In this document: positions 1-49,378 of the stretch, one piece after another
Numbering within the stretch: position 1 is the first letter of the stretch
Layout: each line of letters begins with the position of its first letter
Assembly: GCA_937928215.1 (NCBI GenBank)
Contig: CALFWL010000040.1
Span: forward strand, 1-49,378
DNA: 49,378 nt
From: an uncultured Pirellulaceae bacterium
GTDB taxonomy: Bacteria; Planctomycetota; Planctomycetia; Pirellulales; Pirellulaceae
Reading direction: 5' to 3'
Notes under the pieces: model-generated
What the model was told of the DNA's origin: nothing
Databases searched by the model: none
The model's input: the letters and a program-made list of their open reading frames with translations, nothing else
Program-made: the position numbers and the translations under genes

Positions 1-560
1 GAAATGCAAAGTTGGTCGGAAGAAAGCTCTTTCTTCCCCAATTCGTTTCCGTGGTCCACTGCTCGTTGGGCCGATAGGCTTTCGATTCAACCGGCGCGCG
101 TCGGTACCAGACCGTGTCGCCGTTGAGTGTCAACTTTGCGAATGCCTTCACCCGCTTGTACGCACAAACGTACAGAAATTCCTGCCCCTTTTCTTGGCGG
201 ACTTCAATTCCGTGTCCACCTCCTTGGAACTGGCATCCGAACGCACGAATGAATTTTCCTTTTTCGTCGAACACAAAAATGGATGGGTGATCTTTCTGAT
301 CCGGTCGACCTTCATGGATCACGTAGACTCGATTTTTTGAATCCACTGCCACGCCGTGCGTCGTCCGCCATGAATACTTGTCCGGCAATTGAGCCCATTG
401 ATGATTCACGCGGTATTGATGCTCGCCTTCGCCAATCACCATTTCATCGGCCCGATTCGGTTCAGTTCTTCGCGCGGTCAGGATGGCGGGGCACGCAAGG
501 ACGGTTGCAGAAGCTGCCGTTGCGTTGAGGAACGTCCGTCGAGTCTTTTTGTTTTTCATG
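1..560 (-). CDS. Tat-exported NHL/beta-propeller protein, partial (3' end outside window)
   Basis: The frame read leftwards from the ATG at 560 stays open to the window edge (about 186 codons), so the C-terminus is missing. The N-terminus carries a twin-arginine signal (KTRRTFLNATAAASATVLA), pointing to export in folded form. The visible part is propeller-like, with blades such as GVAVDSKNRVYVIHEG and IFVFDEKGKFIRAFG. It is a clear paralogue of the next gene (647-1738): both contain RYRVNHQ/QYRVNHQ, KDHPSIFVF and the FGxQFQGGGHG stretch. It starts 86 bases after that gene's stop, same strand, so the two probably form an operon. NHL-type propellers of planctomycetes often bind or cleave extracellular ligands, but no catalytic residues can be named here. 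Function unknown. Confidence 0.8.
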
Positions 561-646
561 AGTAAAGTTTCACAGAAACGGTTCGGTGGAATGATATGTT
601 TTATGCTCAAACGGAAAACGAAATGTCAGAGCAATGCAAAGGAGTT

Positions 647-1738
647 TCAGCTTACTCGAGTCAGTCGAGTGATGCGGCCGCTTGGGATGCGTTCCGCTAC
701 CAAGATATTACCCTCGGAATCGAAACAGGCATCGTGTGGGGCGATGAAGTGGCCGTCTTGCCATTTGTCAGGATAAGCCCGCAGGTTCTTGATTAGGCGG
801 GAGCTTTTGACTCCGTCGTCGAAGCGAACAAGTACCTGATTGTGTTCATCCAACAGCGTCAGCCTCGCTCCCAGTTCAGCGACCAACAGTTGGTCTTCCC
901 ACGCGTCGATGTTGGCTGGTTTGCGAAAGCCGCCGAGCGTTTCGATGTATTTGCCGTTGAGCGTTAGACGTTGCAGTGTGTTGCGCGCTCGGTCCGTCAC
1001 GACCAAAGATGGTTCGGGACGTCCGGGGCGACGATCGATCCACAAGCCGTGCGAGGTGTTGAAAGTCCCCTGCCCTTCACCGGGACCACCAAAGCACTTG
1101 ACCCAGTTCGCATCCTTATCGAATTGGTGGATGAAGTACGATCCGTAGCCATCGGCCAGCAAGAAACCGCCGTCATCCAGAAACGTGAAGTTCGTCGGTA
1201 AGAATCCTTTGCGATTCCATGAAGGCCGAGTCGAAGTGTCCTGGCCTTTCGCGTAAACCCCCGACTCCATCGGAGCCTTTTTGTACCAGACGATCTCGCC
1301 CGAGGTCGTCAGCTTGGCGAACGCTTTTACTTGTTGGTAGCCAGTGACATAGATGAAGTCATCGCTGCCTTCCCTGCGTACTTCCAAACCGTGCCCTCCA
1401 CCCTGAAACTGGCTTCCAAATGCGCGTATGAATTTTCCTTCGGGGCCAAAGACGAAAATTGAAGGATGATCTTTCAGCTTTGCGTCGCCTTCATGAATTA
1501 CGTAGATGTTATTTGATGAATCGACGGCAACATTGTGGGTGAACTGCCAGTGAAATTTTCCGGGCAAATCGACAACTTGATGGTTCACGCGATAGCGATA
1601 ATCACCGTCGCCGATGACGACCTCATCCGGGGCGGTGGGGCGCGTCCGTCTGGCTGTCACGACCGCGGGAGCACCGATGGTCGCGCAAAATCCAACCGAC
1701 GTACTTAAAAATGCTCGGCGCGTAGATTTTTTCGCCAT
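647..1738 (-). CDS. Tat-exported NHL/beta-propeller protein
   Basis: A 363-residue protein. I chose the ATG at 1738 because it is preceded by AGGGAG and immediately gives a twin-arginine signal (KKSTRRAFLSTSVGF); a longer frame back to a TTG at 1879 has no signal and is unlikely. After the signal comes a repetitive propeller body: successive blades read roughly NNIYVIHEG, GKFIRAFG, DFIYVTGYQQVKAFAK, GGFLLADGYGSYFIHQFD, PSLVVTDRARNTLQRL, DQLLVAELGARLTLLD and GNILVAERIPSGRI. That pattern fits a six-bladed NHL-like propeller acting outside the cytoplasmic membrane. It is the upstream member of a tandem paralogous pair with the gene ending at the window edge. Substrate and partners cannot be deduced. 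Confidence 0.88.
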   Translation of the reverse strand: MAKKSTRRAFLSTSVGFCATIGAPAVVTARRTRPTAPDEVVIGDGDYRYRVNHQVVDLPGKFHWQFTHNVAVDSSNNIYVIHEGDAKLKDHPSIFVFGPEGKFIRAFGSQFQGGGHGLEVRREGSDDFIYVTGYQQVKAFAKLTTSGEIVWYKKAPMESGVYAKGQDTSTRPSWNRKGFLPTNFTFLDDGGFLLADGYGSYFIHQFDKDANWVKCFGGPGEGQGTFNTSHGLWIDRRPGRPEPSLVVTDRARNTLQRLTLNGKYIETLGGFRKPANIDAWEDQLLVAELGARLTLLDEHNQVLVRFDDGVKSSRLIKNLRAYPDKWQDGHFIAPHDACFDSEGNILVAERIPSGRITRLTRVS

Positions 1739-1938
1739 CTGGATGTTTCTCCCTTCCCTCGCAAAAAAATTGAACTCGCATAAACGGGGCAAGCCACGGT
1801 TCTCAGGCGGAATTATTGTGTCCCAGCGTTCCGAGGGTTGCAACGCACGACGACAAAATGTGAGGTTCCAGAGAACCAACCGTCGTCAGATGGGTTAAAA
1901 TCTGAGGTAGTGCGTTATGAACATGCCCTATGGTCATT

Positions 1939-2026
1939 TAAAGTTCGGGCCGGGTAAAAACGCAATCTACGAAGCGGCAGCCACTTAACGTAGTCGTCTG
2001 ATCTGAGCATTTAAGTGTAACAAAGC
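1939..2026 (+). repeat. Dispersed repeat family 1, copy 1
   Basis: About 88 bp. It shares with the copies at 2181-2268 and 21940-22025 the blocks aaagttcgggccgggtaaaa, gcaatctac/cat, gcggca, ttaa/ggtcgtcgt, and the end (t/g)agtgtaacaaagc. Similarity to the other copies is imperfect (roughly 70% by eye), with small indels, which indicates an old family rather than a recent duplication. No open frame lies in it. Confidence 0.6.
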
Positions 2027-2180
2027 AGTAGCAAATATTTTCCAAAACAGTATGCTCGTGAATTCCAGTGATTTGCCTCGCTTGGGAATTATGGTTGGAG
2101 TTTCGTTTTCACTCGAATTTCGGCCACAAAACCCGATTGCCGGCAACAAACCGAGTTTTGACGATTGCTTGGTAACCATA

Positions 2181-2268
2181 CAAAATTTGGGCTGGGTAAA
2201 AACTTAATCTATTGGACGGCAACAACTTCTGTGGTCGTCAAGCCAGATCATTTAGGTGTGCCACAGCA
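2181..2268 (+). repeat. Dispersed repeat family 1, copy 2
   Basis: Second copy in the same orientation as copy 1, beginning caaaatttgggctgggtaaa and ending gtgtgccacagca. It sits directly upstream of the GH95 gene, so it may lie within that gene's promoter or 5' leader. Confidence 0.55.
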
Positions 2269-2305
2269 CGGCGCACTTGTTATTGACCACTCAGAGAACT
2301 TGCTC

Positions 2306-4789
2306 ATGACAAACTTCATTCCACCTCGAATTGATCGATCAGGATCGTTTTTTGCTCGGTTGATTCTGTGCCTCGGCCTGATCCAAGTTGTTTCGAGCAA
2401 CTCGGTCGTTGCTCAACAGGCGGCTGTGAAAAAAGAACTGGCTCCAATCACGCTGACCAGCATTCAGCCAGCCCAAGAATGGGGCGACGCGTTGATCAGC
2501 GGTAACGGTAAGCAGGGAGTCATGGTGCATGGCGGTGCGTTGAGCGAAAAGATTGTGCTCAATCACGAGAAGCTCTGGGTACCTGCTCAGTCGGTCAAGC
2601 CAGATGTGCCCAACATGGTCGACGCGATGAAGCGAGCCCGCGAATTGGCGAAGCAAGAGAAATGGGGGCCAGCAGCATCGACGGTGTTCAATGAATTCGG
2701 AAAACGCAACGCGGTCACGTTTCCGAAAGAAGATCTGATTCGGCCTGGCCCACGGTTTGGACTCAACTACGTTCACCCGGCTCTGTACCTGAAAGTTGCG
2801 ACCCCCAAGCAGGGCGAAGTCAAAAACTATCGGCGGTCATTGGAACTTGATAGCGGCGAAATTCAGGTCAACTGGAACGACGAGCGCGGCGATTGGCAGC
2901 GAAACGTTTTTGTTTCTCGGCCCGATAACGTGATCGTGATGCGGATCAAGCGTCCCTCCAAGGCGAAGCTGACCACGAACATACGCTTTGCCGCTCGACC
3001 CGGCTGGGATGAGAAAGACATCGCTTCCCCGAAGCTGGAACATCGCGATGGTGAGATCTATCTTCACACTTACTATAAACATAAACACGGCTTGTCCGAT
3101 CATGATGGTTATCACGTGATGGCGCGAGTGATCGTCAACGGAGGCACGACGAGTGTCAATGCTGACAGTTTGTCAATCAACGACGCCGATGAAGTGCTGC
3201 TGTTGACTCGAATCGAATACCTGCCGGTCGCTGAAGGGGCCCATCGCGACCGCCTGCGAGCGGACCTAGCAAAAGTTTCGGACTCTTACGAACAACTGCT
3301 GGCGGCTCACACGAAAATTCATAGTGAGATATTCAATCGGGTCCGTTACCAACTTGGTGGCGACTACGGAGCGGGCCGCACGACCGAAGAGATCATTGCC
3401 GAAGCCGAAGCGAACGGTCCCACTCCCGCTTACTTGGAACTGATTTTCGCCACGGGAAGATATTGCTTGATCTCCAGTAGCGGTGAACTTCCTCCAACAT
3501 TGATGGGAATCTGGGGAGACACTTGGAAACCGATGTGGTGGGGGCACTACACGAACGATTCCAATTTGAATCTGGCGGTCTCAAACGGCAGTGTTGGCAA
3601 CATGCCCGAGATGATGGAGTCGTACTTCGGCTGGATCGAAACGCTCTACCCAGACTGGCAACGGAACGCGTCCCAGTTCTACGGAGCGCGTGGCTACATG
3701 GGGGCGATTGCTCATGGTTGGCGGCATGGCAGTGCGATCGCGGGCTGGCAAAATTGGACAGGAGCCGCAGGCTGGCTGGGTGCCTACTTCTGGCAGCACT
3801 ATCTGTTCACCGGAGATCGTGAGTTTCTCGCAGATCGAGTCGTCCCATTGTTGGAGAACGTGGCGCTGTTCTATCAGGACTTCCTGGAGCCGATGGAAGA
3901 TGAGCACGGCAAGTTCTTGATCTACCCCAGCGTTTCTCCCGAAAATCGATCTCCCAATACCGCCGGAGCACCAAACGCGACGTCGGAGATCGCAATCATC
4001 CGAGCGACTTTTAACTCTCTGATCGAGGCTTACCGCGAACTGGGCATCAAAGAAGACCGAATCCCCGCGCTCGAAGCGTTTCTGGAAAAAGTTCCCGACT
4101 ACCGCATTAACGAAGACGGAGCCATCGCGGAATGGAGCTATCCAGGAGTCGCCGAGAACTATGACCATCGACACAACTCGCACCTGCACGCCGTCTACCC
4201 GGGCGTCGACATCAATCCATCCACGCCCAAGCTTTACGAAGCGGCCAAGATCGCGATCGCAAAACGGCTGGAAGCGGGACAAGGCAACAAGTCGGCTCAC
4301 GGCTTTATGGAACTTGGCTTCTACGGATCAAGGCTTCAATCTCCGCAGATCGTCTGGAATATGCTGGACGATTACGCTCGCAGCAAGTTCATCTATCGCA
4401 GCTTCATCAGTTCTCACAATCCGAATCACCGTATTTACAATCTGGATTCAATTCTGTCGTTGCCCGCAATCTTGACCGAAATGTGTTTGTACTCGCGGCC
4501 CGGCGAGCTGAACCTGTTGCCGGGCATCCCGGAAGATCAACTGCCAACCGGCCAGATCGCGGGCATTCTCGCTCGCAAGGGCATCACGATTCACCTATTG
4601 AAGTGGGATCTGAAGTCGGGGCGGATCGATTTGCAGCTGACCAGTAAGTCTGACCAACGAGTGGTCGTGTCCAGCCGATTGAAGATCCAAACGGTCGAAT
4701 CGGGAGCTGCTTTGCAGCTAGACGATGCTTGGTATTTGGGGCTCAAAGCCGGTCAGCAGGTCGACGCCGTGATTCGATTGAAGCAATAG
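2306..4789 (+). CDS. GH95-family glycoside hydrolase (alpha-L-fucosidase-like), exported
   Basis: An 827-residue protein, close to the usual GH95 length. The ATG at 2306 is chosen because it gives a signal peptide (basic start, then FFARLILCLGLIQVV, ending near VVAQQ); the frame is open further upstream but there it runs through repeat DNA. GH95 landmarks in order: the N-terminal beta-domain motif EWGDALISGNGKQGVMVHGG with LNHEKLW; the NLN motif of the (alpha/alpha)6 barrel in YTNDSNLNLAVSN (about residues 415-425); the block IAEWSYPGVAENYDHRHNSH with the putative general-acid Glu in EW (about residue 608); the Asp in NLDSIL that matches the second catalytic acid; and a C-terminal beta-domain (LLPGIP). 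Family knowledge: GH95 inverting enzymes remove alpha-1,2-fucose or L-galactose from glycans. Planctomycetes use such enzymes on algal polysaccharides; the exact substrate is inference. Confidence 0.85.
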   Translation: MTNFIPPRIDRSGSFFARLILCLGLIQVVSSNSVVAQQAAVKKELAPITLTSIQPAQEWGDALISGNGKQGVMVHGGALSEKIVLNHEKLWVPAQSVKPDVPNMVDAMKRARELAKQEKWGPAASTVFNEFGKRNAVTFPKEDLIRPGPRFGLNYVHPALYLKVATPKQGEVKNYRRSLELDSGEIQVNWNDERGDWQRNVFVSRPDNVIVMRIKRPSKAKLTTNIRFAARPGWDEKDIASPKLEHRDGEIYLHTYYKHKHGLSDHDGYHVMARVIVNGGTTSVNADSLSINDADEVLLLTRIEYLPVAEGAHRDRLRADLAKVSDSYEQLLAAHTKIHSEIFNRVRYQLGGDYGAGRTTEEIIAEAEANGPTPAYLELIFATGRYCLISSSGELPPTLMGIWGDTWKPMWWGHYTNDSNLNLAVSNGSVGNMPEMMESYFGWIETLYPDWQRNASQFYGARGYMGAIAHGWRHGSAIAGWQNWTGAAGWLGAYFWQHYLFTGDREFLADRVVPLLENVALFYQDFLEPMEDEHGKFLIYPSVSPENRSPNTAGAPNATSEIAIIRATFNSLIEAYRELGIKEDRIPALEAFLEKVPDYRINEDGAIAEWSYPGVAENYDHRHNSHLHAVYPGVDINPSTPKLYEAAKIAIAKRLEAGQGNKSAHGFMELGFYGSRLQSPQIVWNMLDDYARSKFIYRSFISSHNPNHRIYNLDSILSLPAILTEMCLYSRPGELNLLPGIPEDQLPTGQIAGILARKGITIHLLKWDLKSGRIDLQLTSKSDQRVVVSSRLKIQTVESGAALQLDDAWYLGLKAGQQVDAVIRLKQ

Positions 4790-4993
4790 CCGAATAGCAA
4801 TGTGATTTCTCGCAACGTGATTTCTCCTGTTGAATGGAGGCTTGAGGCAAATGTTTCTTCGAATGATGCCAAGGTTTGTATCTTTGAAGATTTTGAAATC
4901 ATTTCCAATTTCCCTGCAATACAACGATTGGACGGACGAACAACCGCTTTCCGACGCTCATTCCATTGAGAATCCCACTGCGCAGGCAAGCAC

Positions 4994-5875
4994 ATGTCCG
5001 AATCCGCCAAGCCTCAAGTTCGATCCGGTACGATCGGGAACTGGCTTTATCAGCTCGACCGAATTCTACGCGGCGAAGCGACTCGCCCAACCGATATTCA
5101 ACAGGCCGATATCAAGATTCCAGTCCTTGGAATCACGCTGGTCGTCGTTGTGTTGGCGGTGATCTATGGCTTTTGCATGGGTGTTTTCGGGATTGCGACA
5201 GGAATCGAATCCGCACAATTGCAGAAAGCACTGCTGCAGACGTTCGCGTCGATGAGCAAAGTGCCGCTGCTGTTCTTCCTGACTTTAATCGTCACATTTC
5301 CATCGCTGTACGTGTTCAACGCACTCGTGGGATCGCAGTTGAAGATTTTGCCTGTGCTGAAACTGCTGATTGCATCGCTGGCCGTCAATCTTTCGGTGTT
5401 GGCGTCGATGGGACCGATCCTCGCATTCTTTTCGCTCAGTACGCCCAACTATTCTTTTATCGTTTTGTTGAACGTCGTTGTGTTCACTGCCGCAGGAACC
5501 CTCGGTCTGACGTTTTTAATTCAAACACTCAATCGGCTGACCGTTTCCCAGCATGGGCCGTCGGCACCGGTTGCCGCGATTCCAGTGGGACCGGTCGAAC
5601 CGAATGACGCAGAATCCGAAGGCTCCAGACTGGCCGTGATCAAACCTGCTGTAGAGCCAGGGCCGCTGGATCGATTGCAAGGAATTGCGATGGGATCGCA
5701 TGTGAAGAAGGTGTTTGGCTGTTGGATCGTTGTCTTCGGCTTGGTCGGCGCACAGATGGGTTGGGTGCTCAGACCGTTTATTGGCTCACCCAATTTGCCT
5801 TTTCAATGGTTCCGCCCTCGTAGTTCCAACTTTTTCGAAGCCGTCGGGAACACGATCTACAACCTGTTCTCTTGA
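4994..5875 (+). CDS. Multi-pass membrane protein, member A of a paralogous pair
   Basis: A 293-residue protein with a hydrophilic N-terminus of about 45 residues, then five or six hydrophobic segments (for example around VLGITLVVVVLAVIYGF, VPLLFFLTLIVTFPSLYVF, FIVLLNVVVFTAAGTLG and GCWIVVFGLVGAQMGWVL). A soluble loop of about 55 residues interrupts the segments before the last one. The C-terminus holds a striking motif VLRPFIGSPN followed by PFQWFRPRSSNFFEA. The next gene, nine bases downstream, is a paralogue with the same KVPLL..F motif and VLRPFIGNPN end. The two are surely co-transcribed and may form a heteromeric membrane complex. I do not recognise the family well enough to assign a function. 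Confidence 0.8.
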   Translation: MSESAKPQVRSGTIGNWLYQLDRILRGEATRPTDIQQADIKIPVLGITLVVVVLAVIYGFCMGVFGIATGIESAQLQKALLQTFASMSKVPLLFFLTLIVTFPSLYVFNALVGSQLKILPVLKLLIASLAVNLSVLASMGPILAFFSLSTPNYSFIVLLNVVVFTAAGTLGLTFLIQTLNRLTVSQHGPSAPVAAIPVGPVEPNDAESEGSRLAVIKPAVEPGPLDRLQGIAMGSHVKKVFGCWIVVFGLVGAQMGWVLRPFIGSPNLPFQWFRPRSSNFFEAVGNTIYNLFS

Positions 5876-5884
5876 TCTATTGCG

Positions 5885-6664
5885 ATGTCAAAAGAGCCAA
5901 CCATTCCGTCGCGAATCGATTTTATGTTGCAAGGCTGGAAGAAAATGGCTCGAGGGTTTGATACCGTCGACCACATTCTCCGCCGGCAGTCGGTCAAACG
6001 TAACCTCTCCTCCAACCGCGACGGACGTGTGTCCCTGCGGACGACGGTGTTCATCGTCATGCTGCTGGGGCCAATCTACGGAATTGCCATGGGTTGCTAT
6101 GCTTGGGTGGCAGGTGAAAGAACGTTGGTCGAACAGATCCCGCAAATGGTTTACTCCGGAACTAAAGTTCCACTGCTGATTTTTTTTACCGTGTTGATCT
6201 CACTGCCCAGTTTTTTTGTCATCAACACGCTGCTGGGATTGCGAGACGATTTTCGTGAGTCGCTGGCGGCAATTATCTCGGCTCAAGCAGGTATGATCGT
6301 GATTCTCACGTCTCTGTTTCCGTTGACTTTGTTCGCCTACGTTTCCACGTCTCATCTGGAGTTCAACTACCCGTTGGCGATTCTCATTAACGCGGGGATG
6401 TTTGGCCTAGCGAGCGTTTCAGCGCAAGTGTTGCTGCGAGGCTACTACTCGCCATTGATCGCCAAAGACACTCGTCATCGTTGGATGGTCCGCAGTTGGA
6501 TTTTCGTTTACGCCTTTGTTGGAATCCAAGCGAGCTACGTGTTGCGTCCATTCATCGGCAATCCGAACACACCGACTTCGTTCTTTCGGAAGGATTCATT
6601 CGAGAACGCTTACGTCAGAGTTCTTCAATTGGCCAGCGAAGTGATCCAAGGATTTTTTTCTTAG
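5885..6664 (+). CDS. Multi-pass membrane protein, member B of a paralogous pair
   Basis: A 259-residue protein beginning nine bases after member A. It keeps the same architecture: a basic cytoplasmic N-terminus, then about six membrane segments (TTVFIVMLLGPIYGIAMG, VPLLIFFTVLISLPSFFVI, SAQAGMIVILTSLFPLTLFA, PLAILINAGMFGLASVSA and the segment around WIFVYAFVGIQASYVL) and the motif VLRPFIGNPNTPTSFFRKDS near the end. It lacks the long soluble loop present in member A. Tight spacing says operon and probable joint function. Function unknown; no transporter signature seen. Confidence 0.8.
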   Translation: MSKEPTIPSRIDFMLQGWKKMARGFDTVDHILRRQSVKRNLSSNRDGRVSLRTTVFIVMLLGPIYGIAMGCYAWVAGERTLVEQIPQMVYSGTKVPLLIFFTVLISLPSFFVINTLLGLRDDFRESLAAIISAQAGMIVILTSLFPLTLFAYVSTSHLEFNYPLAILINAGMFGLASVSAQVLLRGYYSPLIAKDTRHRWMVRSWIFVYAFVGIQASYVLRPFIGNPNTPTSFFRKDSFENAYVRVLQLASEVIQGFFS

Positions 6665-6955
6665 GGAATCAATAGCGACCGGTTTGACTAATCATGGCAT
6701 GAAAAAAGTTTGAACAGAAGGCGACTGAAGAGGCAGAGGGAAACTCAACGAAGCCCGGCCTGTAAACACACGAAAACGCGTGGCCAAAAGTCCGACCGGA
6801 TCGTTCGCTCGGAAGCTTCGCGAGAGGTCTTTCATCCAATGCTGCGAGCAACGAGTCCAGCCCAATGTCCCCTGCCCCTCCGATTGATCCGCTTCTGCTT
6901 CTTCCTGTTCACGCCAGCAGCGTGCAAGAAACAAGTTGCTTGATCGTCATCTTGC

Positions 6956-8395
6956 TCAAACGACCGGCACCACAGGCGCACAATCGAAGTAGCAATTCGT
7001 CCGAATCACGTCGACCACCGCGGCGGGGACCATTGTTTCCCACGAGTCATCACCACCCTTGATCTTGCCCAACACCTCACGTGAGAAAATGTCGAGACAT
7101 TCCGGATCGTAGTTGTCCAGCTCTTTGATGTCGCCACGGTCTCTCAGGTAGTTGTAAAGCGATTGCAGTTCTGGCTTGATCGCTAAGTTTTCTGCCGTCA
7201 TCATTTCACCCGAGTTTCGGTCTCGCAACGGGTAACAATAGATCTTCAAATCGTTCTTGAACAAACGTCCGAACGATTCCAAAACACCTCCATCAAGCCC
7301 GGTGTAATACTGCTCGTCAAACAGATCCAGAACGCTGCCGGAACCCATCGTGATTGCGATCGGTTCCCGAGTGCAACGCGACAGGTAAGCCGCCAGGCGA
7401 TAGTATTCAAAATAGTCCGAAATCAGCACCGGGTATCCACAAGCGGCCATGGCATCGGCTCGAGCCAGAAAGTCCCGCAAGTCAATCTCGCCGTCGCGTT
7501 TCAAGTTGTTCATGGTGATCTCCAGCACTTGAGCAACTTCTTTGTCCGCGACCTTTGGCAATTGCGAGAATTTCTCATGAGCACATCGCAGCATGTCCAG
7601 ATTCACGTTGCACACCGGGCGAAAGCTACCACGTTCGACCAGAATCGGCTTGCGGTAAAAGAACTCGGACGGCTGCAGCACACTTCCATCAGCAGCAAAC
7701 ATTGCGGCATTGCTCAGCCCCAGTTCAACCAGTTTTAGACTCATCAGGCGATTGTCCACGTGGCGGAAAGCGATGCCTGACAGCTCGATCATGTCGATCT
7801 CAATCCGAGACGTCGACAATCCATCCAGCAGCGAATCAACCAACAGTTCGGGCTCGTGGTTCAGCGCAAACGCGCCGTGAACCAGATTCACTCCGACGAT
7901 TCCCAAGGCTTCCTGTTGCAACGCTGCTTCGTTATCCAGCATGCGAACATGGATGATGATCTGGCTGTCTTCGTCACGAGGATGAGCCTGAAATTTAATG
8001 CCCATCCAGCCGTGGCACTCGTTGGTACCTTTGTAGTTTCTTGCTGAAACGGTGTCCGCGAAAGCGAAAAACGCCGTCGTGTCTCCACGAGTATCTCGCA
8101 GACGTTCCTTGTTCAACTCATGTTCTTGGTCCAGCATTGCCTGCAAACGTTCGCGACAAACGTATCGCTTCGCCTGTCCATAGATCGCATCGCTGACCGT
8201 CATGTCATATGCCGACATGCTCTTGGCAATCGTGCCCGCACCACCACCGACTCGGAAGAACCAACGAACGACTTCCTGCCCCGCTCCGATCTCCGCAAAT
8301 GTTCCATAACGACGGTTGTCTAGATTGACGCAGAGTGCTTTCTGATGAGTATCCAGTTGATCAGAAACAGAGTTTTTGCGCAGAGTGTTTAACAT
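6956..8395 (-). CDS. Large conserved protein of unknown function
   Basis: A 479-residue soluble protein with no signal peptide or membrane segment. I start it at the ATG at 8395 (MLNTLRKNSVSDQ), where the conserved-looking sequence begins and a GAAAG lies upstream; an ATG at 8434 would add 13 residues. It has long, well-formed blocks such as KYGTFAEIGAGQEVVRWFF-like sequence, VGGGAGTIAKSMSAYDM, ARNYKGTNECHGWMGIKFQ and VLISDYFEYYRLAAYLSR. From memory this is a widespread bacterial family that automatic pipelines have sometimes named TonB-dependent receptor; nothing here (no beta-barrel, no signal, no TonB box) supports that name. It stands alone on the minus strand. Real function unknown. Confidence 0.8.
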   Translation of the reverse strand: MLNTLRKNSVSDQLDTHQKALCVNLDNRRYGTFAEIGAGQEVVRWFFRVGGGAGTIAKSMSAYDMTVSDAIYGQAKRYVCRERLQAMLDQEHELNKERLRDTRGDTTAFFAFADTVSARNYKGTNECHGWMGIKFQAHPRDEDSQIIIHVRMLDNEAALQQEALGIVGVNLVHGAFALNHEPELLVDSLLDGLSTSRIEIDMIELSGIAFRHVDNRLMSLKLVELGLSNAAMFAADGSVLQPSEFFYRKPILVERGSFRPVCNVNLDMLRCAHEKFSQLPKVADKEVAQVLEITMNNLKRDGEIDLRDFLARADAMAACGYPVLISDYFEYYRLAAYLSRCTREPIAITMGSGSVLDLFDEQYYTGLDGGVLESFGRLFKNDLKIYCYPLRDRNSGEMMTAENLAIKPELQSLYNYLRDRGDIKELDNYDPECLDIFSREVLGKIKGGDDSWETMVPAAVVDVIRTNCYFDCAPVVPVV

Positions 8396-8962
8396 TTTCA
8401 CAACTTTCAGGCTTTGTAGAAGAGCAGACCACATCGTCAGACGCAGTCAGAAACAAGCGATAGAAAAGGACTGAACCGTAGGTCAGCGACGATGACGGCT
8501 AGAGATTCAAGCTACCACTTTCCCCAATTCGCAATTGGTTGCAGTATCGATTATGACGGCGGCACCGTCTGACGAGTTTGTCGGGAATCCCTGATCAATC
8601 TTTTGGATCGACCAATCTAGACACGGCGCGTGGTCAATGATGCCTGCCGGCATGCCCCGAAGTCTTTGATGGTGCAGCACGAGAATGCCGTCAGATTCAC
8701 GACCGTTCTGCCGGCAGAGGCGAATATCCCGGACTGGCATCTTTGCGTTATCGCGAACCTGGCTTCGACCGCGAGTGTCCGCATCGGGAGCCTGGTGATC
8801 GAGTTGAGCAGGTCAACCTCGGCCGGAACCTCGTAAAACGCGTAAAGAAATCGTCAAAAAAGACCGATACCCAACCGGTCTTCGGTTCGCTAAAATGCTT
8901 ATCCGTATCGGGCATCTGACAGGTCGAGCCAACCTGTTCAACCTGCCCACAAAGATAAACTC
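8396..8962. other. Gene-free stretch upstream of tRNA-Val
   Basis: No frame here looks like a real protein; the short open frames on both strands (for example 8507-8740 minus, 8630-8836 plus) have no recognisable domain and no convincing ribosome-binding site. It contains a terminator-like hairpin at 8853-8882 whose T-run is on the minus strand, and must contain the tRNA promoter. Confidence 0.5.
8853..8882 (-). terminator. Terminator-like hairpin, minus strand
   Basis: On the minus strand the sequence reads AAGACCG, a 9-base loop, CGGTCTT and then continues into a T-run (CGGTCTTTTTTGACG), the form of a rho-independent terminator. No minus-strand gene is evident just to its right, so it may be the remnant terminator of a lost gene or insulate the region from the tRNA. 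Confidence 0.45.
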
Positions 8963-9036
8963 GGACGATTAGCTCAGTTGGCTAGAGCGCCACGTTGACA
9001 TCGTGGAGGTCGTTGGTTCAAGTCCAATATCGTCCA
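8963..9036 (+). tRNA. tRNA-Val (anticodon GAC)
   Basis: A full cloverleaf can be folded: acceptor GGACGAT pairs with ATCGTCC, D-arm GCTC..GAGC, anticodon stem CCACG/CGTGG with loop TTGACAT (anticodon GAC, reading GUC/GUU), a 5-base variable region AGGTC, and T-arm GTTGG/CCAAT with loop TTCAAGT. The discriminator is A at 9036 and CCA is not encoded. A strong terminator follows 6 bases later. An integrase relic starts about 100 bases downstream, so this tRNA is the likely attachment target of the decayed island to its right; I could not find a repeated copy of its 3' end at the far side. Confidence 0.95.
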
Positions 9037-9041
9037 CTCCC

Positions 9042-9070
9042 AAAAGCCCGCTTTACGCGGGCTTTTTTCT
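9042..9070 (+). terminator. Rho-independent terminator of tRNA-Val
   Basis: Stem AAAAGCCCGC / GCGGGCTTTT (9042-9051 with 9057-9066), five-base loop, followed by more T residues. Placement just after the tRNA 3' end makes its role clear. Confidence 0.9.
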
Positions 9071-9142
9071 TGCCTTTTGTGAGCTTTTTGCGAACATTGG
9101 AACGTGAATGCACGATTCAATGCACGTAACGAGGATGCAATC

Positions 9143-9562
9143 ATGCCGCGGCAGTCGAAACCTTACCCGCGAAAACAAACCAAAAGCTGGTACTGCTCCA
9201 GCAATGGCTAGCAAGGTTCGTTAGGCAAAGACAAAGAAACGGCCTTCCAAAAGTTTCACGAACTGGTGGCCAAACGCGAATCCCGTGGTGGAGCGTTTAC
9301 GTCCATTTGCGAGCTGTCACAGGCTTATCTCGATTGGTGCGGGAAGAACCGCAAGGCTCGCACTTGCGACAATCATCTACGCTACCTCAAGAGCTTTGTC
9401 GGCCATGTCGGCAAGCGTCTTAAAATCGCCCAACTCCGGCAACACCATTTGCCCAAGTGGCTCGAAGAGCGACCGATCATCCGCGTTTCCTCAAGCATCG
9501 ACGCGGCTTTCAACGAAGTCACCGGTGCAACGAATTGGGCGTCACCTTCAGCGTCGTCCTGA
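9143..9562 (+). pseudogene. Tyrosine-recombinase (integrase) N-terminal remnant with internal stop
   Basis: Reading from the ATG at 9143 (GAGG upstream) gives MPRQSKPYPRKQTKSWYCSS, the typical N-terminus of planctomycete phage-type integrases, then a TAG at 9209-9211 (codon 23), after which the same frame continues with the expected LGKDKETAFQKFHEL segment and the SAM-like core-binding domain (AYLDWCGKNRKARTCDNHLR; HHLPKWLEERP). Homology fades near TNWA at about 9540. The whole catalytic domain with its R..H-x-x-R..Y residues is absent. An internal stop plus loss of the catalytic half make this a dead gene. It lies 107 bases past tRNA-Val, as expected for an element integrated there. Confidence 0.8.
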
Positions 9563-9741
9563 ACGATTAGCTCCGCGAGTTCATGACCAAGCTTCGATCC
9601 AAAACCGAAGCCCTGCAACAACTGCTCGAAAGGAGTGACGCCGCCAAAATAGAAAAGACCAAGACCCTGAAGGAAATCACCAAGCTGGAAAAACAGCAGA
9701 AGGAGCTGGAACACTACGACCGCGATGATCCAGTTGGCTGA
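9532..9741 (+). pseudogene. C-terminal fragment of a PglX-like (BREX) DNA methyltransferase
   Basis: A frame from 9532 reads VTFSVVLND, a TAG at 9568-9570, then LREFMTKLRSKTEALQQLLE and a Lys/Glu-rich coiled coil ending in KELEHYDRDDPVG before a TGA. From memory this matches the tail of planctomycete PglX-type adenine methyltransferases, where the coiled coil runs into a conserved YDRDVLYPLA stretch; here the match breaks exactly after YDRD. The catalytic methyltransferase part is absent. It is joined directly to the integrase remnant on its left and the ImmA/IrrE remnant on its right, which shows that deletions have stitched fragments together. It could alternatively be the tail of a related type IIG or type I methylase. 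Confidence 0.5.
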
Positions 9742-10168
9742 GCAATTTCATCGGTTGGAACAGGTCTGTGGTAACCCGAGGCCCTGCGCACTTTCGTCGG
9801 CGGAAGGATGCTCAGAGACGTTCCGCTACTCGGATGCGGAAAGACTTGCGCACCAGTTGCGGAAGTCTTACTCGCTAGGTGAGCGGCCTGCATGCTCGCT
9901 TCTATCCGTACTGGAAGAAGTGTGTCGGGTGAAAGTATTCCACCTGCCGTTCGAACGCTCGGGAACCGCTGCGTGTACGCTCAGCGATCGGTTCGGGGCA
10001 GCAATTTTGCTGAATTCAAACAATATCCGATGGCGGCGAAATTTTGACCTAGCTCATGAGTTGTTTCATCTTCTGACTTGGAACATATTCCGCCAGGGGG
10101 ATAGCTTAAAAGAGTCGTCCGAACAGGAAGAGAAGTTTGCCAATCCATTCCTTTCGCAGTCTGTTTGA
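9725..10168 (+). pseudogene. ImmA/IrrE-family metallopeptidase, truncated at both ends
   Basis: A 147-codon frame with the zinc motif HELFH (residues 111-115) inside FDLAHELFHLLTW, preceded by GAAILLNSNNIRWRRN, the hallmark of ImmA/IrrE peptidases that cut repressors and antitoxins. In related proteins the segment EQFHRLEQVCG follows an N-terminal HTH domain; here that domain is missing and the frame begins right at this point. At the other end EQEEKFAN, which should continue into the last helices of the domain, instead switches to unrelated PFLSQSV and stops. The HExxH core is intact, so residual expression cannot be excluded, but I regard it as a broken toxin-antitoxin or defence-associated gene. 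Confidence 0.7.
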
Positions 10169-10412
10169 TTCGAACTACTTTGTCGATCTGGACGATGGCG
10201 AGGCAGAATCACTTGCCTATTTGTTTTCTCAGCAAAACGACTTTTTAATCTCACCGGGAGACGCGATCACTTACAAAATCCTGGGAAACACAGGCAGAAC
10301 GGAGCAAGGCATTTCATTGGAAGAGATACTTCAGAAGGCCGGCTTGAGCCGAGATCTATCCTGGCCTTACACCAAAGAATTTCGCGAGAAGTATTCGCGG
10401 GACGGAAGCTAG
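10137..10412 (+). pseudogene. PIN-like toxin-associated protein, C-terminal fragment
   Basis: The 91-codon frame overlaps the end of the ImmA/IrrE remnant by 32 bases in another frame. From about 10155 it reads VDLDDGEAESLAYLFSQ, then SPGDAITYKILGNTGRTEQG and SLEEILQKAGLSRDL with an ending PYTKEFREKYSRDG. From memory this matches the C-terminal half of PIN-domain-like proteins encoded next to HTH-ImmA/IrrE genes in planctomycete defence loci (DDGEAE and GDA would be the metal-binding region). The N-terminal half is absent, so it is a fragment. The pairing order (ImmA, then PIN-like) is retained. Confidence 0.45.
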
Positions 10413-10471
10413 GATATGATTCAGGGGCGAGGGAAAAAGTAATATTACAATCGCGACCGAATCACAGGAAA

Positions 10472-10552
10472 ATTCTCAAATCAATCGACTCCATCACCGG
10501 CCTCCTAAAACGCAAGTTCTCAGAGCGCCGCATCATCTTTTGGTGCAAGTAA
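10472..10552 (+). pseudogene. PglZ N-terminal fragment (BREX)
   Basis: A short frame reads IDSITGLLKRKFSERRIIFW and then CK-stop. BREX PglZ alkaline-phosphatase-like proteins start with a closely similar segment ending in RIVFWYD, so this looks like the first ~27 codons of pglZ, cut off at a TAA (10550-10552). In BREX loci pglZ normally follows pglX, which is the order seen here. The fragment is short, so the call is tentative. Confidence 0.45.
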
Positions 10553-10565
10553 GTCTTCCAGCCGC

Positions 10566-10720
10566 TGGACAAAAGTGACGCTTGGCGAGTTCACATCACT
10601 CCAGCGTGGTCATGATCTTCCAGTCCAGAAACGCCGTGATGGAAGTGTGTCGATACTGGGATCGTTTGGCATCACGGGCTGGGATGACGAATCACCAGTG
10701 GTGGGAACGGGGGCATCGTT
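10566..10720 (+). pseudogene. HsdS (type I restriction specificity subunit) fragment
   Basis: From 10566 the frame reads WTKVTLGEFTSLQRGHDLP, then QKRRDGSVSILGSFGITGW and DDESPVVGTGASLA. This is the start of a target-recognition domain as found in HsdS proteins (L.RG.DLP..RR.G.VPILGS.G..G.HDE..V.GPG). After that point the conserved GRSG-type continuation is lost. The piece begins directly after the pglZ fragment with no gap that could hold a start region. Confidence 0.55.
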
Positions 10721-10826
10721 GGCCGCCAGTAAATCCAATCCCCGGGGCCTCTTTCTGCCCGAGCCGAAACGGCTGGTTGCGCGGTTCGCCGAGGGTCATT
10801 TCAATGTGATTCCTGAGATGGCGCCC

Positions 10827-10930
10827 GCTTGGTACCTTCGGAACAATTGGTGACGGTGCATTTGTTCCGAGTCCGTAAATTCGACAGAGATTTCAACGAT
10901 GGGCCGCCACTTAAAGTTCCGACGGTCCTT
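10827..10930 (+). repeat. Dispersed repeat family 2, copy A
   Basis: 104 bp that align without gaps to 17589-17692; I count 15 mismatches (about 86% identity). Conserved blocks include acaattggtga, gagtccgtaaattcgacag, aacgat and ggccgccacttaaagttccg. It sits between the hsdS and hsdR fragments, in the same orientation as copy B. It has no coding frame. Confidence 0.75.
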
Positions 10931-10935
10931 GGGGC

Positions 10936-11064
10936 CGAAACCAGAACGATCTTTACGTTCAGCTGGCCGACCACCGTTACCCACCAGTAGACCGAGATGA
11001 AGTGTGCAAAGAAATTTACGAACCAGCCGAAAACTACAAGAAGTATCGATCTTCGCAATCGTGA
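10936..11064 (+). pseudogene. HsdR (type I restriction helicase subunit) C-terminal fragment
   Basis: A frame from about 10936 reads NDLYVQLADHRYPPVDRDEV, CKEIYEPAENYKKYRSSQS and stops at 11062-11064. From memory, HsdR proteins end with a similar short helix pair (..PPV.RD.VY.EIFEQAENFKKY..). The rest of the helicase/nuclease is missing. It directly follows repeat copy A. Confidence 0.4.
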
Positions 11065-11165
11065 TGTCGGTTGGGTGAAATCCGACTTTTTCGCCAACGC
11101 ATAATTCTTCATCGCGATACCAAGGTCAACCCTGAGTACGAACAATTTCGAAGTGGGACAGGTCA

Positions 11166-12614
11166 ATGAAGAAGTTTATCGAATCCGCCTCCTCGATTGT
11201 TTTGCTGGCGACCCTGGTGACCCCACTCGTCGTCGCGGGTCAGGACGTACAGCCAAATTTTGTCTTCCTGTTGGTCGATGACCTGGGCTGGGGCGACATC
11301 GGTTGCTACGGGTCCGAGTTTTATGAGACTCCGCACATCGACCGACTCGCGAGTGAGGGAATGCGTTTTGGCAACGCCTATGCTGCGTGCACCGTTTGCT
11401 CCCCCAGTCGCGCAGCAATTTTGACCGGATGCTATCCCGCTCGTTTGAAATTGACGGATTGGATTACGGGACACCAGCGACCAAGGGCGAAGCTATCGGT
11501 GCCGAACTGGAAGATGAAGCTCGATCATGAACGCGTCTTATTGCCCGAAGCCTTGAAAGAGGCGGGCTACGCAACTGCGTTCTTCGGCAAATGGCATTTG
11601 ATGCCCAAGGGAGCAGCCGATTTCGATCAACATTATCCGACCAGCCACGGATTCGATTTGAATGTTGGCGGTTGCGAGTGGGGGCAGCCTGCCGGGCCCG
11701 GACGATATTTTTCCCCCTTTGGAATGCCTAACCTTGACGATGGTAAACCGGGCGACTTTCTGACGGACAAATTGACTGACGCCGCCGTGACCTTTTTGGA
11801 CTCAACCAAACGAGGCCAGCCGTTTCTGCTGTATTTTTCGTATTACACGTTGCACGGCCCGCTTATGTCTCCGCCGGAACTGACGGCCAAGTACAAGCAA
11901 AAGGCAAAGCGATTTGAAAACAGGAAGAATGAGCTTCTCGATCCCAAGCGTGCTGGAATGGTTGAAAGTTTGGACAACAGCGTCGGGCGGGTCCTAGCGA
12001 AACTTGTCGAACTTGGCATCGCGGGCGACACCGTTGTGATTCTGACCGGAGACAACGGCGGCAATTTCGAAGAAACGAGCGGTGGACTTCGTAACTTCAA
12101 AGGTTTTTCTCACGAAGGGGCAGTTCGTGAGCCGTGCGTTGTCAAATGGCCGGGCAAGACGACGGCGAACTCCAAGTGCGATGAAGTCGTGATCGGGACC
12201 GATTTCTATCCGACATTGCTGGAAATGGCGGGACTACCTCAACGCCCGGATCAGCATCAGGACGGAGTGAGCCTTGTCCCGCTGCTTGATGGGGCGTCAA
12301 CAGAACTCAACCGCGACGCCGTGTATTGGCATTACCCGCACTATCACCGCACGAATCCTTACGGAGCCATCCGGGAAGATGATTGGAAACTGATCGAGTT
12401 TTACGAGACCGGTGAACTCGAACTATACAATCTCCGATCTGATCCGTCAGAGAAAAGCAACTTGGCTCAAGCTGAACCGGATCGAGCCCAGCGATTGCTT
12501 AGAAAGCTGCGCGACTGGAGAGTGTCAGTTGATGCCCAGATGATGACCGACAATCCCACACACGATCCAGATCATGCGGACGAACGGATCAAAGACCGCC
12601 GGAACAAGTACTGA
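11166..12614 (+). CDS. Exported type I sulfatase
   Basis: 482 residues. An N-terminal signal peptide (IVLLATLVTPLVVAGQ) is followed by the sulfatase fold: metal ligands in FLLVDDLGWGDIG (D38, D39) and the formylglycine motif C-S-P-S-R at residues 78-82, with the maturation context AAILTG. Later GKWHL, ILTGDNGG and a C-terminal WKLIEFYETGELELYNLRSD are as expected. The Cys-type motif needs a formylglycine-generating enzyme encoded elsewhere. It should hydrolyse sulfate esters of extracellular, probably algal, polysaccharides in the periplasm; the substrate is not determinable by eye. AGG lies five bases before the ATG. It stands alone just after the decayed island. Confidence 0.93.
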   Translation: MKKFIESASSIVLLATLVTPLVVAGQDVQPNFVFLLVDDLGWGDIGCYGSEFYETPHIDRLASEGMRFGNAYAACTVCSPSRAAILTGCYPARLKLTDWITGHQRPRAKLSVPNWKMKLDHERVLLPEALKEAGYATAFFGKWHLMPKGAADFDQHYPTSHGFDLNVGGCEWGQPAGPGRYFSPFGMPNLDDGKPGDFLTDKLTDAAVTFLDSTKRGQPFLLYFSYYTLHGPLMSPPELTAKYKQKAKRFENRKNELLDPKRAGMVESLDNSVGRVLAKLVELGIAGDTVVILTGDNGGNFEETSGGLRNFKGFSHEGAVREPCVVKWPGKTTANSKCDEVVIGTDFYPTLLEMAGLPQRPDQHQDGVSLVPLLDGASTELNRDAVYWHYPHYHRTNPYGAIREDDWKLIEFYETGELELYNLRSDPSEKSNLAQAEPDRAQRLLRKLRDWRVSVDAQMMTDNPTHDPDHADERIKDRRNKY

Positions 12615-12817
12615 TGTTGCTCGCCATCGCAGCGAAAAAATAGAGGTCTCGATGGACGTTATCCATCAGATTCGATTGAGAAACTGCAAATCGAAGTAAT
12701 TCTCAAAAAAACGCCAAAGTGCAAAGTTGCGACGGCGCAGAGCCAACGAATTTGTGAGCTTCGAGCGTTTGCGTGATCATTTCATGCTGCTACTTTTCTT
12801 CCGTTTGATTGCCCGAC

Positions 12818-15800
12818 CTAAAAGTCTCGCAACGAGAATTTTACAAGATCGCTATCGCTTGTCGAAAGTCTCGTTGTGTCCATCAGTTCAAATCGCGACA
12901 AGACGCGTTTGAGCAGGTTCTCGGGTGACGATTGATTCCTGAGAGGTAGCTCAGGCACTGCATTTGCATCGTCCTCTATGTCTGTCGACTTGTGCAGCAA
13001 GGTGTAAAGTTCACCGGGGATGAGTAGCGCTTTGGCCGACAAGTTTTTCATCAGCTTCTTCGTCTGACGGATCGTTTTACCAAAAGCGGTTGGCTGATTT
13101 TCGGAAGAGCCTGTCATGACTTCTCCCGATTGGATCACAAAACAACACTCGCCGATTGGAATTCCCGAACCGTCAATCACGTCGGCGGTCAGTTGATCCA
13201 ACGAAGCCAGCAGGTCGTCCAGCTGTACGAACGAAACCAGCATCGATTCGTTATTGCACTCTTCGATGGTGCATCGTTTTTGTGCCACCGGAAATTTCTG
13301 CTGGAGTTGTTTCCAATAGTGCCTGACCTGCACGTCACCGACTCGATCAAGCAGGGAGTCGGCTTGTGTGTGCCGGATGGCCAGCAGGTGCAAATTGGAG
13401 ACGGCCACCAGTTGTTCGGTCTGTCGGATGTCGTCGGGGAAAAGCTTCTTGAACAGTGGGTGTCGTTGAGCCATTGCTGCGGTCATCGCATCAGTTCGAG
13501 TGTCGTTGCGAGCAAGCCGAACTAGGACCTCGACGTTCGATTGATTATCGACTTTGACACACGCAGGACCACTGCGGAGTTCGGGCAATGCTTGATGCGA
13601 AGCACCGCCAATCGCAAACACGGCTCGACTTTCAGACGCGTTCTGGGAGACATCCAGTTCGCCGGTCTTTTCCAACTGAGGCCCCGTGATTACATATTGA
13701 CCTTCGACCAGATCGACTCCCACATCAACGTGCTGCCCTTTCAGCAGACGATTCTGAGCCAACACGTGCGGGGCATGGTACGGGCCGCCGATGCACCAAG
13801 TTTTCAGTTGGATGTTGCGAATGTCTGGGTGAACACTGAAAATCATTTCAACGGTCTCGGCGAAATCGGTCTCGAATTCGAGGTTACACACTTTGCAGTG
13901 AGAGTGTGATTCGATCTGATCGATTGAGCGAATGTTGTCGGCGGCGATTTTGCAGACCGGGCAGATGATATCCCAGGAAAGATTCAATAATCCCGCCTCG
14001 ATGCTCGACCAGCAAACCTGAAGTGATTGTTCGTTCGAGCAGTTCAGTTTCGCCGCAAGCGTTAGAGGGCGAAGGCGAGCGGCGACGGGGTCAGCCAATT
14101 GTTGGATAAGATTGCCGAACCGCTCGGCCAGCACAATGTCTCCGAGTGCCCTCGCCAGCACGTCGACTCGTGCAGTGAGCCGTCTCTTCTGGCGGCGGCT
14201 GATTTTTGGCGGACCTTCGAATGGAACATCACAACCGAAGCGGCAGCTTTGATCATTGGCCAATCGCTCCAATCGCGGGTAGACCTTTTCAAGCGATCGG
14301 CGAATCAAAATATTGAACTGGATCGGCGCGAATAGCTTTCCAAACAGACCTCGTGGCTTAACCTGAAACCGGTGGAGCAAACGCGTTTTGTGGTCGGCCA
14401 GTGGATGCAGTTCGACGGTGCTGGTGACCCATTCGAAAGGGCCCAATTCGAATTCTCGCAGGATGCTCATTTCTCGTTCGCAGATCCATTGGAACGGATG
14501 CTCACGCCATTGAAAGCTCAGTCCGTTGAGTTTCGCTTCTGCAAAGATCTTCAAATGTTTTCCGGAATGGTCGTAACGGAACTCGGGGGCCGGAAGGCCA
14601 ATGGCGCGATTGAATCGATCGGTGTCGGACACCAATGGCCAAAGCTCTTTGGGGGTCGCGTCGAGCGTCCATTGAAAATCGTAGCGTTTCACGCTGGCGT
14701 CCGATGTATTGGGCGTCGCGGGATAGATTCTGATCGCCGCTGGTTGATCGTTCAGGATCAGTTGCACGTCGGCCAGCATTTCATCCGCATTCTGGTATCG
14801 CAGGTTCGGCTCTTTCTCCAACGCTTTCATGACGACGCTGTTGATCGCGTGGCTGATGTCCTTTCGCAAGAAGGTCAGCGGCATCGGCCGTTGGATTCGA
14901 TGCATCTCCGCCATCTCGGCTTGGCTTTTGGAATTAAAGGGTGGACGGCCGGCCAGCAAATGGTAGAGCGTGACTCCGGTGGAATAAACATCCGCCCGAG
15001 CGTCGATGGTGTCACTTCCCGAGTGTTGTTCCGGAGCCATGTAGGTCGGCGTGCCGAGCGTGGCATGTTGGCGGGTCATGGCGAGCGATTGGCTCTGATC
15101 GATATGCCTTGCCAGCCCGAAGTCAGTCAGTTTTGCGATAACGAAATCACCAAGATCTCCCGGCTGATCGATAGTATTGTTCGAGTTCTGAAAGGTGGCG
15201 ATCACATTGGCAGGTTTCACATCCCGGTGAATGACTCCTTTGGAGTGCATGGCCGAAAGTGCGGTAAGCAAGTCGGCGACGATGCGAAGAATCTGCTTGG
15301 CAGGAAGCTGCCTCAGCTGGGGTACGATCCTGTCAAGCGAAAACCCTTCGACGAACTCGCTGGCAATGAAAAAAATGCCGTGAAAGTCGCCGAACTCCAG
15401 ATGCCGAGTCACATTCTCGCATTTGATTTCTGCATGGAGTCTGGATTCTTTTTCAAAACGCCTGATCGCTTTGCTGTTGGAAACAAATTCGGGGCGAATC
15501 ATTTTCAAGGCAATTTGCGGATACCCACCGGCGGGGCCGTCCTTCTGCAAAGGCGTTGCTCGGAAGACGATTCCGGCTCCGCCTTCTCCGAGTTTTTGAA
15601 CGATTGTGTAGTTCGCAAACGTTTGCGGAAGGCGATTGGAGTCGAACCCGTCGTGAGGTTTGGAATCGGCGGGCAAAGCGGCTTCGGCTGAGTGCTCGAC
15701 AAACGACGAGCTTGGCGTCGACTGATGATCGCTTGCCATGTTGTCCGAACCCGAGGGCACTTCATCGGCATCGCCATGCGGCGCCCGATCCTCATCAGCT

Positions 15801-15910
15801 CGGGTTTCTTCGTCAGATGACATGTCTGAAATGCTTGTTCGAGTGAAGTCGGATGAAGTTGATGATGGGGATGAACCCCGGATGATGACCGATGAAGGCG
15901 GCGCAGTCAC
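12818..15910 (-). CDS. Ser/Thr protein kinase fused to DUF5939, zinc-ribbon and degenerate class III cyclase-like domain
   Basis: 1030 residues from a GTG at 15910 (an ATG at 15823 is an alternative; the first ~95 residues are acidic low complexity). Kinase domain about 101-390: GEGGAGIVF loop, Lys136 in ALKM, HRDVKPAN (228-235), DFG (263-265), APE (292-294). Residues ~405-560 match DUF5939, the SRPBCC-like domain of some adenylate cyclases (LWPLVSDTDRFNRAIGLP; VKPRGLFGKL). A zinc ribbon follows with Cys650/653/672/675, then the usual linker (WCIGGPYHAPHVLAQN). Residues ~838-970 align with the cyclase domain that normally ends such proteins, but the metal-binding Asp of the first motif is absent (LLAIRH) and the GDAVMA motif reads NNESMLVSF, so it should be catalytically dead. 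No membrane segment, so cytoplasmic. Kinase activity is expected; the C-terminal half is probably a sensor or scaffold. Confidence 0.88.
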   Translation of the reverse strand: MTAPPSSVIIRGSSPSSTSSDFTRTSISDMSSDEETRADEDRAPHGDADEVPSGSDNMASDHQSTPSSSFVEHSAEAALPADSKPHDGFDSNRLPQTFANYTIVQKLGEGGAGIVFRATPLQKDGPAGGYPQIALKMIRPEFVSNSKAIRRFEKESRLHAEIKCENVTRHLEFGDFHGIFFIASEFVEGFSLDRIVPQLRQLPAKQILRIVADLLTALSAMHSKGVIHRDVKPANVIATFQNSNNTIDQPGDLGDFVIAKLTDFGLARHIDQSQSLAMTRQHATLGTPTYMAPEQHSGSDTIDARADVYSTGVTLYHLLAGRPPFNSKSQAEMAEMHRIQRPMPLTFLRKDISHAINSVVMKALEKEPNLRYQNADEMLADVQLILNDQPAAIRIYPATPNTSDASVKRYDFQWTLDATPKELWPLVSDTDRFNRAIGLPAPEFRYDHSGKHLKIFAEAKLNGLSFQWREHPFQWICEREMSILREFELGPFEWVTSTVELHPLADHKTRLLHRFQVKPRGLFGKLFAPIQFNILIRRSLEKVYPRLERLANDQSCRFGCDVPFEGPPKISRRQKRRLTARVDVLARALGDIVLAERFGNLIQQLADPVAARLRPLTLAAKLNCSNEQSLQVCWSSIEAGLLNLSWDIICPVCKIAADNIRSIDQIESHSHCKVCNLEFETDFAETVEMIFSVHPDIRNIQLKTWCIGGPYHAPHVLAQNRLLKGQHVDVGVDLVEGQYVITGPQLEKTGELDVSQNASESRAVFAIGGASHQALPELRSGPACVKVDNQSNVEVLVRLARNDTRTDAMTAAMAQRHPLFKKLFPDDIRQTEQLVAVSNLHLLAIRHTQADSLLDRVGDVQVRHYWKQLQQKFPVAQKRCTIEECNNESMLVSFVQLDDLLASLDQLTADVIDGSGIPIGECCFVIQSGEVMTGSSENQPTAFGKTIRQTKKLMKNLSAKALLIPGELYTLLHKSTDIEDDANAVPELPLRNQSSPENLLKRVLSRFELMDTTRLSTSDSDLVKFSLRDF

Positions 15911-16394
15911 GCTGCGAAACTACGGACTGGGGTTTCTTCTAAAAAGTTAGTCGATCGTGGAGCTCCGAATGCCGTGATTGTATGACAAAAGGAAGATTCA
16001 TAAAACGAAGTCGATGCAAGTACTCGTGCGATTTCCAACTGGCAACGGTCAAGCAAGTGTTTGAGTAAAGCCTTTTCGGTCGTGAGGCGGCTGATGATTT
16101 CGGCATCGAGACACGCTCATTCGCCACTGCCGGAAAACCTTTTGAGATCGGCCACGGTTGCCAAGAACGGAGATTTCATTCTGCCCTAGCGCGTGGATTG
16201 CGAGAAAACTAAATTCTACTTTTTCCCAAAGATTGACCGGATTCACTGTCAACTTTTCTTAGAGCAATTTAGTTTTAGAAATCTACGGTGGCAGGCTGAC
16301 AGTGCGTGGCGGCCAATGCCAAGCCGTTCGTTGTGCTGACTCCGTTCTTGCAAGCATCGTGGAAGCCAAGCCGTTCTGCCCGTAAACTGTACGG
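15911..16394. other. Gene-free stretch between divergent kinase and lpxK
   Basis: About 480 bases between two divergent genes. The short open frames have no recognisable domains. Promoters for both genes should lie here but I see no clear consensus, repeat or hairpin. Confidence 0.5.
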
Positions 16395-17465
16395 ATGTTT
16401 GATCGCCAGCAACTGCTGAAAATTATTTCCGGCCAACGTAACGATGGAGTTGCCCGACTCGCTCGTGTCGCAATGCGCGTCCTGACGCCGGTATATCGAG
16501 CGGTCGTCGCGGTGAGGAATCGCGGTTTTGATAATGACGGTGGAGCAAGCGTTGGTAAACGGATTCGCCGAGCCGGCATTCCGGTGATCTCGGTCGGAAA
16601 CCTGACGACCGGTGGAACGGGCAAGACTCCGATGGTCATCTGGCTGGCTCAGTACCTGCGATCTCTTGATCAACGGGTCGTAATTATCAGCCGAGGCTAT
16701 CAAGGCAGCCAACACTCAGGTTCGGGACGCAATGATGAAGCACTGGAGATGGAGACTCGACTGCCCGACGTGCCTCATTTGCAGGATCCGGATCGATTTC
16801 GCATGGTCCGGATTGCCGTGGAGGAGCTTGAATCAGAAATCGCGTTACTGGATGATGGATTTCAGCATCGGCAGTTGCATCGTGATCTGGATATCGTGTT
16901 GATCGACGCGACCGAGCCCTTTGGTTACGGGCGGCTGTTGCCAAGCGGGCTGCTGCGAGAGCCGATCGATTCCTTGGCGCGAGCTGACTTGGTGGTGATC
17001 AATCGCTGCCAGTTAGTGAACGCGCAATCGATCGCGAAAATTGAAGCCAAGGTCCGTGCGGCCAATGCTGATGTGGCAGTCATCAAGGCCGAAACGGTAA
17101 CGCGAAAATGGGTGCAGCATGACGGCACGGAAACACCAATCGACCAGTTGAAGTTACCCGTGTTCGCTTTCTGCGGCATTGGCAATTCAACTGGGTTTAT
17201 TGGGACGTTGGACCGGTCTGCCGTTGAAGTCGTTGGAGAGCGAGCGTTCGAAGATCACCACGTTTATTCCCGCGAAGACCTCGATTCGCTTGCTAGTGCC
17301 GCACAAGCCGCAAACGCCAAGGCGCTGGTTTGCACGCATAAGGATTTGGTAAAAATCGGAGTGAATCGTTTTCAGGATCTGCCGATTTACGCTTTGTTGA
17401 TTGATTTGCAAATTATCTCGGGCGAGCAGCATCTGAAAGAACGCATCGACTCGGTCGTAGCTTGA
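16395..17465 (+). CDS. lpxK: Tetraacyldisaccharide 4'-kinase LpxK
   Basis: 356 residues, near the usual LpxK length. A P-loop of the LpxK type, GNLTTGGTGKTP (residues 68-79), follows GIPVISV, and the family signature LLDDGFQHRQLHRDLDIVLID-like region (around residues 155-175) is present, as is GYGRLLPSGLLREP. The enzyme phosphorylates the 4' position of the tetraacyldisaccharide precursor of lipid A at the inner face of the cytoplasmic membrane. Its presence means the organism makes lipid A and therefore an LPS-bearing outer membrane. It stands apart from other lipid A genes; the nearest neighbours are a divergent kinase and a convergent sulfatase-like gene. Catalysis-relevant residues appear intact. 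Confidence 0.93.
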   Translation: MFDRQQLLKIISGQRNDGVARLARVAMRVLTPVYRAVVAVRNRGFDNDGGASVGKRIRRAGIPVISVGNLTTGGTGKTPMVIWLAQYLRSLDQRVVIISRGYQGSQHSGSGRNDEALEMETRLPDVPHLQDPDRFRMVRIAVEELESEIALLDDGFQHRQLHRDLDIVLIDATEPFGYGRLLPSGLLREPIDSLARADLVVINRCQLVNAQSIAKIEAKVRAANADVAVIKAETVTRKWVQHDGTETPIDQLKLPVFAFCGIGNSTGFIGTLDRSAVEVVGERAFEDHHVYSREDLDSLASAAQAANAKALVCTHKDLVKIGVNRFQDLPIYALLIDLQIISGEQHLKERIDSVVA

Positions 17466-17796
17466 GTACGCTAGTGCAGGACGTTGTTGCTGATCGACAC
17501 AAGCGTTTGAAAACGCCAGTTGAGTTTTAAGGATGATCTTGCGAAGGCGAGAAGGCGCTAGGCTGTGAATGTGCCGAATCGTAGATTTGCTTAGAGCCTT
17601 GGGGACAATTGGTGATGGTGCGTGAGTTCTGAGTCCGTAAATTCGACAGGGTTTTGAACGATTGGCCGCCACTTAAAGTTCCGGCGGTCCTTAGCGTATT
17701 CGCGCTTTCGCGTGAAAGCCCTTCCGTGGTTGCGGGATGTTGGTCGATCCGTTGGTCAAACCGTCAAATGATACTTCGATTGATAAACTCTTTTGG
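17466..17796. other. Convergent intergenic stretch with repeat copy B
   Basis: Lies between the 3' ends of lpxK and the sulfatase-like gene. No gene. It contains the second copy of dispersed repeat family 2 (17589-17692). I see no clear terminator. Confidence 0.55.
17589..17692 (+). repeat. Dispersed repeat family 2, copy B
   Basis: 104 bp, gap-free partner of 10827-10930 with 15 mismatches. The best conserved stretches are acaattggtga, gagtccgtaaattcgacag and ggccgccacttaaagttccg. Copies A and B are in the same orientation, 6.8 kb apart, and both lie outside intact genes. Confidence 0.75.
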
Positions 17797-18975
17797 TCAA
17801 TCAGCGTCAATCAGCATTTGTTTCATCTCTGCCAGTTCGATTGGGCAGCGGTCGGCGACGTTGTTGACCTCCCATCGATCGTCAGGTTTGGAGTAGAGTC
17901 GATATTGCTGACCGTCGGCGATCAGTTTCCAGTCGGTCGTCTGAATCGCAGTTGCTGAACCCATCTGGGTGATGACACGGTCGAGAGAATTATCATCCTG
18001 CGGACGAACTAAATGTTGCATCAGGTATTGGCTGCCCGAGCCCGCAAACACGTTTTCTAACAATGACGATAGCTTGCCGGTGGACATGGTTTCGCCGCAA
18101 CGGCCTGTAGCGATCTCGTTTGATAGTTTAGCCGGCGGGCAAACGATCAATGGAACGTGCACGTTTTCCTGGTGAAGGGCCGTTCCTGCAAAATCTGGAT
18201 CGACGGCATCGCCAACCAAGCCGTGCTGCCCAAGTGGATACCCTCGTCCCGAAGTCAAAACCAACCAAGTGTTCGTGAATCGAGCATCTTGACGGAGCGT
18301 TTCACTGAAAACGCTTAACAGTTGGTCCAGTAACATGACTTGCGCCGCATAAGCTTGTTCCAAGCCAAGCAACTGATCCGGGTCGGCGTTCGCGAGATCA
18401 ATCCATTCCGATGGCGCGAGAATAAATTCGGGCGGAGGCGGGTCGTCGGGACCGCACTGATTCAGACGGTAGTCGCGTGGTGCGTCCCAGAGTTCACTCA
18501 TGCCTCGACTGTGCAGCCAAAGCAATGTCCCCGGTTGAACGTTGCCGAGTGACTCGGCTGCTTGAGCGAAAAAGTCTGCCATTTGAGTGTCAGCGGCGGA
18601 TGCGGCGGGCTTTGCCGTAAGTTTTTTCGTGCCCGGACGGTTGACCAGTTGCACTTCGTCGAAAAAGTCAGCCGCTTGATTCTGAGCGACCTGCGAGTCA
18701 TCGGTCACGAGAATCGAACTTGGGGCATTGGGCAACGAATCGTTGGCAAAAGCCGTCCACCACGAATCGTAAGCCTCGTTCAAATGAACAGCACTGGCGA
18801 TCGCTTGGTCGAACACGACTCCAGACGCAGCCCATCGATTAAGTTCTGGTGTGTCGATGGACGTGTTTCCGTACGGCCCAATCGATCCAGCTCGCAACCG
18901 ATCGATCACCAAGACGACTGCGGACGGAGCCTCGGTGTCAGCGCGGGAGTTTTCGTTCGTGGTCGAATCGGGCAT
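17797..18975 (-). CDS. Sulfatase/alkaline-phosphatase-fold protein lacking the catalytic Cys/Ser motif
   Basis: 392 residues without a signal peptide. The N-terminal strand VVLVIDRLRAGSIGPYG, then TPELNRWAASGVVFDQAIAS, follows the sulfatase fold. At the place where C/S-x-P-x-R should occur the sequence is SAVHLNEAYDSWW, so no formylglycine can form. Only one of the usual paired Asp residues is present near the start. The C-terminal end (TDWKLIADGQQYRLYSKPDD, RWEVNNVADR) is still sulfatase-like, as is the GRGYPLGQHG segment. I infer a pseudo-enzyme, or an enzyme with different chemistry, acting in the cytoplasm. It is divergent from pyrE, 142 bases apart. Confidence 0.8.
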   Translation of the reverse strand: MPDSTTNENSRADTEAPSAVVLVIDRLRAGSIGPYGNTSIDTPELNRWAASGVVFDQAIASAVHLNEAYDSWWTAFANDSLPNAPSSILVTDDSQVAQNQAADFFDEVQLVNRPGTKKLTAKPAASAADTQMADFFAQAAESLGNVQPGTLLWLHSRGMSELWDAPRDYRLNQCGPDDPPPPEFILAPSEWIDLANADPDQLLGLEQAYAAQVMLLDQLLSVFSETLRQDARFTNTWLVLTSGRGYPLGQHGLVGDAVDPDFAGTALHQENVHVPLIVCPPAKLSNEIATGRCGETMSTGKLSSLLENVFAGSGSQYLMQHLVRPQDDNSLDRVITQMGSATAIQTTDWKLIADGQQYRLYSKPDDRWEVNNVADRCPIELAEMKQMLIDAD

Positions 18976-19117
18976 TTAAGTTTTCAGGCCGAAGGGGCGT
19001 ATTGGTTGACGCGTGGGACTCACGAAGACCATATTATCAGGTCTCTGACAACGAGTCCGCTGTGGGCACGGAGAATGTTTCGAATTGAGAACGTCAATAC
19101 GTCAATAGGAAAGTAAA

Positions 19118-19669
19118 TTGTACAATCGCGAACGACTGCTGGAGCTGATTCATCAACACGCCATACGGTTTGGTGATTTCACGCTCGCATCGGGGCAGAA
19201 AGCAACCTACTACCTTGACTGCCGCCAACTGACGCTTGATGGAGAGGCAGCCAATCTGATTGCTGATGGGATCATCCATGCGATTGGAGATCAATTGCCC
19301 GACGCGGTAGGAGGCATGGCAATCGGAGCCGATCCGATCACGGCCGCTGTAATCACTCGGGCATGGCAACTGGGCAAACCCATCAAGGGTTTCATCGTTC
19401 GCAAGGAAGCCAAGGGGCACGGCACGGGCCAGCAGGTGGAAGGGCCGGTCACTACGGGGCAGACCGCGTTGATGGTTGAGGATGTGATCACGACAGGAGG
19501 TAGCTCGCTTAAGGCGATCGCTCATGCACGTGAACATGGTTTGACAGTCGAGCGATTGATTGCGATTGTTGACCGAGGCGAACATTCGGCGGAAGTCTTC
19601 GCAGAGGTGGGCGTGAAATTCGAAGCGTTATTTCACGTTTCTGAGGTCACCGATGGCAAGGGCACGTAG
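19118..19669 (+). CDS. pyrE: Orotate phosphoribosyltransferase PyrE
   Basis: 183 residues. The start is a TTG at 19118, supported by AGGAAAG eight bases upstream; no ATG or GTG gives a full-length N-terminus. The protein shows FGDFTLASGQKATYYLDCR (orotate-binding N-terminal region), GGMAIGADPITAAV, the flexible-loop residues VRKEAKGHGTG and the PRPP-binding motif MVEDVITTGGSSL. It condenses orotate with PRPP to give OMP in de novo pyrimidine synthesis in the cytoplasm. It stands alone, with a gene-free stretch after it. The length is at the short end for the family but all motifs are present. Confidence 0.95.
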   Translation: MYNRERLLELIHQHAIRFGDFTLASGQKATYYLDCRQLTLDGEAANLIADGIIHAIGDQLPDAVGGMAIGADPITAAVITRAWQLGKPIKGFIVRKEAKGHGTGQQVEGPVTTGQTALMVEDVITTGGSSLKAIAHAREHGLTVERLIAIVDRGEHSAEVFAEVGVKFEALFHVSEVTDGKGT

Positions 19670-20356
19670 TGCTTGGTCAGATCTAGATGCGAGGGTTTGA
19701 CGACTGAATAAGCGATACGCGATTGTCGCCCAGTGGATTGCGTTTTGACTTCGCCCGCACAAATCTGTGCCGAGCTGGTAAATCCGTGGCTAGCAAATGC
19801 CGCGCGCAAGAAACAGATTCTAGAACCGGAGCTCACAGAGGAAACGAAGACTCAAGCGACAAAATGATCGAGTGAGTGCAATTTTTTCTCTGTTGCCTCT
19901 ATTTTTCTGTGTGCCATTTTTTGGTTCGCTTCGGTTCGCGCTACGGAATTTTATGAAATCCGTTGAAGAACGAGGGTAACGGGCGTCAAGGATCCGTTGT
20001 CGGCTGCCTGATTGAAACCAAGCGGTCCCCAAAGTCATCCGATTTTGGCTGAGTTTGCGGGTTGGGAAGAGAATGTCGCTTGTGCTCTGTTTGCCAAGTA
20101 TCCGGCATGGTCGGAACGTGATTCCGGTTTTTTGGACGATGCGGATAACCACGTTCAGTTTTTGACGAATGCAATGACGATTGCAATCGCAGACATGGTA
20201 TCAGTTCCGCTCATGATGTCGGTGGCACGTGTCGTGCTCGCCAAGACGATTGAGAGAGCAGACGTCCGCTCAGGATCCAATACCTCGCCTGTAAATGAAT
20301 GGCCGTCAGAATTTGCCGGCGGGTGTGCGAGGGAATCACTTCACAAGGAGTTTGTA
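19670..20356. other. Gene-free stretch before the outer-membrane protein gene
   Basis: Nearly 690 bases. The frame of the following gene stays open upstream to 20012, but those ~115 codons have no domain, and the strong AGGAG at 20345-20349 with an ATG and signal peptide places the start at 20357. The stretch may carry a long leader or promoter; I see no clear riboswitch or repeat. Confidence 0.5.
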
Positions 20357-21922
20357 ATGAAACGGTTTTGGCATACGTGGCTGGCAATGGTCGCAGTAGC
20401 GACAATGGTTAGCACCGCCAGCGCACAAAGTGGATCGCGCTACGCCCCGGAGATTGGTTCGTATCAGTCGATTCTGGCGCGAGCGGGTTACGGAGAAGCG
20501 ACTTCTCACGCCGGTTACGGTCAGGCAATGCAGACCGCTCCGACTTACGGTCAGCCGTCTTCCAATTGTGCGACTGGGGACTGCGGCGGAGGCGTAATGA
20601 TGGCACAGCCGGGTTACGCTCCTGCGGGCGGTAACTTCGGACATCCAGGCGGCATGGCTAATCAACCATATGGCGCTCCGATGCAGCAGCAGGCTTTCCA
20701 GTCGGCTCAGCCGTATCAGACGACTCCGTTGCCGACGGCTCCCGCTCAGGTCAATCTGAGGCAGGCTGGCCCAATCGTGCCGTCGTCTTCCGATCCGGTG
20801 ATTTCTTCGTTCGACGGACCATGCACGGGTTCGGCGCCAGCGGGTGGTTACGCGAACTACGCGGCACCGAATTACGCGACACCGAACTACGCGGCACCGA
20901 ATTACGCTCCCGCGGTTTATTCACCGGGTACCGCGATCGGCGGCGTCGGTGCCGTGGCTGACCGCGCGGGACGTGGTTCCGGTTCCAATTTGGTTGCCAG
21001 CGTTTCGGCCCTGGCGTTTGTACGCGATTACGAAGACACTCGTTTGATTGCTCGGAATCCATCAGGTGATTTGTTGTTCACCAACGATGCCGATCACGAC
21101 ACCATTGGGGGTGTGGATTTTTCTGTTGCCAGTCGGAAGCGCAATGGTAACGGTTGGGAAGGTAGGTACTTCGGATTGTTCGCTGACACGGCAGATGCCA
21201 CTCTGACCGGGGCTGCGGTTAGCTCGGTCGGCCTGCGTGGTTTTGACCGGTTGGACTACGCCGGAAATAGTTTGGACACTTATTACTCAAACGGTACGTC
21301 CCAGACTGTGTCTCGTGAAACCGACATCCACAATGTCGAATTCAACTTGCTGCGTAACGGCGGTCGGTTTTGTACTCGCCGTGGACGCAACGCGAACTTC
21401 GAGCTGTTGGGCGGTTTTCGCTACTTCCAGTTTGATGAGCAGTTCACCTATTCGACCGCTGACGGTGCGACTCCCTTGGATTACGTGTTGGACGTCGAAA
21501 ATACTCTGCTCGGTTTGCAGTTGGGAAGTCGCGGCGAAGTTTGTTTTTCCAATCGTCTGCGAGGAGCCGGAACCATCAAGACCGGTATCTTCAACAACAA
21601 TGTGAATACTCGCCAGCGGATTACTGATCCAACCGGCGCGATTTACGCGACGGTTCCTTCGGCCGCGGGCCGTAACTTCGATTACGGTGATGAGAAAAAT
21701 GATGTCGCTTTCCTGAGCGAGATCGATCTTGGATTGATCTACCAACTGTCGTGCAAGGCTCGCCTTCGCGTCGGCTACCGTGCTTTGGGAATTGCCGGAG
21801 TTGCTTTGGCGACCGATCAAATTCCGTACGAATTTGATAACACGTTGGCGACTGAGTCAGCCAATACCAATGGCAGCCTGCTGTTGCACGGCGGGTACAT
21901 CGGAACGGAAGTTTGCTTCTAG
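20357..21922 (+). CDS. Putative outer-membrane beta-barrel protein with Gly/Tyr/Pro-rich N-terminal region
   Basis: 521 residues. AGGAG eight bases before the ATG and a classical signal peptide ending ASA (about residue 23) fix the start. Residues ~24-200 are low complexity, rich in G, Y, P, A and Q, and include NYAAP/NYATP repeats and TGDCGGGVM. Residues ~210-521 look like amphipathic beta strands (YFGLFADTADATL, FELLGGFRYFQFDEQF, LGLQLGSRGEVCFSNRLRGA, DLGLIYQLSCKARLRVGYRA) and the protein ends in an aromatic residue (YIGTEVCF), as outer-membrane barrels usually do. It fits the planctomycete barrel proteins with an unstructured N-terminal extension. Function unknown: pore or surface structural role possible. 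A terminator follows at 22058. Confidence 0.75.
   Translation: MKRFWHTWLAMVAVATMVSTASAQSGSRYAPEIGSYQSILARAGYGEATSHAGYGQAMQTAPTYGQPSSNCATGDCGGGVMMAQPGYAPAGGNFGHPGGMANQPYGAPMQQQAFQSAQPYQTTPLPTAPAQVNLRQAGPIVPSSSDPVISSFDGPCTGSAPAGGYANYAAPNYATPNYAAPNYAPAVYSPGTAIGGVGAVADRAGRGSGSNLVASVSALAFVRDYEDTRLIARNPSGDLLFTNDADHDTIGGVDFSVASRKRNGNGWEGRYFGLFADTADATLTGAAVSSVGLRGFDRLDYAGNSLDTYYSNGTSQTVSRETDIHNVEFNLLRNGGRFCTRRGRNANFELLGGFRYFQFDEQFTYSTADGATPLDYVLDVENTLLGLQLGSRGEVCFSNRLRGAGTIKTGIFNNNVNTRQRITDPTGAIYATVPSAAGRNFDYGDEKNDVAFLSEIDLGLIYQLSCKARLRVGYRALGIAGVALATDQIPYEFDNTLATESANTNGSLLLHGGYIGTEVCF
20854..20908 (+). repeat. In-frame 30-bp tandem repeat (two 15-bp codon units)
   Basis: The unit gaactacgcggcaccgaatt recurs with exact 30-base spacing (20854 and 20884); each 15-base half encodes NYAAP or NYATP. 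Such a repeat can vary in copy number by slippage and would change the length of the protein's N-terminal linker. Confidence 0.8.
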
Positions 21923-21939
21923 TGCTTCGTGTGACGATA

Positions 21940-22025
21940 AAAAGTTTGGGCTGGACAAAAATGCAATCCATCGAGCGGCAACTTAGGTCGTCGTCAAACC
22001 CGAACTTTTGAGTGTGACAAAGCGC
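21940..22025 (+). repeat. Dispersed repeat family 1, copy 3
   Basis: About 86 bp with the same blocks as copies 1 and 2 (aaagtttgggctgg, caaaaatgcaatccat, gagcggcaacttagg, gagtgtgacaaagc). In this copy the left end aaagtttggg pairs with acccgaacttt near position 22000, so the element can fold into a hairpin; the pairing is weaker in the other two copies. It lies just after the outer-membrane protein gene, before its terminator. Confidence 0.6.
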
Positions 22026-22057
22026 CGGTTCGATACGCGATAAGAAGATGTTCAATC

Positions 22058-22092
22058 AAGCCGCTTTCCGATTTGGGAAGCGGCTTTCTTTT
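22058..22092 (+). terminator. Rho-independent terminator after the outer-membrane protein gene
   Basis: AAGCCGCTTTCC (22058-22069) pairs with GGGAAGCGGCTT (22075-22086) with one G-U pair, followed by a T-rich run (tctttttgg). It ends plus-strand transcription from 20357; the convergent SPFH operon ends at 22173. Confidence 0.85.
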
Positions 22093-22172
22093 TGGTTGCT
22101 TGGTACTGCAAACCAACCGTTGGCGGGATGGAAATCTGGCTCACTGCGAACGGTCCACCGCTAGGGGTCGTG

Positions 22173-23123
22173 CTACAGGCTTCGATGCGTCGTTGGTGAC
22201 CGATTTGCGTCGCCCATTTGAATCAGCACGTTACTTAATTGAGGCAGAATGTCGACCGAGGCGCCGGATGCCAGCAACTGGTCGACTTCCATTACTTCAA
22301 GAACCGCGTCGAGTACTTCCGGGTCATCGTTTGAAATTTCCTGTAGGACCTGCCCCACGATTTCAGGTCGCGAAGCGGCAGCTTCGGCCATTTTCTGTGA
22401 GACCTTGAAAGCAGTTTCACTTTTGATCAAACCGACACGGTTTTCCCCGTCTTGCTTCATGGCGCTGGTTACCTGAACCAGTCGCTTGACGACTTTCTCG
22501 GTGATGTTTTCGACCATTGCTCGATCGGTAAATGCCACCTTGCGAATGTAGACCGATCCGAGTTTGTATCCCCATTTCTCCGACAGCGGTGAAACTGCTT
22601 GCCGAACGGTGCGACTTAGTGAATGACGATCCTCGAGCATCTTTTCCATCTCGAGATTGGACAGCGTAGAGATCGTGGAACTGGTGACGTTCGCTTGGAG
22701 CGAACCCTCCGGGTTTGCATTAGTGAAGAGGTAAGCAATCGGATCAGAGACCCGCATCTCGTACCAGATGCCTACTCCCATTGGCGTGCCTTCTTCGGAG
22801 TTCACCATTTGATTCCGCATGTAGTGCTGGCGCAGTGCCGTTTTGACGACGTATTTGTTGCCGAAGAATGGCAAAAGCAATGATCGGAAGCCGAGGTCAA
22901 CCAACGGATACCGCAGCCCCGGTTTATCCATCGTGCCTATGACTTTTCCGAAAAGTGTGAAGACGTGCGACTCGCATTCGTTGATGCACGTGTACAGCCC
23001 ACACAGGCGAGCGAAACCAAGCAGGACTGGGATCAGAATCAACCCGACAGCGAATGCGACAATCACGCCGACTTCACCAATGTCAATCTTTTCAATTGCC
23101 TGAAACAGATCTTCGATATCCAT
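22173..23123 (-). CDS. SPFH/band-7 membrane protein (second of an HflK/HflC-like pair)
   Basis: 316 residues. One N-terminal membrane segment (GVIVAFAVGLILIPVLLGF), then a short Cys-containing stretch (CGLYTCINECES), then the SPFH domain (HVFTLFGKVIGTMDKPGL..., VGIWYEMRVSDPIAYLF, SSTISTLSNLEMEKML) and a long helical C-terminal region (ENRVGLIKSETAFKVSQKMA). The start codon directly abuts the stop of the upstream SPFH gene, so the two are translated from one message. SPFH pairs such as HflK/HflC form membrane cages that organise proteases or lipids; no protease gene is adjacent here, so the partner is unknown. Confidence in the fold is high, in the exact role low. Confidence 0.85.
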   Translation of the reverse strand: MDIEDLFQAIEKIDIGEVGVIVAFAVGLILIPVLLGFARLCGLYTCINECESHVFTLFGKVIGTMDKPGLRYPLVDLGFRSLLLPFFGNKYVVKTALRQHYMRNQMVNSEEGTPMGVGIWYEMRVSDPIAYLFTNANPEGSLQANVTSSTISTLSNLEMEKMLEDRHSLSRTVRQAVSPLSEKWGYKLGSVYIRKVAFTDRAMVENITEKVVKRLVQVTSAMKQDGENRVGLIKSETAFKVSQKMAEAAASRPEIVGQVLQEISNDDPEVLDAVLEVMEVDQLLASGASVDILPQLSNVLIQMGDANRSPTTHRSL

Positions 23124-24155
23124 CTAGCTTCCTCCATTGATGTCGGTCGATTGGTCCGAGGTCTGCACAATGCGGTTCGCTCGTTGGAAAAGCGGGATTC
23201 GAAGGTTGCGCAAGTACGCTCGCAGGCAGTTCGAACCGCCCAGTCGTTTGATGCGGGAAAGCGTGGACGCCAATTCCTTCAACGGAGCGACCTCCGCCTG
23301 CGCATTATTGGTCGAGATCTCGACCGCACGTGCGCTCATCGTAATCTGCTGCTCAGCATCAGCGCGGGCAGTGCTCAGATCGCCAGCCACCTGATTTCGG
23401 GTGCTGTTGATGGCAGACAGAGCTCGATCAACCTCCGGTGGCGGATCAATTTCGGTGATCAGTGCTGCGTCAAGCTCGATGCCGTAGCGGCCAGTCGTCG
23501 GCTTGCATTGCTCTTCCATGAACTGGTTGAGCAAGGGCAAATTTTTTCGCAGGTCGTTGATAGAAACACCTTCTGAAAGTTCGATCGATGTTTCTGCGGT
23601 GTCAACTTGACTTTCGTTTTCGGCGTCGATGGGTTCACCCAGCAAGCTTTGGCCTCGGGGGTCAACGAAGTTTGCCACACGTTCACGTAGTACAGAAACG
23701 AAATAGCCCATGACGTGTTCCAGTGGACTTTTGACGCCAAACAGATAGGGATAGAGATTGCTCTCACTGATGCGATAACGAATTTGACCATTGATGCCGG
23801 TGGTCAGGTTGTCCTTGGTGACGGCCTCGATCGTCGACTGGGTCTTGGTTGGGTCCCAAGCGAGATCAACGGATTGAGTAGCGACGCTTACCTTGTGGAC
23901 CTTCTGCCATGGCATTTTGAGATACGGGCCACCGGGCTGCACGACTCGGACTTGGGGATATTCGTAACGCTCTAGGTCTTCGGTTGGTAGCATGGACTGC
24001 GTTTTTGCATCAGCGGACAGCATCAAACGTTGTGCCTTGCCGAAGCTGGTGACAACTGCACGCTGATCAGGGCTGATGGTGTAGAACCCACCGGCTATGC
24101 AGCGAAAAAAACTGTAAACGGCTGCTCCCAGAATGACAGCGATCAGGTAACTCAC
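23124..24155 (-). CDS. SPFH/band-7 membrane protein (first of an HflK/HflC-like pair)
   Basis: 343 residues. N-terminal membrane segment (MSYLIAVILGAAVYSFFRC) followed by the SPFH start YTISPDQRAVVTSFGKAQ, the core (DNLTTGINGQIRYRISESN) and a helical region rich in Ala and Glu (RADAEQQITMSARAVEI). It is the promoter-proximal gene of the pair; a stretch of over 300 bases without genes precedes it. Together with the next gene it should form a hetero-oligomeric membrane assembly. It could equally be a flotillin-like scaffold instead of a true HflK. Confidence 0.85.
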   Translation of the reverse strand: MSYLIAVILGAAVYSFFRCIAGGFYTISPDQRAVVTSFGKAQRLMLSADAKTQSMLPTEDLERYEYPQVRVVQPGGPYLKMPWQKVHKVSVATQSVDLAWDPTKTQSTIEAVTKDNLTTGINGQIRYRISESNLYPYLFGVKSPLEHVMGYFVSVLRERVANFVDPRGQSLLGEPIDAENESQVDTAETSIELSEGVSINDLRKNLPLLNQFMEEQCKPTTGRYGIELDAALITEIDPPPEVDRALSAINSTRNQVAGDLSTARADAEQQITMSARAVEISTNNAQAEVAPLKELASTLSRIKRLGGSNCLRAYLRNLRIPLFQRANRIVQTSDQSTDINGGS

Positions 24156-24496
24156 GCCGGACTCCGATAAATAACAGGAATAACAGGACTGAGAATCAAA
24201 GAAAATCGTTGCTCTGCCGGGTCGTCCAGCAAAGAACTCTTGCCTCTGTTCGTTTGCGGTGCGTTGTTATTGCACGTGCCGGAGTCATATTTCTCGATTT
24301 TTCAGAACGCAAAGGCTCTGGAAACGATACATCGCGCACAAACGACGTTGGTTTGGCAGGGAAGTTGACGCGTACAGAAGTCATCTCACTGGACTGGCAT
24401 CTGTCGCAGATTCAAGCCCGGAGAGGCGCAGTATGGATACGGGCATTCGTTTGCGAGGTGTCTTCTTGCGACGATCCGTTACATCCCGTGAAGGCG
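24156..24496. other. Gene-free stretch
   Basis: Lies between the start of the SPFH operon and the end of the glycosyltransferase gene. The plus-strand open frame through this part is antisense to the glycosyltransferase gene and has no domain. It should hold the SPFH promoter; nothing distinctive seen. Confidence 0.5.
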
Positions 24497-25450
24497 CTAT
24501 GCGGCGCGGCGTTTGGAGTGAACAACCTTCGGAGCTGTCGGCGCGTCTGCGAGCGAAACCGTCGCACTTGCGTCGATCATGTCACGGGCGTCAAGCAATC
24601 GATTCTGAAACTCCGTGTCGACTCTGCCGTGACCTGCGAGCAGGCGCCCGACGGCGTGTTGAAACGAGCCCGGTTTAAGCGGAGCCAACAGAAGTTCCAT
24701 GCTCGCGTGCAGGAGTCGGTTGGCAATGCCGGAGTTCAGGCCGTGGCGACGAGTTGCTCGTTGAGCCGACCGTCCATGTGGTTTGCGGGCTTCGGATTGG
24801 ATCGCGTCGGCTACGTCGGTGGTGACAACGACATCGGGGAGCCAGCGACAGTCCAGCTCCAAACCGTCGGCTGCCAGAGCGATGTCCGCGTCCAGGTAGA
24901 AGCCATCCATTTGATCGCACAACGGTGCAACCGTTTGCAGCAACGAGGTCCGATAGAAGCCTGCCCACAGCGTCGGGCCGAGTGGCTCAAGCCGTTGTGC
25001 GGATCGCTTGCTCAGACGTTGTCGGACTCCGACCAGTTTCCGGTTCAGCCCTGCTCCGACGTTGACGCCTCCGGTGACGATTCGGTCCGGAGAATCCTCA
25101 GACGTAATGGGTACCGCCACTGAGCCAACGCTCGTTTCTTTGAACGCACTGGTAACGGCATCGCTCCAACCTTCGGGGACTTTGACGCCTGGTCGGACGA
25201 TCGCAGTCAGTGGGCGGTCAGCAACCATGATCGCCTCATTGAGCAGCGAGGCCACGTCATTGGAGCCACTTTCGGGATGCACAAACGTGACTTCGCGACG
25301 CAGATCGTAAGGATCTGAATAGCTTCCATCATGAGCCACAATGATTTGACTGTCGGCTGGCTGGCTGCGCAAAACGGAGGCGAGCGTGTCGTCGAACGTT
25401 TGTTCGTTACCGACGATGGGAATAACGATCGAGAAAGAGTTCCGATCCAT
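24497..25450 (-). CDS. Family 2-like glycosyltransferase
   Basis: 317 residues from the ATG at 25450, which has AGGA about ten bases upstream; 21 further codons are open upstream but look unrelated. The N-terminus is the GT-A start SFSIVIPIVGNEQTFDDTL with LASVLRSQPADSQIIVAHDG, then LLNEAIMVADRPLTAIVRPG, and a DAD motif (FYLDADIAL) that can bind the metal-nucleotide. The C-terminal ~80 residues are Arg/Ala-rich and not recognised. No membrane segment. It probably transfers a sugar from a nucleotide donor to a cell-surface glycan, but acceptor and sugar are unknown. It is a single gene, not in a polysaccharide cluster. Confidence 0.7.
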   Translation of the reverse strand: MDRNSFSIVIPIVGNEQTFDDTLASVLRSQPADSQIIVAHDGSYSDPYDLRREVTFVHPESGSNDVASLLNEAIMVADRPLTAIVRPGVKVPEGWSDAVTSAFKETSVGSVAVPITSEDSPDRIVTGGVNVGAGLNRKLVGVRQRLSKRSAQRLEPLGPTLWAGFYRTSLLQTVAPLCDQMDGFYLDADIALAADGLELDCRWLPDVVVTTDVADAIQSEARKPHGRSAQRATRRHGLNSGIANRLLHASMELLLAPLKPGSFQHAVGRLLAGHGRVDTEFQNRLLDARDMIDASATVSLADAPTAPKVVHSKRRAA

Positions 25451-25899
25451 CGCGTTCCTGTCCTTGGAAAGCCTGAGGGAAGATAAACGTTTACGATAAA
25501 TGGAAACGGCCAAGAGGATGGAAGTAGCCGGCGGTATTGAATCGTTTCAGTCGTCTTTTTCTGGCGGAGTGAGCAATCGCTCCGTGGTCGATTTTGTCGA
25601 AGTTCCAGTCCATGAAACGTCCGACTTGCGGATGATTCGGAACGAATGCTGGCAAGAATTGACCAAATTCCGAAGGTTGTCGAATGTTCGACCGAGTTCC
25701 CGTTCAATCGTCAAAAAAACCGGGATTGCCTCAAGTTTCGCTCTGAGGCGGACGGCTGAGGGATTGCGAACCAAGCCTGCTGGATGGACTGGCTAATTAC
25801 TGATTTTATGCGAGCCAGATGAAATTGAACCCGGTCGTTTTTCTGTTGGGCAAGTCCCAAGCCTTGTTTCGATCGACGGTTCGTTCTACAAAAAGGCTC
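25451..25899. other. Gene-free stretch before thyA
   Basis: About 450 bases between divergent genes. Small frames on both strands have no recognised domain. No repeat or terminator seen. Confidence 0.5.
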
Positions 25900-26694
25900 A
25901 TGCAGCAATATCAGCAACTCCTTCGTCACATTCTCGATTCGGGCGTCAAGAAAACGGATCGCACCGGTACGGGAACGCTCAGCGTGTTTGGCCACCAAAT
26001 GCGTTTTGACTTGCGTGAATCGTTTCCGATGGTGACGACCAAGAAATTGCACTGGAAGAGTATCGCTCACGAGCTGTTGTGGTTTTTGAGCGGCAGCACC
26101 AACATCGGCTACTTGAAAGAGCACGGCGTCCGGATCTGGGACGCGTGGGCAGACGAAAACGGTGACCTTGGCCCCGTGTATGGATCTCAGTGGCGTTGTT
26201 GGCAAACGGCTGAAGGCGGTTCAGTCGATCAGATTTCGGAAGTGATCGAACAGATCAAGACCAATCCCGACTCGCGGCGTTTGATCGTCAGCGCTTGGAA
26301 CGTGGCGGAGATCCCCAACATGAAGCTGCCGCCCTGCCATGCCTTCTTTCAGTTTTACGTGGCCAATGGCGAACTGTCGTGTCAGTTGTATCAGCGCAGT
26401 GCCGATGTGTTTTTAGGAGTGCCGTTTAATATCGCCTCATACGCGTTGTTGGTTTGCATGGTTGCCGCGGTAACCGGTTTGAAGCCGGGCGAGTTCGTTC
26501 ATACGCTGGGTGACGCTCATTTGTATTCCAATCATCTGGAACAAGCGAAACTGCAACTGGAACGCGATCTGCGACCACTGCCGAAGCTGAAGTTCGATCG
26601 GGTGCCCAATTCGATTTTCGATTTTACGTTTGAAGATTTCGAACTGCTTGGCTACGATCCGCATCCGCACATCAAGGCTGCAGTTGCCGTCTGA
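25900..26694 (+). CDS. thyA: Thymidylate synthase ThyA
   Basis: 264 residues when started at the ATG at 25900, exactly the E. coli length; the frame is open 27 codons further up but that part is not conserved. The catalytic cysteine is C146 in [12 protein letters not shown], and the remaining landmarks are present: [62 protein letters not shown] and [10 protein letters not shown]. It methylates dUMP to dTMP using methylene-tetrahydrofolate. It is followed 70 bases later by folA, which regenerates tetrahydrofolate from the dihydrofolate formed here; the two are a classic operon. Confidence 0.97.
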
Positions 26695-26764
26695 CCATTT
26701 GGTTGATGGCAAGGTCGCAGCGTCAACGTAACCATTTAGCATCCGATACGTGCGAGAACATTCG

Positions 26765-27268
26765 ATGGCTCCCACTCAAGCTCTCGCCATGATCGTGGCA
26801 GCGTCCGAAAATGATGTGATCGGCAATGAGGGAGGGCTCCCTTGGCGATTGTCGGCAGACCTGAAGCGATTCAAGAAGTTGACGATGGGGCATCACATCA
26901 TCATGGGTCGAAAAACGTTCGATTCGATTGGCGTGTTGCTACCCGGTCGGCAGACTGTCATTGTGACTCGGCAGGCGGATTTTCAATTCGAGGGAGCCAA
27001 GGTCGCTCATTCGATCGATGCTGCTATCGATTTCGCCAGAGAAAATGGAGATCCGCTGCCGTTTGTTGTGGGCGGGGCGGAAATTTATCGGCAGGCGATG
27101 TCTCGGGTGACTGAAATTTACTTGACGCGAGTTCACACGACCATCGAAGGCGACACTCGGTTGCCGCCGAGTGACGGACTCGAGTGGGATCAAGTGGAAA
27201 ACGAGCGGTATCCCGCGGATGAACGCAATGAGTTTGACTACTCGTTCGGACGTTGGGTTAGACGTTAG
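26765..27268 (+). CDS. folA: Dihydrofolate reductase FolA
   Basis: 167 residues from the ATG at 26765 (a start at 26750 would add five residues). Motifs: IVAASENDVIGNEGGLPWRL with the acid that protonates substrate (E/D in DLKRFKKLT), HHIIMGRKTFDSIG, LLPGRQTVIVTR and FVVGGAEIYRQAM, YLTRVHTTIEGDTRLPP. It reduces dihydrofolate to tetrahydrofolate with NADPH. Position right behind thyA supports the call and suggests shared transcription. Confidence 0.95.
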   Translation: MAPTQALAMIVAASENDVIGNEGGLPWRLSADLKRFKKLTMGHHIIMGRKTFDSIGVLLPGRQTVIVTRQADFQFEGAKVAHSIDAAIDFARENGDPLPFVVGGAEIYRQAMSRVTEIYLTRVHTTIEGDTRLPPSDGLEWDQVENERYPADERNEFDYSFGRWVRR

Positions 27269-27586
27269 ACGTTTCTGCCGTCGGAACGCGTTTTTCGAAA
27301 GTCCTGTTAAGCGGTAGCTGGACGCCTAAAATGGCTTCCGAAGGTGATTTGTCCGCCCGCGAATGGTCGCCATTGACGCTTTCGATGTCTTCATTCATCC
27401 GGTAAGCTATAAATTAAAGTGGCCGCCATCGTACTGACTACCGTGGAAATGCAGGAAATTGCTAGGTTGGCATCGGATTTACCGATGGTTGGTCGATATC
27501 GGAACCACTACAATCCAAGCTGCCGCAATCTGGCACCGAACTTCGAGTCAGGGCAGGCAACCAAAAAATTCAGCTACGGAGGAGTT
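27269..27586. other. Gene-free stretch before hpf
   Basis: The hpf frame is open upstream to 27419, but those 56 codons are not like any HPF and lack a ribosome-binding site, so I leave them out. No clear promoter, repeat or terminator. Confidence 0.5.
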
Positions 27587-27907
27587 GTGGAAATTCTTTT
27601 CACCGCCAGACATGGCTCGGTCAGCGATTCGGCTCAAGAAACGATCAAGAACAAGGTTGCCAAGCTGCCTCGTTTCTTTGACCGATTGACGGGTATTCAG
27701 GTCGTCGCCGACTTGATGCATAGTGACAATCCAAAAGTGGAGATCATTGCTTCGGCAGAGCACGCGAATGACTTCTTCGCGTCCGACACCGGAACCAATG
27801 TTGTCACAGCGCTTGATAGCGCGATGGCGAAAATGGAACAGCAACTCAAGAAACATAAAGAAAAACTAACTGCTCACCGTCATCACGATCACAAAGACGA
27901 AGGTTAA
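27587..27907 (+). CDS. hpf: Short ribosome hibernation-promoting factor
   Basis: 106 residues from a GTG at 27587 with a strong GGAGGAG just upstream, which decides the start. VEILFTARHGSVSDSAQETI begins the HPF/YfiA fold (beta-alpha-beta-beta-beta-alpha), KLPRFFDRLTGIQVVADL and VEIIASAEHANDFFA follow, and the tail is His/Lys-rich (HRHHDHKDEG). It is the short type, lacking the C-terminal dimerisation domain of long HPF. It binds in the 30S decoding region and silences ribosomes in stationary phase. It is followed by ptsN and ptsH, as in the rpoN-hpf-ptsN arrangement of other Gram-negatives. Confidence 0.9.
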   Translation: MEILFTARHGSVSDSAQETIKNKVAKLPRFFDRLTGIQVVADLMHSDNPKVEIIASAEHANDFFASDTGTNVVTALDSAMAKMEQQLKKHKEKLTAHRHHDHKDEG

Positions 27908-28000
27908 CTGCCCACGTCTGATCTTCCAGAGGAACGTTCTTGCGCTACCTCTGAGGTCTGTGATTTGGTACGGAGGACTCAGAAATTAAAGGAACGTTTG

Positions 28001-28477
28001 ATGAAGTTTTCGGATTTTGTGACCACGTCAGCCATTCAGGCTGATCTGTCATCTTCGGACAAGGAAGGCGTGATTCGCGAATTGGTGACCAGTCTGGTCG
28101 ACTCCGGTGCGCTGGATGCCGGTCAGCAGGACGCCATCGTTGCGAAGATTCTTGAGCGCGAGGAATTGGGAAGCACGGGAATTGGTCGAGGGATCGCGGT
28201 TCCTCACACCAAACATCCCAGCGTTAGCAAGCCCGTAGGAACGGTGGGAGTCAGTAAGTCAGGCGTTGACTTCATGAGTCTTGACGGAGAAACGGTACAG
28301 CTGTTCTTCATGCTGATTTCCCCTCCCGATCAGCCTAGTGACCATTTGCGTGCTTTGGAGAACATTTCCAAGCAGCTGCAGGATGAGACTTTCTGTCGTT
28401 TTCTAAAGCAGGCAAATAGTAGCGAAGATATTCAGCAGATTCTCGAAGAAGCGGACAACAATCAGTTCGTTTCGTAG
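28001..28477 (+). CDS. ptsN: PTS IIA-like nitrogen-regulatory protein PtsN
   Basis: 158 residues, typical for EIIA-Ntr/fructose-type IIA. The ATG at 28001 has AAGGAACG upstream. The phosphorylatable histidine is H69 in GIGRGIAVPHTKHP; VQLFFMLISPPDQPSDHLRA and LENISKQL are typical. It accepts phosphate from HPr and acts as a regulatory switch rather than in sugar uptake. Located between hpf and ptsH; no PTS permease is seen nearby. Confidence 0.92.
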   Translation: MKFSDFVTTSAIQADLSSSDKEGVIRELVTSLVDSGALDAGQQDAIVAKILEREELGSTGIGRGIAVPHTKHPSVSKPVGTVGVSKSGVDFMSLDGETVQLFFMLISPPDQPSDHLRALENISKQLQDETFCRFLKQANSSEDIQQILEEADNNQFVS

Positions 28478-28567
28478 TTTCATGCGGTTGATGTCAACCC
28501 AATCGATCGCTGCCTGAGCTGCCTAGTCCCGGTTGCGGTCGCTTTTAGTTTGTTTTTGGCTCGATTC

Positions 28568-28888
28568 ATGCCCGATTCTGTTTCACGATCTTCATTGGTT
28601 ACCATTTCCAACTTGCAGGGGCTGCACATGCGCCCCGCGTATTTGTTTGCGGAAACGGCATCGAAGTTCAGCAGCAGAGTCGAGTTGGTCAAGGACGATA
28701 TCCGAATCGATGGAAAAAGCGTGCTCTCGATTCTGACGCTCGGTGCGGCGCAGGGGGCGCAGGTTTTAGTTGAAGCGGTCGGAGACGATGCGGATGCCGC
28801 CGTAGCAGAACTGGAAAGCCTGCTGCAGTCTGGGTTTCCTGAAGTCCAAGCCGCCAAGGTGTCGGAAACCGAACCCGACGAAGTGTAG
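28568..28888 (+). CDS. ptsH: Phosphocarrier protein HPr
   Basis: 106 residues from the ATG at 28568; the start is not certain because no ribosome-binding site is obvious. The active-site histidine is H20 in GLHMRPAYLF, followed by FSSRVELV and the segment GKSVLSILTLGAAQGA, which contains a Ser at the place of the regulatory phosphoserine of Gram-positive HPr. It transfers phosphate from enzyme I to PtsN. The C-terminus is longer and more acidic than usual (SETEPDEV). Enzyme I and HPr kinase are not in the window. Confidence 0.9.
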   Translation: MPDSVSRSSLVTISNLQGLHMRPAYLFAETASKFSSRVELVKDDIRIDGKSVLSILTLGAAQGAQVLVEAVGDDADAAVAELESLLQSGFPEVQAAKVSETEPDEV

Positions 28889-28891
28889 TTT

Positions 28892-28990
28892 AGGACTTGC
28901 GTAGACAAGTTACCGGATCGGAACGATTGCTTGCCGATTGTACGCGAGCGAGATGGGATCGAGTCCGGTAGTGGTTGTTGGGCAAGTCCT
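28892..28990. repeat. Imperfect ~99-bp inverted-repeat element
   Basis: The left end aggacttgc...taccgga (28892-28917) is mirrored by tccggta...gcaagtcct at the right (about 28964-28990): nine and seven base-pair perfect arms with a mismatched interior, leaving about 45 bases in the middle. It begins four bases after the ptsH stop codon. It could be a transcription-end hairpin or a miniature mobile element. Confidence 0.55.
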
Positions 28991-29617
28991 TAGAAGGATC
29001 CCGCCGACGCAACTTTTGCGATTGACCGGCGGCAGAGAGAAGAACAGTTTTTAATGGCGTTGCCAATTTGATGTCCGGAATCGAAAGTTTGAATCATCGT
29101 CCGTCCGTGTCGCATTGGAATTGCGACGCGGGTGCGACTGGTATGGCTGGAGCGTGGGACGGGGTGCGCAGATTTGGTCGCAACCTTGCCACGAGCTTGC
29201 TTCGATTCAACCGGCCATCTCTGTTTACGGCCTCGCCGAAGCAGTCTGTAGTCACTCGTTTTTGTTCGATCGGTTGCGTTGCGTTGAGCAACGGGTTGCG
29301 TCGCGAATGTCGCCACGCATTTCAAAACGCCGATCTGGTCACTGGTTTGAGTCTGCTCAATCCACGGTCGTCGATCCAACGGGATCACGTTCGACCGTCT
29401 GTGCGCTGCGAGGCGGGGTCATTTGCCCCGTCGATCACAGGCAGCCGTTTCACGACAGACAAACCGCTGGCACTTTCGTCGACACGCAGCACGGCGACTC
29501 GAGCGAACGACGTTTGCCCGATGCTCGCACTGGGCGTGTCGAAAATTCAAAACAAATCCTTGCGGTCCGATGTCGTTCCAAGGCATCCCGACCGCTCAAT
29601 GAAGAAAATCACTCACG
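28991..29617. other. Gene-free stretch before the RNase E/G gene
   Basis: About 630 bases. Two long frames cross it on the plus strand (from 29068 and 29115), one running into the RNase gene, but neither shows a domain, a signal or a convincing start, and they are Arg/Ser-rich as chance frames are. RNase E genes often have long autoregulatory leaders, so this may be transcribed leader; that is inference. Confidence 0.45.
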
Positions 29618-31219
29618 ATGAAAAAAGAAATGTTGATCAACGCCTCGCAATCCGAAGAATGCCGGATTGCGATCGTTGAAGATGGACGGCTGGAAGAGCT
29701 GTATGTTGAACGTGCCAGTCAGGACAACTATGTCGGGAACGTTTACAAAGGAAAAGTTGTCAATCTGGAGCCAAGCATCCAAGCGGTTTTTGTCGACTTT
29801 GGTGTGGGGCGAAACGGATTCCTGCACATCAGCGATGTCGAACCAAATTACTTCCGCCAGGGTGGTTACGACCCCGACGAGTTGATGCGGAAAGAACGTG
29901 CGGAGGCGGCTCAGGCGGTCGCCAGCGGACGCTCTCGGCATCGGCCACCCGCTTCGGGCGGTTTTCGGCCTCGGTTCAAGCCTCCGATTCAGGAGATTTT
30001 CAAGCGCGGCGATGAAGTCTTGGTTCAGGTGATCAAGGAAGGCATCGGAAACAAAGGTCCGACGCTGTCGACCTACATCAGTATCCCGGGGCGATATTTG
30101 GTTCTGATGCCAGCCCTTGGTCGAGTGGGTGTCTCTCGGAAAATTGAAGACGAAGACGAGCGACGGAAACTCAAGGGGTACTTGAACGAATTGCGTCCGC
30201 CGAAAGGGCTGGGCTTTATCGTTCGAACCGCAGGAGCCGGCCGTTCAAAACGCGATCTGTCGCGCGACTTGGCGTACCTGTTGCGGTTGTGGAAGTCGAT
30301 TGTAAAGCGAGTCAAAGAGGTCCCCGCTCCAACGCATATTTACGAAGAAAGCGATCTGATTATTCGCACGATTCGTGACATGTTGACGCCGGATATCGAC
30401 AACATCGTGATCGACAACGAGGACGCGATGGATCGGGCGCAAGAGTTTTTGAAGCTGATCATGCCCAAGTCATCCGATCGACTTCAGTTGTACTCAGGCG
30501 ATCAACCGCTTTTTCACCAGTACAATGTTGAGATGGAAATCGCGAAAATTCACGCTCGCGAGGTTCCCCTGCCTGATGGTGGTTCGATCGTGATTGATCA
30601 AACGGAGGCTTTGGTTGCGATTGACGTCAACAGCGGCAGTTTTCGGACGGACGACTCGGCGGAAGATTCGGCGTTTCGTTTGAATGTGGCGGCGGCTCGG
30701 GAAATTTCACGACAGCTCCGTCTGCGAGATCTGGGGGGCGTGATCGTGAATGACTTTATCGATATGCGTCGCGAAAAGCATCGGCGCGGAGTGGAGAACA
30801 CGCTCAAAGATTGCATGAAACGTGATCGGGCTCGGACAAAGATTCTGCGGACCAGTCCGTTCGGTCTGGTCGAGATGACTCGACAACGGATCAAACCCGG
30901 GCTCAAGCGAAGCCTCTATCAAGAATGTCCATGCTGTGGCGGTCGTGGCAATGTCAAGACTGAAGAAAGTATGGCGTTGGACGTGATCCGGTTGCTGTTG
31001 CGTGCCAAGCAGCAGGCGACGTGTGCCAGCGTGACGGTTCGAGTGAACGAAAAGGTTGCGTCCTACCTGAACAACCAGAAACGTCGCGAGTTGGCCGAAC
31101 TTGAAGGCGAGAAAAATATGGACATCCGAATCCTAGGCAGTGAGAACGTCTTCCCAGAGTTTCTTGAGTTTGAATGTCGGGACGAAAACAATGCAGTCGT
31201 TCATTTAGCAGGGAAATAG
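29618..31219 (+). CDS. rng: Ribonuclease E/G family endoribonuclease
   Basis: 533 residues. N-terminal S1-type RNA-binding region (VYKGKVVNLEPSIQAVFVDF, GRNGFLHISDV), interrupted by a ~45-residue insertion rich in Arg and Pro (about residues 82-125). The catalytic centre is present: AIDVNSG with D336, and VNDFIDM with D379/D382, which bind Mg. The zinc-link CPCCGGRG (437-444) allows dimer-of-dimer formation. The long disordered degradosome scaffold of E. coli RNase E is missing, so it is closer to RNase G. It cuts single-stranded AU-rich RNA in mRNA decay and rRNA maturation. The ATG at 29618 is preferred; 29630 is possible. Confidence 0.93.
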   Translation: MKKEMLINASQSEECRIAIVEDGRLEELYVERASQDNYVGNVYKGKVVNLEPSIQAVFVDFGVGRNGFLHISDVEPNYFRQGGYDPDELMRKERAEAAQAVASGRSRHRPPASGGFRPRFKPPIQEIFKRGDEVLVQVIKEGIGNKGPTLSTYISIPGRYLVLMPALGRVGVSRKIEDEDERRKLKGYLNELRPPKGLGFIVRTAGAGRSKRDLSRDLAYLLRLWKSIVKRVKEVPAPTHIYEESDLIIRTIRDMLTPDIDNIVIDNEDAMDRAQEFLKLIMPKSSDRLQLYSGDQPLFHQYNVEMEIAKIHAREVPLPDGGSIVIDQTEALVAIDVNSGSFRTDDSAEDSAFRLNVAAAREISRQLRLRDLGGVIVNDFIDMRREKHRRGVENTLKDCMKRDRARTKILRTSPFGLVEMTRQRIKPGLKRSLYQECPCCGGRGNVKTEESMALDVIRLLLRAKQQATCASVTVRVNEKVASYLNNQKRRELAELEGEKNMDIRILGSENVFPEFLEFECRDENNAVVHLAGK

Positions 31220-31591
31220 CAGTTCGAACTTGCGAACACGATCTCTGGTCTAAAACGCTAACGTCGGTGGGCATGGTTTTGCGCAGCGACGTTTTTTGTT
31301 GAGGTGATGACAGGCCGACTTTTTTCGCTAGACGTCGGATCGCTTGCAAGCGGAGTGCAAAAGGAGCGATTTCTGCTGGCAGTTCAGCCGCTAGCAGAAA
31401 CAAATTCGTTCGATTCGTGCAAAACCTGGCATCCGAACCAAACAATCAGGTTGAGTTTGTCGATTGTAGCGATGGAGCCGGCGCGGTTTTCCTCGTGCCC
31501 TCCTGTTGCGCGATGCAGAAAGCATCAACCTCTAACCACAACGGCTGTCCACAGCCGCGTTGTCAGCTAACAAAGCGAATCGGGAGTGATC
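31220..31591. other. Gene-free stretch after the RNase gene
   Basis: Contains a probable terminator (31260-31297) and a hairpin TTTCTGCT...AGCAGAAA near 31370-31400 of unknown role. No gene. Confidence 0.45.
31260..31297 (+). terminator. Probable terminator of the RNase gene
   Basis: AACGTCG pairs with CGACGTT across a 20-base loop and is followed by a run of T. The loop is longer than usual, so the call is tentative. Confidence 0.4.
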
Positions 31592-34500
31592 ATGGACGAT
31601 CCAAAGATGAAACTTGACCGCGGGATGAAATTCAGAACTGCCTTGACGGTCCAACGTCGAACGTTGTTCGTGTTGAGTCTGCTGATGGGATGTCTGCTGG
31701 GTCCGGGTGAAGTTGTGGCTCAGCAGGCTCAATGGATCTGGTCTCCTAAAGTCGACGACGTTGCTGGCGATCAAGCGCAGGGCACCTGTTATTTCCGCAG
31801 CAAGTTCACGCTGATCAAGCCGGAAAAAGCGGAGATCATTTATGCAGCGGGCGACGAGTACGAACTGTACATCAACAATCGCCTTGTCAGTAAGGGAGAG
31901 TCTTACGGCACCGAGAGCAAGTTGGATGTGTTTTCCTATGTTCAGCCGGGAGTCAACTTGGTCGCGGTGAAGGTCAATCATCTCAGCGGTGCTCAACCCG
32001 GCGTGGCGATGAAAGTTCGCGTCAAGGAACGAGACGAGACTCGATGGCGCAGCATGGTCACCAACGAGACTTGGAAAACACGCAACCAGCGTGTCACGGG
32101 GTGGAAGCAGAATAGTTATAACGATCTGGGTTGGCTCAAGGCTCGGGTGCTGGCCGAAGCAGTCGAGCTGGGGCTTCCGAAAGCCGCAGAGAAAACGGTA
32201 AAGAAGACGGAACCTGTCAGGCCTGCTCCATCCGCGACGACGGCCAAAGCAGCAGCCGATCTGCCCAAGACATCACCTGCCACGCAAGTTGGAAAACAGG
32301 TGAAAGTGGCGAAGAAACAGGCCGTGCCTGAAGCGAAAGTTTCCAATGCCGCGGTTGAACGAGAAGCGATCCCGGCGAATTCGGCGGCGAGCGAAGCGAA
32401 GGTGGCGGACGCGGCAAAGGCGGGAGGCGTTGGAGGTTCTCACAATGCACCGGCTCCTCAGGTCAGTCCTGTGGTCATGGCTCCCGTGAAGTCGAAGCCA
32501 AAGTCGAATCGATTCGAGCTTGATCCTGAATTTGTGATCGAGCAAGTCCTGACGACCAAGGTTGCCGGACCAATCGTTGCGATGGAGTTCAATGAATTCG
32601 GGAAGCTTTTGTTTTCGCGTCAGGGAGGACCGTTGATGATCGCGGACCTGAGTTTGCCGGTGAGTGCTCCCGGTCGAGTCCGCGTCTACTGTGACAAAGT
32701 GAAAAGCTGCGGCGGTATTCTGCCCATCAACGGAGAGGTCTTTGTTACGGGCGACGGGCCTTCCGGACTTGCGTTGTATCGCTTGTCGGACTCGAACAAT
32801 TCCGGGACGATGGAGCCAGTGAAAGCGTTGTTCAAGTTCACCGGCGAAAGCGGAGTCCACGGGCCTCATGGATTAAAGTTGGGACCAGACGCCATGATTT
32901 ACATGGTGCTTGGGAACGGAAGCCGAGTGGATCGTCCTGTCAATGAAAGCAGCCCGTATCAGCACCCATACGAAGGCAGCGTGGTTCCTCGAATGAAAGA
33001 CCCCAAAGGACACGCTGCGGGAGTTGAAGCACCGGGAGGCACGGTCGTCAGGTGTTCCATCGATGGCTCCAAGGTGGAAACGTTTGCGGGTGGTTTGCGG
33101 AACTCGACCGACCTGTCTTTCGATGCCAACGGTCAACTGTTCGTTTGCGATAGTGACAACGTCGCCGATGTAGGAACGCCATGGTATCGGCCTTCGATGC
33201 TATTTCATGTTACAGCAGGTGCTGAGCTCGGCTGGCGGAGTGGATCGGGAAAATTCGCCAGTCATCTAGTGGATACGACTCAACCCGTCTGTCGGTTGGA
33301 AAGCGGGTTGCCGACTGGTTCGGTAATCTATCGACACATGCAGTTTCCTGCCAGGTATCACGACGTTCTGTTTACCGCAAACCGTAGCACGGGGAAAATT
33401 CAGTGTGTTCGCACAACACGATCAGGAGCCGGCTTCACGGGCAGCGTGGAGCCATTCCTTAGTGGAAAGAACTTTGATATCACCGACCTTGCGATTGGTG
33501 AGGATGGCATGATGTACATCGCGACCGGCGATCGCGGTTCGGTCGGAGGGCTTTACCGGCTTCGTTGGAAAGGCGAGATTCCAGAAGACTTGTTGAGCTT
33601 CGATTCAGATTTGGCCAAGGTGATCCGACATCCACAACCCGATTCAAGTTGGGCTCGGCAAAACGTGGCTCAGTTGAAGATCACGATGGGGCGCGAGTGG
33701 GCTAATGCCATTCGTGGTGTTGCCAATGAGTCCCAGAACACGTCGCGTTTTCGTGTTCGAGCGATGCAGCTGATGGTTTTGTATGGACCCAAGTTTGATG
33801 CTCAAACTTTGAGTGACCTGATTGCAGCCGATGACCCCGAAGTGCGGGCGCAGGTTGCCGGTTTGTGTGCGGCGTCGGGTGATATTCGCAATCAACAGGT
33901 GCTCAATCAATTGCTTTTGGATGCGGAAGCAAACGTCCGGCGTTCAGCGGCGGAGGCGATGCTTTCTTTGGGGGCTGAGCCTGAATTGTCAAGCGTGATG
34001 ACCATGCTGAAGTCTGAAGACCGAATTGAAGCATCGGTTGCTCGTCGACTGTTGGAGCGAATTCCAACGGCCCAATGGAAGGACGAGATTCTGACCACCG
34101 ATGACAAGCGATTGTTTATCCAAGGATCCGTTGCTCTTTCGATTGCCGAACCGACACTGGAATCTTCCTACAATATTCTGGCTCGCGGTAGCGAGTTCAT
34201 GGAAGGTTTCGTGAGCGATACCGACTTCACCGACATGCTGCGAGTGATGCAATTGGCATTGGTTCAAGCAAAAGTCGACCCGGCTGATATCCCTGGCTTC
34301 GCACGGCGCATCGCCGCTGAATTTCCGTCAGCGGATGCCGTGATGAACTTGGAATTGGCTCGATTGCTGGGCTACCTTGAAGCGGCCTCATTGGATGGTC
34401 GTCTGGAGACGTATCTGGAAGACGAGTCGATCGATCAATCTGACAAGCTGGCCGTCGCCATGCAGTTGAGAACGGCTTCGGCAAACATGACCAGTGAAGA

Positions 34501-35233
34501 ACTGCTGGCGATGCTTCGCTTCATGCAATCTGCTCGATCGGTTGAAGGTGTCGGATCTAGCTACCTAGGCTACGTTGATCTGGCTTTGGGCGAGTGTGGT
34601 CAGTCGGTCAATGCAGATCATCTGGACGAAGTTTTGAATCATCCGAAGGATTACGTCAGTGCTCTGATTCCGGTGTTTTATCATATTCCGGCGAACTTGG
34701 ACGGACCGATGTTGAGCCGTCTGATTGATCTGGACAAGCAATTCGCCGGTCAGAAAGACGCTCGTTCTTTGCAGATTCGCTTGGGCGTGATCGCACTGCT
34801 TGCTCAAAGTGGCGATGAGGATTCGATGGTTTATCTTCGTAAACTGTGGCAGCAGGAGGATTACAGGCGCAGTGACATTGCGATCGGATTGGCTCAGCAG
34901 CCTGACGGTGAAAACTGGTCATATCTGGTCAGCACGATTCCGCTATTGGAGCAAACCAGCGCTCCTGAAGTGCTGAATCGCTTGAAGTCGGTCGCTCGCA
35001 AGCCACGAGACGGGCGTCATTACCACGAGCTGATTCAAATCGCCGAACGGCAGCACAAGCCATCCTCGCGAGCTGCCTTGGCTTTGTTGGAACATTGGTC
35101 GGGGCAGTCGCTGGCAGACGGTTCGAATGACCGAAGCAAATTGATCGCGTCGTGGAAAAAGTGGTGCGACGAGAACTTTCAAGTTGCTCCCACGGCATCA
35201 ACCGCGGCAGGCGAGAGTGCCGATCGATTTTAG
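31592..35233 (+). CDS. Very large exported protein: jelly-roll module, linker, PVC-type propeller, HEAT repeats
   Basis: 1213 residues from the ATG at 31592 (GGGAG five bases upstream). A signal peptide (LFVLSLLMGCLLG...VVAQQ) leads to a beta-sandwich like the N-terminal sugar-binding module of rhamnosidases (AQWIWSPKVDDVAGDQAQG; GDEYELYINNRLV; NLVAVKVNHLSG). Then comes an Ala/Lys/Pro/Glu-rich linker of about 110 residues, a six-blade propeller region (~310-665; GPHGLKLGPDAMIYMVLGNG, ADVGTPWYRPSMLFHV, DITDLAIGEDGMMYIATGDR), and a long alpha-helical HEAT-type part to the end. In the planctomycete family this propeller/HEAT combination is usually followed by a cytochrome c CxxCH; none is present here. 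Likely a periplasmic or surface protein for sugar-related oxidation or binding; catalytic role unproven. Confidence 0.82.
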   Translation: MDDPKMKLDRGMKFRTALTVQRRTLFVLSLLMGCLLGPGEVVAQQAQWIWSPKVDDVAGDQAQGTCYFRSKFTLIKPEKAEIIYAAGDEYELYINNRLVSKGESYGTESKLDVFSYVQPGVNLVAVKVNHLSGAQPGVAMKVRVKERDETRWRSMVTNETWKTRNQRVTGWKQNSYNDLGWLKARVLAEAVELGLPKAAEKTVKKTEPVRPAPSATTAKAAADLPKTSPATQVGKQVKVAKKQAVPEAKVSNAAVEREAIPANSAASEAKVADAAKAGGVGGSHNAPAPQVSPVVMAPVKSKPKSNRFELDPEFVIEQVLTTKVAGPIVAMEFNEFGKLLFSRQGGPLMIADLSLPVSAPGRVRVYCDKVKSCGGILPINGEVFVTGDGPSGLALYRLSDSNNSGTMEPVKALFKFTGESGVHGPHGLKLGPDAMIYMVLGNGSRVDRPVNESSPYQHPYEGSVVPRMKDPKGHAAGVEAPGGTVVRCSIDGSKVETFAGGLRNSTDLSFDANGQLFVCDSDNVADVGTPWYRPSMLFHVTAGAELGWRSGSGKFASHLVDTTQPVCRLESGLPTGSVIYRHMQFPARYHDVLFTANRSTGKIQCVRTTRSGAGFTGSVEPFLSGKNFDITDLAIGEDGMMYIATGDRGSVGGLYRLRWKGEIPEDLLSFDSDLAKVIRHPQPDSSWARQNVAQLKITMGREWANAIRGVANESQNTSRFRVRAMQLMVLYGPKFDAQTLSDLIAADDPEVRAQVAGLCAASGDIRNQQVLNQLLLDAEANVRRSAAEAMLSLGAEPELSSVMTMLKSEDRIEASVARRLLERIPTAQWKDEILTTDDKRLFIQGSVALSIAEPTLESSYNILARGSEFMEGFVSDTDFTDMLRVMQLALVQAKVDPADIPGFARRIAAEFPSADAVMNLELARLLGYLEAASLDGRLETYLEDESIDQSDKLAVAMQLRTASANMTSEELLAMLRFMQSARSVEGVGSSYLGYVDLALGECGQSVNADHLDEVLNHPKDYVSALIPVFYHIPANLDGPMLSRLIDLDKQFAGQKDARSLQIRLGVIALLAQSGDEDSMVYLRKLWQQEDYRRSDIAIGLAQQPDGENWSYLVSTIPLLEQTSAPEVLNRLKSVARKPRDGRHYHELIQIAERQHKPSSRAALALLEHWSGQSLADGSNDRSKLIASWKKWCDENFQVAPTASTAAGESADRF

Positions 35234-35422
35234 GCTGATCCATTGGGCCGGCTGGCCAAGTTCGTGACGTGGATCACCGTTTGATGCCAAAGCTCGAACG
35301 GTGAGGTACGATCCTGCGGCCCGATCACGTCAGGAAGAGAGAACTTTGAATTGGAGGACCAGCGCGCTTATTGCTGTTCGCTCCAGTAAACAGGTATTTC
35401 TCCTCTTTTGAAAGTGGCTGCC

Positions 35423-36211
35423 ATGTTGGGTCGAGATCGAATAGTGATTGCCTCGTTGCTGGTCGGTGTGTTGTCGGTTTGCGGTTTGACCCAAGCGGCC
35501 CAAGTCGATTCCTCGAGCGACAATGATGATACGGAGACCGGTTTCGCCGTCGTCGAACTATTCACTTCGCAGGGATGCAGCAGCTGTCCACCAGCCGACC
35601 GTGTGCTGGCAGAATTAGCCGATTCAATCGATGACGACCAGCCGGTGTTTTTGCTGTCCTTTCATGTGGACTATTGGAACCAGTTGGGATGGGAAGACCC
35701 GTACAGCCTTCCGGCGAGTACGGCTTGGCAGAAAGCTTATGCGAGGGCTTGGTCCAGCCACCGGATCTACACACCTCAAATGGTGGTCAACGGTACCTAC
35801 GAATTTAACGGTGGCAACAAGCAGAAGGCTCGACTCGCGATTGAGGAAGGGCTGAGCCAGACGGCGATGGTGAAGCTCCAGTTACGGCCGCGATTGGATT
35901 CGGAAAAGGCCGTGGCAACCGTTGCCTACAAGATCGACGGGCAGACTAACGACCATCTGCTGAACGTGGCGCTGGTGTCGCCGGAACTGACCAACGACGT
36001 GCCCCACGGCGAGAATCGAGGTCGAAATCTACGCCATGTCAATGTCGTTCGCGCGTTCACGTCACGAGCTTTGGAGGGAAATGAGGGCGAAGTCGAACTG
36101 TCGATTCCAGCGGATTTTGAATGGGAAACCGGGTCTGCCATTGCTTACGTCCAACGTCGTGAAGATGCGGTTTTGGTCGGAGCTGCCGCCCGTCGCTTGA
36201 ACAAGCGGTGA
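35423..36211 (+). CDS. DUF1223 thioredoxin-fold protein, exported
   Basis: 262 residues from the ATG at 35423; a TTG at 35408 would add five residues. A signal peptide (IVIASLLVGVLSVCGLTQAA) precedes the family signature VVELFTSQGCSSCPPADRVL, with a Cys-x-x-Cys in a thioredoxin-like fold, followed by LSFHVDYWNQLGWEDPYS and TPQMVVNGTYEFNG. DUF1223 proteins are exported and widespread; the CSSC pair suggests thiol redox activity, but the function of the family is not established. It is probably a single-gene unit. Confidence 0.88.
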   Translation: MLGRDRIVIASLLVGVLSVCGLTQAAQVDSSSDNDDTETGFAVVELFTSQGCSSCPPADRVLAELADSIDDDQPVFLLSFHVDYWNQLGWEDPYSLPASTAWQKAYARAWSSHRIYTPQMVVNGTYEFNGGNKQKARLAIEEGLSQTAMVKLQLRPRLDSEKAVATVAYKIDGQTNDHLLNVALVSPELTNDVPHGENRGRNLRHVNVVRAFTSRALEGNEGEVELSIPADFEWETGSAIAYVQRREDAVLVGAAARRLNKR

Positions 36212-36317
36212 TTTGTCCGTGCTTGCAAGTATGACAATTGCCCGGTTTAATGATTTCTTTCCGACGTTGCGGTAAGGAGTCTCGATCCTGCTTCGTCTCA
36301 CACGGCAACGGCGAAGC

Positions 36318-36929
36318 ATGTCGACAGAAATTACCAATTCACAGTGGCTTGAACGGTTGAGTCCGGACAATCCGGAACAGCACAGGGCAATCAGTCGGCT
36401 TCGTGAGATTCTCGTCAAAGGTCTCAAGGCGGCATTTTTGCCTCGGGGTAAAGACGAGACATTTTGTGAGGATGTGGCTCAAGAGTCGCTGTTGAAAATT
36501 TTGAAAGCGCTGGATTCTTTCGAAGGTCGCAGCAAGTTCACGACTTGGTCGATTTCGATCGCAATCCGCACCGGTATCAGCCAGTTGCGGCGAAAACACT
36601 TCAAAGACGTTTCACTCGATGCGATTTCGGCAAACGGCGATTTGTCATTTGATGTGGCTGACGTGTCCGGGATTGATCCTGAGAAACAGGCGGTCAAGAC
36701 ATCAATGTTGGGAACGCTGTCGGAATTGATTGATAAAGAACTAACTGAGAAACAACGTGTGGTGGTCCGCTCGCTTCTTGGTGGAATGCCGGTCGAAGAG
36801 ATCGCACACAGGACCGGAAGCAATCGCAACGCAGTCTACAAAATGTTTCACGACGCTCGAAAGCGGTTGAGAAACGGATTCGAGTCCGCCGGGCACAGTG
36901 CGGATGAGGTATTGGCAATTTTTTCATAG
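36318..36929 (+). CDS. ECF-type RNA polymerase sigma factor
   Basis: 203 residues. The sigma-2 region is DVAQESLLKILKALDSFEGR followed by SKFTTWSISIAIRTGISQLR, and the sigma-4 HTH is LTEKQRVVVRSLLGGMPVEE with IAHRTGSNRNAVYKMFHDAR. Between them a ~50-residue acidic linker. It should direct RNA polymerase to a small regulon. The gene is followed 45 bases later by a small Cys-rich protein that may be its anti-sigma factor. Confidence 0.92.
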   Translation: MSTEITNSQWLERLSPDNPEQHRAISRLREILVKGLKAAFLPRGKDETFCEDVAQESLLKILKALDSFEGRSKFTTWSISIAIRTGISQLRRKHFKDVSLDAISANGDLSFDVADVSGIDPEKQAVKTSMLGTLSELIDKELTEKQRVVVRSLLGGMPVEEIAHRTGSNRNAVYKMFHDARKRLRNGFESAGHSADEVLAIFS

Positions 36930-36974
36930 CGACACAATGAACAGTCAAGCATCAACACAAAAAGCAGTACAGCG

Positions 36975-37217
36975 ATGGGTCTGAGCGAACAACAAGTCAG
37001 AACTCTTGTCCAGCTGGTGGCCACGACCACACCAGATGACATGGATTGCGACGGCTGTTACGGCCGCATTGCGGAATTCGCAGAGGTACATCTTGCGAAC
37101 CAGTCGGTTTGCGAATCCATACGCTGCGTCGATGAACATCTGAGAAACTGTCCGTGTTGCAAGGACGAATTTGAGGCCTTGAAAGTGGCCTTGGCTTCGA
37201 TGGCCAATGACGGTTGA
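36975..37217 (+). CDS. Small zinc-finger protein, putative anti-sigma factor
   Basis: 80 residues, no membrane segment. It ends with the HxxxCxxC pattern of zinc-binding anti-sigma domains (VDEHLRNCPCCKDEFEAL), preceded by a DCDGCYGRIAEFAEVHL segment. Proteins of this shape occur next to ECF sigma factors in planctomycetes. The lack of a transmembrane domain points to a cytoplasmic anti-sigma factor or co-regulator. A 15-codon frame (36937-36984, MNSQASTQKAVQRWV) overlaps its start in another frame; coupled translation is possible. Confidence 0.7.
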   Translation: MGLSEQQVRTLVQLVATTTPDDMDCDGCYGRIAEFAEVHLANQSVCESIRCVDEHLRNCPCCKDEFEALKVALASMANDG

Positions 37218-37337
37218 GCCCCGCTAGGGTTGCCGTGCCGCTCAGTTTCGACTGCTGAGCCTTTCTCGGGGGACGATTGTTTTTTGATTTTCCGTTAGAT
37301 TGATCTCTCGCAGAAGAAGTTCGGTATCGAGGTCGCC

Positions 37338-37745
37338 GTGTCTGATCAGGGAAATGGGAACACTGTTGACGCCTCCGATGCGCGTGTGACGGTTGAGGAA
37401 TTGAAGATCGAAATGCGTCAGTTCGTTGCCGAAAGAGATTGGCAACAGTTCCACAGCCCGAAAAACCTGAGTATGTCGATTGCGATCGAGGCCGCCGAGC
37501 TGATGGAACATTTCCAGTGGCTCAATCAGGAACAGTCTCGCCAGTTGGATGAGAATTCGACTCAACAAGTCGGCGAAGAGCTGGCCGATGTGATCTGTTA
37601 CGCATTGGCGATGGCCAACCAGTTGGATCTGGATATCGCGACCACCGTCCGGGCGAAAATGGAGAAAAATCGGCTGAAGTATCCTGCCGATCAATTTCGT
37701 GGCCGCTACGGCCAACAGGATCTGGATCGTCAGCGAAAGGCATGA
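37338..37745 (+). CDS. MazG-like nucleotide pyrophosphohydrolase
   Basis: 135 residues from a GTG start. The all-alpha NTP-pyrophosphatase motif is intact: EAAELMEHFQW (E51, E54) and EELADVICYAL (E81, D84), a ExxE...ExxD metal site, plus KMEKNRLKYP near the end. Single-domain proteins of this size (dCTPase/RS21-C6 type) hydrolyse non-canonical or excess NTPs to NMP and pyrophosphate for pool cleaning. The stop codon overlaps the ATG of the next gene (ATGA at 37742-37745), so the two are translationally coupled although their functions look unrelated. Confidence 0.9.
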   Translation: MSDQGNGNTVDASDARVTVEELKIEMRQFVAERDWQQFHSPKNLSMSIAIEAAELMEHFQWLNQEQSRQLDENSTQQVGEELADVICYALAMANQLDLDIATTVRAKMEKNRLKYPADQFRGRYGQQDLDRQRKA

Positions 37746-39139
37746 ATGAAATGGTCGATGACGGGAAGAAGAAACGAAGTTTGGCCCTGCACTGGCAAAT
37801 TCTGATCGGGATGCTGGCTGGCTTGCTGTTCGGTTGGTTGGCCGTCGTGATGGGAGGCCAGCAGTTGACAATCGACTGGATCAAGCCGTTCGGAACGATC
37901 TTCATCCGTCTGCTGAAGATGATCGCCATCCCGTTGATTGTGGCGTCTTTGATCAAGGGAGTCTCGGATCTTCAGGATCTGTCTCGGTTGTCGAGCATGG
38001 GATTTCGTACGATTGGACTGTATCTGATGACGACGGTGATTGCCGTTGTTATTGGACTGCTGATTGTGAACCTGTTTCAGCCGGGGCGCAGCGTGTCCGA
38101 TGAAACTCGAGCCGGCCTGCTGGCGGCGATTCCCGGCGACCAAGGTGTTGCTGACGATTCAGTCGACGCGGCAACGAGCGAAAAACTCGGAAAGATCCGA
38201 GCTCAAGCCAGTCGGCAAAAATCTAACGGACCGCTACAGCCGTTGGTCGACATGGTTCCTGACAACGTGTTCGCAGCAAGCTCAAATAACGGCAGTATGT
38301 TGCAAGTCATATTCTTCGCCATTTTCTTTGGAGTCGGATTGATTCTGGTTGACTCGACCAAGGCGACACCGGTGAAAGCCGTCTTTGACGGCCTCAATGA
38401 GGTTATTCTGAAGCTGATTGACTTGATCATGTTGGCGGCACCGGTGGGCGTATTTGCGTTGCTGGCGACGCTAGTCGTTGAATCGCCGGGTGTGGACATC
38501 CTGATGGCGTTGGTGCAATACGGCTTGTGTGTTGTTGTCGGGCTGGCAGTGATGATGTTTGGTGTTTACCCGGCGATTGTCTGGCTGCTGACAGGGCGAT
38601 CGATCCGTTTCTTTTTTCAAGGAATCTTGCCCGCTCAGTTGCTTGCGTTTTCCACCAGTTCCAGCGCGGCAACACTGCCGGTGACGATGGAACGAGTCGA
38701 AGAGCATCTTGGAGTTCAACCCGAAGTCAGTAGTTTTGTATTGCCGATCGGAGCAACGGTAAACATGGACGGCACCAGTCTGTATCAGTCCGTCGCGGCC
38801 GTTTTTATTGCTCAAGTGCTTGGGATCGACCTGAGTTTGCAGCAACAACTGACCATCGTGATGACGGCCAGTCTGGCGTCGATTGGATCGGCGGCCGTTC
38901 CGGGAGCCGGGATGGTGATGCTGGTGATTGTTTTGGAAGCGATTCAGGTCCCCTCGGCGGGGCTCGCGTTAATTTTTGCGATTGATCGTCCTTTGGATAT
39001 GTGCCGCACAGCGGTCAACGTTACCGGAGACGCAACCGTTGCAATGGCGGTCGCCAACAGTGTGGGCAGATTGGACGAACCGAGCGTAAAAAACTGGGAC
39101 GACAATTACTCGCCGGATGAAGATGGTTTGAGGGAGTGA
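37742..39139 (+). CDS. Dicarboxylate/amino-acid:cation symporter (SDF family)
   Basis: 465 residues with eight or so membrane segments and the re-entrant hairpin motifs of the family: SSSAATLPVTM (serine-rich hairpin 1), PIGATVNMDGTSLYQ (the NMDGT ion/substrate site) and SIGSAAVPGAGMVML (hairpin 2), then IFAIDRPLDMCRTAVNVTGD (substrate-binding Asp/Arg/Asn). There is a soluble insertion of about 60 residues in the third extracellular region (VSDETRAGLLAAIPGDQGVA onward). It imports glutamate, aspartate or C4-dicarboxylates with Na or H. It starts inside the stop codon of the MazG-like gene. An ATG four codons later (37751) could also be used. Confidence 0.93.
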   Translation: MNEMVDDGKKKRSLALHWQILIGMLAGLLFGWLAVVMGGQQLTIDWIKPFGTIFIRLLKMIAIPLIVASLIKGVSDLQDLSRLSSMGFRTIGLYLMTTVIAVVIGLLIVNLFQPGRSVSDETRAGLLAAIPGDQGVADDSVDAATSEKLGKIRAQASRQKSNGPLQPLVDMVPDNVFAASSNNGSMLQVIFFAIFFGVGLILVDSTKATPVKAVFDGLNEVILKLIDLIMLAAPVGVFALLATLVVESPGVDILMALVQYGLCVVVGLAVMMFGVYPAIVWLLTGRSIRFFFQGILPAQLLAFSTSSSAATLPVTMERVEEHLGVQPEVSSFVLPIGATVNMDGTSLYQSVAAVFIAQVLGIDLSLQQQLTIVMTASLASIGSAAVPGAGMVMLVIVLEAIQVPSAGLALIFAIDRPLDMCRTAVNVTGDATVAMAVANSVGRLDEPSVKNWDDNYSPDEDGLRE

Positions 39140-39199
39140 CGCGCTGCGGTCTAGCAGGTTGTCGCTGAGAGACTTCGCAATTGGGTTCCCTTCGGTTAG

Positions 39200-39853
39200 T
39201 CATGCCTTCTTGGCAACGAACGGCTTTTTGCGATTGGGATAACAAGCTCGACAGATGTCGCAGACGGTCCCGTTACAGCCTCGGGCAGTGCAGAATTCGC
39301 GACCATAAAAAATGATCTGCAAGTGCAGTTTGTTCCAAGTTGCTTCCGGGAAGATGCGTTTCAAGTCGGCTTCGGTTTGTTTGACGTTCTTGCCATTGGT
39401 AAGCCCCCAGCGCTGAGCCAGCCGATGGATGTGGGTGTCGACGGGAAACGCCGGCACGCCGAACGCTTGAGCCATCACGACGCTTGCTGTTTTGTGGCCG
39501 ACGCCAGGCAGTCGCTCAAGTGCATCGATGTCGGCGGGAACTTCGCCGTCGTGTTCATCCACTAGGATCTTCGACAAGCGTGAGATTGCTTTCGATTTCT
39601 GCGGAGACAGTCCGCATGATCGTATGATTCTGAGGATCGTCGGGACGCGAACCTTGGCCATGGCAGTGGCGTTGTCTGCCAAGGCAAACAGTTCGGGCGT
39701 CACCATGTTCACTCGTTCATCGGTACATTGAGCGCTTAACAGAACCGCAACGAGCAACGTGAACGCGTTGGAATGGTCGAGCGGCACAGGCGGATCGGGG
39801 TACAACGCCTGAAGTCTGGCCAGCACAAATTCCGCTCGCGCCGATTTCTTCAT
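39200..39853 (-). CDS. nth: Endonuclease III (DNA glycosylase/AP lyase)
   Basis: 217 residues from the ATG at 39853. HhH motif LERLPGVGHKTASVVM with the catalytic lysine in GHKTA, and the catalytic aspartate in FPVDTHIHRLAQRWGL. A C-terminal Cys cluster (CTARGCNGTVCDICRAC) should bind a 4Fe-4S cluster, but its spacing differs from the standard C-x6-C-x2-C-x5-C; the ligand assignment is therefore unclear. The enzyme removes oxidised pyrimidines. A GTG at 39865 overlapping the upstream stop codon (GTGA) would couple it to the cyclophilin gene. Confidence 0.93.
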   Translation of the reverse strand: MKKSARAEFVLARLQALYPDPPVPLDHSNAFTLLVAVLLSAQCTDERVNMVTPELFALADNATAMAKVRVPTILRIIRSCGLSPQKSKAISRLSKILVDEHDGEVPADIDALERLPGVGHKTASVVMAQAFGVPAFPVDTHIHRLAQRWGLTNGKNVKQTEADLKRIFPEATWNKLHLQIIFYGREFCTARGCNGTVCDICRACYPNRKKPFVAKKA

Positions 39854-39861
39854 GGTACCGA

Positions 39862-41211
39862 TCACTCGTCGGAGTCATCATTGGAAGCTGCGGCGTCACC
39901 CTCTTCAGGCTGGGCATCTGGATCGGCGTCGTCCGCTTCAGCGGGCTCTTGGTTGGATTCGGCAGGCTCTTGGTCAGATGTTTGTTCCGACTGATTGGAT
40001 TTTGAATTCTTAGATTCACTTGATGCTTGCGCTTCATCCTTGGAATCAGTCGCCGCCGATTTCTCTTCGGACGAAGTTTCCTCAGACTCGGGTTCTCCTG
40101 TTGATTCCTCTTGTGAAGCCGAAGGTTTATCCAGCGGAGGTTCGTTTACGCCAACTTTGTTGGGACGATAGACATGGTCGCGTTTCCGGAGCACTTTGGC
40201 GGAGACGATTTGATCTTTTTTGATGTCTGGAATTTCTTCCTCACGGCGGTTGATCACGACGTGTGTTCGCTGGAGGTTCTCCAGCACGTCCCGGCCTTTG
40301 ATGACGCGACCGAATACGGTATGACGACCATCCAGTTGTTCCGTCCGTTCAAAGGTTAAGAAGAATTGACTGCCGCCCGTGTCCTTTCCTGCATGAGCCA
40401 TTGACAAGCTGCCAGTGAAATGCGGTCGAGCCTCAGGAGAATCGCATTCGCATTCGATTTCATATCCGGGTCCGCCCGTCCCAGTGCCCTCCGGGCAGCC
40501 CGTTTGAGCCATGAAACCTTCGATCACCCGGTGGAACAAAATGTTTTGGTAAAAATCGGCTTCGATCAGGCTGATAAAGTTTCCAACGGTTTCGGGGGCC
40601 TGATTCTCAAAAAGCTCGACGACGATATCGCCTCGATTGGTCGTCAGCGTGACTTGAGGAAGATCGTCAGCTTCCGACTCTCGTTGCCTGATCAATAGCT
40701 CGTCAAAGATTTCTCGAGCGTCAATCGGAATCCGTTGTGACTTTGCAGCGGTTTCGAACCAGATCGGATCAATACCTTGTTCGATCAGGAAGTCGCCCGC
40801 GTCCAAGACTTGTGCATCGTCGCCTTCACCGGCCGCGTTTAGCAAAATGCCCATCAGCGCGCGGGTCGCGGCCACGTCTTTGCCGTCGTTGGAATCAAGC
40901 TGATCCATCGCAGCCTTGCGGATTTTTTTGATCGTCGCATTGGCTTCGTCAACCAGATCGGCGTACTGTCCGCGCAGTGATTCAGGGTCTCCTTCGCCCG
41001 ATTCCAGTTGCTGCTGTACCACATCGAGAGACTGGTCAATGGTTTTCCATTGCTGTTGCAAGTCCGAAAGAGTCTGACCTTGGGGCGCTGATTCCTGAGC
41101 CTTGACGGAGGCGGAGATGGTGAGCGTACACGTCAATGCCAACAAAACGGCAATCGTTCGAAGAGACCGTCCTTGTTTGGGCAAACGCGGAGACAAGCAG
41201 ACAAGCAACAT
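39862..41211 (-). CDS. Exported cyclophilin-type peptidyl-prolyl isomerase with acidic tail
   Basis: 449 residues with a GGAGAA site upstream of the ATG. A signal peptide (TIAVLLALTCTLTISASVKA) is followed by a helical N-terminal region of about 150 residues, then the cyclophilin domain (about 195-345): GDIVVELFENQAPETVGNFI, FHRVIEGFMAQTGCP with the catalytic Arg and the F-M-x-Q of active cyclophilins, and GRVIKGRDVLE. The last ~110 residues are Glu/Ser/Asp-rich low complexity. Expected to speed proline isomerisation of exported proteins. First gene of the trio seen from the left; same strand as the two below and likely co-ordinately expressed. Confidence 0.9.
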   Translation of the reverse strand: MLLVCLSPRLPKQGRSLRTIAVLLALTCTLTISASVKAQESAPQGQTLSDLQQQWKTIDQSLDVVQQQLESGEGDPESLRGQYADLVDEANATIKKIRKAAMDQLDSNDGKDVAATRALMGILLNAAGEGDDAQVLDAGDFLIEQGIDPIWFETAAKSQRIPIDAREIFDELLIRQRESEADDLPQVTLTTNRGDIVVELFENQAPETVGNFISLIEADFYQNILFHRVIEGFMAQTGCPEGTGTGGPGYEIECECDSPEARPHFTGSLSMAHAGKDTGGSQFFLTFERTEQLDGRHTVFGRVIKGRDVLENLQRTHVVINRREEEIPDIKKDQIVSAKVLRKRDHVYRPNKVGVNEPPLDKPSASQEESTGEPESEETSSEEKSAATDSKDEAQASSESKNSKSNQSEQTSDQEPAESNQEPAEADDADPDAQPEEGDAAASNDDSDE

Positions 41212-41333
41212 GAAATTCTCCAGTAGTTACGAAGCAGTCGCACCAGAATCACCATCCAAAATTGGCGATTCCGGGTATCTCAAACGGAATGCGGAAGAGC
41301 ACCTGCGGGTGCTGGCAGGCAAGCCCGAATCTA

Positions 41334-42782
41334 TCAGGGATCGCTGGGAGAAAAAAGACCGCCACCATCAATCGACGGTACGTCTTCGGATGCCGAACGC
41401 GGAGCGAAGAGGTCATCGGAGTTGTCTGAGCCGCCGAGGCCACCCAGCAGGTCTTTCGCGTTTGCCTTGGCCGGTTCGTATTCGTGGTCACGCTTCCAGA
41501 GCACTTCCGCCTTGATGATTCGGACTGGTTCATTTGTTGCGTTCTGACCAACTGGAGGGGGATCTTGAGGATCGATCGCTTTCGTCCCTAGGATCACATC
41601 GAAACCCTCGATGACTCGCCCGAACGCAGTAAATTGTCCGTTCAACTGGGGAATAGCCTGGTGCGTAATGACAAACTGCGAGCCTTCGGTTTCTGGACCG
41701 GTGTTCGCCATTCCGAGTGTCCCCGAAAAGTAATGACGAATTTGTTCGCGGTCAAACTCGCTGGAGATCGTGTATCCTGGCCCGCCGGTTCCGTCGCCAT
41801 TCGGGCAGCCGGTGTGAATGTATTCACCCGGTTTGACGTAGTGAAAGGTCAAATCGTTGTAGAATTTCTTCTGGACCAAGCTGATGAAGTTGGCGACAGT
41901 GTTCGGGGCATAGTCCTCATAAAGTGCGACCACAAAATCGCCCGCAGTCGTTTCAAATTTTACTTTCGGCAAGTTGTCATTGTTCTTTTCGAGCCTGCGG
42001 ATCATCAGCTCACGTTGCCATTTTTCTTTCATGTCGTCAACGACTTGTCGAATCTGACCGAGATCGCCTTCCGGATTCGCTTCCGAGATCCGATCGAGCA
42101 TTAAACTGGCTCGATCGAAATCGTCCATCGCGAAGCTGGCTCGAAACCCCTTGGAAAGCACCACGCCGTTTTCTTCAGCGCCCGCATCGAGCAGCGTATC
42201 CACGATTTCCAACGCGGACCTAGGGTTGAACCGAGAATCGGGCAACGAGGGCTCGATCATTTCGCTCAACGTCTGAAAGACGAATTGGGTCGCGGCAGGA
42301 TCTTTCCCAGGGTCGGCCTTGAAGGCTTCAATGGCAGCCTTGGGCAAGTTGGCGCGGAGCTGAGCGGTTTGAGCCACCAGAAAGTCAATCTTCTCCGTTT
42401 GTTTCTTTATCAGTTCTGGAAAACCGAGAGGCATCGAGCTGTACAAACGGTTGACCTCCGCTTCGTTCTGGCGGATTCGATCGAGCATCATCCGGAAGAG
42501 CTTTCCGGGTGGCACGCTCTGGTCGTCTGCGTCCGCACCTTCGTCGCCGGAGTTGCGAGTCGTGCTGCCGGACCCGGTGGCGTCCGAGTCACCTGCATCT
42601 ACACGGGGAGTCAATTGCAACTGAGATACTGCTGACGAGCTTGGAATCAGGTAGCAGCCGATCAGGAGCACGCCAAGCAATCGCAACAAGGAGCGATTGA
42701 CCAACAATTCAGCTGACTTCGAAATGAATGACACGTGAAAATGGAAACTCATAACTAATGGGCTCATGAAACTCAGAGACAT
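41334..42782 (-). CDS. Exported cyclophilin-like protein with altered active site
   Basis: About 482 residues from the ATG at 42782; other ATGs 5 and 10 codons later are possible. A hydrophobic signal segment (LLRLLGVLLIGCYLIPSSS) is followed by a helical region (~90-260) and then the cyclophilin domain: GDFVVALYEDYAPNTVANFI, then FHYVKPGEYIHTGCP where the catalytic Arg of the FHR motif is Tyr and the F-M-x-Q is replaced by Y-I-x-T. FGRVIEGFDVILG closes the domain. It shares TGCPxGxGTGGPGY with its neighbour downstream. Probably a binding protein or chaperone rather than an efficient isomerase. Confidence 0.87.
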   Translation of the reverse strand: MSLSFMSPLVMSFHFHVSFISKSAELLVNRSLLRLLGVLLIGCYLIPSSSAVSQLQLTPRVDAGDSDATGSGSTTRNSGDEGADADDQSVPPGKLFRMMLDRIRQNEAEVNRLYSSMPLGFPELIKKQTEKIDFLVAQTAQLRANLPKAAIEAFKADPGKDPAATQFVFQTLSEMIEPSLPDSRFNPRSALEIVDTLLDAGAEENGVVLSKGFRASFAMDDFDRASLMLDRISEANPEGDLGQIRQVVDDMKEKWQRELMIRRLEKNNDNLPKVKFETTAGDFVVALYEDYAPNTVANFISLVQKKFYNDLTFHYVKPGEYIHTGCPNGDGTGGPGYTISSEFDREQIRHYFSGTLGMANTGPETEGSQFVITHQAIPQLNGQFTAFGRVIEGFDVILGTKAIDPQDPPPVGQNATNEPVRIIKAEVLWKRDHEYEPAKANAKDLLGGLGGSDNSDDLFAPRSASEDVPSIDGGGLFSPSDP

Positions 42783-42932
42783 GATTTTTTGTTTTACTTG
42801 GTTGCAGGATAGCTTAGGAGCGTACGACAAATAAGTTTTGACTTTCGCCGAGCGAAAGATGCATGACACGTTGCTTTGGCTACGCGAAAGATGACTTTCA
42901 TCAACAGCTTGGACCTTAAACGCGATTGCGGC

Positions 42933-44267
42933 TCAGTCGGCAGGTGTTTTGGTATCGGTTGCTGGCGCGGCAGATGTTTCGATCGTCGAACCGAATTGTA
43001 CCGGCTGATAATCGTGGTCTCGTTTGCGAATCACTTTTGCGGATTGGATCATTGATGGAACCGTCCCCTCGACGGGCTCTTCTTTACCTTGGTCGTCGTC
43101 CCGGAAATTGACCGTCAGGTCGGCCATCACCGACAGCCCTTCAATCACTCGACCGAACACCGTATGTTTTTCGTTAAGGAACGGCTGTGGTGTCAGCGAA
43201 AGAAAAAACTGACCGCTGGCTGTATTCGGAGCATTCTGGTTGGCCATGCTCAACGAGCCACGAAAATGCTTACGAGCAACGGGTTTGTCATTTTCGTCAT
43301 TGATCGTGTAACGCAGGCGTCTAGGCAGAAGTCTGGCGACGCCATCGACCTGAGCAACGCCGAATCCGCCAGCCTGAGCAACAAATTCACGCTTTACCTT
43401 GTGAAAAATTACGCCGTTGTAGAAACCTTGCTCGACTAGGTAAACAAAGTTGGCGACCGTTTCCGGGGCTTCGTTTTCAAACAACTCAAGCACGATACGA
43501 CCTTCGGTGGTGAGTAACTCAACGCGTGGCAGATCGTTCGCTTTCGCTTCCGCTTCCCGAAGCTGCCTCTCACGCTTGAACTGCGAGATCAATTCATCGA
43601 TCGACTCAAACAGATAGGCTTCCGTCTTGGTCAAGGATTCAAGTTGATCGGGGTGCTTATCGAAGTACGACTTCGCCGACTCGAATTCGTTGTCCAGCAG
43701 TTGCACCCTGGCCATGAAGGTCTCGGTACGAGGCGTCGGACGGATCGAGTTGGCTCGTTTGAATACATCAAGTCCCACGCGATAGCGTTCTTCATTGATT
43801 TCGATCAAGCCGCTTCGGAAAGCCAGATCGATCACTTCATCGGAAGGGCGTTCCTGTCGCCGGAAAAGCTCCATCGCTGCCGCTCGCAGGGATTCGACAT
43901 GTACCTTTCCGGAGTCAACCGCCTGCTGCCATGATTCGCGATGTACCTCCGATTGCTCGACCGATTCGTTGAAGAATCGGACACTCGAAGCCTGAAGTTC
44001 TTTCAGGGAGGATCGAAGTTCTTCGGTCGCCTGATTATACTGACGCTGCACCTCTTCCAACGAAGATTCCTTCAGCGAGGGAGCGGTATTCGTTTTCGCG
44101 CTTACGTCCTGAGCTTGGGCTGCAACAGAAAATCCTAAACAGCCACATCCGATCACCAACGCCGCTAGGAATCGTACTGATTGCCCAATCGCTTTTGGCC
44201 GGAGCCTCAATACCAGCGCGGGTTGGTGTCTTGTGGTGAGGGTCAATTTGTTGAGCGACGCAAACAT
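42933..44267 (-). CDS. Exported cyclophilin-like protein, Arg-less active site
   Basis: 444 residues from the ATG at 44267. Signal segment FLAALVIGCGCLGFSVAAQA, then a helical region with coiled-coil character (LEEVQRQYNQATEELRSSLK) and tetratricopeptide-like stretches (~90-200), and the cyclophilin domain: GRIVLELFENEAPETVANFV, FHKVKREFVAQAGGFG (Lys in place of the catalytic Arg; the F and Q are kept), FRGSLSMANQNAPNTASGQF and FGRVIEGLSVMADL. The C-terminus ends with a short Thr/Ala-rich tail. Divergent from rsmD. Third member of the tandem trio. Confidence 0.87.
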   Translation of the reverse strand: MFASLNKLTLTTRHQPALVLRLRPKAIGQSVRFLAALVIGCGCLGFSVAAQAQDVSAKTNTAPSLKESSLEEVQRQYNQATEELRSSLKELQASSVRFFNESVEQSEVHRESWQQAVDSGKVHVESLRAAAMELFRRQERPSDEVIDLAFRSGLIEINEERYRVGLDVFKRANSIRPTPRTETFMARVQLLDNEFESAKSYFDKHPDQLESLTKTEAYLFESIDELISQFKRERQLREAEAKANDLPRVELLTTEGRIVLELFENEAPETVANFVYLVEQGFYNGVIFHKVKREFVAQAGGFGVAQVDGVARLLPRRLRYTINDENDKPVARKHFRGSLSMANQNAPNTASGQFFLSLTPQPFLNEKHTVFGRVIEGLSVMADLTVNFRDDDQGKEEPVEGTVPSMIQSAKVIRKRDHDYQPVQFGSTIETSAAPATDTKTPAD

Positions 44268-44407
44268 ATGACTGTCAAATGGATTTGGTTGACCGATTCG
44301 ATCGAAATTGGCTGAGACGAGCAATCGGACTCGTCCTCAAAAAGTAATAATATAGCCGCTGTTGAAGTTGTGGACCGAAAACTTCCAGCCAATCGAGGAA
44401 ACCACTG

Positions 44408-45088
44408 ATGGCAAAAATCCGAAGAGGCGTAAACCTGAAGGATTGGAAAACAAATCGGGCTGATGCCGGTCAGGGAAAGTTGCGCATTGTGGGAGGTCGT
44501 TTCAAGGGACGAGCCATTGGCTACTCGGGTGATCCCGTGACTCGGCCCATGAAGGACAACATTCGCGAGGCGCTTTTCAACCTGGTGGGTGGCTGGATCC
44601 CTGAAAAGGTTGTTTTCGACTTGTTCGCCGGGACTGGGGCGATCGGGCTTGAGGCGATCAGCCGTGGGGCCAGTCAGGCGGTGCTGGTCGAACGCCACAT
44701 CCCAACGGTACGAATTATCCAGGAAAATGTTCAGCTTCTGGGGGATGATCTGCCCGTGTCGATCGAGACATCGGACTCATTTTTCTGGATCAGGCAATTC
44801 CTGAAATCGCCAGATTTGCGACCGGAAACACCGTGGGTCGTGTTTTTCTGCCCGCCCTACGCGGTGTACGTGGACAAGACGGACCACGTTCTGGCGGCGA
44901 TCGAGGGGATGGCCGCAGCGGCACCTGAGGGATCGTTGATCGTGGTCGAGTCGGACAGTCGATTCGACGTTTCTTTGCTGCCAGACATTTTTCTGAACGA
45001 GTCGGATTCCTCACCGGCCCGACGTTGGGAAACGCGAAAGTACTCGCCCGCGATCGTGTCGGTTCTGCATAAAGTTGCTGGCGATTGA
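44408..45088 (+). CDS. rsmD: 16S rRNA (guanine-N2)-methyltransferase, RsmD-like
   Basis: 226 residues. LRIVGGRFKGRAI and TRPMKDNIREALFNLV are the RsmD N-terminal signature, and DLFAGTGAIGLEAISRGA is the SAM-binding motif. The catalytic motif, normally D/N-P-P-Y, reads C-P-P-Y here (residues 148-151, FFCPPYAVY). RsmD methylates G966 of 16S rRNA in the 30S subunit. Whether the Cys substitution keeps activity is unknown. Length is somewhat above the E. coli protein. Single gene on the plus strand, divergent from the cyclophilins. Confidence 0.9.
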   Translation: MAKIRRGVNLKDWKTNRADAGQGKLRIVGGRFKGRAIGYSGDPVTRPMKDNIREALFNLVGGWIPEKVVFDLFAGTGAIGLEAISRGASQAVLVERHIPTVRIIQENVQLLGDDLPVSIETSDSFFWIRQFLKSPDLRPETPWVVFFCPPYAVYVDKTDHVLAAIEGMAAAAPEGSLIVVESDSRFDVSLLPDIFLNESDSSPARRWETRKYSPAIVSVLHKVAGD

Positions 45089-45463
45089 CTCGATACGATT
45101 CAATCGCTCTTCCGCAGTGATCGGTTGTCCGTGTTTGCAGTGAAAGTCGGCTCAATCGGCAAGCTTTGACATTTTTGCCGAACCCCGCGACCCTGATAAT
45201 CGGTCAAAGCCGTTGATTTTACCATCGACATGTTCTGCGGCCTTAATCCGTTCGCAGAATGCTCGATCCGACTCGACTGACTGGTAAATGAACACCGATG
45301 AAAGGGTACCGAGCACGTTTTTGCTTTCCGGCGTGGAAGCGTGGACGAATCGATGGATTTCTGTGTTTGCTGTTTGCGTTCCGACGCCAGCAGGATGAAT
45401 CGGATCGATCAGAACGTGCTCTCTCACCATCTGCAATGGATTGCTGTCGGGAGCTGTCGGTTA
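45089..45463. other. Gene-free stretch
   Basis: A 94-codon minus-strand frame (45152-45436) reads rather protein-like at its end (SVFIYQSVESDRAFCERIKA) but has no domain or clear start, so I do not call it. The frame of the next gene is open further upstream to 45341. No terminator after rsmD seen. Confidence 0.4.
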
Positions 45464-47734
45464 ATGCGATCAAGATGCGACGTGCCGAAACGCCTTGCCA
45501 TGGTCGCGCTGCTGTTGATGCCTGCGTTTCTGAATCCTCAGATTCTGCCTGCCGTCGATCAGTCGCGCTCACGGTCAGATCAGTCACGCGAGTCAGTGTG
45601 GCCTGCACCGACGAAACTGCTGGAGCAGCTTAAGCAACTGCAGGGAACGCCTGCGGAGCCGTGGGCAAACGCGACGCGCGAACTGTTGGAATCAATCTCG
45701 ACGGTTTCGGTCGACCAGCCGATGTCGGTGCCTGATTTTCAGACGGTCAGAGAACGAATCGCTCAATTGCAACTGCAGTCCAAGCGAGCGACTCAAGTGG
45801 TGGCGTCGTTGCAATCGTCGCAACAGCTGCAGGGAACGCCCAACTATTCATTGGCTTCCGCCAAATTGATCAATCAGCTTTATCAAATTCGCTACTGCAT
45901 CGATCGTCGCATCTCAGTTTGGAGCACGTTGCTTGAGATCGGTGCCCGACCGGCAGCAGTGTCTCCGCAGTCACCTTTTTCGTTGACGAATCACAGTCGC
46001 ATCCGTTTCCGTGCGATGAATTCGCAGTGGAGAGACTATCTGTTGCTGGATGATGTTAAGCGAGAATTCAATTCGCTGGACCCGGATTCGGATCGTCAGA
46101 AGAAGGCGGCCCGGCGGACTCTCGGCCGAATTTATTCGCCGGTGCTCAAGCCCGAACAGAAAGAATTTCTTCAACAAGCCTTCGACCCTCAGCTGATTTC
46201 GTTCTTGAGGGAAACGGCATCCGATCCGATCGATATCGGCCAATTGCTGCAACGAATGGAACAGCATGAGCAATTCCCAACCGGCGCAACCGAGTTTCGG
46301 CTAAATGATTTGTATCAAGATCTGGCCTGGTCGGAGGATCCGCGTGATCAGAAAGCGGCCCAGGCCATTCTGCTTCATTATCGCAACGCGAACGTGCGTT
46401 TGTCAGTCAGCGGCGAGCTTCTGAATCGGCTGGTTCCGGACATGCCGGCAACGCGTGAGCGAGTTTCGGATCGGGTGCTTGGCGCGGCGGTGTCGGGCCA
46501 GAGCTACATCTCCAATCGGCTGGAAGTGCAATTGATTCCCGATCCAAACCAAGTCCAGTTGCGTCTGCAAACGGTGGGAACCGTTCGCTCTAACACGGTG
46601 GCACGCCGCGACGGTTTCGCAATTCAGAATATGGGGCTGGCCCGGTTTCAGGTGTTCAAGCGTTTGGCCTTCGGACGTGACGGAGTCGATTCTTCCGAGC
46701 TGCCGGTTGCGTATTCAACGGCCGATCAGCAAGTCGTTGGGATGCGTTCGAAGCTGGACGGAGTTCCGTTGTTCGGTCGGTTGGCCCGTAAAATCGCGTC
46801 GCAGAAAATTCAAGACGAAGCTCCAAAAACTCAAAAGCTGGTCCGGGATAAGGTCGAGCGTGAGGCGTCCGAACGCATGCAAGAACAAGTGGAGGCGCAG
46901 TTGCAGCAGATGCGAGCGTCGTTGTATGACAACGTGTTGCAGCCTCTATTGGCAATGGAGCTGGAGCCGGAACCAGTCCAAATGAGCACCACCGAAGACG
47001 AATTGGTGATGAGGTATCGGCTTGCCGGTCGCGACCAGATGGCGGCCAGCTCTGCTCGGCCTGCCGCGGTCGAAGGGAGTCTTTGCAACTGCCAAGTTCA
47101 TGAATCGGTCCTGAACAATGCCATCATGCGATTGGGGCTAAACGGCAACGAGTTTACGGCAGCAGAACTTCAGGCCCATTTTCAGCAGTTGCTGGGAACT
47201 CAGCCAAGTGATGCGGTTGCAGAATCAGAGGATCCGCCTGAAGCGCGATTCGAGTTCGCGCCTTTGGACCCGATTCGTGTTCGGCTGGACGATCAAAAAC
47301 TGACGGTCGAACTGAATCTGGCGTCGATGCAAATCGGGGACGGTCGGAAATGGAGACGGATAAGCGTCAAGACTTCTTACGTGCCCCGCGTCCAGAACGG
47401 AACAGTTGTGCTTGATCAGTCAACCGATGGGATTCGGCTGAAAGGGAAACGGCTGCGGTTTCGCGATCAGGTGGCGTTGAGAACCGTCTTTGAAGTGTTG
47501 TTCCAATCCGAGTATCAGGTCACCGTGTTGCCCGAACAATTTCAGCAGCGTGTTGGCAACGATCTGAGTATCACTCAATTGGTGTTGGCAGATGGATGGC
47601 TGGGCGTTTCCATCGATGACGCGGAGAGCGCTCCGGCGAGAAACATGGAAGCTCAGCGGGCGACTCAGCAGCCTTCCCGGATGGGGCAATCCGCCAAATG
47701 GGCGAAGGATGCTGCTCGGCGAAGTCGTCGATAG
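45464..47734 (+). CDS. Large exported protein of unknown function
   Basis: 756 residues from the ATG at 45464, chosen because GGGAG lies about nine bases upstream and a signal-like segment (RLAMVALLLMPAFLNPQILPA) follows; starts at 45395 and 45500 are alternatives. The body is mostly alpha-helical and polar (LLEQLKQLQGTPAEPWANAT, then many Gln-rich helices), with a middle region around RLEVQLIPDPNQVQLRLQTV and a C-terminal beta-rich part (VRLDDQKLTVELNLASMQIG, GTVVLDQSTDGIRLKGKRLR). I do not recognise a family. It could be a periplasmic structural protein. Alone on the plus strand; the next gene is convergent. Confidence 0.75.
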   Translation: MRSRCDVPKRLAMVALLLMPAFLNPQILPAVDQSRSRSDQSRESVWPAPTKLLEQLKQLQGTPAEPWANATRELLESISTVSVDQPMSVPDFQTVRERIAQLQLQSKRATQVVASLQSSQQLQGTPNYSLASAKLINQLYQIRYCIDRRISVWSTLLEIGARPAAVSPQSPFSLTNHSRIRFRAMNSQWRDYLLLDDVKREFNSLDPDSDRQKKAARRTLGRIYSPVLKPEQKEFLQQAFDPQLISFLRETASDPIDIGQLLQRMEQHEQFPTGATEFRLNDLYQDLAWSEDPRDQKAAQAILLHYRNANVRLSVSGELLNRLVPDMPATRERVSDRVLGAAVSGQSYISNRLEVQLIPDPNQVQLRLQTVGTVRSNTVARRDGFAIQNMGLARFQVFKRLAFGRDGVDSSELPVAYSTADQQVVGMRSKLDGVPLFGRLARKIASQKIQDEAPKTQKLVRDKVEREASERMQEQVEAQLQQMRASLYDNVLQPLLAMELEPEPVQMSTTEDELVMRYRLAGRDQMAASSARPAAVEGSLCNCQVHESVLNNAIMRLGLNGNEFTAAELQAHFQQLLGTQPSDAVAESEDPPEARFEFAPLDPIRVRLDDQKLTVELNLASMQIGDGRKWRRISVKTSYVPRVQNGTVVLDQSTDGIRLKGKRLRFRDQVALRTVFEVLFQSEYQVTVLPEQFQQRVGNDLSITQLVLADGWLGVSIDDAESAPARNMEAQRATQQPSRMGQSAKWAKDAARRSRR

Positions 47735-47857
47735 AGTCGTTTGAAGAATCAGCACCGAAGACGGATTATCACCGGTCGCCAAACTGTTGATCTCGACGTC
47801 CGGTTACCGAATTCTCGTCGGTCCAGCGACGACCGGCATTCAATTCAATCATCTGAG

Positions 47858-49132
47858 CTAACGGACGGGCCGCCAACTGGGAAGCTGGGTCGCAGGACGG
47901 GTCGAGCTGGCCGGAACCGCGTTGACGCGAGGAGTTCGGAGAGACTCATCCCTCCTCGATTCGTTTCGGTCTTGCGACCTGTCTTCTTGCGCGAATTGGC
48001 GTGAGCGATCGGCCTGTTGCCGACGTGATCTGGTCCAACGACTTGCTTCGGTTGTCACCGACTGATTGTGAGTTCCGATTTCCCATCGCGTGTCGCGCTC
48101 CGTCCAACCGGTAACCCGCGGATCGTCAACGGAATAATCGTCGGTTGGTGGATCGACTTGCAGCCGAGACGACGTGTTCAAGCGTCGACCGTCGGATGTG
48201 ATGAACGAAACCGATGCGACCAATGTTCGGGCGCTTGGCAGGTTCTGCTCCCATGGCAGGTGCAGCAGAATGCCCTTCCCTTCCTTGCGATCGGACGCAA
48301 AGAACAATTCGGTTTCGGCTGGCATGAACTGCCAGTGGCCGATGGTCTGGTTAATGGTTGGGTCGATCAAGTCAACGAATAGCTCACCAGCTTCCAGATA
48401 AACCGAACCATTCGCCGTCTTGGGTTGAACCAGCAGATTCAACCCTTCATCCCCACGCTTGCCGTCCACGTCCTGACCGCCGCTGGCATCGCGATTGACG
48501 AGGATCTCAGTGATGAATGTTTCCGGATTCTCGGCAGCTTCGAAGTTCATTTCAACGGGTGAATCATCAAGCGAGATCTCTATCTCTGGCGGCGAACGCC
48601 GACGGCGCGGAGGCTTGGTTCGCCGGTTGTTCGATCCATCATTGGTCGGGATTTTCAAGTTTGGAAGATTCAAACCATCGCTGCGATCCGAGTCCGGAAG
48701 AACCGAATTGATTTCCGAAGGCAGTCGAGGCGTCTCGATGTCGATTTGCAAGTCGTCCAATTGCTTCGCAGGCTGAGTACGGATCGTGGTCGGTTGACTC
48801 GGAAAGATCTGATGCTGAACTTCCAAGGGAGCAGTCGAATGAATGCTCGGGCGACTGGAATGGGAAGCGCCCGATTCGTAGATGATCTGCGAACCGTTCG
48901 AATCGATGATTGGGTCTGAGATGATGATCTCATCGGACGAAGAAACGATGCTGCCGTCGTAGGTGGAACCTGCGGTTGCAAAGGCCAGCTTGTCTTCTAG
49001 GTCAAGAATCTCAGCGCGCAACAGAGCGGTTTCGCGGCGACAGCGCGGGTCGGCGTTGCAGCCAACCGCGATAAGCGTGACGAACAGAATCAAACCAAGA
49101 GAACGCATCTGGCTGGCTCGCAAAACGACCAT
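47858..49132 (-). CDS. Putative lipoprotein of unknown function
   Basis: 424 residues (start at 49132; 49108 also possible). A lipoprotein signal with lipobox LIAVGC gives Cys as the first mature residue, followed by a short coiled coil (RRETALLRAEILDLEDKLAF). The rest is polar, with a Pro/Arg-rich stretch (TKPPRRRRSPPEIEISLDDS), a central beta-rich segment (GSVYLEAGELFVDLIDPTIN, GHWQFMPAETELFFASDRKE) and an Arg/Ser/Gln-rich disordered C-terminus. Probably anchored in a membrane facing the periplasm. No known family seen. Confidence 0.78.
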   Translation of the reverse strand: MVVLRASQMRSLGLILFVTLIAVGCNADPRCRRETALLRAEILDLEDKLAFATAGSTYDGSIVSSSDEIIISDPIIDSNGSQIIYESGASHSSRPSIHSTAPLEVQHQIFPSQPTTIRTQPAKQLDDLQIDIETPRLPSEINSVLPDSDRSDGLNLPNLKIPTNDGSNNRRTKPPRRRRSPPEIEISLDDSPVEMNFEAAENPETFITEILVNRDASGGQDVDGKRGDEGLNLLVQPKTANGSVYLEAGELFVDLIDPTINQTIGHWQFMPAETELFFASDRKEGKGILLHLPWEQNLPSARTLVASVSFITSDGRRLNTSSRLQVDPPTDDYSVDDPRVTGWTERDTRWEIGTHNQSVTTEASRWTRSRRQQADRSRQFAQEDRSQDRNESRRDESLRTPRVNAVPASSTRPATQLPSWRPVR

Positions 49133-49250
49133 TCCACTGAAAACAAAGTTGAAATCAGCAAGACGTGTAGCGAAATTCAGGCAGATGTCGCAATGTCATC
49201 TGACATTTGCCCTTGCTAGCAGGGAAGCGATGCACGAGCACAAACGGAAA

Positions 49251-49274
49251 CAGCTCGGCAGTTTTGCCGAGCTG
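49251..49274. other. Perfect 10-bp inverted repeat
   Basis: CAGCTCGGCA, loop gttt, TGCCGAGCTG. On the minus strand it is followed by only three T, and on the plus strand by taagcac, so it is not a convincing terminator. It lies in the intergenic region before the possible gene at 49334 and may be a terminator, operator or attenuator-like hairpin. Confidence 0.45.
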
Positions 49275-49333
49275 TAAGCACTAAGTCTCAATTTTTCGAG
49301 CACAATCCCGTGTGAAAACCTTGGAAAGACCGT

Positions 49334-49378
49334 ATGGCCCCGACTGGTTACGCTCGATTGTTTGCAATCTGGTGCTTA
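49334..49378 (+). CDS. Possible start of a gene running off the window
   Basis: An ATG at 49334 preceded by GGAAAG at a good distance opens a frame reading MAPTGYARLFAIWCL to the edge. Only 15 codons are visible, so the identity is unknown and the call is tentative. Confidence 0.3.
   Translation, partial: MAPTGYARLFAIWCL

Follow-up and report, generated by a model that had tools for sequence, protein, structure and literature searches.

What can a protein kinase do with the tail of a nucleotide cyclase that has lost its catalytic residues? The question is raised by one gene of the window, by which we mean the whole 49,378-nucleotide stretch of DNA analysed here (Table 1). In planctomycete bacteria, the joining of an apparently working kinase to the entire sensing tail of a catalytically dead cyclase suggests that a known signalling switch was rewired to a new output. 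We favour, with moderate confidence, the reading that the product is a cytosolic Ser/Thr kinase under the control of a combined sensor and pseudocyclase module that derives from a DUF5939 class III cyclase. Its domain content, the homology of its tail to cyclases, the loss of the catalytic set and the intact kinase motifs are established by sequence comparison and structure prediction.

Table 1. Features of the kinase-pseudocyclase gene, in window coordinates, with residue numbers of the encoded protein.
Feature	Coordinates	Strand	Evidence
Whole gene: Ser/Thr kinase - SRPBCC - DUF5939/zinc ribbon - beta-domain - linker - pseudocyclase	12818..15910	-	ORF and Pfam
N-terminal ~94 residues, Ser/Asp/Glu-rich by eye, no Pfam domain	15629..15910	-	
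Ser/Thr kinase domain with glycine loop, K136, E155, HRD, DFG and APE	14756..15628	-	Pfam
SRPBCC (START/Bet v 1-like) domain, residues ~405-575	14186..14698	-	predicted structure and Foldseek
DUF5939 (PF19363), residues 587-736	13703..14152	-	Pfam
Zinc ribbon, Cys 650, 653, 672, 675	13886..13963	-	alignment
CIGGP motif and beta-domain, residues ~705-802	13505..13798	-	alignment and predicted structure
Linker with F-x-x-L-F-P motif, residues 806-834, preceding the cyclase fold	13409..13495	-	
Pseudocyclase, residues 835-975: class III cyclase fold, catalytic residues absent	12986..13408	-	profile and structure
LLAIRH replacing FTD(L/I); loss of the first metal aspartate	13370..13387	-	active-site alignment
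NNESMLVSF replacing GDA(V/I)MAxF; loss of the second metal aspartate	13229..13255	-	
AFGKTIRQTKKL in place of DYFGxTVNxAxRL	13052..13087	-	

The open reading frame encodes 1030 amino acids from a GTG start codon. The sequence-only reading had named no strand; the frame lies on the minus strand, and the plus strand has stops in the frame read. All motifs quoted in that reading were located in the protein, namely HRDVKPAN (228-235), DFGLAR (263-268) and MAPEQ (291-295), which bear out the intact kinase motifs claimed, LWPLVSDTDRFNRAIGLP (423-440), WCIGGPYHAPHVLAQN (705-720), LLAIRH (842-847) and NNESMLVSF (886-894). PF00069 matched residues 101-378 (E 3e-41; 141.9 bits against a Pfam cut-off of 31.7), and nine catalytic or structural kinase residues are intact in 25/25 fused proteins of set A1, to which this count was confined. 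The longer relatives carry a pseudokinase-like N-terminal region (15/31 kinase-first proteins) that is absent from the window protein.

Two narrower kinase classes were considered and rejected. The domain is of the PknB/Stk1 type, with NF033483 matching residues 101-396 (E 6e-66), but its 223.6 bits lie below the equivalog cut-off of 450; unlike those kinases, the window protein has no PASTA domain in its Pfam listing and no visible membrane helix, the highest 19-residue mean hydropathy being 1.31. Similarly, the TOMM-system kinase/cyclase fusion TIGR03903 resembles it in the kinase region, the best-matching stretch (residues 132-379), with a score of 104.7 bits far under the equivalog cut-off of 705.75.

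Residues ~405-970 had been described as a DUF5939-zinc-ribbon-cyclase arrangement. This holds overall, except that ~405-575 form an SRPBCC fold preceding the DUF5939 match. The predicted structure of this domain has the helix-grip fold of the SRPBCC superfamily, and Foldseek matched it to Bet v 1, PYL receptors and the aromatase/cyclase proteins ZhuI/TcmN; PF10604 matched 3/28 scanned family members and is not in the Pfam listing for the window protein. The sequence-only reading had suggested a sensor, possibly for a lipid or hydrophobic ligand; the modelled fold makes a small hydrophobic ligand no more than plausible. DUF5939 itself was confirmed (PF19363, E 5.5e-16, 59 bits against a gathering score of 22.5), and the profile matched 28/28 scanned family members. 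The four zinc-ribbon cysteines are invariant in 57/57 aligned tails (alignment positions 255, 258, 277 and 280; plus 395 for the residue numbers in Table 1), a pattern from which metal binding is probable. Structure-search matches listed for the tail were SRPBCC and cyclase chains.

The last domain was harder to place by a single profile. PF00211, proposed for it by the sequence-only reading, does not appear among the hits listed at E ≤ 10 for the window protein, with HMMER filters dropping most hits above about 0.1, and the protein does not reach the gathering score. The same profile matched 10/28 family members at E ≤ 0.01; L057, L058 and perhaps L059 among these ten are stand-alone, which leaves 7 or 8/25 fused proteins. 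Three fused proteins (L015, L042 and L047), among seven proteins scanned singly, passed the Pfam cut-off. A profile built from 29 kinase-first proteins alone matched the mycobacterial cyclase Ma1120 at E 2e-17. The structure predicted for the tail (pLDDT 87, pTM 0.80) superimposes on the solved class III cyclase 5d0h with a Z score of 16.2 and 2.8 Å over 154 residues, in line with the comparison that had been suggested. Family profile and predicted structure thus both assign the domain to the class III nucleotide cyclase fold.

Within this fold the active site is gone. The roles of the individual positions (metal, base-reading, catalytic) are those we take to hold for cyclases generally. The two metal sites, earlier claimed to be lost, carry Arg at the first and Glu at the second place; the base-reading lysine immediately before NNESMLVSF is replaced by Glu, and at AFGKTIRQTKKL the base-reading Asp, the catalytic Asn and the Arg are all lost. 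The six active-site letters read R-E-E-T-R-K in the window protein against D-K-D-D-N-R in stand-alone relatives, and where an enzyme has two metal aspartates, a catalytic Asn and an Arg, the window protein has R, E, R and K. Given this loss, a two-enzyme protein with both kinase and cyclase activity was rejected.

That the regulatory half came from a cyclase protein is borne out by the stand-alone DUF5939 cyclases of Planctomycetota (PF19363 plus PF00211), to which the tail is homologous over its full length (SRPBCC, DUF5939, zinc ribbon, linker, cyclase) and which have the order SRPBCC - DUF5939/zinc ribbon - beta-domain - linker - cyclase. Fused and stand-alone proteins have a related linker motif at the equivalent position, and the stand-alone comparators with complete active-site letters include some in the same order (L057-L060). 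Unlike the window protein, these are ORFs without a kinase match, which is how 'stand-alone' is defined here, so that a kinase is possible where the ORF leaves the contig at its N-terminal side (L104, L132) or where there are two ORFs (L060, L112).

All six active-site letters are kept in 35/36 stand-alone cyclases and in 0/54 fused proteins (0/32 in the first table and 0/22 further fused proteins). This survey, by sequence comparison, is the main new result: active-site loss is general in the fused proteins. The DUF5939 region matched 71 ORFs, 68 of which form rows of the active-site table. The other three had no cyclase match and were left out, namely L021 and L102, each at the end of its contig, and half of L112; L188 was likewise kept out of the 22 further proteins, its stretch having no cyclase match. 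The tail alignment A2 holds 57/71 ORFs, with those without an SRPBCC match, L021, L100 (gappy cyclase region), L102 and L112 omitted. Whether the metal residues are always missing, as had been asked, has a divided answer. No fused protein keeps both aspartates (0/54), but each can be present singly: the first aligns in 6/54 (L098, L168, L176, L177, L185 and L187), from all of which the second is absent, and the second aligns in 12/30 kinase-first proteins, from all of which the first is absent. The proposal of an invariable loss of the first metal Asp was accordingly dropped as too strong.

The aligned aspartates at the second place, together with a second metal Asp changed to Glu in 14/30 kinase-first proteins, could be taken to mean that a cyclic nucleotide is still made with substituted residues (e.g. 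Glu for Asp). We regard this as highly improbable, with the aspartate pair broken in every fused protein, Asn and Arg mostly lost too, and an Arg at the first metal site of the window protein. A nucleotide-binding receptor, in which ATP, GTP, cAMP or another nucleotide would be bound without turnover and tune the kinase, would fit the kinase-first proteins as a group, where the presumed base-reading residues are kept more often (Lys 24/30, DYFG Asp 21/30) than the catalytic ones (first metal Asp 1/30, Asn 1/30, Arg 5/30), although these letters might be conserved for the sake of folding. At the two base-reading places Glu and Thr occur in the window protein, and Glu with Thr or Ser in L012 and L013, its two closest relatives; these replacements make such a receptor unlikely for the window protein, and we consider the reading unlikely in general.

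Class III cyclases act as dimers with shared sites. The pseudocyclase might on this account be an inactive heterodimer partner that regulates a genuine cyclase from another locus; two further PF00211 matches occur in the genome. We find this quite improbable: the same genome (about 92% complete) contains no other DUF5939 match, and the window protein lost residues from both halves of the shared site, so that it would at best be an inhibitory partner.

Conservation bears on a further alternative, that the dead domain is a functionless vestige and the SRPBCC/DUF5939 part regulates alone. Among the large domains the cyclase domain is the best conserved in stand-alone proteins and the worst in fused ones (mean pairwise identity 0.490 in 26 stand-alone against 0.245 in 29 fused), whereas SRPBCC, the best-conserved large tail domain among fused proteins, shows 0.422 fused and 0.269 stand-alone; the linker stands at 0.432 and 0.505, respectively. 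The pseudocyclase is thus the fastest-changing domain of the fused proteins, most of all in the three-member window clade. Between the window protein and L012, dN is 0.615 for the pseudocyclase and 0.350 for the kinase, and dN/dS is 0.43 against 0.175 (0.335 against 0.134 with L013), at high dS. Its role may therefore be weaker in that clade. We nevertheless doubt the vestige reading, since a cyclase match is present in 32/33 fused ORFs from the first set (the exception, L021, stops at the contig end), structure prediction retains the fold, and two close fused pairs have dN/dS values of 0.11 and 0.08. These sequence comparisons demonstrate that the dead domain is under purifying selection in those pairs.

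Kinase and cyclase folds meet in one chain elsewhere. In animal receptor guanylate cyclases, as in the window protein, one of the two is dead; there the cyclase is active. They are the mirror image of the window protein, a dead kinase controlling a live cyclase. Their kinase-like domain lacks catalytic residues (PMC1262709). Myxococcus xanthus Pkn2, set beside the window protein by description, has an active N-terminal kinase and a guanylate-cyclase-like C-terminal domain; it differs in being a membrane protein with a membrane segment, and DUF5939 and SRPBCC are not named in the portion of its description consulted (PMC1262709).

The fused proteins come in two domain orders, kinase first and kinase last. 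The kinase-last form is represented by L097 and L099, two paralogues of one genome; in a search of 12 genomes from that class, no further kinase-last tail was found among the matches listed. Two label changes occur on the tail tree, and an AU test did not reject a single origin of the kinase-first and kinase-last forms (p 0.44). A scan of genome contigs by peptide patterns returned a single relative only. Both orders are without the catalytic set, and kinase attachment and loss of catalysis may hence be causally linked. Tentatively, the cyclase dimer, together with the DUF5939 module that feeds it, could be a portable switch, in which catalysis was dropped once a kinase was attached, the conformational relay was kept and the output became phosphorylation. 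If so, many fused members would be triple devices of pseudokinase, kinase and pseudocyclase, which in one clade would feed an FHA-EAL c-di-GMP enzyme.

In the reading of a kinase under pseudocyclase control, the regulatory half would retain all of the input apparatus of a DUF5939 cyclase but not the active site of the cyclase. The SRPBCC/DUF5939/zinc-ribbon module would respond to a small hydrophobic ligand or to the state of the cell. By way of the conserved FxxLFP linker the change would reach the pseudocyclase, which would act as a dimer-forming switch. The changed dimer would bring the kinase domains together for trans-autophosphorylation, the protein being an RD kinase, and so set activity. 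The whole-chain kinase-plus-tail model has a pTM of 0.59, which gives no sure contact between kinase and tail. The fused proteins could serve as a natural experiment on a cyclase-type switch freed of catalysis, with input half and linker conserved and the output turned to phosphorylation. For DUF5939, named by no paper found in the literature searched, they provide a context and a defined prediction, that kinase dimerisation or activity is under pseudocyclase control. Should this be true, a cyclase-derived sensor would be tied to protein phosphorylation in a phylum with large kinase sets, and c-di-GMP would be a likely downstream partner in some relatives.

Likely outputs in relatives are a phosphothreonine-reading FHA-EAL protein that would act on c-di-GMP or a sigma-70-type factor, and neighbour genes vary between clades of fused proteins. 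A search of the window for FHA-EAL, DUF6666 or sigma genes beside the kinase gave nothing better than a stray match at E 0.002; such matches in its own genome lie on other contigs, and around the best FHA-EAL match no kinase was seen by eye among ORFs of at least 170 aa. Within the stretch covered, no FHA-EAL gene was found at 22/33 fused loci, and one lies directly downstream on the same strand at 11/33 (Pfam was run on two of the 11). FHA-EAL relatives are common (88/296 genomes), and at E ≤ 1e-30 they occur in 16/18 kinase-positive against 72/278 other genomes of the order sample, counts uncorrected for kinship.

The kinase encoded in the window carries a protein kinase domain at residues 101–378 (Pfam, E 3e-41) and a DUF5939 match at 587–736 (E 5.5e-16). 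All motifs quoted in the sequence-only reading were located in it; kinase and DUF5939 were recovered by profile, and no cyclase match was returned by the Pfam scan of this protein. Because no membrane-helix-like stretch was seen (highest 19-residue hydropathy mean 1.31), the protein is probably cytosolic. Its position, its neighbours and the other features listed are collected in the table.

Features of the window and of related loci (L, locus handles)
Feature	Location	Strand	Remarks
Fused kinase ORF	window 12818-15910	minus	1030 aa, GTG start
Sulfatase-like gene	downstream neighbour of fused kinase	plus	named by eye
LpxK-like gene	upstream neighbour of fused kinase	plus	named by eye
Two adjoining membrane proteins	window 4994-6664		293 and 259 aa, apparently paralogous (by eye)
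Short ORF	window 9725-10168		HELFHLL motif (by eye), possibly cut short
Three tandem genes	window 39862-44324	minus	cyclophilin-type peptidyl-prolyl isomerase motifs (by eye)
FHA-EAL gene	L042:6954-8075		directly downstream of kinase
FHA-EAL homologues	L014, L017, L018, L043, L044, L046, L047, L048, L051, L052		directly downstream of kinase
N-terminal extension	L014, L015, L016, L019, L043, L045, L046, L047, L049, L050, L051, L053, L054, L094, L098		carriers

The tail (residues 396–1009; model numbering + 395 gives protein numbering) was predicted from an alignment of 57 tails, including those of stand-alone DUF5939 cyclases, with a mean pLDDT of 87.3 and a pTM of 0.80. Foldseek searches of the PDB with this model returned SRPBCC proteins (Bet v 1 family, PYL receptors, aromatase/cyclases) as well as class III cyclases, including mycobacterial Ma1120 (E 2e-6; target-normalised TM 0.75). 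Ma1120 chains were aligned by VIA-align at Z 14.9–16.2 over 154–157 residues, starting at model positions 439–441 and ending at 609–611, and Ma1120 was also matched (E 2e-17) by a profile from 29 kinase-first proteins with zero stand-alone proteins included. From the structure and profile matches together we conclude that residues ≈835–1005 have a class III cyclase fold, the domain type proposed in the sequence-only reading. The full-length model (pTM 0.59) defined no reliable contact between kinase and tail.

Six columns of the alignment, on which the letters depend, were scored: first metal Asp, base-reading Lys, second metal Asp, base-reading Asp, catalytic Asn and catalytic Arg, with roles that we take from class III cyclase biochemistry. 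The set is complete in 35 of 36 stand-alone proteins (in L107, the exception, two sites read R and E) and in none of 32 fused proteins (30 kinase-first, 2 kinase-last), nor in the 22 of 23 further fused loci in which the cyclase domain was reached. Among the 30 kinase-first proteins the first metal Asp is kept in 1 and the second in 12, the base-reading Lys in 24 and Asp in 21, the catalytic Asn in 1 and Arg in 5; the window protein reads R-E-E-T-R-K. The expected loss of the metal residues held for the pair, as zero fused proteins examined have Asp at both places, and failed for each singly: some survive, such as the first metal Asp in 5/22 of the further loci. Nine key kinase residues are intact in 25/25 fused proteins. 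By alignment and model, intact kinase motifs are joined to the input machinery of a cyclase; the cyclase site has been lost from all fused proteins examined, and the fold persists. Among 28 aligned members, DUF5939 was matched in 28, a kinase in 25 and PF00211 in 10 (E <= 0.01).

The two groups also differ in conservation (29 fused, 26 stand-alone). The cyclase is the most conserved large domain of the stand-alone proteins (mean pairwise identity 0.490; SRPBCC 0.269) and the least conserved of the fused ones (0.245; SRPBCC 0.422). Fused cyclase identity was the lower in all five divergence bins containing both groups, for example 0.180 vs 0.480 where the remaining tail is 30–35% identical; the linker stays conserved in fused (0.432) and stand-alone (0.505) proteins alike. 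Free drift of the dead domain is ruled against in two close fused pairs, L017/L044 (dN/dS 0.11, dS 0.62) and L018/L052 (0.08, dS 1.72, near saturation). Between the window protein and its closest relatives the dead-domain ratio exceeds that of the kinase (L012, 0.43 at dS 1.42 vs 0.175; L013, 0.335 vs 0.134), and in a fifth pair, L018/L048, cyclase dS was saturated.

In an unrooted tail tree, built without the cyclase columns, one branch (bootstrap/SH-aLRT 100/100) separates 29/29 kinase-first rows from the rest and another (100/100) splits off the two kinase-last rows, with two label changes in total; two stand-alone rows on long branches are of unsure placement. A single origin of both fused forms was not rejected (AU p 0.44). 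Since a full site is unlikely to arise from a dead one, we infer, the tree being unrooted, that the active cyclase was ancestral and its site lost later. The kinase-last proteins (L097:6040-9081, L099:5449-8493) have the reversed order, SRPBCC-DUF5939-cyclase fold and then kinase, and their cyclase sites also lack the full set.

Tail relatives were found in 10/100 family genomes, the window's own included, in 22/296 order genomes and, at E <= 1e-10, in 48/297 class genomes, and DUF5939 matches in 49/392 phylum genomes, these samples overlapping one another. A kinase-fused protein is present in 18 of the 22 order genomes; the matches in the other four (G206, G229, G273, G279) are stand-alone only.

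Neighbours were surveyed at 33 fused loci with flanks of unequal length. Directly downstream on the same strand, 11 loci carry a gene of one cluster (gaps 0–136 bases between stop-to-stop frames), with FHA and EAL domains in both of the two scanned (Pfam). Motifs that we take to mark active EAL enzymes appear, by eye, to be kept in the genes read. The arrangement suggests phosphothreonine signalling into c-di-GMP. FHA-EAL relatives (E <= 1e-30) occur in 16/18 kinase-positive vs 72/278 other order genomes (Fisher p 1e-7, kinship uncorrected), the two samples being taken as the same 296 genomes because their size and the handles shown agree. A second cluster lies within 500 bases on either side in 13/33 loci (DUF6666 in the one scanned), and a third 0–2921 bases away on either strand in 9/33 (sigma-70 region 2 in two of three scanned, absent in one); L012 and L013 have both. 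None of the three was found within the window. The window's genome has an FHA-EAL gene on another contig, 46% identical to that of L042, with no kinase seen by eye among surrounding ORFs of at least 170 aa.

A plausible scheme is that the SRPBCC/DUF5939 module would sense a ligand, the linker relay the signal and a pseudocyclase dimer act as the switch, so that the kinase trans-autophosphorylates and phosphothreonine readers form the outputs. Neither DUF5939 nor 'pseudocyclase' was found in the open-licence papers searched, among which the architecture is apparently undescribed. The word 'cyclase' does not occur in the main text of a survey from 2024 that covers Ser/Thr kinases of planctomycetes (PMC11032199). 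Myxococcus xanthus Pkn2 is listed as a kinase with a guanylate-cyclase-like domain in a 2005 bacterial kinase survey, which also describes the kinase-like domain without catalytic residues of eukaryotic receptor cyclases (PMC1262709). DUF2652 is another cyclase-like family, and 'kinase' is absent from the main text of its paper (PMC4886424).

In the first set, 15 of 31 kinase-first ORFs have an N-terminal extension of ≈300 residues that aligns with the window protein's kinase and whose profile matches StkP among solved Ser/Thr kinases (E 2e-16). It looks like a pseudokinase, because HRD or DFG stands at the corresponding places in 0/15 rows, and these longer relatives (1188–1591 aa) look like tandem pseudokinase-kinase-pseudocyclase proteins, with the pseudokinase-like part ahead of the active kinase. 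L101:5113-9663 (1517 aa) is a DUF5939 cyclase with complete active-site letters whose N-terminal ≈900 residues gave zero Pfam matches at E <= 0.1. Two stand-alone DUF5939 cyclase genes lie in two ORFs each, L060:6242-8467 and L112 (G436:C2, ≈18 kb), the latter broken by a single in-frame TGA. In the window itself, the motif of the short ORF resembles, by eye, that of ImmA/IrrE zinc peptidases.
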